Of a DNA stretch of 64,000 nucleotides, positions 1 through 64,000 are shown piece after piece (within the stretch, counting starts at the first letter, position 1; each line of letters begins with the position of its first letter). The translations under genes and the position numbers were made by a program. The notes beneath the pieces are model-generated. The model had not been told where the DNA came from and ran no database searches. It worked only from the letters and a program-made list of their open reading frames with translations. The stretch is from Crocinitomicaceae bacterium (lineage in GTDB: Bacteria; Bacteroidota; Bacteroidia; Flavobacteriales_D; Crocinitomicaceae): assembly GCA_030833845.1 (NCBI GenBank), contig JAURGK010000001.1, positions 1 through 64,000 on the forward strand, read 5' to 3'.

Positions 1-336
1 TCTTGCGACGATGTTTCCTCGTTGATTGAAGTTGTTTCTTGCGTAATGGATTCTTCTTGCGACGATGTTTCCTCGTTGATTGAAGTTGTTTCTTGCGTAA
101 TGGGTTCTTCTTTTGAAGATTCTTGGTTTATTGATGTTGTATTTTGAGAAATTGATTCTTCTTGTGACGATTCTTCCTTGATTGATGTTGTTTCTTGCGT
201 GATGGATTCTTCTTGTGAAGATTCTTGGTTTATTGATGTTGTATTTTGAGAAATTGATTCTTCTTGTGACGATTCTTCCTTGATTGATGTTGTATTTTGA
301 GAAATTGATTCTTCTTGCGACGATTCTTCCTTGATT
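1..336 (-). repeat. Tandem 51/54-bp coding repeats (about 6.5 units)
   Basis: Read on the minus strand, this encodes repeated 17- or 18-residue units based on SI(K/N)(E/Q)E(T)SSQEESI(S/T)Q(N/E)TT. Six full units and part of a seventh are seen, running off the window. The units are not identical: Asn/Glu and Ser/Thr alternate and the unit length switches between 17 and 18, so expansion and divergence have both occurred. All units keep the reading frame. The product is a strongly acidic, Ser/Thr-rich, probably disordered segment. Confidence 0.85.
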
Positions 337-2696
337 GAAGGGTTCGCATTTTTTGAAACTACAATTAATTCATTTAATCGTTGGACACCTTGATCATAAA
401 TTGGCGCTTGTTGCTTGAATTCTTCAATTAATTCCTCAATATTCAAGGCAGTTGGGGCTAGCTGCAGTGAAGGATCTTCAGATTGGTGAATGAGCACAGC
501 AATGTGCTTCGATTGATCAAAAACTTCAATGTTTTTAGTTTGTTGTTCGCGCTTTGCTTTGTACTCTTCGCTGAGCTGTAAGAGGCTCTGCTGTTGCCTT
601 TCTAATTGAGTAATTTCGGTTTGGGTTTGGATTTGTTGTTTTTTGGATTGCAATTGCAAATCCGATTTAAGATTGTCTATTTGCTTTTGAACCACCCCGA
701 TTTGAGATTTGTTTGCAGCCTCTAGTTCAATGATCTGCTGCAAGAGATGTTGCTCAGCATTTTTTGCTGTCTCTAATGTGGCTTGATTGTCATAAGCAGC
801 AATTTGAAATGCCTTGGTCAATATGGTGCGTTGCTCTTCCCAGCCCGCGATTAACTGAAGTGTATCATTTTTAAGGAGTAGTTGTTGATTTTGGTCATTG
901 ATTTGCTCAAGATCCCTCAAAAGCCCTTGGTCGGGAATTTGAGCAGCAGTATTTACTTCTAACCATTGCACATTCAAAGCAATGACTTTTGTTAATTCGT
1001 CTAATTTGAAATGAAGCTTTTCTAGTTCATTTGGAGTTAAGTCACTTTGATTCAACTTAGCCAATTGACTGAGGAGTTGTTCTCTTTCTTTCAAGAGCTG
1101 CTCTAGATCTGTGGTGAGCAACTGTGTTAGTCTAACTTGATTTTCAAGCGCTACTTCGGCAGCCAACAAAGAGTCTGTAATCAAGTTAACGAATGTAGCA
1201 GTGTCGGTTGTTTGAACTTGCCAACGCTGAGCAAGGGTTGGTGAATTTGGCTCTAAATTCGACTTACTGATTCTTTTTGGAATCAATTGACCTTTGGCTG
1301 CCGTGAGTTCTAATTTAGATAAATTCGAAAGGGCTATATCTGCTTGCAGCGGCTTGATGAGATTGAGCACTTGCCATTTTTCCTTACCTAATTCATCATT
1401 GTAGTAACGAATCTGCTGAACCAACTGTGACCCGTTAGGTACTTGTGGTAATTCAAACCGCGTAGTAAAAATGCGCGATGCTCCTTCCACCTCTATCGCT
1501 AATTCAAATGGACCTGCTGAGCTCAAGGCTATTTCCACGATGCCATCTCTATTTGTTAAAAATGGCCCAAATTCTATTCCATTTTTTAAGTCCGTGAAAG
1601 TCATGCTCATTTGGAGCGAATTGGGTTCAAGTTCATTGCTAAACTGCCCTGAGAAAACAAAGGCGGGAAGCATGTTTTCAATGATATCGAGACTGTATAC
1701 TTCAAACTGATTGACGATTCCCTGGCGTTGGGTGGCAAAATACGCGCTGTTTTTGCTATGATCTATTACATAAAATAGATCATTCACAGGGCTTGAATAC
1801 GGATAAGGCATTCTTCTCACTGAACTCACCACATTTGTACTGAGATCATAACTTGCTTCAAATAAATCAAAGCCGCCGATGCTATTTGCATCAGAACTGT
1901 AATAGAGTTTATTTGTTTGAGGATCAAAAAAACCGAAAGCTTCATTGCTCTGCGATGAATTGACACCACCTTCTATCAAAATGGCCTCACTCCAGTTGTT
2001 ATTGGCATCTTTTCTTTGGATATACAAATCAAGGTTGTCACCTTTAGCGCCATATGAAGATAAGATGCGGTATTTCATTCCTCGCTTATAGGCATAAACT
2101 GGGATGTGCTGATGCTTTAAATTATTTTTGGCATGCAAATCTGTGACCTCATAAAACGAATAGTCATCAGGGCCGAAATTATATTGAAGATAAAAGCGTG
2201 GGTCTTGGGTTGTTTGTATGGCTTGTAAAGGCAATTGAACATAACCGTGAATTTCTGCAGCCGCTCTTTTTGTCTGCTCTATCAAATGACTCACCTTTTT
2301 GTGATTTTTTGATTCGGCACTTAATTTTTGATAATTGTCAAAGCACTTTTGCGCTGCTTCAAAAAAATACTGTTCTTGATAAATGAGGCCTCTATAGTAG
2401 TAATTCAAAGGGTCTACCTCTTGTTTGAGCCCAATAACGAGGTCAAAATATTTAGCTGCTTGGAAATGATTTTCAATTTCAAATAAGCATACTCCGTAGC
2501 GAAAATTATATTTAGAATTTTGTTGTTCTTTGGCTAAAAGTTGGCGGTAATCAATAAGAGCAATGTCGTATTGACGGAGGTTAAACGCCTGGTCAGCACG
2601 TTTTTCAATTTGAGTAAAATTTTGGGCATAGCTGTGTGAAATTTGCCCAAAAAACAAAAATAAAACGATTTTTAGTAATAGATCTTTACTGTACAC
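1..2696 (-). CDS. TPR and PD40-repeat exported protein with coiled coil and Ser/Glu-rich repeats (C-terminus off window)
   Basis: Open frame without stop to the left edge, so at least 898 residues and incomplete at its C-terminus. I start it at a GTG: an in-frame TAG lies a few codons upstream, and the GTG gives a clean signal peptide (KDLLLKIVLFLFFGQISHSYAQ region). Next come TPR-like helices (about residues 25-150), a PD40-like beta-propeller stretch (SIGGFDLFEA and YFATQRQG motifs, about 170-330), an Ig-like segment, then a long Gln/Leu/Glu-rich coiled coil (about 480-760). It ends in tandem repeats of the form SI(N/K)EESSQEESI. The TPR plus PD40 order resembles PorE-like envelope proteins linked to T9SS, but any OmpA domain would lie outside the window. 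It follows plsY by 23 bases in a minus-strand run. Function is not established. Confidence 0.75.
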   Translation of the reverse strand, partial: MYSKDLLLKIVLFLFFGQISHSYAQNFTQIEKRADQAFNLRQYDIALIDYRQLLAKEQQNSKYNFRYGVCLFEIENHFQAAKYFDLVIGLKQEVDPLNYYYRGLIYQEQYFFEAAQKCFDNYQKLSAESKNHKKVSHLIEQTKRAAAEIHGYVQLPLQAIQTTQDPRFYLQYNFGPDDYSFYEVTDLHAKNNLKHQHIPVYAYKRGMKYRILSSYGAKGDNLDLYIQRKDANNNWSEAILIEGGVNSSQSNEAFGFFDPQTNKLYYSSDANSIGGFDLFEASYDLSTNVVSSVRRMPYPYSSPVNDLFYVIDHSKNSAYFATQRQGIVNQFEVYSLDIIENMLPAFVFSGQFSNELEPNSLQMSMTFTDLKNGIEFGPFLTNRDGIVEIALSSAGPFELAIEVEGASRIFTTRFELPQVPNGSQLVQQIRYYNDELGKEKWQVLNLIKPLQADIALSNLSKLELTAAKGQLIPKRISKSNLEPNSPTLAQRWQVQTTDTATFVNLITDSLLAAEVALENQVRLTQLLTTDLEQLLKEREQLLSQLAKLNQSDLTPNELEKLHFKLDELTKVIALNVQWLEVNTAAQIPDQGLLRDLEQINDQNQQLLLKNDTLQLIAGWEEQRTILTKAFQIAAYDNQATLETAKNAEQHLLQQIIELEAANKSQIGVVQKQIDNLKSDLQLQSKKQQIQTQTEITQLERQQQSLLQLSEEYKAKREQQTKNIEVFDQSKHIAVLIHQSEDPSLQLAPTALNIEELIEEFKQQAPIYDQGVQRLNELIVVSKNANPSIKEESSQEESISQNTTSIKEESSQEESISQNTTSINQESSQEESITQETTSIKEESSQEESISQNTTSINQESSKEEPITQETTSINEETSSQEESITQETTSINEETSSQ

Positions 2697-2719
2697 AATG
2701 CGTTGAACAATCTATATGT

Positions 2720-3352
2720 TTACGCTTTTTTAGAAAAAAGGTTCATGCGGTTTTCAGTTCCCTTGAGTAGGCGCTCAATATTCTTACGGTGTGCCCAAAT
2801 CACAAGTACACCCAATACTACAGTAAATATAATCATAATGCGGGTGTCATTATGTATGAAAAAATAAGACACCAATGGAAAGCATAGCGCCGCAGTGATT
2901 GCCCCTAATGAAACATATCTTGAAGAAATAAATACCAGTAAGAAAATAGATAAACACACGGCTGCAGCCGGTGGGTTAATGCCTAAAACAATTCCAAGTG
3001 ATGTCGCTACACCTTTTCCACCGCGAAATTGTGCAAAAACAGGAAAAACATGTCCAAAAACAGCGCTAAAACCTGCAACAAGCTGCAAAATAAGGAATTC
3101 ATCTTTGTAGCCACTAAAGAAGGCTTCAGAAAAAAAATGTGGCAAATTTGCAGCCAAGGTACCTTTTAATATGTCAATTAATAAGACAGTCCAACCTGCT
3201 TTTTTACCAAGGACACGAAAAGTATTGGTAGCCCCTGCATTTTTGCTTCCGTGCATACGAATATCAATACCCTGAAGCGATTTGCCGAGCCAAATGGCGG
3301 TTGGAATTGAGCCCAGTAAATAGGCTCCAAAAACAATAAAAAACAACAACAT
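2720..3352 (-). CDS. plsY: Acyl-phosphate glycerol-3-phosphate acyltransferase PlsY
   Basis: Integral membrane enzyme that moves an acyl group from acyl-phosphate to glycerol-3-phosphate, the first acylation of phospholipid synthesis. The 210-residue length is normal. Family motifs are all visible: GSIPTA near residue 14, IDIRMHGSKNAGATN (29-43) and GHVFPVFAQFRGGKGVATS (100-118), set among five or so hydrophobic helices. It starts 5 bases after the stop of the 1502-residue gene and probably shares its transcript with prmA and tpiA. Confidence 0.95.
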   Translation of the reverse strand: MLLFFIVFGAYLLGSIPTAIWLGKSLQGIDIRMHGSKNAGATNTFRVLGKKAGWTVLLIDILKGTLAANLPHFFSEAFFSGYKDEFLILQLVAGFSAVFGHVFPVFAQFRGGKGVATSLGIVLGINPPAAAVCLSIFLLVFISSRYVSLGAITAALCFPLVSYFFIHNDTRIMIIFTVVLGVLVIWAHRKNIERLLKGTENRMNLFSKKA

Positions 3353-3357
3353 TTTGC

Positions 3358-6300
3358 TTATTTGTTTAATAAAATGGATTGCAATTTAGCTAAAATTAAC
3401 GAGGCCGATTGTTCATCGGTAGCCTGATAAATGAAATTTTTGGCCTTTCTTTTATCAATTTTTAAGGCTTCAAGAGTGGTCATCATGTTTTGATTGGTGG
3501 TATATAACGAGAGCGTACCATCCTTTTTTAGATGGTTATATTCGAATATATAGCGCGTGCCATCAAAGGCTTCCATAGACCAATAAAATGAGGGTGCAAT
3601 TTCTTGGCCAAGCTGTTGAACATATGCTTGATTAAAGGTGATAGGTTGAGTAATAGCCGTTCCGTTAATTGAAATGAGTCCACAGTCTGTTGACTGACTC
3701 AATAGCCCCTTTTGCTGTTTTTTTGCACTGGGTTTGTCCGAACCAAAACTTTCTAATTGAATATTGCTGATGATAAATGTTTGCTGTAGGCCGCTGGGCA
3801 TTTTCTTTAACTTTTCTTCATCAAAATCTTTAAAAACATCCTGAGCATCTTTAGCCGATGACCACACCATGAAGCTTTTCTGAAGTCCGATGAGTGGCTT
3901 TTTGATATTGTATTCGGGCGCACTTCCTTGGCCCTTAAATTGGTCTATCATCTGACTCAACAAAGCGTTTTCAAGCGGCATACTTATCTGTGCATTTGCG
4001 GCAATACGAGTCTGTTTATTGGCTTGTTGGTATGAAATCTTACCTTCATAAGCTATGGTAATTGCACTGGTTTGCATACCTAAGTTAATTTGACCGTAAC
4101 CATGCAAGTCGCAATTTTCAATATCCAAAATCAATAGATTTGATAGACTATCGGTATGCTGCAAGCGAGCCTTAGAACCTACCTCAAATCGATTGAATTG
4201 CTGGTTGTATTGTAAGTAACCAAAAGCAGAAAATAAGTTCGGGTCATTTGAGCCTTCTTTATTCGATAAAAAAGCTGGATAAATACGAAGGCTGTCATTG
4301 CGATCGGTATCTCTCCACAAAAAACCAAGCGCGAGTTGCTTACCGCTAGCATCAGTTGGTAGTTCTTGAATTGGAATTTGAATCTGCTTGGCATAGATGG
4401 TGTCTTTAAAGGTCATCCATGATTTCTCATATTTACAAGGATGAGTGAGTTTCGTAGAGCCATCCAATAACAAACCGCTATTGGTAGCTTCAATTTGTAC
4501 TTTCCCAAAATAGGCAAACTCCGGACTCAGCCAAAATGCCTCTTTTTCATCAACTTGACCCTTAGCAACTGTTTTAGATTGGACATATGCTATGGAGCTC
4601 ATTTGGATATTACTTCGCGTACTGTCCCGATCATAGTACGGGTAAATTCCTTTTCCTTCATAGGCTAATCGCCCGCTTATAAAAATATTTGCTTGTTCAA
4701 AACGATGAAACTTTGTAATGTAATTAGCCAATACTTGTGCATTTTTTAAAGTATCCATCAAGGCAGCTTTGCGAATACGAACTCTTGACGAATCCGGATA
4801 AATCCGTGCATCACCCACCTGTACGAATTCGACAGCATCACATAAGATAAGTTGGGTTTTGAGGTCATACTTGGCACTCAATGATTTAAACTGCAATGAA
4901 TCTTGCTTCACATTGGTTGAAAAGAAATTGTTTCGAGCCAGTTCAGCGCCACTTTCAAAGGTGGTTTCGCCGCCTTTGTTTTTCTTGAAGTCCAGTGATT
5001 CACCATCTATAAACCAAGTGAATTTATCCATTTGACAATAGTAATCATTGGCTGGAAACATAATTCGTTTGGTGCCATTTGAATTAAATTGACCTAAGCG
5101 GGTAGCAAAACTAATGTGCGTCTTCATTTCATCAGATTGAATTGCCAATGGATTTTCTCCATAGCTAGAAAATTTATTGCGCAAGGAAAAAGAAGCATTA
5201 TCTGAAAAAATATCTTCATTGGTATAGATGAAATCTGTTGCTGCCAATTGCGCCTCTTTATAGAACATTGTCCCTTTGCCCGTCATGGCTTTTCGATCGA
5301 GTAAAATTTCTCCATTCATACTTACCCCCTCTGTGAAGAGCAATAAGGGCTCTTCGCCATAAGAGGCAATACGCAAGCGATCAAGACGGGGCTCAAAACT
5401 CATATATGCTTTCTGCGACTTTGCCAAGGGATAGCGAGTAGATGTTTTTTGTTCAGGGGCATTAAATGCTACCAGACCTACGGTTGAATCAGGTAAAAAT
5501 GTAAGCTTTTTGGAAATTGCTGTTGTATGCAAAAAGTCTATACTCCCTGCCCCTTGCAAACCATTATGAGAAAGATATATCTGATTTTTATAACGTGAAT
5601 TCGTTTCGTAAAATGGATATCCTTCAGCAGGAGCCGCGGTAATGAATCCTAAGGAATAATCATTCATGATCTTCACGGCTTGATCAATTCGTGGGAAAAT
5701 GCCAGCAGAAATCAGCCCTCCTTGCAACTGAAAACTATGCTCATTAAAATTATCTAAGCTATCGAGTTCAAAGGTCGAAACCAGGTAGTAAAAACGCGTA
5801 GAATCATAGGCCCCTTTGATGATAGATGGGTCATTGTAGCAAATTTTTGATGGTGCCACTGAACTTAAAATTGGAAAATCAGTGCGTCTGCTAGGCTTGC
5901 CTGCTTTATTAGTTGGTTCATCAATATAAACGATTCCTCTGAGCCCACTAATCTCATTGAGCAAAGTTATTGGCGTATTGGAGTCTTCTTTTCTTAGAGG
6001 CTGCACCCGAAATTGAGTTGTTTTGGTGCTTAATAAATTGACTAAAAAATTCTCATAGTCAAATTTGGAATAAGCCGTTTGAAACTCACATTTTCCGGCC
6101 TTTAACCATCCTGAAAAACCAATATCACGATTTTGATACATATATATCATTGAGGTATCAGGGTAGATTGTTACATGCTGCGCAGCAGATAAGGTGACTT
6201 GGTTAACGCTGTGCAATTTCAACTCTTGTTTTAACAAATCGATTTGTGCATAGGCCTCCCCTTTGTTTTTTCGAAGATCGCTTATGATGATCAAATCATC

Positions 6301-7866
6301 ATAGTCGCCTTTACCTTCAACGGCTTCGGCATAGGCGATTAATTTTGGACTGACTTGCCATTGTTTTGTTGAATTCGATGAAATTAAAAAGCCAGCACTT
6401 CCCATATCCACAAGCAAAGGTTTGATTTGATCAATGGTTTTCTGTAAGGAATTGGCCAATTCACCTTCGGTAAATAAGTTGCGATTATTTTTTTGTACAA
6501 GTCCAGCAAATTGCGCAAAGGGATCTTTAGTACCTGCTGCTGAAAAACGATTATAAAGCGAGCGATCGAAGTAATTCATCGATTCAAAACGAACTGTTTT
6601 GCGTTCTTGAGCCGTGCCGATATCAAAAGTAAAATAGGGCTCATCACTACCTTTTTGCCAAAGCAAAATAGGCGCGTAACAATACATTTTAAAGTAAGAG
6701 TCAATGAAGGGAATGTAGTCATTTGCTCTTTGAGCTGCTGCAATTCGCAGTTGTTGCGTAGACTCATCGAAAGTAAAGAAACACTCCTGAATACTCAATG
6801 AATCTCCGTTTGGATAATGTAAGACAGCGCTTGCACCTCTTGCCAAAATTTGTGTTGGATTCATTTGAAATCCTGCGGCACTTATTTCAAAAAGTACAGA
6901 ATTTGAACGCTTGAAAAGGAGTTTGGCCGCTTTGGAATTCCCCCCCTGCCCAATAAAATCAGCACCTTGAAGGGTAAAACCTCCATCATAATCCATCTGG
7001 GGTCTCAAATCCTTGATTTGTAAGCGTTTTTCGTAAGAAACAAATTGTGGCGCATTCTCCCCTTCTGATAAATCAATTCTGGTAAGGTCTGTGAGTTTGC
7101 CCAAAATAGGCTCGCTGAAATAGGGCGTGCTTAACAAGACCGTATCTGCCTTAAATTTTGCCTCTCTTAAGTCTGTTTTATATTTATTTAAAGTTGCAAA
7201 CGTTTCAGTAGCTGGCAATTTTGCCTTCTCCCAGTTAAGTGTACCTTGCTGACCTTGCCATCTTTTGCTTGCAATATCAAAGGTGCCAGAGGTATGATAC
7301 ACTACAATTGAATCTTCGGGCAGTTTGTTATCATCAAACAAGGTACATTTTAGTACCACATCCTTACCCTCAAGCATTATTTTTTTACCTTCTACCCAAC
7401 GTATTTGGCCTCCACGCAACTGCCAATTAAAATGCCCCTCCTTGTAAAGTGCTCCAAAACGAAAAAAGTCCACTGAAAAATCAAGCAGTTGGCTGAGTTC
7501 TTCTTCGGGATCGGTGGCAAGTTTGCTCACCAAAACATACCAAGGATTAGCCAAATCTGCTTGCACCTTATTTTCTACAATTCCAATACTCGCTTGCAAA
7601 AAATCAAATAATTCTGGATAAAGAGGTACCTCCTTGGAATAAAGCACATTGCAATAATCTAGGATCTTTTTAAATTGAGTGTCATTCAAGGTAGAACCCT
7701 TCACTAGTTGGGGCAACTTTTCTTTTAAATAAAATTGGGCATTGTCATCGGTGACTAGTTGTTGCCAGGTCTTGACAAATTTATCTCGATCCGAAGGAAA
7801 TGTCTGTGAAAATAAATGCTGCGTACTGACTATTAGAGTCAGTAACATTTGGATATAGATTTTCAT
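3358..7866 (-). CDS. Very large exported protein of unknown function (1502 aa)
   Basis: I do not recognise a named domain. The protein begins with a clear signal peptide (MKIYIQMLLTLIVSTQHLFSQ). The rest is soluble-looking, with no further membrane helix and many alternating hydrophobic beta-strand-like segments, punctuated by short phrases such as YPDSS and YYDRDSTRSN. This suggests a long beta-rich periplasmic or surface protein. No T9SS sorting domain is evident at the C-terminus, which ends in a helical stretch (EQSASLILAKLQSILLNK). The start overlaps the prmA stop by 4 bases and plsY follows after 5 bases, so it sits inside a housekeeping transcript. That position argues for a constitutive envelope role, but this is inference. 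Confidence 0.85.
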   Translation of the reverse strand: MKIYIQMLLTLIVSTQHLFSQTFPSDRDKFVKTWQQLVTDDNAQFYLKEKLPQLVKGSTLNDTQFKKILDYCNVLYSKEVPLYPELFDFLQASIGIVENKVQADLANPWYVLVSKLATDPEEELSQLLDFSVDFFRFGALYKEGHFNWQLRGGQIRWVEGKKIMLEGKDVVLKCTLFDDNKLPEDSIVVYHTSGTFDIASKRWQGQQGTLNWEKAKLPATETFATLNKYKTDLREAKFKADTVLLSTPYFSEPILGKLTDLTRIDLSEGENAPQFVSYEKRLQIKDLRPQMDYDGGFTLQGADFIGQGGNSKAAKLLFKRSNSVLFEISAAGFQMNPTQILARGASAVLHYPNGDSLSIQECFFTFDESTQQLRIAAAQRANDYIPFIDSYFKMYCYAPILLWQKGSDEPYFTFDIGTAQERKTVRFESMNYFDRSLYNRFSAAGTKDPFAQFAGLVQKNNRNLFTEGELANSLQKTIDQIKPLLVDMGSAGFLISSNSTKQWQVSPKLIAYAEAVEGKGDYDDLIIISDLRKNKGEAYAQIDLLKQELKLHSVNQVTLSAAQHVTIYPDTSMIYMYQNRDIGFSGWLKAGKCEFQTAYSKFDYENFLVNLLSTKTTQFRVQPLRKEDSNTPITLLNEISGLRGIVYIDEPTNKAGKPSRRTDFPILSSVAPSKICYNDPSIIKGAYDSTRFYYLVSTFELDSLDNFNEHSFQLQGGLISAGIFPRIDQAVKIMNDYSLGFITAAPAEGYPFYETNSRYKNQIYLSHNGLQGAGSIDFLHTTAISKKLTFLPDSTVGLVAFNAPEQKTSTRYPLAKSQKAYMSFEPRLDRLRIASYGEEPLLLFTEGVSMNGEILLDRKAMTGKGTMFYKEAQLAATDFIYTNEDIFSDNASFSLRNKFSSYGENPLAIQSDEMKTHISFATRLGQFNSNGTKRIMFPANDYYCQMDKFTWFIDGESLDFKKNKGGETTFESGAELARNNFFSTNVKQDSLQFKSLSAKYDLKTQLILCDAVEFVQVGDARIYPDSSRVRIRKAALMDTLKNAQVLANYITKFHRFEQANIFISGRLAYEGKGIYPYYDRDSTRSNIQMSSIAYVQSKTVAKGQVDEKEAFWLSPEFAYFGKVQIEATNSGLLLDGSTKLTHPCKYEKSWMTFKDTIYAKQIQIPIQELPTDASGKQLALGFLWRDTDRNDSLRIYPAFLSNKEGSNDPNLFSAFGYLQYNQQFNRFEVGSKARLQHTDSLSNLLILDIENCDLHGYGQINLGMQTSAITIAYEGKISYQQANKQTRIAANAQISMPLENALLSQMIDQFKGQGSAPEYNIKKPLIGLQKSFMVWSSAKDAQDVFKDFDEEKLKKMPSGLQQTFIISNIQLESFGSDKPSAKKQQKGLLSQSTDCGLISINGTAITQPITFNQAYVQQLGQEIAPSFYWSMEAFDGTRYIFEYNHLKKDGTLSLYTTNQNMMTTLEALKIDKRKAKNFIYQATDEQSASLILAKLQSILLNK

Positions 7867-8705
7867 TTTATTTTTGTTAGGAGCACTACAGCCCAGTTTT
7901 CTTTATCTAAGGTAGATTGATGCATGAATCCATGCTTTTGAGCCTCTATAATTAAATCTGGCGCATCGGTTACAAAAAAACCGCTCAAAACCAACACACC
8001 ACCCATCTTAAGCGCGCTGCTATAAGAAGCTAACTGTGCTAAAAGTACATTTTTATTGATGTTGGCAAGTACAATATCAAATAGAATTTGAGGTATAGCC
8101 GAAGCATCACCATGGATAGCCTTGATAGACCGACAGTGATTTAATGCAATGTTCTCCAATATATTTTCTGCCGACCATTCTTCAATTTCAATGGCTATAA
8201 TTTCTTTTGCTCCCAATTGCTCCGCTAAGATGGCAAGCACACCTGTACCTGAACCCATATCCAATACCACGCTATCTTTAAAATCCATTTGCAACATTTG
8301 TTGGCAAATAAGGTGTGTGGTTTGGTGATGACCTGTTCCAAAACTCATTTTTGGTAATATCTGGATCTCTATCCCGTCAAAGGTTGGCAATTGATGAAAA
8401 GGAGCCACAATTCTAAGTTCATTGGCAATAAAGACTGGCTCAAATTGTGATTCCCATTCGGCATTCCAATTTTGTTGCTCGATGATTTTTAAATCATAAT
8501 GGTCTATCATTCCACCCCTATGTGCCAAATCTGTTAAACCATTTTGCAAAGCAGCGCCATTAAAAAGTTCTTCTTGAATGTATGCCTTAAGCAAAGGTTT
8601 CTCTTCGACAAAACTCTCAAAATCTATTTCGGCCAAATGAGCAACAAATATGTCGTGCCAATGGTCGAAATCAGAAAGTTTTAGGTTCAATTCGTAATAA
8701 TTCAT
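7863..8705 (-). CDS. prmA: Ribosomal protein L11 methyltransferase PrmA
   Basis: SAM-dependent enzyme that trimethylates ribosomal protein L11. At 280 residues it matches the family. The N-terminal substrate-recognition domain is followed by MSFGTGHHQTT (120-130), the SAM-binding loop VLDMGSGTGVLAI (147-159), the acidic EIEEW strand end and ANINKNVLLA (214-223), which carries the Asn found in this family. Its ATG overlaps the tpiA stop by 4 bases and its own stop overlaps the next gene by 4, so translation of the three is probably coupled. Confidence 0.95.
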   Translation of the reverse strand: MNYYELNLKLSDFDHWHDIFVAHLAEIDFESFVEEKPLLKAYIQEELFNGAALQNGLTDLAHRGGMIDHYDLKIIEQQNWNAEWESQFEPVFIANELRIVAPFHQLPTFDGIEIQILPKMSFGTGHHQTTHLICQQMLQMDFKDSVVLDMGSGTGVLAILAEQLGAKEIIAIEIEEWSAENILENIALNHCRSIKAIHGDASAIPQILFDIVLANINKNVLLAQLASYSSALKMGGVLVLSGFFVTDAPDLIIEAQKHGFMHQSTLDKENWAVVLLTKIK

Positions 8706-9445
8706 CGGATGAGTGCTTTATATAGCTGTTGAAAAGAATTAATGTCTAAAGACGCACCCCCTACAAGGGCACCATCTACATTTGGTATGCTGAATATTTG
8801 CTTGGCGTTCTCACTGTTTACACTTCCACCATATAAAATTTGCACCCCTTCGGATGCTGGCCCAAATAGTTCAACTAATAAATGGCGAATAGCCAAATGC
8901 ATTTGAGCAATTTCAGCATTTGATGCGCTGTTTCCTGTGCCAATTGCCCATATCGGTTCATAGGATATAACCAAGAATTGCAAATCTTCCTTTTTTAAGG
9001 ACCGAATAGCTGTGGAGACTTGATTTAAAACATAGGCTACATGTTCACCCCGCGACCTCATTTCTAATGGCTCACCGCAGCACAGCACAAAAGAAAGATT
9101 TGAAGCCACACAGGCACTAATTTTATGGGCGAGCATTTGATCCGTTTCGTTAAAGAGCTGACGACGTTCTGAATGACCAATTAAAACAGAGGAAGCCCCA
9201 ACGCTTTTCAATTGAGCAACGGAAATTTCACCAGTATAGGGCCCGAATGGAGCCTCATTAACGTTCTGAGCCCCTGCATGGATACCCGTTCCTTGGAAAT
9301 CCTTTAAATAAATTGCACTCGGATAAATTCGAATTTCCGCATTGTCAACAACCCAATTCAATTGCTGAAAAGCGGACAGCCAAGCATCTACCTCGGATTG
9401 CAGCAAATTCATTTTCCAATTAGCTGCCAATATTTGTTTTCGCAT
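8702..9445 (-). CDS. tpiA: Triosephosphate isomerase
   Basis: Interconverts dihydroxyacetone phosphate and glyceraldehyde-3-phosphate in glycolysis and gluconeogenesis. Full-length at 247 residues. All catalytic residues are seen: Lys11 in AANWKMN, His91 in IGHSERR and Glu163 in YEPIWAIGTG, the last followed by the phosphate-gripping loop. The ILYGGSVN and DGALVGGASL motifs are also present. It lies 20 bases after the MauE/thioredoxin gene and overlaps prmA. Confidence 0.98.
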   Translation of the reverse strand: MRKQILAANWKMNLLQSEVDAWLSAFQQLNWVVDNAEIRIYPSAIYLKDFQGTGIHAGAQNVNEAPFGPYTGEISVAQLKSVGASSVLIGHSERRQLFNETDQMLAHKISACVASNLSFVLCCGEPLEMRSRGEHVAYVLNQVSTAIRSLKKEDLQFLVISYEPIWAIGTGNSASNAEIAQMHLAIRHLLVELFGPASEGVQILYGGSVNSENAKQIFSIPNVDGALVGGASLDINSFQQLYKALIR

Positions 9446-9465
9446 AAACGAAAATACGCGAATTA

Positions 9466-10542
9466 TCAGCGCAATTTCTTCTTTTCGAGTTGGGTTTTCA
9501 AGTCTCCTTTGTTGAAAGCGGCTGCTCCTTCAGGACCATGGTAGAATTTAACCACATTTCCATTCCATAGGTATACAACACCCGGAACCTCCCGATCATT
9601 GCCCAAGGCCCCCCAAAACTCTATGATATCCATAACCTTATAGTTATATGTGGCCCCGGCAAATTCGAAAAACGAAGGGATTTCTTCTGCCGCTTCATCC
9701 ATGAATAAAATTTGCATCTCTGGAAAACCTGGAATACTATTTTTCATCGCCGTCAATTGCTTGGCTGTTGCACGGCAATGATCGCAACTTGGCGCAAAGA
9801 AGCAGAGAATTTTTTTACCTTCATTGATATTTGAAAAATACTTCTCATACCCAGACTTTTTCATTTTGGGCCCTTCAGGCTTGGGTGCTACTTCATTTGT
9901 TGAATCCTTTTTTTGATCTGAAATAGATGTGGAGTCAATGAGCATTGTTTGAGTGGTGCTTTTTGAGGGCTGTGGTTGCTTGTCGTTGGAGCTCGATTGT
10001 GTTTGAACTGCGGCCTTGTATGTGGGAATAGTCACAAACATTAAAAGCATACTTAAGCTAAGAATGGTAGTCAAAAACCAAAAATTTGATTTTTCTGGCC
10101 AAGATTTGCCGTAGCGTTTGCTCAATAAGATGAGCAGCCCGATGGAGAGGATATTTTTCATAATTGCTTCTAAAGGAGTCATGGGTAGTAGAGCGCCAAA
10201 GCAACCACAGTTGCCCGAATTTCCGGAGGTAATGATTTGAATGATCAAATGAACAACAAAAATGGAAAGCATCGCAATGAGCGCCGGAATGACCCTTTTA
10301 TTCAAATCAAACGGGAAGAGCAATAAGGCGCCTAGCCCAAATTCAATGCCAATCAATGATCTTGAAAAAATTTTAGCCCATTCTATAGAAAAACCCAAAG
10401 GATACAATTGCTTAATTTCAAACATGGAAATCGTGCCATAGGCAGAAGGGTCCGGATATATTTTACCATATGCTGAAACGATAAACAAACTTGCAATAAG
10501 TATGCGTATGCTCCATGGTAAGTATCTTTCTATTGGGTGCAT
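9466..10542 (-). CDS. MauE/DoxX-type membrane protein fused to a thioredoxin-like domain
   Basis: The 358-residue protein has an N-terminal four-helix DoxX/MauE-like membrane domain (about 1-140) with a CGCFG pair at 112-116. One more helix follows (155-175), then a Ser/Thr/Lys-rich linker (180-230) and a thioredoxin-fold domain with a CDHC active site at 253-256. Thiols in the membrane half next to a periplasmic thioredoxin suggest electron transfer for disulfide exchange outside the cytoplasm, similar in logic to VKOR or DsbD fusions. I infer this; it is not proven. The gene order DUF1599, this protein, tpiA, prmA is one I recall from other Bacteroidota. Confidence 0.85.
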   Translation of the reverse strand: MHPIERYLPWSIRILIASLFIVSAYGKIYPDPSAYGTISMFEIKQLYPLGFSIEWAKIFSRSLIGIEFGLGALLLFPFDLNKRVIPALIAMLSIFVVHLIIQIITSGNSGNCGCFGALLPMTPLEAIMKNILSIGLLILLSKRYGKSWPEKSNFWFLTTILSLSMLLMFVTIPTYKAAVQTQSSSNDKQPQPSKSTTQTMLIDSTSISDQKKDSTNEVAPKPEGPKMKKSGYEKYFSNINEGKKILCFFAPSCDHCRATAKQLTAMKNSIPGFPEMQILFMDEAAEEIPSFFEFAGATYNYKVMDIIEFWGALGNDREVPGVVYLWNGNVVKFYHGPEGAAAFNKGDLKTQLEKKKLR

Positions 10543-10604
10543 GGTATGTGATTTTGATTAAAATTAGAGGCAACCATCCAATTGCAGAAATCTTTAACAG
10601 GCTC

Positions 10605-11144
10605 TTAACAATTTTGCAAATGAATGAGTGCAAAAACACTGTAGTTCAACATGTCAAAATAATTACCCTCGACGCCTTCAGATATTTGGGTGGCTCCGGC
10701 ATTATCTTCAATTTGCTTGATGCGCATTATTTTTGAGAGTATAAGGTCTGTTAAAGAACTAACCCGCATGTCTCTCCAAGCCTCCCCATAGTCGTGATTC
10801 TTGCGCTCCATCAGTTCTTTTGCTTCTTTGGCAATGGCATCGTAATAACGAATGGCATCTGCTGCTTGCATGTTGTCTTGAAGGGATGCAGGCTCGCGTA
10901 CTTGAATAATCGCCATGATACAATAGTTTACAATACCCTGAAAAGCGTCTTCGAAAGTCTCACCCACCAGATTTTTACCCGTTTGCTGAATGGTTCGAAT
11001 GCGCTGGGCCTTGATAAATAATTGATCTGTGAGTGAACTAGGGCGCAAAATGCGCCAAGACAAACCATAGTCGAGAGATTTTTTTTCAAAAATCTCTCGA
11101 CAAATAGTCATTACATTTGTGTATTCTAATTGTGTTTGTGTCAT
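10605..11144 (-). CDS. DUF1599 protein with an internally duplicated domain
   Basis: The two halves share the same pattern: KKSLDYGLSWRILRPSSLTDQ in the first and RKNHDYGEAWRDMRVSSLTD in the second, each followed by a basic helix (KAQRIRTIQ, KIMRIKQIE) and a closing NY(C/S)(I/V)(M/F)A(I/L)I. This is the DUF1599 family (nucleotide modification associated domain 1). The biochemical role is not known to me. I start it at the ATG encoding MTQTQLEY; its codon shares a CATG with the folP start on the other strand. An upstream ATG four codons earlier is possible. The stop is 62 bases before the MauE fusion. Confidence 0.8.
   Translation of the reverse strand: MTQTQLEYTNVMTICREIFEKKSLDYGLSWRILRPSSLTDQLFIKAQRIRTIQQTGKNLVGETFEDAFQGIVNYCIMAIIQVREPASLQDNMQAADAIRYYDAIAKEAKELMERKNHDYGEAWRDMRVSSLTDLILSKIMRIKQIEDNAGATQISEGVEGNYFDMLNYSVFALIHLQNC
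11112..11119 (+). promoter_or_regulatory. Putative -7 box for folP
   Basis: TACATTTG matches the Bacteroidota TAnnTTTG box and lies 24 bases before the folP ATG, inside the first codons of the divergent DUF1599 gene. No convincing -33 TTG is seen. It argues for the ATG at 11143 over the more upstream in-frame ATG at 11119. Confidence 0.45.
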
Positions 11145-12015
11145 GAGTAAGTCCAACGAAATACAGAGCTACTTCCCCAAGAGTCAATTTTTAAATATCA
11201 AGGGGAAACTCCATGATTTCAGCACCTCAAAGATAATGGGAATTTTAAATATAACGCCCGACTCTTTTTATTCCAATAGCCGAATTCAAACCGAGGATAT
11301 TCTTCTAGAGCGAGCACATGAAATGATACAATCTGGAGCAGACATCCTTGACATTGGTGCAAATTCCACAAGGCCCGGTGCAAAGGTTCAAAGCGCAAAC
11401 CAAGAAATTGATCGCTTAGGCCCTTATCTTGAATTGCTCAAAAAAAATTTCCCTTCAATACTCCTTTCTCTTGACACCTACTACGGCGCCGTAGCACAAT
11501 TTGGCATTGATCAAGGCGTCGATATGATCAACGATATTTCGGCAGGGCAATTTGATCCGACTTTATGGTCTGTGGTTGCTAAAAATAAAGTTCCCTATAT
11601 ACTGAGTTACAACAGAGCATCACAAAACAATGTCGCTACTTCTTATTTAGACCAAAAGCGAATCATTTCTGACGCACTTATCTTTCTCTCTTCAAAAAAG
11701 GACGAACTTTTAGCGCTTGGTTGCAAGGATTTAATCATCGATCCTGGCTTTGGATTTGGGAAAAGCGTGGAAGAAAATCATGAATTACTTCAAAAAATAG
11801 AGCATCTGCACTTACTAGGCTCGCCGATAATGGTGGGCTTGTCCCGAAAATCAATGATCCACAAAGTACTGCAGTGTAGTGCAGAAGAGGCTCTCAACGG
11901 AACTTCGATTCTAAATACCCTGGCTCATAGTAAAGGTTCACGCATATTTAGAGTGCATGACGTCAGACAAATGAAAGAATTGATACAATTGTTGGAATAC
12001 CAAGATTTGCAATAA
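11143..12015 (+). CDS. folP: Dihydropteroate synthase
   Basis: Joins para-aminobenzoate to dihydropterin pyrophosphate in folate synthesis. With the chosen start it has 290 residues. Visible family motifs are IMGILNITPDSF (31-42), DIGANSTRPGA (70-80), SLDTY (109-113), MINDISAG (128-135), IIDPGFGFGKSVEENHELL (198-216) and VGLSRKSMI (231-239). Odd points: the usual MHMxGxP segment after the sixth strand is replaced by SYNRASQN, and DIGxESTRPG has Asn in place of Glu. The overall TIM-barrel pattern is intact. A longer in-frame start 24 bases upstream exists, but a -7 box overlaps it. Confidence 0.9.
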   Translation: MSKSNEIQSYFPKSQFLNIKGKLHDFSTSKIMGILNITPDSFYSNSRIQTEDILLERAHEMIQSGADILDIGANSTRPGAKVQSANQEIDRLGPYLELLKKNFPSILLSLDTYYGAVAQFGIDQGVDMINDISAGQFDPTLWSVVAKNKVPYILSYNRASQNNVATSYLDQKRIISDALIFLSSKKDELLALGCKDLIIDPGFGFGKSVEENHELLQKIEHLHLLGSPIMVGLSRKSMIHKVLQCSAEEALNGTSILNTLAHSKGSRIFRVHDVRQMKELIQLLEYQDLQ

Positions 12016-12065
12016 ATGAAACTTTTTTATGTACTTTCGTATGATTGTACAACATTAACAAGCAT

Positions 12066-13010
12066 ATGAGAGCTTTAACATTATTTTTTGCTTTAAGTTT
12101 TGCATGGATTGGACGCGCCCAAGCGCCATCGGCAAACTTTACTGTATCTGACGAGGATAACATACTTTGCCAAGGAGACTGCATTTATGTTGTTAATAAC
12201 TCCACTGGAGATGACCTCACTTACCTTTGGACATTTCAAAACGCAACTCCTGCCACTTTTATAGGTCAGAACCCTGGACCTATTTGCTTTAATACTGCAA
12301 GCACAGCAGGCCCGTTTGCCATCACGCTGAGCGCCACAAATGCACAAGGCGCTGTAAGTACAAGCACACAATTTGTAACTGTTTTGCCAATGCCATCGGT
12401 AACAAGCACTATCTCAGACACCTTAGGGGGTGTTTATGTGGTGATTGCTGACACCACCATCGATATGTTTCAAGAAGCTTACTTGTACGCAGAAGGTGCT
12501 CCAATGGGCGGAAATTTAACCTGGTATCCAAGTGGCGTTGTCCAGGATAGTATTTCGGGTTGTACCGCTTGTATTGCTGGCGATTCATTGACAGTGACTC
12601 CATTTTACACCACTTATTATGTTGTTGAGTATGGTTTAAATGGATGTTACGCTTATGATACAGTATTGGTTACTGTTAATTTTTCAAATCAAGTTCAAGT
12701 TGTGCTGCCTAATTCCTTTTCTCCAAACGGAGACGGAGAAAACGATTATTTTCGAGTTCTTACCAATGTAGATGCCAACAGCAATTTCGGCAATGACTTT
12801 GAAGAAGGAGGCGCTCTTGCCGAGATTGATTTACGAATTTTTAACCGCTACGGCCAACAGGTATTTCGTACAACAGATGTCAAAGAAGGATGGGATGGTA
12901 CCTACAAAGGAAAGGCCATGAACCCAGCCACTTATACCTATATTCTTAATTTTCGCACTATTGATGGCCGTTCTGGCTCGCGAAAAGGCAATGTGACCCT
13001 ATTTAGATAA
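12066..13010 (+). CDS. PKD-like secreted protein with T9SS type B (CHU_C) sorting domain
   Basis: A signal peptide (MRALTLFFALSFAWIGRAQA) follows the chosen ATG, which I prefer to an in-frame start seven codons upstream. The middle has a PKD/Ig-like fold (YVVNNSTGDDLTYLWTF; AITLSATNAQG). The last 95 or so residues are a gliding motility-associated C-terminal domain: LPNSFSPNGDGENDYF, LRIFNRYGQQVF and EGWDGTYKGKAM are diagnostic. Type B cargo is exported by T9SS with help from a PorP/SprF protein, and one lies only 4 bases downstream. Probably surface attached or released; its ligand is unknown. Confidence 0.9.
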   Translation: MRALTLFFALSFAWIGRAQAPSANFTVSDEDNILCQGDCIYVVNNSTGDDLTYLWTFQNATPATFIGQNPGPICFNTASTAGPFAITLSATNAQGAVSTSTQFVTVLPMPSVTSTISDTLGGVYVVIADTTIDMFQEAYLYAEGAPMGGNLTWYPSGVVQDSISGCTACIAGDSLTVTPFYTTYYVVEYGLNGCYAYDTVLVTVNFSNQVQVVLPNSFSPNGDGENDYFRVLTNVDANSNFGNDFEEGGALAEIDLRIFNRYGQQVFRTTDVKEGWDGTYKGKAMNPATYTYILNFRTIDGRSGSRKGNVTLFR

Positions 13011-13014
13011 GACT

Positions 13015-14037
13015 ATGAAAAGCAACTTTATTTTAGCTATTTGTCTAGCTTCCTCGTTAAGTGCAGCAGCCCAACAAGATCGCATCATCTCTAATTGGTC
13101 TCAGTCACAAATGATCTACAACCCTGCAGCAGTTGCTACAGGTGCGTCCGATATGAGTTTTTTCGCCAACCACCGCTCACAATGGCTGAGTATTCCTGAA
13201 ATGGGTATAGGTATGCGCAGTAACTTTTTGAATGGAGAATTTAAAGTAAAAGAAGAAGGGCTCTCTAACCGAAACAATTTTGGAGTTGGATTTAGCATAC
13301 TTAGTGATCAGACGGGCTCGGCCAATTTAACGACACTCAGTGTATCCCTACCCTTGAATTACACCATTGCTTTGGATCGCCAAAATAAGCTCAGTATTGG
13401 TATGTCGCCAGGATTTATTCAACAAGCATCAGATCGTTCATCTCAGACTTGGGAAAACCAATGGAATGGCAGTGTATTTGACCCGGCGCTTAATGTAGAA
13501 AATAGCATTAATGGCTCTTATGCCACCATGGACCTAGGAACTGGTATTTATTTCCAACACCAAATCAATAATCGCTCCTCGTTTTATGCAGGTTATGCGC
13601 TCAATCATCTGATCAAACCAAAAATGGCGTGGTCTTTTGGTGGTGATAAAATGTATATGCAAATGGTACTGCAAGGGGGTGCCGATTTAGCCACCCGTAA
13701 TCCAGACTTTAGAATACAGCCAAATTTTGTGTTTTTCCGAGTAGCAAATACCAATAGCCTGACCCTTGGCGCCACTTTTGAAAATACCATCAAAGAAGGT
13801 TCAAAAATTACTGGCATCAACAAATCAAACTGTGTCAATTACGGTGTGTATTATCGTCACAATGACGCCATTGTAGCCACCTTCGGCATGAAAGTTTCTC
13901 AATTCCGCTTTGGATTATCTTTTGATGCCAATACCTCAAAACTCAATTCGGCAACTGGTGGAATTGGTGGCGCTGAAATCTATTTCAAAGCCCTGATGAA
14001 CTATAAGAAATTCAATGCACAATCACGCATGAAATAA
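13015..14037 (+). CDS. PorP/SprF family T9SS outer-membrane protein
   Basis: The signal peptide MKSNFILAICLASSLSAAAQQ is followed by the family opening: a run ending MIYNPAAVA, then FFANHRSQW. The rest is a beta-barrel-like series of amphipathic strands (340 residues). PorP/SprF proteins sit in the outer membrane and are needed for export or anchoring of type B cargo, and the CHU_C protein directly upstream is the evident partner. A rho-independent terminator follows 29 bases after the stop, so the pair forms its own transcript. Confidence 0.92.
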   Translation: MKSNFILAICLASSLSAAAQQDRIISNWSQSQMIYNPAAVATGASDMSFFANHRSQWLSIPEMGIGMRSNFLNGEFKVKEEGLSNRNNFGVGFSILSDQTGSANLTTLSVSLPLNYTIALDRQNKLSIGMSPGFIQQASDRSSQTWENQWNGSVFDPALNVENSINGSYATMDLGTGIYFQHQINNRSSFYAGYALNHLIKPKMAWSFGGDKMYMQMVLQGGADLATRNPDFRIQPNFVFFRVANTNSLTLGATFENTIKEGSKITGINKSNCVNYGVYYRHNDAIVATFGMKVSQFRFGLSFDANTSKLNSATGGIGGAEIYFKALMNYKKFNAQSRMK

Positions 14038-14065
14038 GCCTTTAAAAGCAATCTAAATTCATAAG

Positions 14066-14095
14066 AAACCTACCATTATGGTAGGTTTTTTTTAT
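14066..14095 (+). terminator. Rho-independent terminator after the PorP/SprF gene
   Basis: A 10-bp perfect stem AAACCTACCA/TGGTAGGTTT with a 3-base loop, followed by a T-rich tail. It ends only about 10 bases before the start codon of the PqqD-like gene. Confidence 0.85.
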
Positions 14096-14104
14096 TTTTA
14101 ACCT

Positions 14105-14392
14105 ATGGATCGCTTGTTGGGTGAAATAATTCAAAGTAAAGACAATTTTGTTTGCAAGCATACTGGGGAAGAGCTGCTGCTTATCCCCCTCAAAGACAAT
14201 GTTGCAGACTTTAATCAATATTTGGTGCTCAACGAATTGGGGGCCTATATTTGGGATTTGTTAGACAGCCAATCGACCTTTGGCTATTTACATGAGAAAG
14301 TTTATGCAGAGTTTGAAGTCTCTTCCACCCAATTAAAAACTGATCTTGAGCAATTTATTGTTTCTCTTCATCAATATACTTGCAAACAATGA
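14105..14392 (+). CDS. PqqD-like peptide-binding (RRE) protein
   Basis: The 95-residue length and the pattern YLVLNELGAYIWDLLDSQ, followed by LHEKVYAEFEVS and LKTDLEQFIVSL, match PqqD-like winged-helix domains. These RiPP recognition elements bind leader peptides of ribosomal peptides and present them to modifying enzymes. Its stop overlaps the start of an HprK-like kinase (ATGA), and a nucleotidyltransferase follows, the same trio as the tailoring genes of paeninodin-type lasso peptides and of HprK-related kinase systems. A likely ligand, a 61-residue peptide with a YxxPxI motif, is encoded about 2.4 kb away on the other strand. Confidence 0.82.
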   Translation: MDRLLGEIIQSKDNFVCKHTGEELLLIPLKDNVADFNQYLVLNELGAYIWDLLDSQSTFGYLHEKVYAEFEVSSTQLKTDLEQFIVSLHQYTCKQ

Positions 14393-15258
14393 ACCCCATT
14401 GGCAGTGCTTGTGTTGCAGGATATCATTTTGCTCTATTCAATCAAAGCTCACTTCCGATAATTTTTGACATTGGCTTTAGTTCATTTCTAAAAGAACAAG
14501 TACCTTGCGCGGATAGAAACCTATCATTTCATGAGGGCTTTATTGAATTTGATATCACCGCCCGCCTTTATCAAGCAAAAAATAATGACCAGCTATTATG
14601 GGAAATAGTTGATACCAATAAAGGTAGGTGGTTTTTGGTGTACCATCCAGAAAATGGCAATTTACAACAACAAGCACAATACGACAGCAAACAAGGTTCT
14701 TGGACTATCCATTGCAAAAGCGAACAGCACCTAAACGAAGATGTACTCAATCCTTTAGCCTATCCCATGGCCCCATTGCTTTGGTATCAGCTCACCACCG
14801 AAGAGCCATTACTTTTGATACACGCCTCAGGTATCTTTGACGGAGAAAAAGGTAGGATTTTTGCAGGGTTTAGCGGTGTAGGAAAAAGTACCATGGCTAA
14901 AATTTGGCAGCAAGCCGGCGCTCAAATAATCAATGATGATCGCTTATTGATTAAAAAAGAAAACGATGGCACATGGCGCATGCACAATACACCTATGTAT
15001 TACCAAGACGAACCAAAAAGTGCCAAATTACAGCACATTTACTTCCCGTATCATCATCCGAGCAACACACATGATTTAATCCTTGGAGCCAAAGCCATTG
15101 CCCAACTTCTTGCCTTTACTATTCATCATGGTTATGACATCAAGCACCTTTTGCATCATAGCCTCATTGCCGAAGAGCTTCTAAAAGATCTGGGTGCCGC
15201 AAAACTTGGTGTCGTGCCAAATGAGCAAATCGTCCTATTCATTAAAGCAAATGAATAA
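14389..15258 (+). CDS. HprK-like P-loop kinase
   Basis: A 289-residue protein with a Walker A loop GFSGVGKST at 160-168 after a strand ending LLLIHASGIF (141-150), and INDDRLLI (181-188) as the Walker B-like acidic pair. This arrangement is that of HPr kinase-related proteins, shown in lasso peptide pathways to phosphorylate a serine of the peptide. The N-terminal 130 residues are poorly conserved. Here no HPr or PTS gene is nearby, so a peptide substrate is more likely. The ATG overlaps the PqqD stop by 4 bases; a TTG three codons upstream is a weaker start. Confidence 0.82.
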   Translation: MNPIGSACVAGYHFALFNQSSLPIIFDIGFSSFLKEQVPCADRNLSFHEGFIEFDITARLYQAKNNDQLLWEIVDTNKGRWFLVYHPENGNLQQQAQYDSKQGSWTIHCKSEQHLNEDVLNPLAYPMAPLLWYQLTTEEPLLLIHASGIFDGEKGRIFAGFSGVGKSTMAKIWQQAGAQIINDDRLLIKKENDGTWRMHNTPMYYQDEPKSAKLQHIYFPYHHPSNTHDLILGAKAIAQLLAFTIHHGYDIKHLLHHSLIAEELLKDLGAAKLGVVPNEQIVLFIKANE

Positions 15259-16348
15259 AGGTAAGTTACGTCCGGAATTGGAGCTCATGCTTCGCTTGAG
15301 CCATCCAAGTTGCACAGAGCAAAAAGCTCATACCTTACTCTCAAACCTGCCGGTCGACTTCGATTGGCAATACTTCATTGACCGAGCAATTGCTACCCAT
15401 TTTGCAGGGTACTTACTCCCCTACCCAACTTTAAATGAAACATTCTACCCCGAAGGCATTCTAAAAAAAATAAAGGCCTATCAACATCGGATATTATTAC
15501 ACGGAACACTACTCAGAGAGGCCTGCTTAAAAATTGCTACAATACTTAATCAAGAAAAAAAACCTTACGCTATACTTAAAGGCTTTGATCTACATTTTAG
15601 AAATTCAATATCTCTTAAAACAAGACAAATATCGGATATTGATATACTTATCGATGAAAATGACCTTGAGTCAATTGCCCATGTCTTAGAAGCGCAAGGC
15701 TATACCATTATCAGACACCAATATAAATCTAAATGGCATCAACAATGGCTCAAGACACATGCACCTATGAGTGCAAAACAAGAATCAGTATCCATTGATA
15801 TTCATACAAATGCCGTTGACCAAGTACACCAAATTCCATTTGAAATCAATCTCAAAGAACTATCTCAAATTAGCGTAAACGGTACGCAAGTAAATATGCT
15901 TGCCCCCGAAGTGAGCAATTTATTTCTTAAAGTACATGCATACAAGCACTTAAATGCACTCAGCAACTTAAAACCCTCAATGCTCATTGATCTATATCAA
16001 CTGAATCAATCTACTGCTGCCAAGGAAAATGAACTCAATAAAATGATCTATGAAATGGATGGTTTTACAAACCGAGTTCATACATTGAATTTCAATCAAA
16101 AACATCTATTTGATCAGTTTTTCTTAAAACAATTAGCAGGTGAAAAATTAAATTTGACTTTTCGGATCAAACGTATCTTTAAAAGATTGCGTCCTGTAAA
16201 ATCCATTTATAAGAGCATCGTACTTCTTTACTTTGATCTCTTTCCACAGAAATCATTCTTGATTTACCGATTCGGCAATGGAAATTATGTCCTGTTGCTA
16301 TTTAAACGAATTTTTGATGCGTTTGGTAAATCTTACGGGGAAAAGTAG
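15251..16348 (+). CDS. Nucleotidyltransferase family protein (NTP_transf_5 type)
   Basis: A 365-residue protein of the minimal nucleotidyltransferase type. The core has YAILKGFDL (106-114) followed by R125 and SDIDILI (128-134), giving the two metal-binding aspartates, then IDIHTN as the likely third acidic position. Proteins of this family accompany HprK-like kinases and PqqD proteins in lasso and related peptide clusters, where they are proposed to add a nucleotide or sugar phosphate to the peptide. It overlaps the kinase by 8 bases. Its last 51 bases overlap the 3-prime end of the convergent peptidase gene. Confidence 0.82.
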   Translation: MNKGKLRPELELMLRLSHPSCTEQKAHTLLSNLPVDFDWQYFIDRAIATHFAGYLLPYPTLNETFYPEGILKKIKAYQHRILLHGTLLREACLKIATILNQEKKPYAILKGFDLHFRNSISLKTRQISDIDILIDENDLESIAHVLEAQGYTIIRHQYKSKWHQQWLKTHAPMSAKQESVSIDIHTNAVDQVHQIPFEINLKELSQISVNGTQVNMLAPEVSNLFLKVHAYKHLNALSNLKPSMLIDLYQLNQSTAAKENELNKMIYEMDGFTNRVHTLNFNQKHLFDQFFLKQLAGEKLNLTFRIKRIFKRLRPVKSIYKSIVLLYFDLFPQKSFLIYRFGNGNYVLLLFKRIFDAFGKSYGEK

Positions 16349-16762
16349 AATAATCAAAACGTTTTTCAATACTTCGTTTCGACGATACAATATTTTTCTT
16401 GAAGGTTTTAGCGCTCTATGGTTGGATTTATTATTGATTGTAACAACCTTCCCTAAATACAATTCATTGCCAAACCATTCATCTTGTTCAAGATTGGAAT
16501 CACCCTGTGTACGAACCAGTAATTCTCCGTTTTCGTTTGCAATTTCCACAATTCGGTGCATAATTGCGCGCTGTTCTCTTTTGAAGGCAACTAAATCACC
16601 CAAATGCAGCTCATTGATGGGCACATATTTCAATCCAAGATTCGCTCCCTTCCATACTGAAGGAAACATACTCCAACCACTAGCCAAAAGCTCAACTGTC
16701 TTACCAGAGCGCAGCTCCGCATACATTATATCTATTAAAGAGCTCCGATTGTTTGGCTTCAC
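16298..16762 (-). CDS. S26-type (ER-like Ser/His) signal peptidase family protein
   Basis: A 154-residue protein with the order GWSMFP (Ser31), LGDLVAF (54-60), MHRIVEI (68-74) and GDSN (87-90). This is the box order of SipW/ER-type signal peptidases, where His (here His69) replaces the usual Lys as general base; Lys61 is an alternative. A hydrophobic stretch near residues 132-145 may be a membrane anchor. It starts 4 bases inside the end of the short-peptide gene, so the two are translated together. I infer that it cleaves that peptide's leader. It is too short to be a typical housekeeping LepB. Confidence 0.78.
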   Translation of the reverse strand: MKPNNRSSLIDIMYAELRSGKTVELLASGWSMFPSVWKGANLGLKYVPINELHLGDLVAFKREQRAIMHRIVEIANENGELLVRTQGDSNLEQDEWFGNELYLGKVVTINNKSNHRALKPSRKILYRRNEVLKNVLIILLFPVRFTKRIKNSFK

Positions 16763-16944
16763 CAGCCAAATTTAAATATTTTCTGAATGTATCCTTCGGG
16801 CAATTGTGGCATCGAAGGGTTGGGTGGTGGCCCAGACATCATGACTAATGAAATTTCAGTATCCAATGCAATACGCTCAATTTGCGGCGCTGTATAGCGT
16901 TTCTTTTGCTTGCTTTGAGGCGCTTGGTTTGTGATTTTTTTCAT
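16759..16944 (-). CDS. Candidate ribosomal-peptide precursor (61 aa, YxxPxI leader motif)
   Basis: The peptide has a basic N-terminus, then RYTAPQIERIALDTEISLV (16-34) and a Pro/Gly-rich tail (GPPPNPSMPQLPEG) ending IFKFGW. Tyr17-x-x-Pro20-x-Ile22 matches the YxxPxL motif that PqqD-like proteins recognise in lasso leaders. Short Bacteroidota proteins with IDNEISL-like cores beside S24/S26 peptidases seem familiar to me, but I know of no assigned function. There is no signal peptide. It starts 9 bases after the upstream T9SS cargo gene and overlaps the peptidase start by 4 bases. The core is probably within residues 36-61, with Ser37 and Ser44 as possible phosphorylation sites. Confidence 0.6.
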   Translation of the reverse strand: MKKITNQAPQSKQKKRYTAPQIERIALDTEISLVMMSGPPPNPSMPQLPEGYIQKIFKFGW

Positions 16945-16952
16945 AACCCTTA

Positions 16953-19139
16953 TTATTCTTGGATGAACACTTTTTTCTTTTCTAGTATGTTACCGTACTG
17001 CACCGTTAAGTAATATATTCCTGATGGTACATCGAGCTCAAATTCTGTAATTGATCCCTGCAATTGATCGCTATGCACAACCCTTCCGCTGGCATCACTT
17101 ACCCTCACCGAGCCTTCAATGGTGGTGTTTCTGGGCTGGTCCAAAATGACCTGAATTTTTCCTTTTGAATCGGTGGTCACAACAATTTCACCCCCTTCGG
17201 CATAGCTATTGTCTGTAGGATCAAACTCATTGCTCGGACCTTGGGCTTCAACACCATAGTAGGAAGGATAAAAATGCAATACAAATCGGCCCTGTACCAA
17301 CCCACTACTTGCATAGAAAGCATACGTATCGTTGATTGTAAAATCCGTCAATATACCCTCTTGTTTATCTTCGAGTAAAATTTTACCGTAATCAAGCACA
17401 TATTCTGTAAGGTGTAGCTCATAATTCTTACTTGTTGGTACATCCAAATAAAGTGGGACGGATATCTTCTTTTTATTATTCTTTAATCCATTCATCACTA
17501 GCTTTTTGCCCGCTGCCATGGTATATATCTGTGGCGCACCGCTCACAAACATTTTTTCTGAATCATTCGCATCCACTGCATTGCTCATGTCTTGATTCAT
17601 ATAGATCAAGGCCTGATCAAATCTAGCGTCATCCACTAAATTCACCCTCGCTAAAATAGGAAAATAAGTGCTGTTTTTAAGGCCGACATTGCCAGATTGA
17701 TGCGAAGTAAAAGCGCGTTGAAAATTCAATTGTCCTGCTGAAGAGGAGAGTGGATTTGTTACATTGACCTTAACCCATATGGCTTGAAGAGGTGCGATGT
17801 ATTGCGCAGTGGTAGAGCCAGTTGCACCAAGACTATAAGAAGATGTATTCGACTCTAAACCAGTCGAGGCATTATAAGCAATCAGAGCACTAAGGTCCGG
17901 ACCTGAAGAATTGTAAGACCTGATATAATAAGTAGGAGAAATATTGGTTGAATTTGAATGCACTTGTGCCCAATCCAAATATGCGGTATATGGGTTGGCA
18001 ACCAAATGCCAACCTGCATAGGTGCCTGCATTATTACTCAAGCTCAGAGTTTCATCTTGCGCATATAAATTTGCACCCGAAAAGGTCAGTGTTCCATTGT
18101 CTGATCGGCGATGCACATAGCCAGTTGTTGGACTTAAGTTCGTAGCATCGGCCACAGCCGCATACGCACCATTAGAAAAAGACCAAACCTTATTCAAGTC
18201 TCCAGCATTTCCAAAACCCACACTTCGTGCACATGGCACCGGTGTACCCATATACCAATAACGCCCCGTCAATGTATTACCTGAACCAGCATTGTCACTT
18301 AACGTTTGCTTTATATTGTATGTACCCGAACCTGTAACACTAGATCCCTGCTTAAATGTCGCACCGTTTTCAATAGTCATAGTACCATTGTTGGTAAGGG
18401 TTCCGGTTACGGTGAGTTCCACACCTGAGTCTAATGTTAATGTAATCCCAGATTTAATTTGAATTGAAGTCACGGATAAATCAGATGAGATATTGACATC
18501 ATGATTGATTACTGCATAAGACAAGTTTGAAGGTACAACATTGTCTGCCCAAATTGCTTGAGATGACCAAGTTCCTGAGGAAATAGTTTTGCTCAAAACC
18601 CTAAAAGTTGCTTTGTAATTATTTCCATTATTATTAGCATATACAGTTCCTGGTGTACCAGTTGCGTTTGAATATACTTCAAGATAATAATTTCCAGCAC
18701 TTAAACCACTTAGTAGGTCTATGGAATTTGATACACTCTGCCAAGTTTGATTTCCACCACAACCTCCAGGATCATTAGAATTCCAATTATAACTTATCGA
18801 GCTAAAACTACTTGGAGTCGAAGAGACTTGATAAACCCGATAATAAAGATTCCCGCCGGATACATCTCCACCATTACATTTATATGTTTTATTTTGACCC
18901 CCTTTGAGCGTCAAATTTTGTATTCCTTGTTCAAACACCCCTAAATCTAAACTATTGAAGTCAAGGTTGGAAGTGGTTGCATTCAAATCATACCATGAAA
19001 GACCACTAGAATTTATATCCAACACGACATACGATTCATAAATTCCAATTTGAGCCTGTCCCCAACTCAAACCAATATTTCCAAATAAAAATGCACACAG
19101 AAAAAGTGCGAAACGGGTATGTAACGTTCTAGAATTCAT
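16953..19139 (-). CDS. Secreted beta-rich protein with T9SS type A sorting domain
   Basis: A 728-residue cargo protein. The signal peptide includes ALFLCAFLFGNIGLSWGQA. A G8/beta-helix-like centre (SGTWSSQAIWADNVVPSN, followed by repeats like LTNNGTMTIENGATF) leads into a segment that many Bacteroidota surface proteins carry (GRYWYMGTPV; GWHLVANPYTAYLDW). The last 75 residues are a type A sorting domain: VRVSDASGRVV, then VPSGIYYLTV and KKVFIQE. It is the first gene of a minus-strand unit with the 61-residue peptide and the peptidase, so it may be a surface product tied to that system or just upstream of it. Confidence 0.88.
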   Translation of the reverse strand: MNSRTLHTRFALFLCAFLFGNIGLSWGQAQIGIYESYVVLDINSSGLSWYDLNATTSNLDFNSLDLGVFEQGIQNLTLKGGQNKTYKCNGGDVSGGNLYYRVYQVSSTPSSFSSISYNWNSNDPGGCGGNQTWQSVSNSIDLLSGLSAGNYYLEVYSNATGTPGTVYANNNGNNYKATFRVLSKTISSGTWSSQAIWADNVVPSNLSYAVINHDVNISSDLSVTSIQIKSGITLTLDSGVELTVTGTLTNNGTMTIENGATFKQGSSVTGSGTYNIKQTLSDNAGSGNTLTGRYWYMGTPVPCARSVGFGNAGDLNKVWSFSNGAYAAVADATNLSPTTGYVHRRSDNGTLTFSGANLYAQDETLSLSNNAGTYAGWHLVANPYTAYLDWAQVHSNSTNISPTYYIRSYNSSGPDLSALIAYNASTGLESNTSSYSLGATGSTTAQYIAPLQAIWVKVNVTNPLSSSAGQLNFQRAFTSHQSGNVGLKNSTYFPILARVNLVDDARFDQALIYMNQDMSNAVDANDSEKMFVSGAPQIYTMAAGKKLVMNGLKNNKKKISVPLYLDVPTSKNYELHLTEYVLDYGKILLEDKQEGILTDFTINDTYAFYASSGLVQGRFVLHFYPSYYGVEAQGPSNEFDPTDNSYAEGGEIVVTTDSKGKIQVILDQPRNTTIEGSVRVSDASGRVVHSDQLQGSITEFELDVPSGIYYLTVQYGNILEKKKVFIQE

Positions 19140-19229
19140 ATGTATACAGGTTTAGTAAGTGTAAAAATAACACTCAGAATGTAAAAAGCAAATTTTTAAA
19201 TTACTTTTTCACGTCAGAATATACCATCA

Positions 19230-20162
19230 TTAGATGAAGGAAGATACCCCGCCCGTATGGATGAAGAGTACTTTTTTGCCTTTTAAATGAGAAAGTTGGC
19301 TCTGCAGAGCCAACAGAGCTTTGGCGGTATATGTGGCCTCGATTGGGAACTGTTTGGTATCATTAAAAATTTTTATGAATTCCATTAATTCAGGACTCGT
19401 TTTGGCATAACCTCCGTGGTGGTATTGATCTAGTACCCTTACTTGCTCAAATGGAAATTGGAGGTGGGCGGTAAAGGAGTTTTGTTTAGCCTGCTGGGAC
19501 AAGGCCTTCATTTCTTTTAAAGACCGAAAACCCTTTAGCACAGGTACAACAAAAAGATCGGTTTGAGAAGGAATGCTTGCCAAAACGCCCAAACTAGTTG
19601 TGGTTGTGCCTTGAGCTATAAATACAGCATCAAAATGTTTACTGTTATTTTGAGCAACAGCTTCAGGATAAATTGAAGTGCAGCCTAAAATGCCTTCTGG
19701 GTTAGCACCTCCTTCTGGAATAAACCAAGTTGGTTTATTTTCAAACTCATGAAGTCCGGATTGATACTTCTGTTCTTTATAATTGGATCTATGAATAAAG
19801 TTCAATTTCATACCAAGTGCATGGCATTGTTCTAATATTCGATTACTCTTTTCATGTAATTCTTCGCCTCGCACCCTAGCAGCAATAGGCATTTTCACTT
19901 CTTTAGCAGCGGCAGCACTGGCCAACAAATGATTTGAATAGGCCCCGCCATAGGTAATCAATTGGGTTGCTCCAACTTTTTGAGCCGTCAAGAGATTTCC
20001 TTCCAATTTGCGCAATTTATTACCCGAAATAAATTGATCAATTAAATCGTCGCGCTTCACGAACAATTGAACATCAAAATTGTTAGCCTCTAAAAGGCTA
20101 AACGATTCTAAAGAAGAAGCATTTTTTAACCTTGCAAACCATTGATTTATATCAGCTAACAT
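19230..20162 (-). CDS. PLP-dependent D-cysteine desulfhydrase / ACC deaminase family enzyme
   Basis: The 310 residues follow the fold type II PLP pattern of this family: LFVKRDDLIDQFISGNKLRKLE, with the Schiff-base Lys in SGNKLRKLE, then ITYGGAYSNH, RVRGEE and the phosphate loop QGTTTTSLG. Members release ammonia and pyruvate from D-cysteine or ACC. Which substrate applies here cannot be told from sequence alone. Its start codon shares the CATG at 20160 with the divergent DUF5522 gene. Confidence 0.85.
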   Translation of the reverse strand: MLADINQWFARLKNASSLESFSLLEANNFDVQLFVKRDDLIDQFISGNKLRKLEGNLLTAQKVGATQLITYGGAYSNHLLASAAAAKEVKMPIAARVRGEELHEKSNRILEQCHALGMKLNFIHRSNYKEQKYQSGLHEFENKPTWFIPEGGANPEGILGCTSIYPEAVAQNNSKHFDAVFIAQGTTTTSLGVLASIPSQTDLFVVPVLKGFRSLKEMKALSQQAKQNSFTAHLQFPFEQVRVLDQYHHGGYAKTSPELMEFIKIFNDTKQFPIEATYTAKALLALQSQLSHLKGKKVLFIHTGGVSSFI

Positions 20163-20361
20163 GAGTGAAGATTTTTCCGGTTTTTCAAAAAAAAGTCAAC
20201 TAAACGAAGATGATTACTATTTGTCTGAAGAAGGTTATATCGTATTTACCGAAAATTACCATCTCAAGCGTGGTTATTGCTGCAAAAGCGGCTGCAAGCA
20301 TTGCCCCTATGGATATGATCCAAAAACTGGTCATCTAAGTACTTCCTACCCAAAGAACTAA
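20161..20361 (+). CDS. DUF5522 small cysteine-rich protein
   Basis: A 66-residue protein with the signature EEGYIVFTENYHLKRGYCC followed by KSGCKHCPYG. The Cys-Cys...Cys-x-x-Cys set looks like a metal site. Function is unknown to me. It starts inside the CATG shared with the PLP enzyme and its stop overlaps the convergent acyltransferase stop by 4 bases, so the gene is wedged in with no free intergenic space. Confidence 0.8.
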   Translation: MSEDFSGFSKKSQLNEDDYYLSEEGYIVFTENYHLKRGYCCKSGCKHCPYGYDPKTGHLSTSYPKN

Positions 20362-20900
20362 TCAATTCCTAGCTCGGGATACTTTCCCTTGTATTGCTTT
20401 AAGATATTCTTGATTTTTTGAATATCTGCATCTGCATCGCCTGTTGGCCAAAAAATACTATGAAAGCCCCCAGTTTTGGTGGCAAAATCAATATAAGCCA
20501 CATAAATGGGTACTTGTGCTTTTTGTGCTACATAATAAAAGCCCTTTTTCCAGTTAGGATTATAACTGCGGGTTCCTTCTGGAGAGAATACCAGATACAA
20601 GGTTTCGTATTTTTCAAAATAACTCACGGCGGTATCAGTAAGATTATTTTTTTTACTTCGATCCACTGGAATACCCCCAATGGCTTTCAAAAACCAACCT
20701 AAGGGTCCCCAAAATAATTCCTTTTTCATAAGGTATTTACCCTTCACTCCATATTGAGTAAAGGCCAAACGCCCTAGAATAAAATCCCAATTAGAGGTAT
20801 GTGGACCAACGGCAATAACACATTTATTGATACCTTCAGGCGGATTCGGATCAACTTTCCATCCAATTACCCAAAAAATAAATTTTGCCAAGAACTTCAT
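20358..20900 (-). CDS. PlsC-type 1-acylglycerol-phosphate acyltransferase family protein
   Basis: A 180-residue acyltransferase. The HxxxxD catalytic motif is HTSNWD, followed by GGIPVDRSKK and FSPEGTRS, the substrate-binding blocks of the LPLAT/PlsC family. The N-terminus is hydrophobic (KFLAKFIFWVIGW), fitting a membrane-associated enzyme of phospholipid or ornithine-lipid synthesis. It is short for the family but complete in motifs. Confidence 0.85.
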   Translation of the reverse strand: MKFLAKFIFWVIGWKVDPNPPEGINKCVIAVGPHTSNWDFILGRLAFTQYGVKGKYLMKKELFWGPLGWFLKAIGGIPVDRSKKNNLTDTAVSYFEKYETLYLVFSPEGTRSYNPNWKKGFYYVAQKAQVPIYVAYIDFATKTGGFHSIFWPTGDADADIQKIKNILKQYKGKYPELGID

Positions 20901-20942
20901 GGTCTAAAGTTAAACAATTCATCTTTGATATATCTTTACATC

Positions 20943-22142
20943 GTGAAGTCTCTTAAAGAAATTGCCTCGGGCCTATTTATAGTCGCCATCTTGATAGGAT
21001 GTTTGGCTTTAAGTCCGTTGTTGGATATTCAAAAAACCAAACTTGCACAGATTCCGAGCTTTGAAAATCATATTTTTCAGTATGCGGTGATGCCTTTGCA
21101 GGTAGTTCAAAGTTGGATTTTAGAACAGCAATTAGAATCAAAAGACCCTGCAGTGCAGCAAACACTGAAAAACCTCAATGACAAACTCAATTTAAAAAAA
21201 GATAAGGTCTTAGAAAATTTCAAGTTTGACCTTTTCGGTGCCGTAGCATACTACTTAATTGACCAACCAAATAAAGAATTTTCTTTTGTTTTTCTTCCAG
21301 GATCAGGACTTGCAAAAGGTTGGAATTCAAACCGACATTACACAATCGATGAAGGTGTTTTTTATTTTACAGAAATTCTTCAACCCAAAGAACAATCCTA
21401 TTTTGTTGAAAGTATTAAAGGATTAAAATTTAAAACCATTGAGCTCAATGCGCGTACACAAAAATTTGAATTAAGGGGGCATACCTATAAATTACACTGG
21501 GAGCGCCATGCATTTGAATTAGAACTTAGCGCCAATAAGAAAAGCAAATTCACAAGATTAATGCCCAATGGATTTCATGTCAGTTGTCCAATTGCGTTGA
21601 GAAATATGCCCCATGCTTTTTTCTTTCTTGAAAATATCAAGGATTGTTCAATCAATTATTACGGCGCAAAGCTCAATGACAAGCAGGCTTTAGAATTTGA
21701 ATTTGAAGTGCTGCTCTCTTTTGACAATGACTTAAAAATCAAACAGTTTCTCAATGAAGCTCAAAAAGCTTATCCAAATTGGGATTGGCACCAAAATTTT
21801 GTCAAAGTCAATGAGGCCATTTACGCCATAAAGCGAGAAAATAAAAAGCAACTATTTATCTGCAGTAGTCCTAAGAACTTCATTAAAAATGGACAAATTA
21901 AAAAACAAAATAGCATTGCTCCCATCATTTTTTCTGGAGACCCTACCCTGCTCACAAAATTTGAGAATGCCGGTTGGGCTGCAGCAGTATTAGAATTATT
22001 CCCCATTTACAGAGGATTGTCTGACTTTACCTCTAGAACAGCTCTAGTAAGCACAAAGAATCAAAGTATCCGTTGGGAGTTAAAACAAGATTATTTTGCC
22101 GCAGGAGAATTTTTAAAACTGCTTGGAAGTAGTATTGAATAA
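20943..22142 (+). CDS. Hypothetical membrane-anchored protein (GTG start)
   Basis: I do not recognise a family. From the chosen GTG the 399-residue protein opens with a single membrane segment (GLFIVAILIGCLALSPLLDI) and continues as a soluble domain of mixed strands and helices. The frame stays open upstream through the divergent acyltransferase promoter, so the longer start is unlikely. It is followed by a strong hairpin at 22145, and glnN is convergent beyond it. Confidence 0.7.
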   Translation: MKSLKEIASGLFIVAILIGCLALSPLLDIQKTKLAQIPSFENHIFQYAVMPLQVVQSWILEQQLESKDPAVQQTLKNLNDKLNLKKDKVLENFKFDLFGAVAYYLIDQPNKEFSFVFLPGSGLAKGWNSNRHYTIDEGVFYFTEILQPKEQSYFVESIKGLKFKTIELNARTQKFELRGHTYKLHWERHAFELELSANKKSKFTRLMPNGFHVSCPIALRNMPHAFFFLENIKDCSINYYGAKLNDKQALEFEFEVLLSFDNDLKIKQFLNEAQKAYPNWDWHQNFVKVNEAIYAIKRENKKQLFICSSPKNFIKNGQIKKQNSIAPIIFSGDPTLLTKFENAGWAAAVLELFPIYRGLSDFTSRTALVSTKNQSIRWELKQDYFAAGEFLKLLGSSIE

Positions 22143-22144
22143 AT

Positions 22145-22174
22145 AAAGGCCCCGTTGCAAGCAACGGGGCCTTT
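22145..22174. terminator. Bidirectional hairpin between convergent genes
   Basis: A perfect 14-bp stem, AAAGGCCCCGTTGC/GCAACGGGGCCTTT with a 2-base loop. On the minus strand it is followed by ATTTATT; on the plus strand the T-run is only the end of the stem. It separates two stop codons and probably ends both transcripts. Confidence 0.8.
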
Positions 22175-22222
22175 CCACTCAGTATTACTAAACCTATCTA
22201 TGAAATAAAGAGCAGTACGAAC

Positions 22223-24409
22223 TTATCTAATAAATAATAATTCTCTAAATTTTGGTAAAGGCCATAATTCATCCTCTACTAATAATTCAAGTTTATCTGC
22301 ATGGTATCGGATTTCATCGAAATGTACTTTTACATCATCACAATAAACCAATGCTTTTTGCTCAGCACTTTCTAATTTATTAGCGCGCTTACGCTCAGCG
22401 AGCATGGTATCTGATGCTTCTTTCATTTTATTGATGTGTAAGGATACCTTTTCCAATAATTCAATTTGTGCTTTGGCTGCAGATTTACCTGATTTTTCTC
22501 CTAGAATATTGATCAGCCCTTGAACGTTCTGAATCAATTTATTTTGATACTCAACCGCTGCAGGAATGAAATAATTCTGTACCAGATCACCCATTAAACG
22601 AGACTCAATTTGAATTTTTAAAATATAATTTTCAAACTCAATTTCTGCACGTGCCTCTAACTCTCTAGGTGAAAGCACTTCCATTTCTGCAAAGAGTTGC
22701 TTGACTTCTTTGTTGTGCCAAACTTGAAGCGCTCGCGGGGTATCTTTTAAGTTAGACAAACCACGTTTCTGGGCTTCTTTTACCCATTCATCTCCATAGC
22801 CGTTACCTTCAAAACGAATCTTTTTCGACATCTTGATAAGTGCTTGCAATTCTTTTAAAATGGCTTCGTCTTTGCTCTCTCCTTTTTCAATGCGTTTGTC
22901 AACGGCCAATTTAAACAAGCGCAATTGTTTGGCCATAATAGTGTTAAGAACAATCATTGCAGACCCACAGTTCGCAGATGAACCAACGGCTCGGAATTCA
23001 AATTTGTTACCTGTAAAAGCAAAAGGAGAAGTTCTATTTCTATCCGTATTATCGAGTAAGATTTGCGGAATTTTACCAATATTGAGTTTCAATTCTGTTT
23101 TATCTTGCGGGGTCATTTTCCCTGCCTTGATATTTTTCTCGAGATCGTCTAGCAACCCAGATAGCTGGGTCCCAATAAACGTTGAAATGATCGCTGGAGG
23201 AGCTTCATTGGCACCGAGTCGGTGATCGTTTCCAGCCGATGCAATGGCAGCACGTAACAAATCAGCGTTATCATGAATTGCGGCAATGGTGTTGACGAAA
23301 AATGTCAAGAATTGCAAATTGGATTTTGGATTTTTTCCAGGAGCTAATAGATTCACGCCTGTGTTTGTTCCCAAAGACCAATTGTTGTGCTTGCCCGAAC
23401 CATTGACGCCAGCAAATGGCTTTTCATGCAAAAGTACACGGAAGTTGTGCTTGCGCGCAATTTTTTCCATGATATCCATCAATAGGAGATTGTGGTCATT
23501 AGCCAAATTACACTCTTCAAAAATTGGCGCACACTCGAATTGATTCGGTGCAACCTCGTTGTGTCGGGTAGTAACTGGAATCCCTAATTTCAAAGACTCC
23601 ACTTCGAATTCACGCATAAAAGCATTCACTCGCTCCGGGATTGAACCAAAATAATGGTCTTCTAGTTGTTGCCCTTTAGCAGGTGCATGACCAAACAATG
23701 CACGACCTGTTAGCATTAAATCCGGGCGGGCGTTAAACAGTGCAGAATCTATTAAGAAATACTCTTGTTCCCAACCTAAGGTCGCATTGACTTTGGTGAC
23801 GTTTTTATCAAAATACTGACAAACCTCTACTGCAGCCTGATCAACTGCATGCAATGCTTTTAGCAAAGGCATTTTATAGTCTAGAGACTCTCCAGTGTAG
23901 GATATAAAAATGGTAGGAATACAAAGGGTTTTTCCAATGACAAATGCTGGCGAAGATGGATCCCAAGCCGTGTAGCCGCGAGCCTCGAAGGTATTTCGGA
24001 TACCACCATTAGGAAATGACGATGCATCTGGCTCTTGCTGCACAAGCATATCACCATCAAAACGTTCAATGGCTTTACCAGGGGCAATTGGCTTGAGAAA
24101 TGCATCATGTTTCTCGGCGGTAGTTCCGGTGAGTGGCTGAAACCAATGCGTATAGTGAGTGGCTCCTTTAGAAATGGCCCAGTCTTTCATTGCACTAGCT
24201 ACTTGATCAGCATATTTACGATCCAAGCGCGTACCATTTTGAATGGCCTCGATCATGAATTTAAAAGTGTCTGAAGGTAGATATTCCCGCATGACATCTT
24301 GATGAAACACATTTTGACCAAATAAATCCGAAAGTTTCCCATTGTACTCAATGTGTTTCGGTTCACGGTGCAACACATCTTGGTAAGCATTTAATCGTTT
24401 TGTAGCCAT
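22223..24409 (-). CDS. glnN: Glutamine synthetase type III
   Basis: Makes glutamine from glutamate, ammonia and ATP. The 728-residue length and the C-terminal extension mark GSIII, the usual form in Bacteroidota. Signatures include the N-terminal FGQNVFHQDVMREYLPSD, the active-site NATLGWEQEYFLID, VNGSGKHNNWSLGTN with the ATP site, and NRTSPFAFTGNKFEFRAVG. A -7 box and a 14-base inverted repeat lie upstream, suggesting nitrogen-dependent control. The gene is alone on its strand. Confidence 0.97.
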   Translation of the reverse strand: MATKRLNAYQDVLHREPKHIEYNGKLSDLFGQNVFHQDVMREYLPSDTFKFMIEAIQNGTRLDRKYADQVASAMKDWAISKGATHYTHWFQPLTGTTAEKHDAFLKPIAPGKAIERFDGDMLVQQEPDASSFPNGGIRNTFEARGYTAWDPSSPAFVIGKTLCIPTIFISYTGESLDYKMPLLKALHAVDQAAVEVCQYFDKNVTKVNATLGWEQEYFLIDSALFNARPDLMLTGRALFGHAPAKGQQLEDHYFGSIPERVNAFMREFEVESLKLGIPVTTRHNEVAPNQFECAPIFEECNLANDHNLLLMDIMEKIARKHNFRVLLHEKPFAGVNGSGKHNNWSLGTNTGVNLLAPGKNPKSNLQFLTFFVNTIAAIHDNADLLRAAIASAGNDHRLGANEAPPAIISTFIGTQLSGLLDDLEKNIKAGKMTPQDKTELKLNIGKIPQILLDNTDRNRTSPFAFTGNKFEFRAVGSSANCGSAMIVLNTIMAKQLRLFKLAVDKRIEKGESKDEAILKELQALIKMSKKIRFEGNGYGDEWVKEAQKRGLSNLKDTPRALQVWHNKEVKQLFAEMEVLSPRELEARAEIEFENYILKIQIESRLMGDLVQNYFIPAAVEYQNKLIQNVQGLINILGEKSGKSAAKAQIELLEKVSLHINKMKEASDTMLAERKRANKLESAEQKALVYCDDVKVHFDEIRYHADKLELLVEDELWPLPKFRELLFIR

Positions 24410-24427
24410 AATTTTAATTTTTTTTTA

Positions 24428-24435
24428 CAAAAGTA
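24428..24435 (-). promoter_or_regulatory. Putative -7 box of glnN
   Basis: TACTTTTG on the minus strand fits TAnnTTTG and would place transcription start near 24424, about 15 bases before the ATG. The -33 position has no TTG but is covered by one arm of the inverted repeat, as expected for an activator-dependent promoter. Confidence 0.5.
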
Positions 24436-24438
24436 TTC

Positions 24439-24498
24439 ATTTTTTAGGGGGTCTACCATAATTTTTATATGTTTTTTCAACATTACCCCCTAAAAAAT
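24439..24498. promoter_or_regulatory. Perfect 14-bp inverted repeat in the glnN/Nudix intergenic region
   Basis: ATTTTTTAGGGGGT at 24439-24452 is matched exactly by ACCCCCTAAAAAAT at 24485-24498, with a 32-base spacer. Arm centres are 46 bases apart. The G5 and C5 tracts stand out from the AT-rich surroundings. One arm abuts the glnN -7 box. I read it as two operator half-sites rather than a terminator, since neither flank has a gene end. Confidence 0.65.
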
Positions 24499-24560
24499 CA
24501 ACAATAATTGAAAAATTACCTAAAATATACTTTTTAAAAAAGAATTTTGAAATTTGTCAT

Positions 24561-25100
24561 ATGGATGAACGTAATTTGTTTGATCGGCCTAAACCCGCTG
24601 CAGTGGCTGTGCATTTATTTGCAATTCAAGGCCAATTTCATTTCATACTCATTGAAAGAAGTAAGTATGAAGGGCAGCATAGCGGTCAAATAGCCCTTCC
24701 TGGTGGTAAACCCGAAGAAACTGACCCCGATTTACTTTTTACCGCTCGAAGAGAGTCTTGTGAAGAAATCGGTATAGATGTGGTCAAAGGCACATTTTTG
24801 AGAAGACTATCAACGGTCTATATTCCTGTTTCGGGATTTGAAGTCAACCCTTTTGTGATTTTTCACGATGCACCTCCACACCTTGAACAAAACTTCAGAG
24901 AAGTTGCCAATATTTTTCTGGTACCGACCACCGATTTATTGAATGCCAATAACAGACAATTGCAACATATAGAACTGCCCAACGGAATGATCTTAAAGGA
25001 CCAACCATGTTTTATACTCAAAGAAAAAGTGGTTTGGGGGGCGACGGCCAAAATACTCGATGAACTTGGTTTTTTACTTAGCAATGACCTTCTTTTCTAA
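24561..25100 (+). CDS. Nudix hydrolase, probably a CoA pyrophosphatase type
   Basis: The Nudix box is complete: GGKPEETDPDLLFTARRE joined to SCEEIGI. The preceding QIALPGG and the later STVYIPVSGFEVNPFV resemble the CoA pyrophosphatase (NudL-like) subgroup. The length of 179 residues fits. Substrate is inferred from motif context only. It is divergent from glnN and ends at a terminator shared with the small RNA candidate. Confidence 0.88.
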   Translation: MDERNLFDRPKPAAVAVHLFAIQGQFHFILIERSKYEGQHSGQIALPGGKPEETDPDLLFTARRESCEEIGIDVVKGTFLRRLSTVYIPVSGFEVNPFVIFHDAPPHLEQNFREVANIFLVPTTDLLNANNRQLQHIELPNGMILKDQPCFILKEKVVWGATAKILDELGFLLSNDLLF

Positions 25101-25113
25101 GAAGCTATCTGCT

Positions 25114-25208
25114 AAAAACAAAAAGAGGAACAAACTGTATTTGTTCCTCTTTTTGCTAAACCATGCTAAAACTATAAAACTAAAACTACAACTATGAACT
25201 GTAATTTC
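25114..25208 (-). ncRNA. Candidate small RNA, about 95 nt
   Basis: On the minus strand a promoter with both boxes (25213-25243) predicts a start near 25208. Transcription would run about 50 bases through A/T-rich sequence with a repeated TTGTAGTTTTAG-like phrase, then into a 15-bp hairpin (GAGGAACAAA/TTTGTTCCTC core) and T-runs ending near 25114. No ORF of useful length lies inside. It ends just past the 3-prime end of the convergent Nudix gene. Promoter, body and terminator together are better than chance, but expression is not shown. Confidence 0.6.
25120..25154. terminator. 15-bp hairpin terminator, bidirectional
   Basis: Stem AAAAAGAGGAACAAA/TTTGTTCCTCTTTTT with a 5-base loop. A-runs and T-runs on both flanks let it end the Nudix transcript on the plus strand and the candidate small RNA on the minus strand. 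Confidence 0.85.
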
Positions 25209-25212
25209 GGTG

Positions 25213-25243
25213 CAAAGATACAGCGACTTTTAGCATTTGCAAA
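25213..25243 (-). promoter_or_regulatory. Strong Bacteroidota-type promoter
   Basis: On the minus strand TTTG (25243-25240), a 19-base spacer and TATCTTTG (25220-25213) form a near-consensus -33/-7 pair. It lies just downstream of the mnmD stop and points away from it toward the 25120 hairpin. No protein gene follows, hence the small RNA call. Confidence 0.7.
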
Positions 25244-25257
25244 CTTTTTATTGTAAA

Positions 25258-25926
25258 TTAATTGTTAATTTTTCTAGCTCGGGTCATTTCTCTTTTTCCT
25301 GGGGGCCCGGGCAAAGCCTCTACTTGAAAACCAATCTCTTTTAACTTTCTTTTAAAAGCTCCTTGGGCACAATACGTCACTAAACTACCACCAGCGCTAA
25401 GGGACTTATAAAGCTTTTCAAAAATGATACTTTCCCACATTTCAGCTTGTGCCCGAGGGCCAAATGCGTCATAATAGATCAAGTCAAAATTGTACTTTGC
25501 TGGCCAGTCTTGAATTTGTATTTTCATTTTAGTAAGCGTAAACATTTCATGCAATTGTAGTGCTTGCTCCCACTCTGATTGCATCATTTTTTGATAAAAA
25601 TGCTGCCAGTCAGTTTGGTTAACATAACAAAGCTCAGACCATAACTCACTACCCACAGGAAATGCCTCAATACCTGTATAGATCAAAGGAATTTGATTTT
25701 CAATGGCATATTGAGCGCTCAGCAATGCATTCAAACCAGTACCGAACCCCACTTCTAAAACTGAAATCTTTTTTTCGCATGAAAAGGTGCGCAAGCCATG
25801 GTCAATGAATACGTGTTTGGCTTCTTGAACACTACCGTGCATTGAATGATATGTTTCATCCAACTCAGCCACGAAAAGTGTTGGCGATCCATCAGCTGTT
25901 CGTCTGATTTCAATTTTACTGCTCAT
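25258..25926 (-). CDS. mnmD: tRNA 5-methylaminomethyl-2-thiouridine methyltransferase MnmD
   Basis: Stand-alone version of the MnmC methyltransferase domain that finishes mnm5s2U34 in tRNA wobble positions. The 222-residue length and motifs fit: the SAM loop VLEVGFGTGLNALLSA, DLIYYDAFGPRAQAEMWE and, near the end, GGSLVTYCAQGAFKRKL and PGPPGKREM. It lies 12 bases after an O-methyltransferase gene and shares its transcript. Confidence 0.88.
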   Translation of the reverse strand: MSSKIEIRRTADGSPTLFVAELDETYHSMHGSVQEAKHVFIDHGLRTFSCEKKISVLEVGFGTGLNALLSAQYAIENQIPLIYTGIEAFPVGSELWSELCYVNQTDWQHFYQKMMQSEWEQALQLHEMFTLTKMKIQIQDWPAKYNFDLIYYDAFGPRAQAEMWESIIFEKLYKSLSAGGSLVTYCAQGAFKRKLKEIGFQVEALPGPPGKREMTRARKINN

Positions 25927-25938
25927 CGTTTTAAAAAC

Positions 25939-26577
25939 TTATAATTTACGAATCAAATAAAGACCATCTCGGATGGGCAATAAAACTTTTTCTACGCGAC
26001 TGTCTTTACTTATGGCAGTGTTTAATTCACGCAATAATACGGTATCCTTATCCTGATGTTTGGAGTCGAGTACCTTGCCTGACCACAAAACATTATCGAT
26101 AAGGATATATCCTCCTGACTTTAGTTTTGATAAGGCCAACTCATAGTATAGCGGATACTGTTGCTTATCGGCGTCTATAAAAATCAGATCAAAATCAGCC
26201 CTCAGATCCGGAATAATTTGGGCAGCATCACCGATTAAATATTCAATTTGCTTGCCATAAGAACTCTGATTAAAATATCCCTGTACGCGCTCCTTAAGTT
26301 CTTCATTGATATCTATGGTAATGAGGCTTCCATTTGGTTTGAGCCCTTCAGCCAAACAGAGTGCTGAATATCCGGTATAAGTACCTATTTCAAGGATATG
26401 TTCAGGACGGCACATCCAAGACAACATGCTGAGCAGTCGACCTTGAAAATGTCCGCTGAGCATACGCGGTTGCAGTACTTCTAGATGCGTCTCGCGGTCA
26501 ATTTTGGTTAATAATGCCCCACATTCTGAACTGTGTTGCGAAACATAATCTTGTAATTCTGTTGAAATGAACTCCAT
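25939..26577 (-). CDS. SAM-dependent O-methyltransferase (caffeoyl-CoA/catechol type)
   Basis: About 212 residues with ILEIGTYTGYSALCLAEGL, LITIDINEEL, DLIFIDADKQQYPLYYE (metal-binding Asp pair) and LIDNVLWSGKV. These are class I O-methyltransferase family 3 motifs, used on small phenolic or cell-bound substrates; the natural substrate is unknown. I start it at 26577 because a -7 box ends only 7 bases upstream of the alternative ATG at 26589, leaving it almost no leader. It is divergent from alaS. Confidence 0.88.
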   Translation of the reverse strand: MEFISTELQDYVSQHSSECGALLTKIDRETHLEVLQPRMLSGHFQGRLLSMLSWMCRPEHILEIGTYTGYSALCLAEGLKPNGSLITIDINEELKERVQGYFNQSSYGKQIEYLIGDAAQIIPDLRADFDLIFIDADKQQYPLYYELALSKLKSGGYILIDNVLWSGKVLDSKHQDKDTVLLRELNTAISKDSRVEKVLLPIRDGLYLIRKL

Positions 26578-26595
26578 CGTGCGATTCAATTTCTA

Positions 26596-26603
26596 CAAAG
26601 ATA
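26596..26603 (-). promoter_or_regulatory. Putative -7 box of the O-methyltransferase gene
   Basis: TATCTTTG on the minus strand; predicted start of transcription near 26592. No clear -33 element. Confidence 0.45.
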
Positions 26604-26625
26604 CACGAAGCTCGGCGCATTTTTC

Positions 26626-26633
26626 TAAATTTG
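26626..26633 (+). promoter_or_regulatory. Putative -7 box of alaS
   Basis: TAAATTTG lies 18 bases before the ATG at 26652, giving a leader of about 14 bases. It overlaps an in-frame TTG that would otherwise extend alaS by seven codons. Confidence 0.45.
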
Positions 26634-26651
26634 TGCCTTCAGATAACACAA

Positions 26652-29273
26652 ATGACTGTAGCACAAATAAGACAACAATTTTTTGACTTTTTTCAAAGTA
26701 AAGGACATCAAATTGTATCGTCGGCACCAATGGTGGTGAAGAATGACCCAACATTAATGTTCACCAATGCCGGAATGAACCAATTCAAAGATTATTTTTT
26801 GGGATACCAAAAGCCCACATCTTTGCGCGTTGCTAATTCACAAAAATGCCTTCGCGTATCTGGCAAACACAATGATTTAGAAGAAGTTGGTGTAGACACC
26901 TATCACCACACAATGTTTGAAATGTTGGGGAATTGGTCTTTTGGCGATTATTTCAAAGAAGAAGCCATTGCTTGGGCATGGGAACTACTTACAGAAGTGT
27001 ACAAAATCCCAAAAGATCAACTTTATGTCACCGTCTTTGAAGGAGATGCTTCAGATGGCGTACCCATGGATAACGAGAGTTTTGACATTTGGAAAAAATT
27101 CATTGCTGCGGATCGGATTATTTTGGCTTCGAAAAAAGATAATTTTTGGGAAATGGGTGACACAGGCCCTTGCGGCCCCTGCACTGAAATTCACGTTGAT
27201 TTGCGCAACCCCTCAGAACGCTCGCAAACCGACGGTAAGCTTTTGGTTAACGCAGATCATCCGCAAGTGATTGAAATTTGGAATAATGTGTTTATGGAAT
27301 TCAACCGCAAAGCAGACGGCTCATTGCAAGCACTACCATCCAAACATGTCGATACGGGTATGGGACTAGAACGCCTTGCTATGGCCTTACAAGCAAAGCA
27401 ATCCAATTACGATACGGACCTATTTCAGACTTTGATCAATTTTATTGCGACCAAGGCGAATGTTCCTTATGGCCAAAATGAAGAAAAAGACATTGCACTT
27501 CGGGTCATTGCAGATCACATCCGTGCCATCGCATTCTCAATTGCCGACGGGCAATTGCCTTCAAACAACGGTGCAGGCTATGTCATTCGCCGCATTTTAC
27601 GCCGAGCCGTGAGATACGGTTACCAAACCTTGGGGCTCAAAGAACCATTTCTATGCGAGCTTTCTGTTGTATTATCTGAACTCATGGGGCAACCTTACAC
27701 GGAGTTATTGAATCAAAAAGAGCTCATTTTTAAGGTAATCAAAGAAGAAGAATTAAGCTTCTTTCGCACATTAGAATTAGGCATCAAACGTATAGACGAT
27801 CTTATTTTGCAGTTAAAAGCAGCACAGCAATCTCAAATTTCAGGTGCCGCTGCATTTGAGCTGTACGATACCTATGGTTTCCCCTTAGATCTGACCTCAC
27901 TTATTGCCAGAGAAAATAACCTGAGTATTGACGAAGCTGGATTTGAAAAAGAGTTACAAATTCAAAAAGATAGATCTAGAGCGGCCACAAACGTTTCTAC
28001 AGACGACTGGATTGAGGTGAGGCCAGATGTGCAAACTCGATATGTTGGTTATGACATCAAAGAATGTGTGGTAGAAATGATCAAATACCGCAAAGTAAGT
28101 CAGAAAGGAAAATCGTTTTATCAAGTTGTACTGGACCAAACACCCTTTTATGCTGAAGGTGGAGGCCAAATAGGTGATCAAGGTGTGCTGAGCAGCCAAA
28201 ACGAGCAAATAGTTATATTCGATACCAAAAAAGAAAACAACCTCATTGTTCACCTTTGTACAGAAATTCCCGCAGCACCTGAACTTCAGTTTGTTGCAAA
28301 GGTAAACCTCTCAAAGCAACAACAAACCGCCAAAAATCACAGTGCAACGCATCTCTTGCATCACGCTCTAAGAGAAATCCTCGGCACACACGTCGAACAA
28401 AAAGGATCATTGGTCACTGAAAAAGGACTGCGTTTTGATTTCTCTCATTTTTCAAAAGTGAATGATGAACAACTCATAGCCATTGAAAATCATGTCAATG
28501 AGGCGATTAAAGCGGCGCTACCCTTGGTTGAAGAACGTTCGATGTCAATTGATGAAGCTAAGCAAAAAGGAGCAATGGCTTTATTTGGTGAAAAATACGG
28601 TGAAAAAGTACGCGTCATTGAATTTGGACCCTCAGTCGAACTGTGCGGAGGTATACATGTCCAAAACACCAATGAAATCGGTATTTTTAAGCTCGTGACC
28701 GAAACGGCAGTAGCTGCTGGTATTCGAAGAATTGAGGCCATAAGCGGAGATGCTGCCATGAATTATTATAAAGAAAAAGCACAACAGCTCGAGCAAATAG
28801 AAGACCTACTTAAAAAGCCAAAAGATATTCTTAAAGCCATAGAAGCCTTGCAATCTAAGAACCAAGCACTCGAAAAAGAGCTAGAACGATTGGCTAAAAT
28901 GCAAGCACAGCAACTTAAAAATGAGCTTAAAGGCGAAATAAAAGAATTCAATGGCTATCATTTATTGATTAAAGAAATCAAAACCGACGCGGCAAGCGCA
29001 AAGGACATCCTTTTTGGACTGCGACAAGAATTCGAACCTTTTGTTGGTGTTTTAGCCCATAAAGAAACCGACAAATGTGGACTCACGATTTTACTTGACG
29101 AAACGCTCGCTGCGCAAAACAACTGGAATGCAGCACAATGGATTAGAGAATCCGCTAGCTTGATTCAAGGAGGAGGCGGTGGACAAAGCACCTTTGCTAC
29201 TGCTGGAGGAAAAAACCCTAGCGGTCTGCAAGCAGCACTGCAGATGATTCAAAATAAATTAAGTGAGCAATAA
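26652..29273 (+). CDS. alaS: Alanyl-tRNA synthetase
   Basis: Charges tRNA-Ala and edits mischarged Ser/Gly. With the ATG at MTVAQIRQQFF it has 873 residues, the usual length. Catalytic N-terminal half: SAPMVVKNDPTLMFTNAGMNQ and HHTMFEMLGNWSFGDYF. Editing domain: HSATHLLHHALREILG and CGGIHVQNTNEIG supply the zinc ligands. C-Ala domain: LIQGGGGGQSTFATAGG. The stop overlaps the GTG start of the glycosyltransferase by 11 bases. Confidence 0.98.
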   Translation: MTVAQIRQQFFDFFQSKGHQIVSSAPMVVKNDPTLMFTNAGMNQFKDYFLGYQKPTSLRVANSQKCLRVSGKHNDLEEVGVDTYHHTMFEMLGNWSFGDYFKEEAIAWAWELLTEVYKIPKDQLYVTVFEGDASDGVPMDNESFDIWKKFIAADRIILASKKDNFWEMGDTGPCGPCTEIHVDLRNPSERSQTDGKLLVNADHPQVIEIWNNVFMEFNRKADGSLQALPSKHVDTGMGLERLAMALQAKQSNYDTDLFQTLINFIATKANVPYGQNEEKDIALRVIADHIRAIAFSIADGQLPSNNGAGYVIRRILRRAVRYGYQTLGLKEPFLCELSVVLSELMGQPYTELLNQKELIFKVIKEEELSFFRTLELGIKRIDDLILQLKAAQQSQISGAAAFELYDTYGFPLDLTSLIARENNLSIDEAGFEKELQIQKDRSRAATNVSTDDWIEVRPDVQTRYVGYDIKECVVEMIKYRKVSQKGKSFYQVVLDQTPFYAEGGGQIGDQGVLSSQNEQIVIFDTKKENNLIVHLCTEIPAAPELQFVAKVNLSKQQQTAKNHSATHLLHHALREILGTHVEQKGSLVTEKGLRFDFSHFSKVNDEQLIAIENHVNEAIKAALPLVEERSMSIDEAKQKGAMALFGEKYGEKVRVIEFGPSVELCGGIHVQNTNEIGIFKLVTETAVAAGIRRIEAISGDAAMNYYKEKAQQLEQIEDLLKKPKDILKAIEALQSKNQALEKELERLAKMQAQQLKNELKGEIKEFNGYHLLIKEIKTDAASAKDILFGLRQEFEPFVGVLAHKETDKCGLTILLDETLAAQNNWNAAQWIRESASLIQGGGGGQSTFATAGGKNPSGLQAALQMIQNKLSEQ

Positions 29274-30558
29274 AAGAATTCTTATTCTCACTTATTATTG
29301 GCCGCCCAGTGGGGGCACCGGTGTGCAGCGCTGGCTACATTTCAGTAGGTATCTAGAAGAATTGGGATGGGAACCTATCATTTACACCCCCTCTAACCCT
29401 GAAGCTCCAGTTCAAGACCCAGCGCTTGTTGAATTAATTGGACCTAAGACTGCAGTATGGTATCAACCCATTTGGGAACCCACACAATGGTATAAAAAAG
29501 TTAGTGGTAAGAAGGGGCAACAATTGCATACAGGTTTTTTAAATGAAGAAGGTCAAAAAAAGTCAACACTGATACAAAAATTGTCCATGTGGTTAAGGGC
29601 AAATTTTTTTATCCCAGATGCAAAAAAGGCTTGGATTCGGCCCTCTGTAAAATTTTTAAAATCAAAACTAAAGCAAAACCCAGTAGCTGCTATCATTTCA
29701 ACAGGGCCTCCGCATTCTTTGCACCTCATTGCACAAGCGCTCAAAAACCAAACCAATACCCCCTGGATTGCCGACTTCCGCGACCCCTGGACCCAAATAG
29801 ATTGGTTTGAAAAATTGCCGCTGTCCAGAAAAAGTCTTAAAAAACACCTGCGCTTGGAAAACAGCGTTTTTCAACAGGCTGACCAATTAGTTGTTGTCAG
29901 TAAAGACATGCAATTCCAAATGGAAAAATTAGCGTTCAGAAAGCCTGAATTGATCTCTAATGGCTATGCTCCCGAAGATTTTCAAGATTTCAAAATTCAA
30001 GCTGACCCACATTTTACAATTCTTCACACCGGATCAATCAATAAAGATCGCAATCCAAGTGAACTATGGAAAAGTTTGGGGATATACGTAAAAAATAATA
30101 CTGAATTTGCTCTCAAATTGCGAATCCGACTCATCGGAGCGCTTGATTCAAGTGTGAAAGATGACATAGAAAATGCTGGCCTTTTGCCTTTTACTCATTT
30201 TGAATCATTTGTACCGCATGATCGAGTAGTCAAGGAGCTCGCATCTTGTAGCTTATTGATATTGCCACTAAATAATGTCAAGAGTCAGAAAGGAATTGTA
30301 ACTGGTAAATTATTTGAATATCTGGCAAGTCAACAATCCATTTTAGCCATTGGTCCTAAAGATGGAGATGCCGCAGGAATTCTAAACACACAGGCAGGCA
30401 CCAAAGTCATAGGGTTTGATGAACCCATTGATTGGGATGAAATCATTAAACTTAGTCAAGAAAATTCAACGCGAACGACAAGCTTGTTACCCTATTCAAG
30501 AAGAGCATTAGCCGCATCTTATGCAGCATTAGTATCTAAGGTTATAAATAGAATTTAA
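29263..30558 (+). CDS. Glycosyltransferase, GT4-like
   Basis: A 431-residue GT-B protein. ILTYYWPPSGGTGVQRW opens the acceptor domain, and IADFRDPW precedes the hinge. The donor half contains ILHTGSINKDRNP and GKLFEYLASQQSILAIG (EX-type motif in FEY). The donor sugar and acceptor are not predictable. It starts at GTG inside the end of alaS. A membrane thioredoxin gene follows after 13 bases. Confidence 0.85.
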   Translation: MSNKRILILTYYWPPSGGTGVQRWLHFSRYLEELGWEPIIYTPSNPEAPVQDPALVELIGPKTAVWYQPIWEPTQWYKKVSGKKGQQLHTGFLNEEGQKKSTLIQKLSMWLRANFFIPDAKKAWIRPSVKFLKSKLKQNPVAAIISTGPPHSLHLIAQALKNQTNTPWIADFRDPWTQIDWFEKLPLSRKSLKKHLRLENSVFQQADQLVVVSKDMQFQMEKLAFRKPELISNGYAPEDFQDFKIQADPHFTILHTGSINKDRNPSELWKSLGIYVKNNTEFALKLRIRLIGALDSSVKDDIENAGLLPFTHFESFVPHDRVVKELASCSLLILPLNNVKSQKGIVTGKLFEYLASQQSILAIGPKDGDAAGILNTQAGTKVIGFDEPIDWDEIIKLSQENSTRTTSLLPYSRRALAASYAALVSKVINRI

Positions 30559-30571
30559 CAGTCGAGCCCGC

Positions 30572-31168
30572 ATGCAAAATTTTGTCGAAACTTTTTTACT
30601 CAACTGTGGTTTATCCTGGACAAGTTCAAAATTTATACCCTACTTATTGCTCTTGGTACTGGGTATCATCTGTGGAATAAAAATAAAAAACACCCTTTTA
30701 AGACCATGGCTTAAGATTTTAGCCATTTTTTTGTGTATTAGCCTTCCATTCGGGACCTACTTTTATTTTTTTCCCATTTACCATCCTGATCTCATCAATC
30801 AAAGTTATCGTCCGCAAATATTGCCTAAAATTCCCTACAAGGCACCCACATTAATTGTAGTGATCTTACCAGGTTGCCCTTACTGCGAAGCCTCAATAGA
30901 CATCATCAATCAAGTCAAGGCGCAAAACCCGAAACTGCACATCGTTTATCAACTCGTTTCCGATGACCCAGAGTCACAAAAATGGTTCAAAAAAGTACTG
31001 AATAAAAAAATCGAGGTCTCTTATTCCAAGCAAGCACCTCTTTGGATGCTTGCCGCAGAAGGTGTTTTTCCGAGTTATCTTTTATTCGACAATAAAAGAC
31101 TAAAAGCCGCCTGGCACAATACTACTTTTGGGGTTCGGGCTCTTGACGAGCTTCGTTCTTATAACTGA
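30572..31168 (+). CDS. Membrane-anchored thioredoxin-like protein
   Basis: A 198-residue protein with two membrane helices (about 22-38 and 48-68) and a thioredoxin-fold domain carrying CPYC at 102-105 after VVILPG. The fold probably faces the periplasm. CPYC is a glutaredoxin-like active site. Substrate unknown. The last 47 bases overlap the convergent YfhO gene. Confidence 0.75.
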   Translation: MQNFVETFLLNCGLSWTSSKFIPYLLLLVLGIICGIKIKNTLLRPWLKILAIFLCISLPFGTYFYFFPIYHPDLINQSYRPQILPKIPYKAPTLIVVILPGCPYCEASIDIINQVKAQNPKLHIVYQLVSDDPESQKWFKKVLNKKIEVSYSKQAPLWMLAAEGVFPSYLLFDNKRLKAAWHNTTFGVRALDELRSYN

Positions 31169-33863
31169 ACCAAAAACCAAGCAAAACGCCAAGAAGCAAT
31201 AAGCCCGAGCCAAACATAGATAAGTTCACTCCAGTTTGTACGCTTTGTGGCTCAAATTTCCATACAATCTGATGCTTCCCTGCAGGCAAAACTGCTGCTC
31301 TCAGTATATAGTTGGCACGAAGTGTGTTATTTGATAATTTTCCATCAACGTAACAATTCCAACCATACGGATAATACACCTCGCTGAACACGGCCAATTG
31401 TTTAGTTTTTGATATGGATTGGTAATGAATTTCCGAGGGGTCGTATTTAGTCATCTTGATCGTTGAGGTGGAATCGGATTTGACTCCCGCGATCAAGTTT
31501 TTAAACTCAGTATGAACTATTGCCATGCGTTTGCTATCTTTAAGTGCTTTAGCCCCCGATGCTAATATTTCTTCATTGGCATTTTTAACCATTTTAAAGT
31601 CAGAAACAAACCACGCAGGCCCATTGGCATTTGTGTTTAATACCGCCGGCTGATTGGGATTAACCACCACATACTTGGCATTCAACATATTGAGATATTC
31701 GGCCTCGTTACTCAGGGCAATTTCAGCAACGCCTAGTGTGTCAAATATCTGCTGGGCTTGTTCTTGGCTTATGTCTGCAGGCAGCATTAAAGTGCGGAAC
31801 TTTTCATTTTTGGCCTGATTGATTGCCGAATTTAAGGCTTGTAGTGCTGAAGGAAAATGAAAATCAACGAATTCTTGGTAGCGTTTTAATTTTGCACCAT
31901 GATATCCACCAAGACTTTTGTGAAAAAAACTCGTGTTGGTTTCAGCCATCGTCCCATTGACATTCAATACGCGATAATTACTAGACAAATTTAAGGCCCC
32001 GAAGGCCGCATAGGCATTCAATGCTGCCTGATCAGACAGATTCTTGTAATAATCAAAATCTGCATAAGCTGTTTCTAATTTATTGGCTAAAGCCATATTG
32101 GGCTTTTCTCGTTGTAAGACACTCAGATCGGCTCTAGAAACTCCGTACGGTACACTTGCCTCTTCTACAGTTTGGTAGGAGGCGTAACTCCCAGTACTGT
32201 CATCGTTATTGAGGTAGCGCTTAGCCACACTCATCTGATCCGAAAGCACTAAAACTCCTCCAATGGCTACGAGTACCATGCGATTGATTTGGGTTCGGAT
32301 GAACAAAATTATTAAACCAATAGAGAGTAGTACCAGAAAAAAGGAACGCTGCATTTCGGATTTATAAATTTCGATGCGCGTATCTACCAAGGCTTGTTTT
32401 AATCCTTGGTAATAAGTTATCTGATTTGGATCTTTGGCTTGTTTGGCAGCCTCTGAGAATTGTTTGAGCTCCTCTGTACTCAAAAAAGCTCCCGATATAC
32501 TCGGGCTAAGCATCAACACAAAGGCCAAAAGTCCTAGCACACCCATAGCGCCTAACCAAAATTTCTTCTGCCCCCATAGGCCTTCATTTTTTACTAATTT
32601 ATCTAAGTACAGCACACCCATAGTAGGTATCATAATTTGCAGAAGCACCAACATCATTTTTGAATCTCGAAATTTATTATACATCGGAAAATGATGTATG
32701 AAAAAATCATTCATAACATTCATTTGATTCGATGACAAGAATAGTACAAGTAAGCTCAATAATACGAAAGGCCAACGCAGTACATCCTTGACAAATATGA
32801 GTCCAAGTAAAAAGAAAACCAACATAAATACGCCGAAATAAAAAGCTCCACCACTCATTCGTTGACCGCCCCAATAGTGGTTCATCTGCCCGACTTGTTC
32901 GGCATAATTGGGGTCTGTATTTAGAAGTGCATCCGGATCATTGGCAATAAGGTCACCCTTTCCGCCCTTGGCATTCGGTGCGTAAAGAGATAATAATTCT
33001 CGTTTACCGTAATTATATTCTAAAATATAATCTTCATTAAGACCATCTTTGGCTTGGGATTGACCGTTGGTAGGTTTAATCGTTAGCTCCGAACTACCAC
33101 GCGTAGTCGCCTTGCTATATTCTAAGGTCGTACTAAGCAAACTTGCATTAGAAAGCAATGCCAAGGTACTGGCCAAAGCAAGGCCGCCTAATGCATATAG
33201 GAGTGGCTTAAATTCTTTGGCAATAGACAAACGAATAACTTCAGCCAAGGCTACTGCTCCAAGGAGAAAAGATAAATAATAGGTCATTTGCAAGTGGTTG
33301 GCTGTGATGTTGAGCCCTAGGAATAAAGCAAAGACAGCCGAACCCAAAAGCCACCTACCCCTAAAGGCCAAAATAAGCCCACCAAGCGCCGGGGCCATAT
33401 ATGCAATTGCATTTACTTTGGACATATGGCCTGCTCCTAGATAGAGAATATTAATGGTTGAAAAACCGTAGCCCAGCGCTCCAATCATAGAGAGCCAAGG
33501 GTTAATTCTCAAGCAAAGCCCCAATATATAAAAACCAAGCATCGATATAAAGAGAATGCCCACAGGTCTTGGCAATCCTAATTTAATAAGTTGATCCACC
33601 TTACTCAAGAAATTTGATTGGTGCTCAACTGAAATCTGGTAGGCAGGCATTCCTGAGAACATCGCATTGGTCCAATACGGTTGTTTGTTATCGTGGGTCA
33701 ATTTATAATCAAATATTTCTTTTGACATCCCTTGAAACTGACGTATATCGTTTTGTTTTAAGGCATAACCGTCAAAAAGCGGTGAAAAATAAATTGCAGG
33801 TAGTACTATAAACAATACCACTGCTGTGAAATGCGGAATTAGGTTTTTGATTGAAAAATTCAT
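31122..33863 (-). CDS. YfhO-family membrane protein
   Basis: A 913-residue polytopic protein with roughly a dozen membrane helices, the family phrases PYWTNAMFSGMPAYQIS and GQMNHYWGGQRMSGGAFYFG, and a C-terminal soluble region with YYPYGWNCYVDG. YfhO proteins resemble C-type glycosyltransferases and are linked to modification of cell-wall polymers in Gram-positives; in Bacteroidota the role is not established. It is the last gene of a minus-strand run with the sigma-54 regulator. Confidence 0.88.
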   Translation of the reverse strand: MNFSIKNLIPHFTAVVLFIVLPAIYFSPLFDGYALKQNDIRQFQGMSKEIFDYKLTHDNKQPYWTNAMFSGMPAYQISVEHQSNFLSKVDQLIKLGLPRPVGILFISMLGFYILGLCLRINPWLSMIGALGYGFSTINILYLGAGHMSKVNAIAYMAPALGGLILAFRGRWLLGSAVFALFLGLNITANHLQMTYYLSFLLGAVALAEVIRLSIAKEFKPLLYALGGLALASTLALLSNASLLSTTLEYSKATTRGSSELTIKPTNGQSQAKDGLNEDYILEYNYGKRELLSLYAPNAKGGKGDLIANDPDALLNTDPNYAEQVGQMNHYWGGQRMSGGAFYFGVFMLVFFLLGLIFVKDVLRWPFVLLSLLVLFLSSNQMNVMNDFFIHHFPMYNKFRDSKMMLVLLQIMIPTMGVLYLDKLVKNEGLWGQKKFWLGAMGVLGLLAFVLMLSPSISGAFLSTEELKQFSEAAKQAKDPNQITYYQGLKQALVDTRIEIYKSEMQRSFFLVLLSIGLIILFIRTQINRMVLVAIGGVLVLSDQMSVAKRYLNNDDSTGSYASYQTVEEASVPYGVSRADLSVLQREKPNMALANKLETAYADFDYYKNLSDQAALNAYAAFGALNLSSNYRVLNVNGTMAETNTSFFHKSLGGYHGAKLKRYQEFVDFHFPSALQALNSAINQAKNEKFRTLMLPADISQEQAQQIFDTLGVAEIALSNEAEYLNMLNAKYVVVNPNQPAVLNTNANGPAWFVSDFKMVKNANEEILASGAKALKDSKRMAIVHTEFKNLIAGVKSDSTSTIKMTKYDPSEIHYQSISKTKQLAVFSEVYYPYGWNCYVDGKLSNNTLRANYILRAAVLPAGKHQIVWKFEPQSVQTGVNLSMFGSGLLLLGVLLGFWFSYKNEARQEPEPQK

Positions 33864-33880
33864 AGTTCAAAGTAATGTGT

Positions 33881-35050
33881 TTACGAATGGCTTGGCTTGG
33901 CATACCGCAGGACATCGGCCTGGGTAATTTGTTGATCAGATAATATCACCAATCTTTCGATGATATTTCTCAATTCACGAATATTTCCTGTCCAATTGAG
34001 CTCTTGAAGCGCTTCTATTGCTTTTGGTTCAATACCCTTTTTTTGGATACCGTGATCTTGGCAAACCAAATGTAAAAAGTGTTCGACAAGCATTGGAATA
34101 TCCGTTCTTCGGTCGTTTAATGCTGGCACATGAATCAAAATGACTGCCAAGCGATGGTATAGGTCTTCTCTGAATCGCCCTTCCTTAATTTCAAGGCGTA
34201 AGTCTTTGTTTGTAGCAGCTACTACTCTACAATCTACTTTGATATCTTTTTCACCCCCGACCCGCTGGATTACATTCTCTTGAAGAGCGCGTAAAACTTT
34301 GGCTTGTGCCGAAAGCGACATGTCCCCAATTTCATCTAAAAATAAGGTGCCCCCCGATGACAATTCAAATTTTCCTTTTCGGTCCTTGACAGCGGAGGTA
34401 AAGGCACCTTTTTCATGTCCAAATAATTCGCTTTCAATGAGCTCTGCAGGAATTGCGGCACAATTCACTTCGATGAAGGGCATTTTATGACGCTCCGATA
34501 ATTGATGCAAAGACCGCGCAACAAGTTCCTTACCCGTACCATTCTCACCGGTAATGAGTACCCTTGCATCAGAAGGCGCAACTTTTTGAATCATTTGTTT
34601 GATTTCATTGATTTGCGGACTTTCTCCAATAATCGCGAAACCTTTTACCTTGCGGACAACTTGCTTGAGTTGTTGGGTTTCTTGCACCATGGAATTGCGC
34701 TCGCGAACTTGCCTTAATACCACTAAAATTCGATTGAGGTCCAAGGGTTTTTCAATGAAATCAAATGCCCCTTTTTTAATACAAGAAACGGCAGTTTCTA
34801 AAGTGCCGTGTCCGGAGATCATGACCAAAGGGGTATCTAGTTCTAGGGCTAAAAATGCATCTAACAATTCCAAACCATCCATTTGGGGCATTTTCACATC
34901 GGAAAAAATCAAATCATAGGTATGGTCTTTTATTTTCTGAAGGGCCTGCCCTCCATCTTCAGCTTCATCAATTGTACAGCCCTCAAACTCTAATATTTCG
35001 CGTAGTGCGCGACGAATTGCTCTTTGGTCGTCGATGAGTAGTATGTGCAT
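33881..35050 (-). CDS. Sigma-54-type response regulator without HTH domain
   Basis: The chosen start (MHILLIDDQRAIRR) gives 389 residues. The receiver domain has SDVKMP (phospho-Asp), then ISGHGT and a Lys in IEKPLD. The AAA+ domain has Walker A GENGTGKE, the sigma-54-contacting loop GAFTSA, Walker B GGTLFLDEIGD and the helical WTGNIRELRN block. The protein ends about 25 residues after this block, so the usual Fis-type DNA-binding helices are missing. It may act from solution. An in-frame start 30 codons upstream runs into pcm and is unlikely. It follows the pcm stop by 1 base. Confidence 0.9.
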   Translation of the reverse strand: MHILLIDDQRAIRRALREILEFEGCTIDEAEDGGQALQKIKDHTYDLIFSDVKMPQMDGLELLDAFLALELDTPLVMISGHGTLETAVSCIKKGAFDFIEKPLDLNRILVVLRQVRERNSMVQETQQLKQVVRKVKGFAIIGESPQINEIKQMIQKVAPSDARVLITGENGTGKELVARSLHQLSERHKMPFIEVNCAAIPAELIESELFGHEKGAFTSAVKDRKGKFELSSGGTLFLDEIGDMSLSAQAKVLRALQENVIQRVGGEKDIKVDCRVVAATNKDLRLEIKEGRFREDLYHRLAVILIHVPALNDRRTDIPMLVEHFLHLVCQDHGIQKKGIEPKAIEALQELNWTGNIRELRNIIERLVILSDQQITQADVLRYAKPSHS

Positions 35051-35051
35051 A

Positions 35052-35720
35052 TCAGTTCTTACTTTGTGATTTGACTGTTCTCTCCAGCATGGGAACGAAC
35101 TTAAAAGTACCAAATTCTTCGGTGCTATAATTCGAATCATCTATTTTTTGAAGGCGCAGCATTTTTTGCTCCACACCTTCTCCAACTGGGATAACCATGA
35201 TGCCGCCAATTTTTAACTGCTCGAAGAGCGCGGTGGGTATTTCTGGCGCCCCACAAGTAACTAAAATACGGTCATAAGGGGCATACACACGATTTCCTTT
35301 AAATCCATCCTGAAAAAAAAGACTTGGATTGAATTTAAAGTAATCCAACATTTGTTTGGCTTTGAGGTGCAGGGGCTGATGACGTTCAATGGAGTAAACC
35401 TTTGCGCCCAATTGGCATAGTATGGCGGTCTGAAATCCTGAACCCGTGCCAATTTCTAATACTTTCATGCCTTTTTCTAAACTGAGTAATTGGGTCTGAA
35501 AAGCAACCGTGAATGGATGAGAAATGGTTTGTCCGGAACCAATTTGAAAAGCCATGTTGGTGTAGGCTTGTTCATCAAAGGCCAAATCCAAGAAATAATG
35601 CCTTGGAATACGTTCAAAAGCATCTAAAATCAGTTGGTCTGAGATGCCCATGAGTGCCAATTCTTCAATGAGTTGTCTACGGCGCCCTTTGTGCTTAAAA
35701 GTATCTTTGAATTGCTGCAT
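35052..35720 (-). CDS. pcm: Protein-L-isoaspartate O-methyltransferase
   Basis: Repairs isoaspartyl residues in damaged proteins by SAM-dependent methylation. The 222 residues include the family motifs GSGQTISHPFTVAF, VLEIGTGSGFQTAILCQLGA and DRILVTCGAPEIP, then GGIMVIPVGE. The gene lies 6 bases after exonuclease III and is 1 base from the response regulator, so the three are almost certainly on one transcript. Confidence 0.93.
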   Translation of the reverse strand: MQQFKDTFKHKGRRRQLIEELALMGISDQLILDAFERIPRHYFLDLAFDEQAYTNMAFQIGSGQTISHPFTVAFQTQLLSLEKGMKVLEIGTGSGFQTAILCQLGAKVYSIERHQPLHLKAKQMLDYFKFNPSLFFQDGFKGNRVYAPYDRILVTCGAPEIPTALFEQLKIGGIMVIPVGEGVEQKMLRLQKIDDSNYSTEEFGTFKFVPMLERTVKSQSKN

Positions 35721-35726
35721 AAACCT

Positions 35727-36488
35727 CTATGAAAGCATCACCCCTACTGGGCAATGATCAGAACCAAGAACCTCATTGAGAATGAAGGCTTCTTTTAATT
35801 TGGATACTAAAACCTCACTCACTAAAAAATAATCGATCCGCCAGCCAATGTTCTTTTGTCTTGCCCCCGCTCGGTAACTCCACCAAGTATATTTGACGCT
35901 TTCTGGATGCAACACACGAAATGAATCCATAAGGCCCGCTTGGGTGTATGCATCCATGCCATCAATTTCTTCTTGCATGAAGCCAGCCGCTTTATTGAAA
36001 TTTTCTTTTGGTCTTGCTAGATCAATTGCACGATGCGCCACATTGAAATCTCCACAAACCACTACCGGTTTTTTCTTTTCAAGATTTTTCAAATAATTCA
36101 AAAATGCCACATCCCAAGTTTGACGGTAAGCCAAACGCAATAATTCACTTCCCGAATTAGGCACGTACACAGTCACAACAAAATAGTCATCAAATTCAGC
36201 GCAAATGACGCGTCCTTCGGTGTCATGGGCTGCGATATTGATGTCATAAGTAACTTCTATTGGTTTGATTTTGGTTAAAATGGCAGTGCCTGAATATCCT
36301 TTTCTCTCTGCACCATTGGCATAAACGTGGTAGTTGCTCATAGGCCCAACAGCTTCGGCAACTTGTTCTGGAGTCGCTTTGGTTTCTTGCAAACAAATGA
36401 CATCTGCATCTAAGGCAAGCATATCCGAAATGAAGGTTTTCCCCACCACGGCCCGAATACCATTTACATTAAAAGATAGGATTTTCAT
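35727..36488 (-). CDS. xth: Exodeoxyribonuclease III
   Basis: AP endonuclease and 3-prime exonuclease of base-excision repair. Its 253 residues carry FNVNGIRA, ICLQETKA (metal Glu), CGDFNVAHRAIDL (catalytic Asp/Asn pair), TWWSYRAGARQKNIGWRID and GSDHCPV (catalytic Asp-His). Length and motif order fit the ExoA/XthA family. Confidence 0.95.
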   Translation of the reverse strand: MKILSFNVNGIRAVVGKTFISDMLALDADVICLQETKATPEQVAEAVGPMSNYHVYANGAERKGYSGTAILTKIKPIEVTYDINIAAHDTEGRVICAEFDDYFVVTVYVPNSGSELLRLAYRQTWDVAFLNYLKNLEKKKPVVVCGDFNVAHRAIDLARPKENFNKAAGFMQEEIDGMDAYTQAGLMDSFRVLHPESVKYTWWSYRAGARQKNIGWRIDYFLVSEVLVSKLKEAFILNEVLGSDHCPVGVMLS

Positions 36489-36535
36489 GAAAATAATTTA
36501 AGCCCAAAAATAAGAAATTTTTGAGCCTTAAAGCC

Positions 36536-37270
36536 TCATTTTGGCCTCACCTTTCCGGTATTATACTCAGATTTATAAATTGCCGTGGGCAATCCAGTGT
36601 AATACAGATCTCCAGGGCCGTATAGTTGTGCTTTTAATATACTTCCTTCCACATTTATTTGACTTGAAATAGGTGATGAACTGCGAAATGAAACAGAGTC
36701 AGCAACATGAAGACCACTCGAATTCAACGAGGCTGATCCGTCCAAATCAACAAACAATGCCTTGCATTGACCCTCCAAAAACAATGGTTGCCATCCGTAT
36801 ATGTTGCGTATTTCGAGGTGATCTACCTCTAAATCCAAATTAACCTTTCCAACACCTTCCTCTAAGTGAACAAGAAGTTGACCTGCAGACCATAAGTTAG
36901 CGGTCGAAACGGATTCACTATTGGCTAAAAACAGCTCCTCGATATTTTTAAAATGCAAATATGCTTTCACACTGCCATTTTTATAGCGTAAAAAACGGCA
37001 GTGATTCAAATTTTTCAAACTTAGTGTATCGGCAATGATTTGGGCCTCCAGAAAATTCAACAAATTGGCACCTGCCTCCCATTTTAAAAAATTCACGGTG
37101 TCTTGAATCAGAATTAATTCAATACCGTCATGAATACTGACAAATTGAAAAGCATCTAATGGCAATTCACTTTCTGATTGCACTCCTGATTTTTTCCAAC
37201 AAGCCCTCCCGGCAGGTTTCTGACAAGCCACGAGTAATAAAATCAAACATGTGAAAGCTAGAATTCTCAT
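36536..37270 (-). CDS. GIN-domain (DUF2807) lipoprotein
   Basis: Lipobox LLLVAC at residues 11-16 follows a short signal sequence. The remainder is a repetitive right-handed beta-helix-like series typical of the GIN domain (for example FQFVSIHDGIELILIQ, LLVHLEEGVGKVNLDLEV, LYGPGDLYY). Probably anchored in the envelope; the ligand is unknown. Its start overlaps the PagL-like gene stop by 4 bases. Confidence 0.82.
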   Translation of the reverse strand: MRILAFTCLILLLVACQKPAGRACWKKSGVQSESELPLDAFQFVSIHDGIELILIQDTVNFLKWEAGANLLNFLEAQIIADTLSLKNLNHCRFLRYKNGSVKAYLHFKNIEELFLANSESVSTANLWSAGQLLVHLEEGVGKVNLDLEVDHLEIRNIYGWQPLFLEGQCKALFVDLDGSASLNSSGLHVADSVSFRSSSPISSQINVEGSILKAQLYGPGDLYYTGLPTAIYKSEYNTGKVRPK

Positions 37271-38325
37271 TGATTTAAGTGATACATCAGCCCAAATTCC
37301 ATATAATCCGCTTTGGCGAAATGTGTTTTGAGCGTCATCATGGCCTCTAATTTTGACGTGAGTGCGTAGCGGCTACCCAGGCGAATGTAAACCGGAACAT
37401 CAGGACGCAAAACATCGCGTAAATAGGTCCCTACGCCGTAAATAAAATGAAGCCGATCAAAGGGCTGTACGTATCCGATAAAAAAACCTATTTGGAGCGG
37501 ATCGAATGGACTGGCATTGGGGTAGCTCGGATGTGAAAGCAATCCTTTTTTATAGATGATATCCAAAGACGCTTCGAGGGCAAATTTCGGCGTAAAATAC
37601 CTTCTGCCAAAAAAATTCATAGCATAAACCGGATAACGCCCAACGCCTACAGGGCGCATTTCTTTAGCGCTGAAAATTCCGGAAATACCATATGAGACGG
37701 GCCCTTTATTGCTCAACTCTTTTTGTAGAGATGAATTGGTTTGTTTAAAATAGTGCTGTACACCCAATGAAATATACGGTACATTGATTCCAAGATTAGG
37801 CATTTGGAAACTTGCATTGGAAAAATGTGTCATGTCAATACCTAGCGTAATCCCTTGATTTGCAAAACGCAAGCTTTGTTTGAATGCAAAGCACATCATG
37901 GCGTTGATTTTCGAACCAATGGCAACATTTTGCGGATTCAATATAGGGTCAAAGGGCCGATTGGTATAACCCACACCTGTTCCAAAACGAAAATCCATCC
38001 GATAGGCCTTGTACTTGATGATTGGGAGTTCAACCGAACCATAAAGCCCCATAAATTTTCCGAGTATGGAGTTATTACCCACCGAACCATAAAATAGTGT
38101 GGCGCCTACTAGCGGCTGCCGGTATGCGCTATGCCAAGATTTTTCATGTTGTGTTTGGTAGACAACAGAGAATTCACCAGCCACTGCAGGAGCCTCGGGC
38201 AAATGATCCATTAAGCTGCGGTGCGCAATTAAAAAACCAAGCTTTTGGCGGTATTCAAAGCCATACTGCGCCAAAATCATAGCAGGCAAGGTGATCCAAA
38301 TAATTAAAATAACCACAAAACGCAT
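37267..38325 (-). CDS. PagL-like lipid A 3-O-deacylase / acyloxyacyl hydrolase family
   Basis: An outer-membrane beta-barrel with a signal peptide (MRFVVILIIWITLPAMILAQ). The motif GIDMTHFSNASF holds the His-Ser dyad that defines PagL, which removes the 3-O acyl chain of lipid A. I start it at the inner ATG (352 residues) because a -7 box lies just upstream of it; the outer ATG at 38349 gives 360 residues and is a real alternative. The gene is divergent from mazG. Confidence 0.78.
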   Translation of the reverse strand: MRFVVILIIWITLPAMILAQYGFEYRQKLGFLIAHRSLMDHLPEAPAVAGEFSVVYQTQHEKSWHSAYRQPLVGATLFYGSVGNNSILGKFMGLYGSVELPIIKYKAYRMDFRFGTGVGYTNRPFDPILNPQNVAIGSKINAMMCFAFKQSLRFANQGITLGIDMTHFSNASFQMPNLGINVPYISLGVQHYFKQTNSSLQKELSNKGPVSYGISGIFSAKEMRPVGVGRYPVYAMNFFGRRYFTPKFALEASLDIIYKKGLLSHPSYPNASPFDPLQIGFFIGYVQPFDRLHFIYGVGTYLRDVLRPDVPVYIRLGSRYALTSKLEAMMTLKTHFAKADYMEFGLMYHLNQ

Positions 38326-38328
38326 GCC

Positions 38329-38336
38329 CAAATTTA
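38329..38336 (-). promoter_or_regulatory. Putative -7 box before the PagL-like gene
   Basis: TAAATTTG on the minus strand ends 4 bases before the ATG at 38325, so the transcript would be leaderless. If the outer start is used, this box is coincidental. Confidence 0.35.
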
Positions 38337-38358
38337 ATGAAAAGCTCATAGCATCTGC

Positions 38359-38366
38359 TACCTTTG
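38359..38366 (+). promoter_or_regulatory. Putative -7 box of mazG
   Basis: TACCTTTG ends 5 bases before the mazG ATG, predicting a transcript with almost no leader. Confidence 0.45.
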
Positions 38367-38370
38367 CACA

Positions 38371-39141
38371 ATGGATCCACGTTTAGCCGCTTTTGCACGC
38401 TTGCTCCAAATAATGGATGAACTGCGCGCCCAATGCCCCTGGGATCAAAAACAAACTTTTGAGACCCTTCGCAACCTTACCATAGAAGAAACCTACGAGA
38501 TGGCTGATGCCATTACCGATAAAGATTACAAAAGCTTGGAAGGGGAATTGGGAGATTTGTTTTTGCACCTTGTTTTTTACAGTAAATTGGGCGACGAACA
38601 AGGGCTCTTTAATGTGGAAAGTGTCCTCAACAAAATTTGTGACAAACTCATTTTCAGACACCCACATATTTACGGCGATGTAGAGGCAAAAGATGAAGCA
38701 ACCGTAAAAGCAAATTGGGAAAAACTAAAGCTCCAAGAAGGAAAAAAATCTGTGCTCGAAGGGGTGCCAAAGTCCTTACCTGCGCTTGTTAAAGCAACCC
38801 GAATTCAGGAAAAAGTAAAGGGTGTGGGCTTTGAATTTGAAAACACTGATGAGGTCTGGAACAAAGTACAAGAGGAATTAGCGGAATTTAAAGAGGAAGT
38901 GGATGCTCAGTCTGGGGCTATGGAGGCCGAATTCGGTGATTTGCTATTCTCTTTGGTCAATTATGCTCGTTTTTTACATATTTCACCCGAAAACGCCCTA
39001 GCACAGACCAATCAAAAATTCATCTCAAGGTTTCAACTCATGGAAACCATGTTGGCCCAAGATGGATTGTTGGTTCAAGAACAACACCTCAATACCTTAG
39101 AAATGTATTGGGAGCGGGCCAAAAAGGCCAAAAAAGATTAG
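38371..39141 (+). CDS. mazG: Nucleoside triphosphate pyrophosphohydrolase MazG
   Basis: Hydrolyses (d)NTPs to monophosphate and pyrophosphate. The 256 residues hold two MazG repeats: CPWDQKQTFETLRN and EETYEMADAI..EGELGDLFLHLVF in the first, and EELAEFKEEV..EFGDLLFSLVNYARF in the second, each with the EExxE/ExxD metal-binding pattern. KFIFRHPHIYG-like sequence (LIFRHPHIYGD) and NWEKLK sit between. The last 4 bases overlap the convergent HD gene. Confidence 0.95.
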   Translation: MDPRLAAFARLLQIMDELRAQCPWDQKQTFETLRNLTIEETYEMADAITDKDYKSLEGELGDLFLHLVFYSKLGDEQGLFNVESVLNKICDKLIFRHPHIYGDVEAKDEATVKANWEKLKLQEGKKSVLEGVPKSLPALVKATRIQEKVKGVGFEFENTDEVWNKVQEELAEFKEEVDAQSGAMEAEFGDLLFSLVNYARFLHISPENALAQTNQKFISRFQLMETMLAQDGLLVQEQHLNTLEMYWERAKKAKKD

Positions 39142-40376
39142 CGAGGATAACACAAAAAATACTTTTCTACAGGGGTGGCTAAGGCAGAAATATTAAGGTT
39201 ATCTGAGGCCTTAGACAACTCTGAAATCGTTCCATCTTTATGCAACAAATTGATGTTGTGCTTGTCTTCATTGTAGGCCTTGTTGGTCAAAACATTGGAA
39301 TAGATGAAATAACTCAATTCCTGTTCAGACAATTGATGTTCGCTTTGAACTCGGCTGCGCTCCGTGGCAATTCGCTCAGCAGAAAAAGGCGTTTTGGATA
39401 TTTCTATTTTGAAGAGTTGCCTGTTTACCAAACCTGAGCAAATTGAAGCGAGTATATAATCTGGTGCATACTGCCAAACCTTGATTGCTCCCCAGATATC
39501 ATAATCATCCAAGCGAGAAAAATGGGTCAAAACCATGGGGTCTTGCTCAAAATGTTCTGCTCGGATGTCTTGAGAAAGAAAGAACTTTAAAGATGGGCTT
39601 GCAAAAAGGTCATGACCTGATGCGGTTAATTCTTTGGCACGACGCAAGGCATGGATCAACATAAATTCGGCCGCCACTACGGTTTTGTGAAGATAGACTT
39701 GCCAATACATCAGGCGCCTGGCAACAATAAATTTTTCCACTGAATAAATGCCTTTTTCCTCAAGTACTAAATGGCCGTTGTGCACATTGAGCATTTCGAT
39801 GAGTCTTTCACTCCCTATGACACCCTCCGAAACACCGGAATAAAAACTATCGCGATTCAAATAATCTAAGCGGTCCATATCGAGTTGAGAACTGACGAGT
39901 TCATGTAAGAAGGGTCTATGGTATGTATTATTGAAAATTTGCAAGGCAATTTCCAAGTCATGACCATATTCGACGGATAATTCGGCAATAAAAAATCCTG
40001 AAATTTTTTCATGACTCACGCCACAAACGATATCATATTCCAGGGCATGGCTAAAAGGGCCATGTCCAATATCATGCAACAAGATGGCTAGACACACCGC
40101 ACGCTCTTCCTCCTCACTGATTGGATGACCTTTGCGCCTTATACTCATGACAGCCTGCATCATCAAATGCATGGCTCCAAGTACATGATGAAAACGAGTG
40201 TGGTTGGCGCCTGGGTACACCAAATGGCTCAAACCAAGTTGTTGAATGCGTCTGAGGCGTTGTAGATAAGGATGTTCAAGAATATCAAAAATAATTTCGT
40301 GCGGCAGTGAAATAAAACCGTACACCGGGTCGTTAATTATTTTCTTCTTGTTATTGGGGCGGGTATTCGCTGACAA
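39138..40376 (-). CDS. HD-domain phosphohydrolase (dNTPase/SAMHD1-like)
   Basis: Around 412 residues with the family opening KKKIINDPVYGFI, followed by LQRLRRIQQLGL, the metal-binding HTRFHH and LLHDIGHGPFSH (HD) and DRLDYLNRDS (final Asp). Enzymes like this hydrolyse dNTPs or cyclic nucleotides; the substrate here is open. I propose a TTG start because ATG candidates at 40421 and 40427 lie within or upstream of a predicted promoter and precede the usual start by 15 or more residues. Either choice leaves the domain intact. Confidence 0.82.
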   Translation of the reverse strand: MSANTRPNNKKKIINDPVYGFISLPHEIIFDILEHPYLQRLRRIQQLGLSHLVYPGANHTRFHHVLGAMHLMMQAVMSIRRKGHPISEEEERAVCLAILLHDIGHGPFSHALEYDIVCGVSHEKISGFFIAELSVEYGHDLEIALQIFNNTYHRPFLHELVSSQLDMDRLDYLNRDSFYSGVSEGVIGSERLIEMLNVHNGHLVLEEKGIYSVEKFIVARRLMYWQVYLHKTVVAAEFMLIHALRRAKELTASGHDLFASPSLKFFLSQDIRAEHFEQDPMVLTHFSRLDDYDIWGAIKVWQYAPDYILASICSGLVNRQLFKIEISKTPFSAERIATERSRVQSEHQLSEQELSYFIYSNVLTNKAYNEDKHNINLLHKDGTISELSKASDNLNISALATPVEKYFLCYPR

Positions 40377-40399
40377 ATGGCTAACTTTAATATAATAAT

Positions 40400-40427
40400 C
40401 AAAACTATAAAAATAAGACATATGCAA
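40400..40427 (-). promoter_or_regulatory. Putative promoter of the HD phosphohydrolase gene
   Basis: On the minus strand TTG (40427-40425), 17 bases and TAGTTTTG (40407-40400). The -33 element lies inside the first codons of porX. Predicted transcription start is near 40396, 20 bases before the TTG start codon. Confidence 0.45.
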
Positions 40428-41966
40428 GGTAAAATTCTTTGGGCAGACGACGAAATTGAATTACTCAAACCACACGTACTCTTTTTAGAATCCAAGGGAT
40501 ACCAAGTCGAAACGGCCACAAATGGTCAAGACGCCATCGAAAAGGCACTTGGAGAGCACTTTGACATCATCTTTTTAGACGAAAACATGCCCGGGCTCAG
40601 TGGACTTGAAACCCTTGCGCAAATTAAAGAACATAGCGCACTTGTGCCGGTTGTGATGATTACTAAAAGTGAGGAAGAGCGCATTATGGAAGAAGCGATT
40701 GGTTCAAAAATTGCCGATTACCTCATCAAGCCCGTTAATCCAAATCAAATTCTGTTAAGCATCAAAAAAAACCTTGATCACAGCAAATTGATTAGCCAAA
40801 AAACCAATGCAAGTTACCAGCAAGAATTTAGGCAATTAGGGATGCAACTTTCTGGGAGGTTAGATGCCCATGAATGGAAAGAACTCTATTCCAAATTGGT
40901 TTTTTGGGAATTGCAACTCGATCAAATTGAAGACAGCGGCATGCGCGAAATCTTTGAGATGCAAAAGAAAGAAGCTAATAAACTGTTTTGTGATTTTATT
41001 GAAGACAATTACTTGGATTGGACAAGTGGTGATCCTGATGCTCCAAGTATGATTCATACCCTCATCAAAGAACGCATCGCGCCTAAAATAGGCCAGGAGA
41101 AACTTGCCGTCTTGGTGATTGATAACTTGCGTTTTGACCAATGGAAAACCATTGAAGGAATCGTTGGGCGATATTTTCAAAAAGAAGAGGAGGACATTGT
41201 TTTTTCTATTCTACCGACAGCAACTCACTACGCACGCAATGCTTTTTTTGCCGGGCTGTTGCCTGCTGAAATTGAAAGACGCTTCCCTAGCCTTTGGAAA
41301 AACGAGGACGATGAAGGTGGCAAGAACCTACATGAAAAAGATTTTCTCGAAGCCCAACTCAAAAGACTTGGTAAGAATGTGAAATGGTCATACCACAAGA
41401 TTACCAACGTGGAGGCTGGTAAAAAACTTGCAGATCAGTTTCATCAGCTCAAAGACAACGACGTCAATTTTATAGTCTATAATTTTGTAGATATGCTGTC
41501 GCATGCCCGCACAGAAATGGAAGTAATCAGAGAACTTGCCGACAATGAGGCCGCTTACCGCTCCATCACAACAAGTTGGTTAGAGCACTCTCCGCTCTTG
41601 GATATTTTAAAGAAAATTTCTGAAGCTGGGCAAAGACTAATCATCACTACTGACCATGGCACGATCAAGGTAACCAAACCAGTCAGAATTGTTGGTGAGC
41701 GCAATACAAACACTAATCTTAGATACAAAGCCGGTCGAGGATTGAGTTACGAACAAAAGGAAGTTTTTGTAATTAAAAACCCACAAGAAGCACAATTACC
41801 CAAACTGAAATTATCGGCAGAATTTGTCTTTGCTCGCGAGCAAGATTTTTTCGTCTATCCGAATAACTACAACCACTTTGTGAATTACTACGGTCAGACC
41901 TTTCAACACGGAGGCATCTCAATGGAAGAGATTTTAATTCCCTATGTAGTCATGAAGGCCAAATAA
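40422..41966 (+). CDS. porX: PorX, response regulator with PglZ-type phosphatase domain
   Basis: Regulator of the type IX secretion system. The receiver domain begins MQGKILWADDEIELLK, with the phospho-acceptor in FLDENMPG and the signalling Thr/Lys in ITKSEEE and YLIKPVNP. The linker is helical. The C-terminal half is an alkaline phosphatase-like PglZ domain: VLVIDNLRFDQW, LPTATHYARNAFFAGL, ITTDHGT and QHGGISMEE carry the metal ligands. With 515 residues it matches known PorX. An in-frame ATG 15 codons upstream is disfavoured. Confidence 0.95.
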   Translation: MQGKILWADDEIELLKPHVLFLESKGYQVETATNGQDAIEKALGEHFDIIFLDENMPGLSGLETLAQIKEHSALVPVVMITKSEEERIMEEAIGSKIADYLIKPVNPNQILLSIKKNLDHSKLISQKTNASYQQEFRQLGMQLSGRLDAHEWKELYSKLVFWELQLDQIEDSGMREIFEMQKKEANKLFCDFIEDNYLDWTSGDPDAPSMIHTLIKERIAPKIGQEKLAVLVIDNLRFDQWKTIEGIVGRYFQKEEEDIVFSILPTATHYARNAFFAGLLPAEIERRFPSLWKNEDDEGGKNLHEKDFLEAQLKRLGKNVKWSYHKITNVEAGKKLADQFHQLKDNDVNFIVYNFVDMLSHARTEMEVIRELADNEAAYRSITTSWLEHSPLLDILKKISEAGQRLIITTDHGTIKVTKPVRIVGERNTNTNLRYKAGRGLSYEQKEVFVIKNPQEAQLPKLKLSAEFVFAREQDFFVYPNNYNHFVNYYGQTFQHGGISMEEILIPYVVMKAK

Positions 41967-42028
41967 GAACGAGGAAAATTGATTTGATATTTTGCTTCTT
42001 TAGAACCATTCAAAATAGCGAAAAAGCG

Positions 42029-42036
42029 TAATTTTG
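42029..42036 (+). promoter_or_regulatory. Putative -7 box of the suf genes
   Basis: TAATTTTG, 17 bases before the sufS ATG. No clear -33 box. Confidence 0.4.
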
Positions 42037-42052
42037 TAAAAAAATCAAAATT

Positions 42053-43282
42053 ATGAGTGTATCGCCATTTTCTGTTCAGGCCGTTCGGTCACTATTTCCG
42101 GCCCTTAACCAGACTGTTTTTGGCAAGCAGCTCATTTATTTTGACAACGGTGCAACTTCACAAAAACCACAAGTTGTACTCGATACCCTCGCAAAGTATT
42201 ATGCCTTAGAAAATGCTAACATACACCGTGGCGTACACTACTTAAGTCAGCAAGCCACTACAGCCTACGAGGCGGCACGCAAACAAATACAACAATACAT
42301 TGGCGCAGGTGCACCTGAAGAGATCATTTTCACGAAAGGCACTACAGACAGTATCAATTTAGTCGCCTTTTCATTTGGTGAACGATTAAATGCTGGCGAC
42401 GAAATTCTCATTTCAGCCATGGAGCACCACTCCAATATTGTTCCTTGGCAATTGCTGTGTGAACGCAAAGGTTGTGTACTCAAAGTAATTCCTATCACCA
42501 AAAAAGGCGAACTAGATCTTGAAGCCTTCGACAAGCTCCTAAACGAACGCACCAAACTTCTGGCCATTACTCATATCTCCAATACCCTCGGCACTATAAA
42601 CCCTGTAAAGGAGCTCATTTCGAAGGCGCATTTATTTGGGGCGAAAGTTTTGCTAGATGGCGCTCAAAGTATTCAGCATCTTTCCATTGACGTAAAAGAC
42701 CTAGACTGCGATTTCTATACTTTTTCCGGACATAAAGTCTTTGGACCAACCGGTATTGGCGTGCTTTATGGGAAAGCAGCCCTACTTGATTCTATGCCTC
42801 CTTATCAGGGCGGTGGCGACATGATAGCAAAAGTCACCTTCGAGCGCAGCACTTACAACACCTTGCCCCTCAAGTTTGAAGCAGGAACTCCCCACATTGC
42901 CGGTGCAATTGGCCTTGGTAGCGCCATTAGTTTTTTACAGAGTATCGATATGGAAGCTGCAGCAAAGCACGAACATGACCTGACCACCTATGCACAAGGC
43001 ATCCTAGATACTTTTGAAGGATTGCAGCTCATAGGTGAGGCCAAGAACAAAACCAGTGTGGTTTCGTTTATCATAGATGGTATGCATCCTTTTGATATCG
43101 GAACATTATTGGATAAACAAGGTATAGCAGTGCGCACTGGCCATCATTGTACCCAACCGCTCATGGACTTCTACCAAATTCCCGGAACAGTTCGGGCCTC
43201 CTTTGCATTTTATAATACAAGAGAGGAAATCGATACATTCATCACAGCACTGCAACGCAGCATGCAAATCCTAGGCGCATGA
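42053..43282 (+). CDS. sufS: Cysteine desulfurase SufS
   Basis: PLP enzyme that takes sulfur from cysteine for Fe-S cluster assembly. The 409 residues include YFDNGATSQKP, RGVHYLSQQAT, the PLP Lys in YTFSGHKVFGPTGIGVLYG and the active-site loop with Cys in RTGHHCTQPLMDF. The type II (SufS) pattern is clear. sufE follows with a 4-base overlap, consistent with their known sulfur-transfer partnership. SufBCD are not in this window. Confidence 0.97.
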   Translation: MSVSPFSVQAVRSLFPALNQTVFGKQLIYFDNGATSQKPQVVLDTLAKYYALENANIHRGVHYLSQQATTAYEAARKQIQQYIGAGAPEEIIFTKGTTDSINLVAFSFGERLNAGDEILISAMEHHSNIVPWQLLCERKGCVLKVIPITKKGELDLEAFDKLLNERTKLLAITHISNTLGTINPVKELISKAHLFGAKVLLDGAQSIQHLSIDVKDLDCDFYTFSGHKVFGPTGIGVLYGKAALLDSMPPYQGGGDMIAKVTFERSTYNTLPLKFEAGTPHIAGAIGLGSAISFLQSIDMEAAAKHEHDLTTYAQGILDTFEGLQLIGEAKNKTSVVSFIIDGMHPFDIGTLLDKQGIAVRTGHHCTQPLMDFYQIPGTVRASFAFYNTREEIDTFITALQRSMQILGA

Positions 43283-43695
43283 CCATTGAGCAAAAACAAC
43301 AGCAAATCATTGAAGAATTCGCCATTTTTGACGACTGGATGGACAAATATGAGTACATCATCGAGCTTGGAAAAAACGTCCCTACGCTTTCTGCAGAACT
43401 CAAAACCCCTGAGCGCATCATCGAAGGATGTCAGTCCAATGTATGGCTAGCTACCAAGGTTGAAGATGGTAAGATGTATTTTAGTGCAGACTCAGATGCG
43501 ATCATCACCAAGGGTATCATTGGCCTACTCATAGAGGTATTTAACCAAGAAAGCCCAGAAGCTATCTTACAAACAGAATTATTTTTTATCAACGAAATCG
43601 GCCTAGCGGAGCACTTATCTCCGACGAGAGCCAATGGCCTGCTGAGTATGGTCAAGCGCATTAAAACCGAAGCTTTAAAAAGCCTTTCCAAATGA
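43279..43695 (+). CDS. sufE: Sulfur-acceptor protein SufE
   Basis: 138 residues. The active-site Cys is in RIIEGCQSNVWL, which accepts persulfide from SufS. The N-terminal FDDWMDKYEYIIELGK and SPTRANGLLSMV are family features. It overlaps sufS and the next gene by 4 bases each, so the three form a tight cluster. Confidence 0.95.
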   Translation: MTIEQKQQQIIEEFAIFDDWMDKYEYIIELGKNVPTLSAELKTPERIIEGCQSNVWLATKVEDGKMYFSADSDAIITKGIIGLLIEVFNQESPEAILQTELFFINEIGLAEHLSPTRANGLLSMVKRIKTEALKSLSK

Positions 43696-43997
43696 ACGAA
43701 CTAGAAGACCGCATCGTCGAAATGCTCAAAACCATTTACGATCCCGAGATCCCTGTAGATATCTTTGAACTTGGTCTTATTTACGAAGTAAAGATTGAGA
43801 GCGATCATCATGTATTTATAGACATGACCCTCACCTCACCCAATTGCCCTGTTGCAGAATCCTTACCCAAAGAAGTCGAAGATAAAGTTGCCACGGTAGA
43901 AGGTGTGCAGTCGGCGAAGGTCAATATTGTCTTTGATCCCCCTTGGGACAAAGATATGATGAGCGAAGAAGCTAAATTAGAACTTGGCTTTTTATAA
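43692..43997 (+). CDS. SufT-like Fe-S assembly protein (MIP18/DUF59 family)
   Basis: 101 residues, with the family phrases TIYDPEIPVDIFELGLIY, MTLTSPNCPVAESLP (conserved Cys) and VFDPPWDKDMMSEEAKLELG. DUF59 proteins help insert or mature Fe-S clusters. Linkage to sufS-sufE supports that role. No further suf gene follows; the next gene is convergent. Confidence 0.9.
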   Translation: MNELEDRIVEMLKTIYDPEIPVDIFELGLIYEVKIESDHHVFIDMTLTSPNCPVAESLPKEVEDKVATVEGVQSAKVNIVFDPPWDKDMMSEEAKLELGFL

Positions 43998-44015
43998 ATA
44001 CCCAAAGGTCTCGGG

Positions 44016-44432
44016 TTATTGTTTGGTGCAACTGAATCTCTTGAGTCGGTATTGAATTTGATCGTAATACTCAAAAGTCAATTGATGCTTTGTCAGCATA
44101 ATGATTTTTGCACGTAATGTATCTGTCGATCTTTCTATGTAAAACGATTCTCCATCGGCGCTCAAGGAGCAGTTGGACTGACTAAATGAAACTGAATCCG
44201 AAACTGTGTAGAGTCCAAAGTAATTGTACGAATAGTTTGCTTTTCCATTGAGTTTTGCTCCATCGATTAAAAACCAGCCCGTAGCCAAACTGTCATAAAA
44301 CACAAATCCTTCACCGTCTTCAATCCTGACCTGATAAAGTTTCCATGATCCTGGCAACTTCTTTTCATGTACTTTATACTTACTACAAGCGAACAAGCCT
44401 AGGCTTAACAAAAATATGATTACAATTTTCAT
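44016..44432 (-). CDS. Small lipoprotein, lipocalin-like
   Basis: 138 residues, with a signal peptide and lipobox ending FACS (LGLFACSKYK). The mature part has the LPGSWKLYQV opening and alternating strands of small lipocalin-like proteins common in Bacteroidota. Function unknown. It overlaps the amidohydrolase stop by 4 bases. Confidence 0.7.
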   Translation of the reverse strand: MKIVIIFLLSLGLFACSKYKVHEKKLPGSWKLYQVRIEDGEGFVFYDSLATGWFLIDGAKLNGKANYSYNYFGLYTVSDSVSFSQSNCSLSADGESFYIERSTDTLRAKIIMLTKHQLTFEYYDQIQYRLKRFSCTKQ

Positions 44433-45610
44433 TGCATAGCAATTGATAGCATGGCACGGATACCAATTTGCAAAGCCTGCTCATCGATATCAAATTTTGG
44501 ATGATGCACCGCATGTACAATCCCTTTTTGAGCATTACCTGTGCCTAAACGAAATAAACATATTGGTCTATGTTGGCCATAAAATGCAAAATCTTCGGCC
44601 GTCATGCGCAAATCGAGTTCATGGATATTGTCTGCGCCAAATTCTTGACTTAGTATTCCTTTGACTTTTTCTGTAAGAACCGGGTCATTATTTAAAAAAG
44701 GATAACCTTCATTGAAATTCAAATGAATCTTAGCGCCAAAAGACGCCGCCACCTGTTGGGCTGTTTGGGCAAGGATGGTTTTTGCTTTGGCACGCCAAGT
44801 TTCGTTCATGGTGCGGAATGTACCTTTGATGCTTGCCGAACTTGCCACAACATTGGTACTACCCAAAGCCTCAAATCTACCAAATGTAAGTACCTGTGGA
44901 ACCTCATCTGGGCACAAAGCCAATATTTGTTGCTTGCTTTGTTGCATCCAAGACATGCCAATGTCAATAGGATTGACAAAACGATCTACCAATGCTCCAT
45001 GACCACCCACACCTTCAATTTCTACATGTATTTCATCGCTAGAGGCCATATAGAAGCCCGATTTGATACCTAACTGACCCACAGGTAATTCTGGATAAAC
45101 ATGAAGGGCAATAAGTTGCTCAACGGGTGGATTTTCGAGCACACCAGCTTTGATCATTAGACTTGCTCCTCCTGGATTTTGTTCCTCACCGGGTTGAAAA
45201 ATGAGTTTGATGGGGCGTTTAAGTTGCTCGGCTGAAGCATGCAGCATCACTGCTGTTCCAAGTAAAATACTGGTATGAACATCATGACCACATGCGTGCA
45301 TCCAACCTGGCACTTGACTCTTGTAGGGCACGTCGTTTTGTTCTTCAATAGGTAAGGCATCTAAATCGGCTCGGAGCGCCAAACAGGGCATGTCTAAAGG
45401 ATGGTGCTTGGCTGCTATTCTAGCCACAATACCGGTTTTGGCAACATTTTTCTGATGTTCAATTCCGTATTTTGCAAGAATTTGACTCACATAATTCATG
45501 GTATTATGCTCCTCAAATGAAGGTTCTGGATGCATGTGCAGGTACCTCCGCCATTGGCGAACCTCTTCAACAAATGCTTGAAAAGTGGGATTTTCCATCT
45601 TAAAATTCAT
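44429..45610 (-). CDS. M20-family amidohydrolase
   Basis: 393 residues. Metal ligands appear in HACGHDVH, FQPGEEQNPGG and ALHVYPELPVG, with ADLDALPIEE as the other conserved block and RMTAEDFAFYG near the end. These match the N-acyl-amino acid/hippurate amidohydrolase group, which deacylates N-acyl amino acids. The start overlaps the TauE gene stop by 11 bases; a second ATG four codons later is possible. Confidence 0.9.
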   Translation of the reverse strand: MNFKMENPTFQAFVEEVRQWRRYLHMHPEPSFEEHNTMNYVSQILAKYGIEHQKNVAKTGIVARIAAKHHPLDMPCLALRADLDALPIEEQNDVPYKSQVPGWMHACGHDVHTSILLGTAVMLHASAEQLKRPIKLIFQPGEEQNPGGASLMIKAGVLENPPVEQLIALHVYPELPVGQLGIKSGFYMASSDEIHVEIEGVGGHGALVDRFVNPIDIGMSWMQQSKQQILALCPDEVPQVLTFGRFEALGSTNVVASSASIKGTFRTMNETWRAKAKTILAQTAQQVAASFGAKIHLNFNEGYPFLNNDPVLTEKVKGILSQEFGADNIHELDLRMTAEDFAFYGQHRPICLFRLGTGNAQKGIVHAVHHPKFDIDEQALQIGIRAMLSIAMQ

Positions 45611-45995
45611 TTTGTTTGAGGCCTTGATAACCCGAAAGCATCATTTGTATGGACACATAGGCCATTAACAAACCAAAGATCAACTTTATCCAAGCCTCAG
45701 GCAAACGCAAAGTGATTTTTGATCCCACAAAAGCGCCAATGATAAAAGTAGTGGCGATAACCAATCCAAAACGCCAATTGACGTTTCCTGTTTTCCAGTA
45801 ATTGAATACAGCAAGCACCAAAACTGGCAATGAAAGGATAAATAAGGAGGTGCCTTGAGCTTGGTGTTGTGAAAGCCCAAGTAAAAAGACCAGGGCAGGT
45901 ACAATCACTACTCCTCCACCAATACCAACCAAACCGCTTAGCATACCAGCGGCCAATCCAATGAAAGTAAGTATAATGAGGGTTTGAAATGTCAT
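45600..45995 (-). CDS. TauE/SafE-family membrane protein, half length
   Basis: The first 50 residues have the family motif GMLSGLVGIGGGVVIVPAL, followed by HQAQGTSLFI and KTGNVNWR. At about 131 residues it is half the usual 250, with about four helices, so it may pair with itself. Such short members are seen in Bacteroidota. Anion transport (sulfite, sulfonate-type) is the family theme; substrate unknown. The start at MTFQ is favoured by a -7 box just upstream. Confidence 0.8.
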   Translation of the reverse strand: MTFQTLIILTFIGLAAGMLSGLVGIGGGVVIVPALVFLLGLSQHQAQGTSLFILSLPVLVLAVFNYWKTGNVNWRFGLVIATTFIIGAFVGSKITLRLPEAWIKLIFGLLMAYVSIQMMLSGYQGLKQNEF

Positions 45996-46001
45996 AAAGA
46001 A

Positions 46002-46009
46002 CAAATGTA
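46002..46009 (-). promoter_or_regulatory. Putative -7 box before the TauE-like gene
   Basis: TACATTTG on the minus strand, 6 bases before the ATG at 45995. It overlaps a TTG that would be the longer start. Confidence 0.4.
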
Positions 46010-46031
46010 AAAGAAATCTAATAAAGAAGAC

Positions 46032-46997
46032 TTAGTCTATCAACAGATTACAACCTCGAATATCCGTTGCCGCTAATCGTCCTTCAAGTTTGAAGCCTTC
46101 ACTGGTCAGTCGGCCTAGATCATCGGTTTGAATAAAGGCGCAACTGTTTTGGTTGGCCAGATCTATGATATTGACCCCTCCTTTTTGTCCAAATGGTACT
46201 TCAGTGAAGGGGTCGTAAACATCCCTGATACGAATTTGCATCCAAGGAGGACAACTAAAAGTTTGATGATCTACACTGTATGCCTGCGACAATAATTCTG
46301 TCATGCCATATTCAGAGTATATTCTCTCTAGACCAAAACCTTTTTGCAAAGCCGCGTGTAGTGCTTCTTTTGATAATTCTTCCCTACGGCCTTTCATACC
46401 ACCAGTTTCAAGAACGATCGCTTTGGACAAATTGAGCTGTGCAGCAGCTAAATCTAACAATGCATAAGAAACTCCAAAAACAAAAGGCCTCTTACCTGAG
46501 CTAAGTGCAGCAGCCACAACTTGACTGACTTCTTTTGGATCAGGGGCATAAAATCCGCAAAGAGAGGAGCCACTTTTGTGGATGAGCTGATCGAGCATGT
46601 AAATCAAACTAGAATCACCATTTTCTAGATAGGAAGGCAAGAGTGCAATGAAAACAAAATCAGACACGGGTCCAAAAACATTTTCAAACCCCTGTGACAA
46701 GGAATCATTGTACCAATTTAAATCTGTGACAAAATGGCGGCTGCGCTCCTGCCCTGTAGTTCCGCTAGATAAAAATACTTTTTGAACAAGGGCACTTTCT
46801 GTCTTGACCTCGTGACTTTTGAAAAAAGAAATAGGTAAGAACGGTATTTCTGCCAATTGTCGCGGACGAGGGCGACTTAACGTGTCGACAAATTGTCGGT
46901 AAATTGGATTGGAGGCATATTGTTTGTCATAGGTATCGAGTGCAAAACTTTCAAAGTTGTGCGTGTTGATTTGTTGCAGAAAATCTAATGGTCTCAC
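46032..46997 (-). CDS. LuxE-like acyl-protein synthetase/acyltransferase
   Basis: 321 residues with an AMP-binding-like core: KVFLSSGTTGQERSRHFV, ALLPSYLENGDSSLIYM, VLETGGMKGRREELS and YSEYGMTELLSQ, all LuxE/paaK-like. LuxE activates fatty acids in bacterial luminescence, but no luxC/luxD partner is nearby, so this orphan version may use another acyl acceptor. It starts at GTG, with a -7 box ending 5 bases upstream. Confidence 0.82.
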   Translation of the reverse strand: MRPLDFLQQINTHNFESFALDTYDKQYASNPIYRQFVDTLSRPRPRQLAEIPFLPISFFKSHEVKTESALVQKVFLSSGTTGQERSRHFVTDLNWYNDSLSQGFENVFGPVSDFVFIALLPSYLENGDSSLIYMLDQLIHKSGSSLCGFYAPDPKEVSQVVAAALSSGKRPFVFGVSYALLDLAAAQLNLSKAIVLETGGMKGRREELSKEALHAALQKGFGLERIYSEYGMTELLSQAYSVDHQTFSCPPWMQIRIRDVYDPFTEVPFGQKGGVNIIDLANQNSCAFIQTDDLGRLTSEGFKLEGRLAATDIRGCNLLID

Positions 46998-47001
46998 AAT
47001 A

Positions 47002-47009
47002 CAAAGTTA
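47002..47009 (-). promoter_or_regulatory. Putative -7 box before the LuxE-like gene
   Basis: TAACTTTG on the minus strand. Predicted transcription start coincides with the GTG start codon, so this may be leaderless. Confidence 0.4.
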
Positions 47010-47041
47010 GAACAACAGGAACCTAAATGCGAATTATTGGG

Positions 47042-47049
47042 TAATTTTG
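47042..47049 (+). promoter_or_regulatory. Putative -7 box of hemH
   Basis: TAATTTTG, 33 bases before the ATG at 47083. It overlaps the TTG that begins the longest open frame, which is therefore unlikely to be the start. Confidence 0.45.
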
Positions 47050-47082
47050 AACAAAGAAAATTCCAAGTTGTTGGTCCTTAAT

Positions 47083-48108
47083 ATGAAAAAAACCGGTGTT
47101 TTACTCATCCAACTCGGCACGCCAGACTCTCCAAAAGTTTCAGATGTTCGCAGTTACTTATCACAATTCCTCAATGACCCGCGCGTTATTGACATCCCCT
47201 GGCTGCTTAGAAAAATTCTTGTCAACGGGGTAATTGTTCCATTTCGTGCACCCAAGTCAGCAAAGGTCTATAAAGAATTGTGGGAGCTCTCTGAAGGCCA
47301 ATCACCGTTGCTTACGCATAGCCAAAAATTAAAAGAATTGCTCCAAGATGAATTCCAGCAACAAAATATCACTTTTGAACTGGCAATGCGCTATAAAAAC
47401 CCGTCTTTGGAAACGGTTTTAGAACGCATGCGCTTGGCCAATTATGACCGCATTATTATCCTACCCCTTTTTCCTCAGTATGCCTCTGCCTCCTCGGGAT
47501 CGGCAATTGAAAAAGCAATGCAAATTATAAGCAAATGGTGGGTCATTCCACAAATTCAAATAATTAGCCAATTCTATGACAATAGCGGTTATATAGATTC
47601 GATTATTGACAATGCCAAACAATTCGATTTGGCCGCCTACGATCACATACTTTTTTCATACCATGGTTTACCCGAACGCCAAGTGGATAAAGTTTATGAA
47701 GGTACAGACCTCTGTCAAGATCAGCCCTGTGAAACCACGATCAATGAGGAAAATAAATTTTGCTACAAGGCCACTTGCTATGCCACAACGCGCCTCATTG
47801 CAGCAGGCCTTGGATTAAGTGAAGACCAATACACTGTATGTTTTCAATCTCGACTTGATAAAAAGTGGCTCACCCCTTTTTCAGATAAGGTTGTTGAAGA
47901 ATGGGGGAAGAAAGGCGCCAAGAAATTATTAGTTTTCAGCCCTGCTTTTGTTGCCGATTGTCTTGAAACGCTCATTGAAATTGGTGACGAATATCAAGAA
48001 ATCTTTGAGTCTTTTGGAGGTGAGAAAGTGCAGCTTGTACCGAGTTCAAATACTCATCCTGCATTTGTTCAGGGTTTGAAACAAATCATTGAAAAACAGC
48101 TCGTCTAA
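47083..48108 (+). CDS. hemH: Ferrochelatase
   Basis: Inserts iron into protoporphyrin IX to give heme. From the chosen ATG it has 341 residues. Motifs: GVLLIQLGTPDSP, RYKNPSLETVL, LPLFPQYASASSGSA, FSYHGLPERQ (active-site His) and CFQSRLDKKWLTPF, then SPAFVADCLETLIEIGDEY. The region is full length and uninterrupted. Confidence 0.96.
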   Translation: MKKTGVLLIQLGTPDSPKVSDVRSYLSQFLNDPRVIDIPWLLRKILVNGVIVPFRAPKSAKVYKELWELSEGQSPLLTHSQKLKELLQDEFQQQNITFELAMRYKNPSLETVLERMRLANYDRIIILPLFPQYASASSGSAIEKAMQIISKWWVIPQIQIISQFYDNSGYIDSIIDNAKQFDLAAYDHILFSYHGLPERQVDKVYEGTDLCQDQPCETTINEENKFCYKATCYATTRLIAAGLGLSEDQYTVCFQSRLDKKWLTPFSDKVVEEWGKKGAKKLLVFSPAFVADCLETLIEIGDEYQEIFESFGGEKVQLVPSSNTHPAFVQGLKQIIEKQLV

Positions 48109-48111
48109 TAC

Positions 48112-48142
48112 TTGACTCGCTCCAATAAACAACGTACCTTTG
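48112..48142 (+). promoter_or_regulatory. Promoter of ahcY
   Basis: TTG at 48112-48114, a 20-base spacer and TACCTTTG at 48135-48142. Both boxes fit the Bacteroidota primary sigma consensus. Predicted leader is about 20 bases. Confidence 0.65.
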
Positions 48143-48165
48143 CAACTCATTTGTTGAATTAAATT

Positions 48166-49476
48166 ATGAATCAAACAGAAAAAACCCTTTACAAGGTAAA
48201 AGACATCAGTCTTGCTGACTGGGGTCGTAAAGAAATTAAATTGGCTGAAGCCGAAATGCCAGGCCTGATGGCTTTGCGTGAAGAATACGGTCAAAATAAG
48301 CCTTTGGCAGGTGCGCGCATTGCAGGTTGCCTACACATGACTATACAAACAGCTGTATTAATTGAAACACTTGTAGAACTTGGCGCAGAGGTGACTTGGT
48401 CTTCATGTAACATTTTCTCTACTCAAGACCACGCCGCCGCCGCAATTGCAGCAGCAGGCATTCCAGTTTTTGCATGGAAAGGTATGAACGAAGAAGAATT
48501 TGACTGGTGTATAGAACAAACTCTTTTTGCTTTTGAAGATGGTAAAGCTCTAAACATGATCCTTGACGATGGGGGTGACCTTACCAACATGGTATTCGAT
48601 CGTTTTCCTGAACTCACTAAAGACATCAAAGGTCTTTCTGAAGAAACCACAACTGGTGTGCACAGACTCTACGAACGCATGAAAAATGGCACACTTGTGA
48701 TGCCAGCAATCAATGTAAATGATTCTGTTACTAAGTCAAAATTTGACAACAAATACGGTTGTAAAGAATCATTGGTAGATGCCATTCGCAGAGCAACTGA
48801 TGTCATGATGGCAGGTAAAGTTGCCATTGTATGCGGTTATGGTGATGTTGGAAAAGGATCAGCTGCCTCACTGAAAGGAGCCGGTGCACGAGTAATTGTC
48901 ACTGAAATTGATCCAATTTGTGCACTCCAAGCAGCAATGGATGGTTTTGAGGTCAAACCGCTAGATAAGGTCATTCATTTAGCTGACATTATCGTAACGG
49001 CAACTGGAAACAAGAGTATTGTTGTTGGACGTCACTTTGAATCGATGAAAGACAAAACGATCGTTTGTAACATCGGGCATTTTGACAACGAAATTGATAT
49101 GGCTTGGCTCAACAGCACCTACGGAGCTTCGAAAATGGAAATCAAACCTCAGGTTGATTTATACAACGTTAAAGGCAATGATATTATTGTCTTAGCCGAA
49201 GGTCGTTTGGTAAATCTAGGATGTGCTACAGGCCACCCATCATTTGTAATGTCTAATTCATTTACAAACCAAACTTTAGCGCAAATCGAACTTTGGAATA
49301 ACAGTGCTAATTATGCCAATGAGGTCTATACCTTACCAAAACACCTCGATGAAAAAGTAGCGCGCTTGCACTTGTCTAAAATTGGCGTTGAGCTTGAAAC
49401 ACTCTCCAACGAACAGGCTGATTATATCGGAGTAACGGTAGAAGGGCCATTCAAACCAGAGCACTATCGCTACTAA
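48166..49476 (+). CDS. ahcY: S-adenosylhomocysteine hydrolase
   Basis: Splits S-adenosylhomocysteine to adenosine and homocysteine. The 436 residues include [54 protein letters not shown] (catalytic Lys-Asp) and the NAD loop [18 protein letters not shown]. The C-terminal FKPEHYRY is the family ending. It has its own promoter and a terminator just downstream. Confidence 0.98.
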
Positions 49477-49517
49477 AAATTAATAACCGTATCCAATTCA
49501 ATAATTTGGATTTTCAT

Positions 49518-49548
49518 AAAAAAGGCGAGCAATGCTCGCCTTTTTTAT
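49518..49548. terminator. Bidirectional rho-independent terminator
   Basis: Stem AAAAAAGGCGAGC/GCTCGCCTTTTTT with a 3-base AAT loop, between the ahcY stop and the stop of the convergent outer-membrane protein gene. Confidence 0.9.
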
Positions 49549-49564
49549 GACCTCAATTTGTTCC

Positions 49565-50185
49565 TTAGATTCTATAAGTAAAGGCCAATTGTAACAAAGG
49601 GCCTCCTACCCCAATTTCGCCACCAATAGCGTAATTGTACTGAAAAAAATACCGAAAACCATAACAAGCCCGGATGGAAATGGGTAAGTTAATTTGATTA
49701 GGATCATTGTTTTGATCTATCAATTGGCCGTTTTCAAATACTTTGCGCCATCTTTGATTGCCACCAACAGCCAAACCTATATATTGGTCAAGATTAGGAT
49801 CGCGCGAATACACATGCATGTCTAATCTAAATTGGGGACGGAATTGTCTTTTTTGAATCAAGTAGTCTGTTGTATTGGCCTGCCATGCTCCATTGAAAAA
49901 CACACTGTCCGTTTTTGACACCCGACCATTGGCTGCACTATAAATAAAATCTAGGCCTATGCTGATATCGTCTGCAGCCATGTACATCAATCTCAACCCT
50001 GAAGGCGCAAGCCCCTTGTAATCAAAATTGCCATAGCTTGCATAGGGTTCTGAAAGCGGCATTCCTGAACCTAAGAAATTGGGATAGCCGGTGTAAGCAT
50101 TTAATAAAACACTTCCCCTATAAACACCTTGAGCCTGCCCGATTAAAACAGACAAGCTCAAGAATATAAACATCAAGATTTTCAT
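49565..50185 (-). CDS. Putative outer-membrane beta-barrel protein
   Basis: 206 residues with a signal peptide (MKILMFIFLSLSVLIGQAQ). Alternating strands such as LRLMYMAADDISIGLDFIY and FRPQFRLDMHVYSRD, and a final strand LLQLAFTYRI ending in an aromatic-X pattern, suggest a small 8- to 10-strand barrel. No family name can be given. It lies 30 bases after the aconitase gene. Confidence 0.7.
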   Translation of the reverse strand: MKILMFIFLSLSVLIGQAQGVYRGSVLLNAYTGYPNFLGSGMPLSEPYASYGNFDYKGLAPSGLRLMYMAADDISIGLDFIYSAANGRVSKTDSVFFNGAWQANTTDYLIQKRQFRPQFRLDMHVYSRDPNLDQYIGLAVGGNQRWRKVFENGQLIDQNNDPNQINLPISIRACYGFRYFFQYNYAIGGEIGVGGPLLQLAFTYRI

Positions 50186-50215
50186 TATAACTGAGCTTTT
50201 GGCTTGGCTAGATCA

Positions 50216-52483
50216 TTAGGCCTCCATCATCTTAATTAAATTCAAAGCAGATCCTGCCTTGAACCATTCTATTTGAGAAGCGTTGTAGGTATGATTTACC
50301 AAGATATCCTCAGAAGTACCATTCTGATGATGAATGCGTATTGTAAGTTGCTTTTCCGGTGCAAAATCTTTTAAATCCATAAAATCAAAGGTGTCATCCT
50401 CTAGAATTTTATCGTAATCGGCCTCGTTTGCAAAGGTTAGACCAAGCATTCCTTGTTTCTTGAGGTTGGTTTCGTGGATGCGTGCAAAAGATTTAACGAG
50501 TACAGCACGCACGCCAAGATGACGCGGCTCCATAGCAGCATGCTCTCTTGATGATCCTTCACCGTAATTGTGGTCACCGACAACAATCGAAGGAATTCCA
50601 GCGGCCTTGTAGGCCCTTTGCACAGCCGGTACTTCGCCATATTCACCCGTAAGCTGGTTTTTTACCTTATTGGCCTGGCCATTGAAAGCATTTTCAGCAC
50701 CAATAAGCATGTTGTTTGAAATATTATCCAAGTGGCCTCTGTAGCGTAACCATGGACCTGCCATTGAAATATGATCTGTCGTACATTTACCTTTGGCTTT
50801 GATGAGCAATCGCGCACCTGAAATATTTTGGCCATCCCATGAAGGGAAATTTTCAAGTAACTGCAGACGCTGTGAGTCTGAGGCAACCACTACCTCTACG
50901 CTACTTCCATCAGCTGCAGGTGCTTGATAACCGTTGTCTTCTACTGCGAATCCTTTGGTTGGTAATTCGTCACCTTGAGGAGCTTGTAATTTTATCTGTT
51001 CCCCTTTATCGTTGGTAAGCGTGTCGGTAAGTGGATTGAATCCGAGATCACCGGCAATGGCCAATGCAGCCACCATTTCTGGACTTGTCACAAAAGCATG
51101 TGTATTGGGATTGCCATCAGCACGTTTTGAGAAATTACGGTTAAATGAATGTACAATGGTATTCTTCTCTTGTCTCTCTGCTCCCTCTCTAGCCCATTGT
51201 CCGATGCACGGACCACATGCATTGGTAAATACTTTAGTACCCATCTTTTCAAAATCTGCTAAAATACCATCGCGATCTGCAGTATAGCGCACTTGTTCAG
51301 AGCCCGGATTGATTCCAAATTCAGCTTTTGGTGTAATACCTTGATCCACAGCTTGCTTGACGATAGAGGCCGCTCTTGCGAGGTCTTCGTAGGACGAGTT
51401 CGTACATGAACCTATTAATCCCCACTCTACTTGAAGTGGCCAGCCATTAGCTTGGGCTTCTTCTTTCATTTTTGATACGGGAGTACCACGGTCTGGAGTG
51501 AATGGACCATTGATGTGTGGTTCAAGCTCACTTAAATTGATTTCAATAAGTTGATCGAAATATTTTTCAGGATCAGCATAAACTTCAGGGTCACCAGTAA
51601 GGTGAGCTGCAATGGCGTCGGCAGCCGTTACTACTTCTTGACGTCCTGTGGCAATTAAATAACGACGCATAGATTCATCGTAGCCAAAGGTAGAGGTAGT
51701 TGCGCCAATTTCTGCTCCCATATTACATATAGTACCTTTTCCAGTACAAGACAAAGACAAGGCGCCTTCGCCAAAATATTCAACAATAGCACCCGTACCT
51801 CCCTTAACCGTAAGAATGTCGGCAACTTTTAGAATCACATCTTTGGCAGAGGTCCAACCATTTAACTGGCCTGTGAGTTTGACACCGATCAATTTTGGAA
51901 ATTTCAATTCCCAAGCCATGCCAGCCATTACATCTACGGCATCTGCACCTCCTACTCCAATGGCTACCATTCCCAATCCACCAGCATTCACAGTATGCGA
52001 ATCTGTTCCGATCATCATTCCACCTGGAAATGCATAATTTTCTAGCACCACTTGGTGAATAATTCCAGCACCTGGTTTCCAAAAACCGATGCCGTATTTA
52101 TTTGAGATGGAAGATAAGAAGTTAAAGACTTCATTGTTCTGATTCAATGACTCCTGCAAGTCTTTACTGGCGCCAACTCTGGCCAAAATAAGGTGATCGG
52201 CATGAACAGTTGATGGAACTGCCACACGTTTTTTACCTGCCTGCATGAATTGAAGAAGTGCCATCTGGGCAGTTGCATCCTGCATAGCAACACGGTCTGG
52301 AGCGAAATCAACATAAGACTTACCACGCTCAAATGCAGTGCTGGCCTCTCCATCCCAAAGATGGGCATAGAGAATCTTTTCAGATAAGGTGAGCGGTCGG
52401 CCTACTACTTTACGTGCCGCAGCAATTCGAGATGGATAACGTTCATAAACGCGTTGAATCATGTCGAGGTCAAAAACTTTCAT
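50216..52483 (-). CDS. acn: Aconitate hydratase (mitochondrial-type)
   Basis: Isomerises citrate to isocitrate. From the ATG at [12 protein letters not shown] it has 755 residues. Fe-S ligands: Cys in [13 protein letters not shown] and in [10 protein letters not shown]. Others: [36 protein letters not shown] and [17 protein letters not shown] (substrate arginine loop). It is closer to eukaryotic ACO2-like enzymes than to E. coli AcnA or AcnB in length. Confidence 0.96.
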
Positions 52484-52510
52484 AGTGCTTGTATAGAATT
52501 TAATGCGCGT

Positions 52511-52518
52511 CAAATTTA
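52511..52518 (-). promoter_or_regulatory. Putative -7 box of the aconitase gene
   Basis: TAAATTTG on the minus strand; predicted leader about 24 bases. Confidence 0.35.
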
Positions 52519-52553
52519 CGGATTTTATACTATTTTCTCGCTTACAAAAGAGT

Positions 52554-52561
52554 TAAATTTG
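52554..52561 (+). promoter_or_regulatory. Putative -7 box of the CoA-transferase gene
   Basis: TAAATTTG ends 8 bases before the ATG; predicted leader is only about 4 bases. Confidence 0.35.
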
Positions 52562-52568
52562 TAGGCAC

Positions 52569-53639
52569 ATGGACACCAATTTTTTTAAGGATTTGCGCAT
52601 CATCGATATTTCGACAGTACTAGCCGGACCCTCAGTGGGTACTTTTTTTGCCGAACTTGGCGCAAAGGTTATCAAGATTGAGCATCCGATTCACGGCGAT
52701 GTAACAAACACTTGGCGCTTAGATTCAGAGTTGAACATGGATTTTAAAAGCGCCTATTATGCGAGCGTAAATTACAAGAAAGAAATTCTAAAATTGGACT
52801 TGTGCCTCGATTCTGACTACCACTTATTTTCCAAAACGCTCAAAGATGCAGACATACTGCTATTGAACTTCAAGAAAGGCGACGACTCTAAATTAAAGGT
52901 TCGGCCTAAGGATCTTTGGGCAATCAACCCAGGGCTCATTATCGGAAAAATTAGCGGATTTGGTTCAGAAAATGACCGCATCGCTTATGACTTGATTTTG
53001 CAAGCTGAATCTGGTTTTATGGCCATGAACGGCACCAAAGAAAGTGGACCAACAAAAATGCCAGTTGCACTCATAGATATCTTGGCAGCTCACCAGCTCA
53101 AAGAAGGTCTCTTACTAGCCTTGCTCAAAAGACAACCAAACAAAGGGCAATTGGTATCTGTCTCACTTTACGATGCGGCAATCAGTAGCTTAGCCAACCA
53201 AGCTTCCAACTATCTAATGCAGGGACACATTCCACAACGTATCGGTAGCTTACATCCAAATATTGCACCATACGGCGAAATCTTTCACACCCAGGATCAG
53301 CAATCAATAACTTTTGCTATTGGCTCCAATACACATTTCAAGAAACTCGTGTCTTTACTTCACATGCCTGAACTGGCAAACGACGCGCATTTTAAAACAA
53401 ATATGCTCAGGGTGAAAAACCGTCATAAACTTCAACCTTTGCTGCAACAAAGTATTGGTGAAATGAGCTGTGCATCCTTGCTCGATGCCTTGATTGAACA
53501 AAATGTGCCCGTGGCTCAAATTAAAAATTTGGATACTGTATTTAACGACGCACAGGCTCAAGCACTAGTTAAAACTGAAGAGGTGAATGGTCAGCATACC
53601 AAGCGGGTAAGTCAAATCGCTTTTAAATTTGAACAATGA
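52569..53639 (+). CDS. CaiB/BaiF (family III) CoA-transferase
   Basis: 356 residues. Family blocks: RIIDISTVLAGPSVGTFFAELGAKVIKIE, LLLNFKKGDDSKLKV and YDLILQAESGFMAMNG with the catalytic Asp. Moves CoA between organic acids; substrates are unknown. The stop overlaps the GNAT gene by 4 bases. Confidence 0.88.
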   Translation: MDTNFFKDLRIIDISTVLAGPSVGTFFAELGAKVIKIEHPIHGDVTNTWRLDSELNMDFKSAYYASVNYKKEILKLDLCLDSDYHLFSKTLKDADILLLNFKKGDDSKLKVRPKDLWAINPGLIIGKISGFGSENDRIAYDLILQAESGFMAMNGTKESGPTKMPVALIDILAAHQLKEGLLLALLKRQPNKGQLVSVSLYDAAISSLANQASNYLMQGHIPQRIGSLHPNIAPYGEIFHTQDQQSITFAIGSNTHFKKLVSLLHMPELANDAHFKTNMLRVKNRHKLQPLLQQSIGEMSCASLLDALIEQNVPVAQIKNLDTVFNDAQAQALVKTEEVNGQHTKRVSQIAFKFEQ

Positions 53640-54064
53640 TCAGAGCCCCTCAGAACCAATTGGAATGGCAAGCATATTATGATCTAAGATATAAAATCTT
53701 ACGTGAACCTTGGGGACAACCCAAAGGATCTGAACAAACCCCCGATGAAAGCGAACATCAGCATTTTGCATATTTTGATTCGCTCGGAAATGTACAAGGA
53801 GTTGGCCGCCTCGATAAAAGCGATGCCAAAACATTTCAAATCCGATTTATGGCAGTAAATGATGCTGTGCAGCGAAATGGAATTGGCTCAGAGCTTATTG
53901 AAGAAATGCAGCTTGTAGCAAAGCGTGAAGGGTCCGAAAAAATTATTCTTCATGCCAGAGAAAATGCCATTCATTTTTACCAAAAACTCGGGTATCGAAT
54001 GCATGAAAAATCTCATCTACTCTTTGGTCAAATACAACATTATTTGATGATAAAAAATTTCTAA
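53636..54064 (+). CDS. GNAT-family N-acetyltransferase
   Basis: 142 residues with the acetyl-CoA-binding pattern QIRFMAVNDAVQRNGIGSELIEEM (about 70-92) and ILHARENAIHFYQKLGYR. Substrate unknown. It is in a run with the CoA-transferase and a TrmH-type methyltransferase, separated by 1 base from the latter. Confidence 0.85.
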   Translation: MIRAPQNQLEWQAYYDLRYKILREPWGQPKGSEQTPDESEHQHFAYFDSLGNVQGVGRLDKSDAKTFQIRFMAVNDAVQRNGIGSELIEEMQLVAKREGSEKIILHARENAIHFYQKLGYRMHEKSHLLFGQIQHYLMIKNF

Positions 54065-54065
54065 G

Positions 54066-54746
54066 ATGACAGAAGATGAATACGTACTTTTAGAATTCTA
54101 CAAAATAATTACCCCTCATAAAGTAGCACTTTTCGACAAAATTGCTCCAGAGCGCAGCAAGCACATCGTGGTTGCTATGGAAAACATTCAGCAAGACCAC
54201 AATGCCTCTGCGGTCATGCGCACTATGGATTGTCTTGGTTTTCAAGAATTGCACCTCATTGAAAAGAACAACAATTATCATTTTCAACGAGATATCGCTT
54301 TGGGAGCAGCCAGGTGGATCGATGTTCTACAACATCAAAATGATCTAGAACCAACGCTTGATGCCATTGTAGCGCTGAAAAAACAAGGATATCAAATCAT
54401 TGCAACCTCACCCCATATCCAGGCTTGCACCCCTCAAGACCTTCCTTTACAACAGCCGATTGCACTTTTCTTTGGGGCAGAAAAACACGGTATTTCGGAG
54501 GTGCTCAAAACAAATGCTGATGCCTTTTTACACATTCCTATGCATGGATTTACGGAAAGCTTCAATTTGTCGGTAACGGTTGCTATGACCCTGCATGCTT
54601 TGCGCATGCGACTGCAAGCCTCCGAAATAGAATGGTTATTGACAACAAATGAACAAACCAAGCTTAAAATAAATTGGTGTGAACGCATTCTCAATGGAGG
54701 ACCACAATTGGCTGAAAAATTTCGTTCTGAATTCAAAAAAGATTGA
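54066..54746 (+). CDS. TrmH-family tRNA/rRNA 2-prime-O-methyltransferase
   Basis: 226 residues of the SpoU/TrmH class. Motif 1 NIQQDHNASAVMRTMDCLGF, motif 2 ALFFGAEKHGISE and motif 3 LHIPMHGFTESFNLSVTVAMTL make the knot. It is probably the tRNA Gm18 enzyme or a close paralogue. A -7 box begins right after the stop codon, for the next gene. Confidence 0.87.
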   Translation: MTEDEYVLLEFYKIITPHKVALFDKIAPERSKHIVVAMENIQQDHNASAVMRTMDCLGFQELHLIEKNNNYHFQRDIALGAARWIDVLQHQNDLEPTLDAIVALKKQGYQIIATSPHIQACTPQDLPLQQPIALFFGAEKHGISEVLKTNADAFLHIPMHGFTESFNLSVTVAMTLHALRMRLQASEIEWLLTTNEQTKLKINWCERILNGGPQLAEKFRSEFKKD

Positions 54747-54754
54747 TATCTTTG
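54747..54754 (+). promoter_or_regulatory. Putative -7 box of the bTHX gene
   Basis: TATCTTTG immediately after the TrmH stop codon; predicted leader about 25 bases. Confidence 0.45.
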
Positions 54755-54782
54755 AGAGTATACGTATCATAAACAAACACTT

Positions 54783-55007
54783 ATGGGAAAAGGAGACAAA
54801 AAAACGACTAAAGGCAAACGTGCAATTGGATCTTATGGGAAAACTAGAAAACGCAAAGAATCAGCCCCAATTGTGATTGTAAAAAAAGAAAAAAAGGAAA
54901 AACCAGCAAAAGCTGAACCGAAAGCTAAAACGGCTCCTAGCGCTAAAAAAGCGACTGCAGCTAAAAAAGCAACGACCAAAAAAACCGCAACGAAAAAAAC
55001 AGAATGA
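54783..55007 (+). CDS. 30S ribosomal protein bTHX with Lys/Ala-rich tail
   Basis: The N-terminal 27 residues (MGKGDKKTTKGKRAIGSYGK, then TRKRKE) match bTHX, the small peptide that sits in the 30S head. Known bTHX is about 26 to 60 residues. Here a tail of about 45 residues continues as KKEKKEKPAKAEPKAKTA and then AKKAT/KKTATKKT repeats, resembling histone H1-like C-termini. The tail reads in frame and its terminator follows directly, so it is not a readthrough artefact. Confidence 0.82.
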   Translation: MGKGDKKTTKGKRAIGSYGKTRKRKESAPIVIVKKEKKEKPAKAEPKAKTAPSAKKATAAKKATTKKTATKKTE

Positions 55008-55010
55008 TTT

Positions 55011-55040
55011 AAAGAGCTGCTACCGCAGCTCTTTTTTTTT
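55011..55040 (+). terminator. Rho-independent terminator after bTHX
   Basis: Stem AAAGAGCTGC/GCAGCTCTTT with loop TACC, then a T-run. Confidence 0.9.
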
Positions 55041-55079
55041 GCAACTTTGCAGTGCAAAAGCAAACATTAATCAACAGAT

Positions 55080-56144
55080 ATGAAACACAATTTTGGCGCA
55101 GGGCCATGTATATTACCTCAAGAAGTTTTTGGGCAAGCGGCTGCAGCCGTACTTGACTTCAATGGCCTATCAATACTAGAAGTATCACACAGACACAAAG
55201 ATTTTGTTGCTGTCATGGACGAAGCCATCGAATTAGTTAAAAAAGCGCTGAACGTTCCGAGTGGTTATTCCGTTGCCTTTTTACAAGGAGGTGCCACACT
55301 TGGTTTCACTATTGCGGCTTTGAATATGCAGCGCAAGCATCAAAAAGCGGGTTATATCAACACCGGGACGTGGGCAAGCGGAGCGATTAAAGAAGCCAAA
55401 AAAGCAGGATTGGAGGTCCTAGAAGTTGCCTCTTCGCAAGACGCTAATTTTACTTACATTCCAAAAGAATTCTCTATTCCAAGCGATTTAGATTACCTGC
55501 ACTACACGAGTAATAATACCATTTATGGTACACAGTTCAAAGCAGCACCTCGTACTGCTCTACCGCTTGTTTGCGATATGTCTTCGGATATCTTTTCGAA
55601 AGAAATAAATGTTTCGGATTTTGACTTAATTTATGCTGGAGCACAAAAAAACTTGGGTCCGGCAGGAGCCACTCTTTATATCGTAAAAGATGAAATTTTA
55701 GGAAAGAGTACAGCGAGTTTTATACCAACTTATTTAGATTTAAAGCAACAAATTGACAAAGAATCCATGCTCAATACGCCCCCAGTTTTTAGTGTATTTG
55801 TGTCTATGCTCAACCTTCGTCATTTATTAGCCAATGGTGGGGTTCAAAAACAAGAAGAACTCAACATGGCCAAAGCGAATTTATTATACAAAGAAATTGA
55901 CGAGAATCCATCTTTTAAAGGTGCAGTTCAAGTAGAAGACCGCTCTTTAATGAATGTAACTTTTTTACTTTCAGACCCAAATAAGGCTTCAATTTTCGAC
56001 GCTATGTGGAAAGATGCTGGAATTGTAGGACTACCAGGTCACCGAAGTGTTGGTGGCTACCGAGCCTCAATGTACAACGCCTTGCCACTCCAGAGCGTTC
56101 AAGTGTTGGTTGATGTAATGAAGGAATTCAATAGAATAGGATAA
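55080..56144 (+). CDS. serC: Phosphoserine aminotransferase
   Basis: Second step of serine synthesis, and also used in vitamin B6 biosynthesis. 354 residues: NFGAGPCILPQEV, FLQGGATLGFTIAAL, HYTSNNTIYGTQF, the PLP Lys in YAGAQKNLGPAG and RSVGGYRASMYNALP. serA begins 1 base after the stop. Confidence 0.97.
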   Translation: MKHNFGAGPCILPQEVFGQAAAAVLDFNGLSILEVSHRHKDFVAVMDEAIELVKKALNVPSGYSVAFLQGGATLGFTIAALNMQRKHQKAGYINTGTWASGAIKEAKKAGLEVLEVASSQDANFTYIPKEFSIPSDLDYLHYTSNNTIYGTQFKAAPRTALPLVCDMSSDIFSKEINVSDFDLIYAGAQKNLGPAGATLYIVKDEILGKSTASFIPTYLDLKQQIDKESMLNTPPVFSVFVSMLNLRHLLANGGVQKQEELNMAKANLLYKEIDENPSFKGAVQVEDRSLMNVTFLLSDPNKASIFDAMWKDAGIVGLPGHRSVGGYRASMYNALPLQSVQVLVDVMKEFNRIG

Positions 56145-56145
56145 G

Positions 56146-57105
56146 ATGAAAATTTTAGCAAACGACGGTATTTCCGATTTAGGTAAATCCTTACTTGAAG
56201 CAGCCGGTCATACAGTGAGCACACAAAAAGTTGCGCAAGAAACGCTCGCTGATTCAATTAATTCAATGGGCTTTGATGCCGTTTTAGTACGCAGCGCTAC
56301 AACTGTACGCAAAGAGGTTATTGATGCTTGCCCCGGACTTAAACTTATAGGAAGAGGCGGCGTAGGCATGGATAATATCGACGTAGCGTATGCCCGTGAT
56401 AAAGGACTCACTGTAATCAATACGCCTGCCTCCTCTTCTCAATCCGTAGCTGAATTAGTGATGGGTCAACTTTTCTCGATTTCCCGTTTTTTAAATGATT
56501 CGTTTAAAAATATTCAAGATCAAGACTTCTCCACACTGAAGAAGAATTACGCTAAAGGTGTAGAATTGCGAGGCAAAACCCTTGGCATCATTGGGTTTGG
56601 TCGCATTGGTCAGAATTTGGCTGCTTATGCTCTTGGAGTTGGAATGAAGGTGATAGCCATAGAACGAAGAGCCAGGGTACAGCCCATTCAATTAAAAATT
56701 GGCGGGCAAACATTTGAAATTCCGGTAAAGGTGGTAGATTCCCTTGCTGAGGTTATTGATCAACTTGATTACATCTCCATTCATGTGCCAAAGCAAACCA
56801 ATGGCCAAGCGGTAATTGGAAGTAAAGAATTTGCACAAATGAAAAAGGGTGTGCGCATAGTGAACACAGCGCGTGGTGGAGTGATTGAGGAACAAGCCTT
56901 ACTGTCGGCTCTTGAAGACGGCACGGTGGCCGCTGCTGCACTCGATGTCTACGAAAATGAACCCAACCCCCTCAAAGCCTTATTGTCTCATCCAAGAATT
57001 GCTTGCACTCCTCACATTGGGGCTGCAACATTAGAGGCACAAGATCGAATTGGCGAAGAACTAGCGGAGCTCATTATCACATTTGCAAAAGAGCAAGGCA
57101 TTTAA
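56146..57105 (+). CDS. serA: D-3-phosphoglycerate dehydrogenase, short form
   Basis: First step of serine synthesis. 319 residues, so it lacks the C-terminal ACT or ASB regulatory domain and is probably not feedback inhibited by serine in the E. coli manner. NAD-binding loop GKTLGIIGFGRIGQNLA; catalytic set RSATTVRKEV, NTARGGVIEE and PHIGAATLEAQ. Linked to serC. Confidence 0.93.
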   Translation: MKILANDGISDLGKSLLEAAGHTVSTQKVAQETLADSINSMGFDAVLVRSATTVRKEVIDACPGLKLIGRGGVGMDNIDVAYARDKGLTVINTPASSSQSVAELVMGQLFSISRFLNDSFKNIQDQDFSTLKKNYAKGVELRGKTLGIIGFGRIGQNLAAYALGVGMKVIAIERRARVQPIQLKIGGQTFEIPVKVVDSLAEVIDQLDYISIHVPKQTNGQAVIGSKEFAQMKKGVRIVNTARGGVIEEQALLSALEDGTVAAAALDVYENEPNPLKALLSHPRIACTPHIGAATLEAQDRIGEELAELIITFAKEQGI

Positions 57106-57120
57106 TCCCTTGCTCTTTAT
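57088..57120 (+). terminator. Terminator overlapping the serA stop codon
   Basis: Stem AAAGAGCAAGG/CCTTGCTCTTT (11 bp), with the TAA stop inside the 9-base loop. Confidence 0.75.
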
Positions 57121-57143
57121 TCAATTGATATAAAATTCAAGAT

Positions 57144-57596
57144 TTAATCGATTACCTCAATGCGATCAATGGAGTCTCCTTGTTGAATGGCATCTAGTAC
57201 ATCAAGACCATCAGTAACTTTTCCAAAAACCGTATGATTACGGTCTAAATGTGCGGTTTGGGTGCGTGAATGACACACAAAAAATTGCGACCCCCCAGTA
57301 TTACGCCCTGCATGCGCCATTGAAAGTACGCCACGGTCATGAAACTGATTCTCGCCGTTGAGTTCGCAATCTATTTGGTATCCCGGACCACCTGTTCCCG
57401 GCATTCCAGTTGCACCTTCCCTGGTGTTGGGACAACCACCTTGAATGACAAAATTAGGAATGACACGATGCCATTTGAGGCCATTGTAATAACCATCTTT
57501 TGCTAGTTTAACAAAATTAGCCACCGTATTGGGAGCATCTTGCTCGAAAAAGGTAACATGCATGTCTCCTTTGTTCGTAGATATAATTGCTTTCAT
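57144..57596 (-). CDS. ppiB: Peptidyl-prolyl cis-trans isomerase (cyclophilin)
   Basis: 150 residues, no signal peptide, so cytoplasmic. Conserved core: [14 protein letters not shown] (catalytic Arg), [32 protein letters not shown], and [10 protein letters not shown]. Family members speed X-Pro isomerisation during folding. Confidence 0.95.
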
Positions 57597-57613
57597 TGTA
57601 TTGTTTTTTTTTG

Positions 57614-57621
57614 CAAAGCTA
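57614..57621 (-). promoter_or_regulatory. Putative -7 box of the cyclophilin gene
   Basis: TAGCTTTG on the minus strand; predicted leader about 14 bases. Confidence 0.45.
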
Positions 57622-57700
57622 CTGCTATTTGGTAAAAATTTGTTGAAAACTACGTTGATAAAGCGGTTTTAATCAAAGTCATTTAAGATGAAGCACATGT

Positions 57701-57708
57701 TAAATTTG
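57701..57708 (+). promoter_or_regulatory. Putative -7 box of the 178-residue gene
   Basis: TAAATTTG; predicted leader about 21 bases. Confidence 0.35.
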
Positions 57709-57732
57709 TATGGATAGATTATTCAAGAAGCA

Positions 57733-58269
57733 ATGTTTAGTTCTTTTACGAAGAAAAAATTATCGGACAACCAAGTTGCAAATGTTTTTATAAACGGCAT
57801 TTTTGACAGCGTTGACAACGGTTTTGCCGAGGTTGCTGCAATGATCAACGAAGACAGTGCCTTTGTGAACTGCCCGAATATTTCGAGTGCAGACTCAGGA
57901 CAATTTGGAATTATTGTCATCGTTGGTAACCTATCCTTTCTTGAAAGCACCTTTGAAGCTGAACAAGCAGCTAGGGTCGAACAACTCATTTTTGAAAAAC
58001 TAGGCCGGATCTACGAAATGTCAAGTGCCGAGTTTCAACAAATGATACGTGAATACCAGAGCTTTATCATGAAGGTAAATCATCCGTCTAAAAATTGGAT
58101 CTACGGCATGTCAAAAGCGGTATTTCACAAATACGGACTCAACGATTTTCAAGACGACTATTTCAAAAGAATGCAAGCGCCCAATCCACTATTCTTAAAA
58201 AGAATGGATGAAGTTATGGCAAACTTTATTTGGAACTGGGACGCTTTCTTTAAGAAATTTCGCATTTAA
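57733..58269 (+). CDS. Conserved-looking hypothetical protein (178 aa)
   Basis: No signal peptide or membrane helix and no named domain that I recognise. The sequence is rich in aromatic residues at its C-terminus ([15 protein letters not shown]) and has an orderly mix of helices and strands. It reads as an ordinary cytoplasmic protein. Its stop overlaps the clpB stop by 4 bases. Confidence 0.65.
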   Translation: MFSSFTKKKLSDNQVANVFINGIFDSVDNGFAEVAAMINEDSAFVNCPNISSADSGQFGIIVIVGNLSFLESTFEAEQAARVEQLIFEKLGRIYEMSSAEFQQMIREYQSFIMKVNHPSKNWIYGMSKAVFHKYGLNDFQDDYFKRMQAPNPLFLKRMDEVMANFIWNWDAFFKKFRI

Positions 58270-60902
58270 GCGCTCATATCAATAGCGAGCTCTTCGTGGG
58301 CATGTATGGGCTTGCGAAAAACAATCTTATTGTCGAACATATCCATCACTACATTTTGATCCTTATGAACTTGTTGAGCTAGTATAGCTTTTGAAAGCTC
58401 ATTGAGCACTTCCTTTTGAATTACACGCTTCACCGGACGCGCTCCAAAGAATGGATCGTAACCTAATTCCAGAATATGATTGAAAGCCTCTTCTGTAACC
58501 ACTAAATGGATGCCCGATTCGTTCAACTTAGCCTTCAGTTGACGTAGTTGCAAATTGACAATTTGAGCCACTTCTTTTTTCGTGAGAGGTAAAAACAAAA
58601 TACTTTCATCAATACGATTTAAAAACTCTGGTCTGATGCTTTGTTTGAGCAGATCGAAAACCTCAAATCTAGTTTGAATGACAATATCTTGATATGAATC
58701 TTCTTTGACTCCGTCAAAACGATCAAAAATGAGTTGAGACCCTAAATTGGATGTCATGATAATCAGCGTATTTTTAAAGTTGACTAATCTTCCTTTGTTA
58801 TCCGTCAGGCGGCCATCGTCGAGTACTTGGAGTAAGATATTGAATACGTCAGGATGAGCCTTTTCAATTTCGTCTAGCAACACAATTGAATAAGGTTTTC
58901 TGCGGACAGCCTCAGTGAGCTGCCCTCCTTCTTCGTAACCAACATATCCCGGAGGGGCGCCGACAAGTCTACTCACTGTATGCTTCTCTTGGTATTCGCT
59001 CATATCGATACGCGTCAAGGCTTGCTCATCGTTGAAGAGGTATGCAGCCAAAGCCTTAGCCAATTCTGTTTTGCCAACACCTGTTGTACCTAAGAAAATA
59101 AACGAACCAATGGGTCTTTTGGGGTCATGAAGACCCGCCCTACTTCGTCTGATGGCATCAGAAAGTGCCGAAATTGCCTCTTCTTGTCCAATTACGCGCT
59201 TGTGCAATTCATCTTCAAGTCTAAGCAGTTTACCAAGTTCACTCTCGAGCATTTTCCCAACCGGAATGCCTGTCCACTTCGAAACAACCTCAGCAATTTC
59301 AGTTACATCCACTTCCTCTTTGATCATTTTGGACTGCGATTCAAGTGCTTGCTGTTTTTCTTTCATTTGAGCTAAAGTAGCCTCTGCCTCTTTGATTTTG
59401 CCGTAGCGAAGTTCAGCTACTTTTCCATAGTCACCGTGGCGCTCTGCAGCTTCAGCCTCAAACTTCAGCGACTCAATCTCTTCCTTGGCTCTCTGAATGC
59501 CTTCTATAAGGTCTTTTTCAGATTGCCAGCGGCTTTGTAAGGCCACGCGGTTTTCTTGCAGATTAGAAAGGTCAAGCTCAACTTGCTGCAAACGTTTTTG
59601 ATCATCCTCGCGTTTCAAAGCTGCTTTTTCAATTTCAAGCTGCATAATTTTGCGCTCAACTTCGTCGAGCTCTTCTGGTTTTGAATTGATCTCCATGCGC
59701 AATTTTGCAGCCGCCTCATCAATAAGATCAATGGCCTTATCAGGCAAGAAGCGCTCTGTAATGTAACGCTCTGAGAGTTCGACGGCTGATATGATAGCGG
59801 CATCTTTGATCAAGACTTTGTGGTGATTTTCATATTTTTCTTTGATGCCTCTTAAAATCGAGATGGCATCTTCAGTAGTAGGTTCATCAATTAAAACGGT
59901 CTGAAATCGCCTAACAAGCGCCTTGTCTTTTTCGAAGTATTTTTGGTATTCACTCAGTGTGGTTGCACCCACAGCTCGCAATTCTCCTCTTGCCAAGGCC
60001 GGTTTTAGAATATTGGCAGCATCCATTGCACCTTCTCCCCCACCTGCGCCAACCAAAGTATGAATTTCATCGATAAAAAGAATAATTTGGCCAGAGGCAG
60101 CAATAACTTCCTTGACTACTGCTTTGAGTCTTTCTTCAAACTCCCCTTTATACTTGGCCCCGGCCACCAATGCTCCCATGTCTAAAGAATAGACCATCTT
60201 AGACTTTAAATTTTCTGGCACGTCGCCAGAAATTATCCTGTGGGCCAACCCTTCGGCAATGGCTGTTTTACCAACCCCTGGCTCGCCGATTAAAATCGGA
60301 TTATTTTTAGTCCTGCGCGTGAGAATTTGAAGCACTCGCCTAATTTCTTCATCGCGGCCAATTACAGGATCTAACTTTCCTTCTTTGGCCAATTGATTTA
60401 AATTTTTGGCAAATTTTTCTAAAGACTGGTAGTTGGCATCTTGATTGGCATGCTCGACCTGGGCTCCGTTTCGTAGTTCCATGATTTGATTGATTAATGT
60501 TTGATGATTGAGTTTTAAATCTTTTAAAAAGCGAGCAGCGGCATCGTCTCCAGCTAATATGGCTAAAAACAATACTTCCAAAGAAACATATTGATCCTTA
60601 AGCTCAGCTTGAATTTTTATAGCCCGAGTCAAAAATTTCTGAAAGTCTTGACTGGCATATGGTGCACTTGCGACACCTAGAACTCGCGGATAAGATTCAA
60701 TGATTGCCCTTACGCCTTTTGCGATAATAGGCACCTGCAAGTTATTTTTATGAAGTAAATAACCAACCACAGCCTTGTCTTCATTGATCAATACATCAAG
60801 CAAGTGCCCTGTTTCAATGACCTGTTGTTTTAGTTCTAGGGCGAGCGCCTGACTCTTGTGAATCATTTCTTGCGAACGGTGTGTGAATTTTTCAAAGTTC
60901 AT
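58266..60902 (-). CDS. clpB: ATP-dependent chaperone ClpB
   Basis: Disaggregase acting with DnaK. 878 residues in the right order: N-domain ([20 protein letters not shown]), first AAA+ with [13 protein letters not shown] and [13 protein letters not shown], the coiled-coil M domain (about 410-530) and second AAA+ with [15 protein letters not shown] and GYVGYEEGG (pore loop). ClpB rather than ClpA/ClpC is indicated by the long M domain. A 17-bp inverted repeat lies upstream. Confidence 0.97.
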
Positions 60903-60955
60903 ATGCTTAGCTTTTATTCAAAAACGCAAAGCACAAATGCTGCACCACTTCACTT

Positions 60956-61010
60956 TTTCAAGACATTTTGACCGAAAGCCCTACTTTTTAAATGTCAAAA
61001 TGTCTTGAAA
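60956..61010. promoter_or_regulatory. Perfect 17-bp inverted repeat upstream of clpB
   Basis: TTTCAAGACATTTTGAC at 60956-60972 and its exact complement at 60994-61010, with a 21-base spacer. It lies 54 to 108 bases upstream of the clpB start codon. No T-run follows on either strand, so it is unlikely to be a terminator. Arms contain TGTCA-like pieces. I read it as a pair of operator sites, perhaps for a heat-shock regulator. Confidence 0.6.
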
Positions 61011-61074
61011 TAAGCAATTTGTAAAATTAACTGCTGTCAATGTAACCAAATGTTATTGCTCGTCGTTAAATCTA

Positions 61075-61195
61075 GTGTAAACAAGAATGTTCCGGGCAAC
61101 GGACAAAAGATGTTCTTGCTACAGGCCGCATGGTGCACGCAAGAATTGTTTGTTGTTTGTTAGAGAGTCTCGCCTAGCGGGACTTTCTTTTTATT
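61075..61195 (+). ncRNA. Candidate structured RNA with its own terminator
   Basis: No ORF lies in this stretch. On the plus strand a hairpin GTTCCGGGCAACGGAC (61089-61104) is followed by three segments, CAAGAA (61082), TTCTTGC (61113-61119) and GCAAGAA (61139-61145), in which the middle one can pair with either neighbour. A 12-bp terminator stem (61162-61188) with a T-rich tail ends it. I see no clear promoter; the 5-prime end is a guess. It matches no RNA class I know. Confidence 0.45.
61162..61194 (+). terminator. Rho-independent terminator of the candidate RNA
   Basis: Stem AGAGAGTCTCGC/GCGGGACTTTCT with loop CTA, containing two G-T pairs, then TTTTTATT on the plus strand only. The orientation implies a plus-strand transcript. 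Confidence 0.75.
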
Positions 61196-61201
61196 AGGCA
61201 A

Positions 61202-61414
61202 TTAGTTCATGCATTCCATGACCTCTTCAAACCATTTAATCTTCTTTGCTTCTTGCATCTTTTCAGCTTTTTGCGCACAGGACTCCATTAAATCCTGGCT
61301 TTGGACTGCAACAGGCTTCAAGAGTTCATGAGCACATGAACAAGCAGATGGATCAGGAGCACTACAACTCGATATGTGTAGCGCAAATAAGACTAAGAAA
61401 ATCATTGCTTTCAT
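61202..61414 (-). CDS. Small cysteine-rich lipoprotein
   Basis: 70 residues with a signal segment and lipobox HISSC, then five Cys in total (two in SACSC, one in ESCAQ, one in MECMN). It may be anchored in the outer membrane and carry a disulfide or metal site. A TAATTTTG -7 box (61426-61419) sits just before the first ATG, so the inner ATG at 61405 is also possible. I do not know a family. Confidence 0.6.
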   Translation of the reverse strand: MKAMIFLVLFALHISSCSAPDPSACSCAHELLKPVAVQSQDLMESCAQKAEKMQEAKKIKWFEEVMECMN

Positions 61415-61418
61415 TTTT

Positions 61419-61426
61419 CAAAATTA
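61419..61426 (-). promoter_or_regulatory. Putative -7 box of the small lipoprotein gene
   Basis: TAATTTTG on the minus strand, 5 bases before the first ATG. Confidence 0.35.
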
Positions 61427-61460
61427 AGCAATTCAAATGCTTTTTTGTATTTTCGTAGCA

Positions 61461-61994
61461 ATGCAAAAACGATTCTTTTTTCTTTTTTTCGTTTGCTCAT
61501 TTATGGGCGGTGTTTCTGCACATGAATTCTATTTTGCCTATGCTGAATTGAGCTACAATGAATTCACCAACAATTTAGAAGGCACCTTAATTTTTTCTAC
61601 CCACGATCTTGAAAAAGCCATTGAACCCAATGGTTCTTTGATCGGGCTCTTCGATAAGCTCGACGAAAGCTCTCCGACGACTAGACTTATTGAGGCATAC
61701 CTCAACGAACACTTTAAATTAAGCTACGGTTGCGCATTGGATTCCAATGCTGTTGATGTAATTTGTATAAGTTCCTTTACATTAGAGGGGCTCGTAACAC
61801 AGCTCAACGGGACCATTGAATGTTACATTTCTATGCCAGTTAATGCACTTTACGCCCCTGTTTACTGCCAATTCAATGCCTTGATGGAGCAGTTTCCCTT
61901 ACAGCAAAACAAACTCACTTTTACTTACCGACAACATAAAGAAACGGTAAATTTTATAGCCATAGATACCCAACACACCTTAAAACTCCAATGA
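61461..61994 (+). CDS. DUF6702-family exported protein
   Basis: Signal peptide MQKRFFFLFFVCSFMGGVSA, then HEFYFAYAELSYNEFTNN and a HDLEKAIE block. This opening is familiar to me from proteins annotated DUF6702 that commonly precede M1 peptidase genes; both features are seen here. It overlaps the peptidase by 4 bases (ATGA). The longer in-frame start is disfavoured because it would bury the signal peptide. Confidence 0.72.
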   Translation: MQKRFFFLFFVCSFMGGVSAHEFYFAYAELSYNEFTNNLEGTLIFSTHDLEKAIEPNGSLIGLFDKLDESSPTTRLIEAYLNEHFKLSYGCALDSNAVDVICISSFTLEGLVTQLNGTIECYISMPVNALYAPVYCQFNALMEQFPLQQNKLTFTYRQHKETVNFIAIDTQHTLKLQ

Positions 61995-64000
61995 AAAAAC
62001 ATCTCTATTTGATCATTTTTGCCTTCGCAATCAGCTCCTTATCAGCACAAACTAAGTTTGCTCAACTTGGTCAAGAATTGCCTACGGCAAATGCATACCG
62101 AACCGCATCTGGCGCGCCTGGCCATGAGTATTACCAACAAAAAGCGGATTACAAAATGGACATTGTCCTCGACGACGAAAAACAACGCATTGATGGCTTC
62201 GAAACCATTACCTATACCAACAACTCTCCAGATCAGCTCGATTACCTTTGGCTTCAGCTCGATCAAAACCTATTTGATGAACAATCCGACACCAAGCTCA
62301 TAGAGATTGAGCATATGGAAAATTTCAAAAGTGTTGGCGATCTGAGAAAAAGAGATTTCAAGTATGATGGCGGGTTCAAGATTGAACAAATAACCAATAC
62401 GAGTGGCCAAGCCATGAAATATTTCATTAATAAAACAATGCTCCGTATTGATTTGGCCAAGCCACTGATGCCGGGGCAAAACATTTCGTTTCAAGTTAAA
62501 TGGTGGTATAATATCAATGACCGCATGCAAGTTGGCGGCCGTTCGGGCTATGAATATTTTGATATCGATCAGAATTATCTTTATACCATTGCACAATTTT
62601 TTCCGCGCATGTGTGTCTACAATGATGTAACGGGATGGCAAAACAAACAATTTTTGGGAAGAGGAGAGTTTACCTTGCCCTTTGGAGATTATATAGTAAA
62701 TATTACTGTACCCGCCGACCACATTGTTGGAGCCACTGGTGAATGCCAAAATTATGCAACGGTTTTGACTGCCGAGCAACGCAAGCGCTACGAAATGGCA
62801 AAAAAGTCAGATTCACCAGTACTCATCATTACACAACAAGAGGCCGAAGCAGCAGAAAAAGAACATGCTCAAAAAACCAAAACTTGGACCTACAAAGCTA
62901 CCAATGTTCGGGATTTTGCATTTGCAAGTTCTCGTAAGTTTATATGGGATGCCCAAAAACAAACCGTTGGCAATAAGGATATTCTATGCATGAGTTATTA
63001 TCCTAAAGAAGGTAACCCGCTTTGGGAAAGATATTCCACTAAATTGGTGGCGCATACCATTAAAACGTATTCAAAATATACCATCGACTACCCTTATCCG
63101 GTTGCCATTTCGGTGCATTCCAAATGGATCGGTATGGAGTACCCAATGATTTGCTTCAATGGTGGCCGCCCAGAAGCAGATGGCACCTATTCGGAAGGTG
63201 AAAAATATGGCATGTGGGGCGTAATCATTCATGAAGTTGGACATAACTTTTTTCCGATGATCATTAATTCAGATGAGCGCCAATGGACTTGGATGGACGA
63301 GGGCTTGAATACCTTTGTACAATACCTCACCGAACAAGAGTGGGAAAGGGATTATCCTAGCAGAAGGGGGCCTGCCTATCTGATTGCAGATTACATGCGT
63401 GGTGATGTCAATGGCATTTCACCTATCATGACCAATTCCGAGTCTATCAAACAATTTGGAAACAATGCTTACGGCAAACCAGCAACAGCACTGAACATTT
63501 TACGTGAAACGGTGATGGGCCGCGAATTATTTGATTTCGCATTTAAAACATACTGCCAACGCTGGGCATTCAAACACCCAACTCCTGCTGATTTTTTCCG
63601 CACTATGGAAGACGCCTCAGCTGTTGATTTAGACTGGTTTTGGAGAGGATGGTTTTATACCACAGAGCATGTAGATATAGCGCTAACTGATGTGAAATGG
63701 TTTGAACTCAATACACAAAACCCCAATTTAGAAAAGGATTTTTTACAAAAACAAGACGCCGGAAAAGATGTGTTTATTGGAGCCACGCGCAACAAGACGG
63801 CAATCGAGCAAACTATCAACGAAAAAGATCCTCAAATTGACGATTTTTATGCCAAGCGCAATATCTATAAGGTAGATACCCTAGATCAACAAGCCTATCA
63901 AAAGTTTTTAAGCAATGCCAAAGCAGAAGACCAACAGTACCTTGCCTCTAGTAAAGAGATCTACGAATTGAGCTTTGAGAATATCGGTGGACTCGTAATG
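61991..64000 (+). CDS. M1-family metallopeptidase (C-terminus off window)
   Basis: At least 670 residues, cut by the right edge. Signal peptide MKKHLYLIIFAFAISSLSAQ. Zinc site: VIIHEVGHNFFPM (HExxH) followed by WTWMDEGLNTF, with the third ligand Glu. The usual GAMEN exopeptidase motif is replaced by IGMEYP, typical of one M1 subgroup in Bacteroidota. Probably periplasmic or surface; acts on peptides. Its gene is translationally coupled to the DUF6702 gene. Confidence 0.9.
   Translation, partial: MKKHLYLIIFAFAISSLSAQTKFAQLGQELPTANAYRTASGAPGHEYYQQKADYKMDIVLDDEKQRIDGFETITYTNNSPDQLDYLWLQLDQNLFDEQSDTKLIEIEHMENFKSVGDLRKRDFKYDGGFKIEQITNTSGQAMKYFINKTMLRIDLAKPLMPGQNISFQVKWWYNINDRMQVGGRSGYEYFDIDQNYLYTIAQFFPRMCVYNDVTGWQNKQFLGRGEFTLPFGDYIVNITVPADHIVGATGECQNYATVLTAEQRKRYEMAKKSDSPVLIITQQEAEAAEKEHAQKTKTWTYKATNVRDFAFASSRKFIWDAQKQTVGNKDILCMSYYPKEGNPLWERYSTKLVAHTIKTYSKYTIDYPYPVAISVHSKWIGMEYPMICFNGGRPEADGTYSEGEKYGMWGVIIHEVGHNFFPMIINSDERQWTWMDEGLNTFVQYLTEQEWERDYPSRRGPAYLIADYMRGDVNGISPIMTNSESIKQFGNNAYGKPATALNILRETVMGRELFDFAFKTYCQRWAFKHPTPADFFRTMEDASAVDLDWFWRGWFYTTEHVDIALTDVKWFELNTQNPNLEKDFLQKQDAGKDVFIGATRNKTAIEQTINEKDPQIDDFYAKRNIYKVDTLDQQAYQKFLSNAKAEDQQYLASSKEIYELSFENIGGLVM

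Follow-up and report, generated by a model that had tools for sequence, protein, structure and literature searches.

The locus lies in a window of 64,000 nucleotides of Crocinitomicaceae DNA (contig JAURGK010000001.1) and comprises genes on both strands. On the plus strand, the gene for a PqqD-like protein (14105..14392; PF05402, 1.4e-11), a discrete RiPP recognition element (RRE) and putative leader binder, is followed by those for an HprK-like kinase (14389..15258; TIGR04355, 7.2e-11) and an NTP_transf_5 nucleotidyltransferase-fold enzyme (15251..16348; PF14907, 4e-26), with overlaps of 4 bp and 8 bp, respectively. The minus strand encodes an archaeal/ER-type S26 signal-peptidase-like protein, a putative leader peptidase (16298..16762; TIGR02228, 4.5e-13), and a 61-aa precursor peptide (16759..16944), the stop of which overlaps the start of the peptidase gene. 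An earlier note on this DNA had described these five ORFs at 14105-16944 as three overlapping plus-strand genes and a minus-strand peptide-peptidase pair; all five are present and the coordinates agree, but the minus-strand unit begins further upstream, with a gene that the note overlooked. This gene, located 8 bp upstream of the peptide (16953..19139, minus strand), encodes a 728-aa T9SS type A secreted protein (hereafter, cargo) with a sorting domain at residues 662-727 (16959..17156; TIGR04183, 28.6 bits, cutoff 23), and is the most unusual part of the locus.

The top PDB sequence match of the PqqD-like protein, a weak one (E 0.0022), is LppB (9x8z), a protein of the LPP pathway discussed below. 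The kinase scores 41.8 bits against TIGR04355, far under the cutoff of 200, and reaches only 0.02 against Pfam Hpr_kinase_C; a sequence search for a solved relative returned a single, meaningless match, and the AF2 model (pLDDT 96) matches PEPCK and HprK/P structures in Foldseek. The S26 peptidase falls slightly below the TIGR02228 cutoff (49.4 bits against 51.85), and its top PDB sequence matches are SEC11 chains. In the kinase, H145, K166, D183 and D184 are conserved (22/22, 22/22, 20/22 and 22/22, respectively), as are S31, H69 and D88 of the peptidase (16/16 each) and D129 and D131 of the nucleotidyltransferase (15/15); the Ser/His/Asp set is shared with LppS, and the H-K-D-D set with lasso kinases. 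Given that these catalytic residues are conserved and that many genomes of the genus carry the gene set at this chromosomal position, the five-gene set is not a chance assembly. A Pfam scan of the nine neighbouring genes detected neither a lasso cyclase nor a radical SAM gene nor a transporter, and no MsbA-like exporter was identified by motif among the 55 window ORFs of at least 90 aa. The lack of a transporter is a feature of this locus and not of the wider family, to which transporters do belong: in the Bacteroidales relatives, the exporter is fused to the peptidase in 4/4 and separate in 3/3 of the proteins scanned.

The 61-aa peptide has no match in Pfam or NCBIfam, and was delineated with alignments A1 and A4 and by searches of the genus and the phylum. 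The leader contains the pattern Y17xxP20...D28xE30; Ser37 and a tail containing Pro follow. The Tyr of the YxxP motif, Tyr17 (codon 16894..16896, minus strand), is invariant in 34 aligned peptides. Exactly 20 residues past this Tyr, the position occupied here by Ser37 (codon 16834..16836, minus strand), Ser or Thr is present in 75 of the 76 distinct peptides, including 42/42 of those outside profile A4, with the caveat that the profiles used to find peptides include the Tyr+20 column and are biased toward this spacing. Locus L141 encodes four tandem mini-peptides that end 0-2 residues past the Tyr+20 position. Judging from the sequences, Ser37 is the likely phosphate site.

Among 86 genomes of the genus, the kinase was detected in 17 and the peptide in 22, with both present in 15 (Fisher 8.8e-10). 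In a sample of 287 genomes of the phylum, including the host, 3 genomes match the peptide profile at E<=0.01, and the same 3 match the close-type kinase at E<=1e-100. Two of the four non-self matches in the first phylum peptide search were weak, namely, G129, with an in-frame stop, and G446 (E 0.0066), which is the weak L083 ORF; the phylum-level Fisher test had counted the latter and was discarded. Both the kinase and the PqqD-like protein are missing from 7 of the 22 peptide genomes of the genus, three of which are 98-99% complete; the contig carrying the peptide stops in, or no more than ~25 bp from, the cargo gene in 5 of the 7, the exceptions being G076 and G084. The 71 named kinase loci hold 53 peptides in total. 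For loci beyond the close family (L077, L078, L079, L080, L082, L083, L196, L200 and L202), the searches yielded a best E of 0.0046 for a peptide (L196), with 0.012 for L083. The locus HMMs are circular for the genus and for Balneolales, because genus loci and two Balneolales loci were among those used to build them, and are independent for other taxa only; furthermore, 13 of the 71 named loci are, judged by length, identical to contigs of the genus genomes. The lack of co-occurrence elsewhere, named in the earlier note as the outcome that would speak against its interpretation, was not seen: the set co-occurs in the genus and in several orders of Bacteroidota.

Of the systems described so far, the pathway of linear polyphosphorylated peptides (LPP) comes closest. 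Encoded by the lpp cluster of Paenibacillus alginolyticus, it consists of an RRE, an HprK-like kinase, an archaeal-type signal peptidase, an NTP transferase and an MsbA-like exporter, and was considered confined to Bacillota by its authors (PMC13381572). In LPP, the core Ser is polyphosphorylated, and removal of the leader depends on the RRE. The earlier note regarded this gene combination as functionally undescribed, which no longer applies to the enzymes because the biochemical study of LPP biosynthesis was published in May 2026 (PMC13381572). Both systems contain a discrete RRE and a YxxP leader, an HprK-like kinase with conserved H/K/D/D residues (here, with a fold match to HprK/PEPCK and a TIGR04355 score below cutoff), an archaeal-type S26 peptidase with Ser/His/Asp (here, slightly under the TIGR02228 cutoff), an NTP transferase, and one to several precursors with a conserved leader, a variable core and a conserved Ser shortly past the leader. 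The differences are that the window set belongs to Bacteroidota rather than Bacillota; that its leader has YxxPx[IV] and the downstream Ser but not the HQ and FET motifs of the LPP leader, YxxPxVLxHQxIxFETxxS (PMC13381572); that this Ser is at Tyr+20, compared to Tyr+18 in LPP; that the window locus lacks an MsbA-like exporter; and that the peptide follows a T9SS cargo, whereas the LPP genes lie in a capsule locus.

Lasso peptides of the paeninodin/pseudomycoidin type (PMC9266682) likewise combine an RRE, an H-K-D-D HprK-like kinase and a nucleotidyltransferase, and carry a phosphorylated Ser, compared to the predicted Ser site of the window peptide. However, neither a macrolactam synthetase nor a B2 cysteine peptidase was detected by Pfam in the five proteins and nine neighbours, the S26 enzyme being present instead, and with no cyclase found, the lasso reading can be dismissed.

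With its terminal TIGR04183 sorting domain, the window cargo resembles other large T9SS type A cargos, from which it differs in having a precursor-peptide gene downstream; the matches listed include no known T9SS cargo with such a gene. Excluding the sorting domain, its C-terminal module (17190..18200, minus strand; alignment A3) occurs twice in the host genome (E<=0.001), each time with a peptide behind it. The AF2 model of the module (pLDDT 79) has no Foldseek match at E<=0.001. The module is present in 19 of the 86 genus genomes, all within the 22 that encode the peptide (Fisher 2.8e-16), and in 24 of its 37 copies in the genus, the two of the host included, a peptide starts 8-122 bp past the end of the match; this count uses listed matches only, and several of the cargos and peptides left unpaired are situated at the ends of contigs. 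In the named loci, a T9SS cargo immediately precedes 27 of the 53 peptides and PqqD precedes 13, compared to 46 T9SS ORFs among 940 ORFs. Because 13 peptides and 8 of the pairs lie on genus contigs, the count outside those contigs is 19/40. Among Balneolales, 6 of the 7 peptides are paired with a cargo, and tandem cargo-peptide pairs were detected, three in L163 and two each in L157, L162, L164 and L172. The T9SS labels in the named loci come from our own HMMs; the cross-check with TIGR04183 covered 8 cargos and, separately, 10 cargo tails, all of which passed the cutoff (8/8 and 10/10). Cargo and peptide similarities are correlated (partial r 0.52, n=25, after removal from 30 pairs of four with cargo fragments <400 aa and one duplicate), but linkage alone can produce this confounded correlation, which we do not take as evidence of coevolution.

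We consider this locus, with a probability of about two in three, to be the Bacteroidota version of an LPP-type RiPP pathway serving T9SS-secreted surface proteins. By analogy with LPP biochemistry, the PqqD-like protein would bind the YxxP leader and the kinase would phosphorylate Ser37; the S26 enzyme would cut the leader near Ser37, at about residue 32 if it resembles LppA. The NTP transferase might then add a sugar or a nucleotide to the phosphate. PsmN has been linked to hexose addition. LppN, the NTP transferase of the LPP pathway, had no visible effect (PMC13381572). The product would be exported and could act alongside the cargo of the adjoining gene at the surface, possibly via the C-terminal module of the latter. 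Co-occurrence and the parallel with LPP biochemistry lend good support to the part of the earlier interpretation in which the peptide is acted upon by a leader-binding protein, a kinase and a peptidase; as a whole, that interpretation is partly supported.

The strongest competitor, which we judge unlikely although it retains a substantial share of the probability, is an LPP-like pathway functionally unconnected to the cargo, with peptide genes borrowing transcription from, or spreading together with, the T9SS genes that they follow. This is consistent with the cargo-to-peptide gaps, which range from 1 to ~130 bp, with the frequent occurrence of the module without the peptide in other families, and with the loci of Marinilabiliaceae/Carboxylicivirga, which contain the peptide, RRE, kinase, peptidase and exporter but no adjoining T9SS gene, so that the family can do without the cargo. 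Indeed, related modules are present in 58 of the 287 phylum genomes (E<=1e-10), all but two of the non-self ones without a peptide match; therefore, the module is not exclusive to peptide genomes across the phylum, and we claim exclusivity for the genus only. Against this explanation, Crocinitomicaceae-type Flavobacteriales, Paludibacter-type Bacteroidales and Balneolales all show the pairing, with some pairs in tandem, and not a single genus genome carries the module (E<=1e-10) without the peptide. The patchy distribution and the several variable cores per genome would fit an antimicrobial or signalling peptide that is secreted, the cargo acting as its delivery or receptor protein; this appears improbable, given that inspection of the neighbourhood listings by eye revealed no immunity or regulator gene that recurs and that the five proteins have no PADLOC match. 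For want of such a match, a defence system was set aside as well. It is very improbable that the kinase, PqqD-like protein and peptidase target something else, such as a glycolipid or a T9SS protein, with the peptide being an unrelated small protein, as the 29 of 71 named loci without a peptide (for example, L155, L166 and L174) might suggest, because the peptide has the RRE-binding YxxP motif and the fixed Ser/Thr spacing, and in 13 named loci is located between the genes for PqqD and HprK.

The occurrence of this enzyme set across several Bacteroidota orders extends the LPP family to Gram-negative bacteria, and Ser37 is a candidate phosphorylation site that can be tested directly. LPP-type peptides have no known role; their frequent pairing with secreted surface proteins hints at what the modified peptides do, and offers a concrete place to seek such a role as well as a possible new layer of T9SS biology. 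More tentatively, and in our view doubtfully, the modified peptide could be a dedicated partner of the cargo: after its phosphorylation, perhaps also glycosylation or nucleotidylation, and its export, the C-terminal region of the cargo would bind it or be joined to it at the cell surface, where the peptide would work as an anchor or cofactor. If so, this would represent peptide-based attachment or activation of T9SS proteins, and LPP-type peptides would have their first role.

All five ORFs proposed in the earlier note, encoding a PqqD-like protein, an HprK-like kinase, an NTP_transf_5 nucleotidyltransferase, an S26 peptidase and a 61-residue peptide, are real and lie where it placed them. On the plus strand, the PqqD-like gene (14105-14392) overlaps the kinase gene (ATG at 14389, end at 15258) by 4 bases, and the kinase gene overlaps the nucleotidyltransferase gene (15251-16348) by 8 bases; on the minus strand, the peptide ORF (16759-16944) and the peptidase gene (16298-16762) overlap stop to start. 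Pfam and NCBIfam support is firm for the PqqD-like protein and the nucleotidyltransferase, and the matches of the kinase and the peptidase are weaker. A gene for a 728-residue protein (16953-19139, minus strand), with a type A sorting domain of the type IX secretion system (T9SS) that scores above the curated cutoff, ends 8 bases upstream of the peptide gene, so that the minus-strand unit has the order cargo-peptide-peptidase. Just upstream of the PqqD gene (12045-14037) are genes for a CHU_C (type IX signal) protein and PorP/SprF, a neighborhood common to many genomes of the genus.

In the linear polyphosphorylated peptide (LPP) pathway of Bacillota, as described by Popov et al. 2026 (PMC13381572), LppB binds YxxP leaders, LppK adds several phosphates to core Ser3 (Tyr+18 in the authors' numbering), LppS, aided by LppB, cuts off the leader, LppN has no visible effect, and LppD is the export pump; the authors consider LPPs and paeninodins to be restricted to Bacillota, with an unknown role. 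A word search of the main text of that paper found neither "bacteroid" nor "type ix". In the PDB, the window PqqD-like protein is closest in sequence to LppB (9x8z), with a weak match (E = 0.0022). The enzymes of the two systems appear alike in their working, whereas the window locus has no pump and the leader details differ; we file the window set as a variant of the LPP pathway rather than a proven member. By homology, the PqqD-like protein would bind the leader, the kinase would phosphorylate Ser37 of the peptide, and the leader would be removed, each with a probability of roughly 0.8. In the open-access literature searched, no paper joined type IX secretion with PqqD, and none of the papers listed from further searches describes a cargo-peptide pairing.

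The predicted kinase structure (pLDDT 96) resembles PEPCK and HprK/P structures in structure comparison. The H-K-D-D set, required in lasso kinases according to PMC9266682, is conserved (H145, K166 and D184 in 22/22 sequences, D183 in 20/22). For LppS, PMC13381572 reports a need for Ser, His and Asp; in the S26 peptidases, S31, H69 and D88 are each present in 16/16, and both D129 and D131 of the nucleotidyltransferase in 15/15.

The leader Tyr, Pro and Asp are invariant in 34 aligned peptides. Among 76 peptides distinct from the Tyr onward (leaving out three matches with an incomplete motif, two of which are a single ORF), Ser or Thr occupies exactly the 20th position after the Tyr (Tyr+20) in 75, with Ser in 70, and 72 have a Pro among the next five residues. 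The same holds for the Tyr+20 Ser/Thr of all 42 peptides not used in the profile, which itself includes that column, so that some selection remains. In locus L141 (12809-13269, minus strand), four tandem mini-peptides of ~25-27 residues have their C termini 0-2 residues past the conserved Ser/Thr. Together, this conservation and these ends point to Tyr+20, Ser37 in the window peptide, as the predicted modified residue.

The kinase and the peptide also co-occur in other genomes: of 86 genomes of the genus, 17 contain the kinase, 22 match the peptide profile, and 15 have both (Fisher 8.8e-10). Both kinase genomes without the peptide (G072, G094) encode PqqD and have contigs that stop inside the kinase gene. 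The seven peptide genomes without the kinase also lack PqqD. In five of these (G011, G015, G021, G031, G102), the peptide contig stops within the cargo gene or at most ~25 bp from it; in the sister genomes G022 and G080, PqqD is the next gene past this cargo gene. In G076 and G084, the contig end gives no excuse. The G011 peptide (contig C84, loci L034 and L130, ORF 1718-2035, plus strand) has YxxA instead of YxxP, as if the leader, in this genome without the enzymes, were decaying.

A search with the single kinase protein matched 10 of 392 genomes of the phylum, including the host. The peptide profile matched 3 of 287, namely, the host and two of one family, one being Balneolales, and exactly these three contain the close-type kinase (E<=1e-100); the scores of the remaining HprK-like proteins are much lower (10/287 at E<=1e-10). 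Scanning named genomes with the kinase alignment yielded 71 loci from Flavobacteriales, Crocinitomicaceae, Fluviicola, Paludibacter, Porphyromonadaceae, Marinilabiliaceae, Carboxylicivirga, Balneolales, Chlorobiota and a few further taxa, among them two Clostridia and one Desulfobacteraceae. PqqD is present in 66 of these loci, S26 in 60, the nucleotidyltransferase in 30, and the peptide in 38 (42 with a broader profile).

Three layouts were distinguished. The first, that of the window, combines cargo-peptide pairs with PqqD-kinase-nucleotidyltransferase and S26, with no exporter seen within the locus. In the second (Paludibacter type), the S26 domain is fused to an ABC transporter in all four long S26 proteins scanned, out of a larger number of similar length (L163 10830-13076, L152 1716-3956, L166 10833-13070, L169 10925-13180; domain scan), an arrangement of peptidase and transporter that is unusual in its peptidase; one to three cargo-peptide pairs often precede PqqD and the kinase (L157, L161-L164, L167-L170), and other stretches, such as L152, L155 and L166, are without them. 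In the third (Carboxylicivirga/Marinilabiliaceae type), an ABC exporter with a gene of its own comes after PqqD-peptide-kinase-S26 (3/3 scanned), and the locus listings show no T9SS gene adjoining the set.

In L075 (11865-14702) and L076 (910-3726), PqqD directly precedes a T9SS-tailed metalloprotease-like gene (in L075, MXAN_6640 type by NCBIfam, just below the cutoff); the other strand carries the kinase and S26, and peptides lie elsewhere in the genome. Related sets with PqqD, nucleotidyltransferase-like, HprK-like and S26-like genes occur in L077, L082 and L083, with an ABC transporter in the two scanned (L077, L082) and, in L077, Poly_export and GNVR genes alongside; no clear peptide was found in these three, L083 13707-13892 being a weak candidate. 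In L078, small ORFs with WxxPEL leaders (2528-2761, 8406-8603) may represent another peptide family; their neighbors are HprK-like genes, PqqD, a gene for an S26-like protein and, by Pfam, a radical SAM gene. In L061 (12276-12903, genome G101), NTP_transf_2 and HepT-like genes (Pfam), resembling an MNT/HepT toxin-antitoxin pair, lie between the nucleotidyltransferase gene and a cargo.

The C-terminal region of the cargo without the sorting domain (the module) was matched twice in the host genome, with a peptide behind both: the second precursor (contig C36, 13870-14037; L024 9858-10115, minus strand) lies 22 bp behind a 1015-residue T9SS cargo sharing this module, on a contig other than that of the enzyme genes. 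Throughout the genus, the 37 module matches fall in 19 genomes, every one a peptide genome (Fisher 2.8e-16), and 24 of the 37 are followed on the same strand, at 8-122 bp, by a peptide, which places 24 of the 34 peptides. Of 53 peptides in the named loci, a T9SS cargo immediately precedes 27 and PqqD precedes 13; for another 10, nothing within 260 bp is labelled or long, and the remaining 3 belong to other classes. With genus contigs removed, 19 of 40 are behind a cargo. Against a T9SS background of 46/940 ORFs, a count that includes the cargos, the binomial probability of 27/53 is about 1e-21. In two genomes of a Balneolales family, a T9SS protein is encoded ahead of 6 of the 7 peptides. Two findings count against the cargo link, namely, that the module is common without peptides outside the genus (58/287 genomes) and that the third layout lacks the cargo. 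Cargo and peptide similarities are correlated with the kinase controlled (r 0.52, p 0.0002, n 25), which fits a partnership and would also be expected from linkage alone. A functional tie to the T9SS cargo is probable, since several orders show the pairing; the cargo connection may be that of an anchor or a cofactor, or may merely reflect shared expression.
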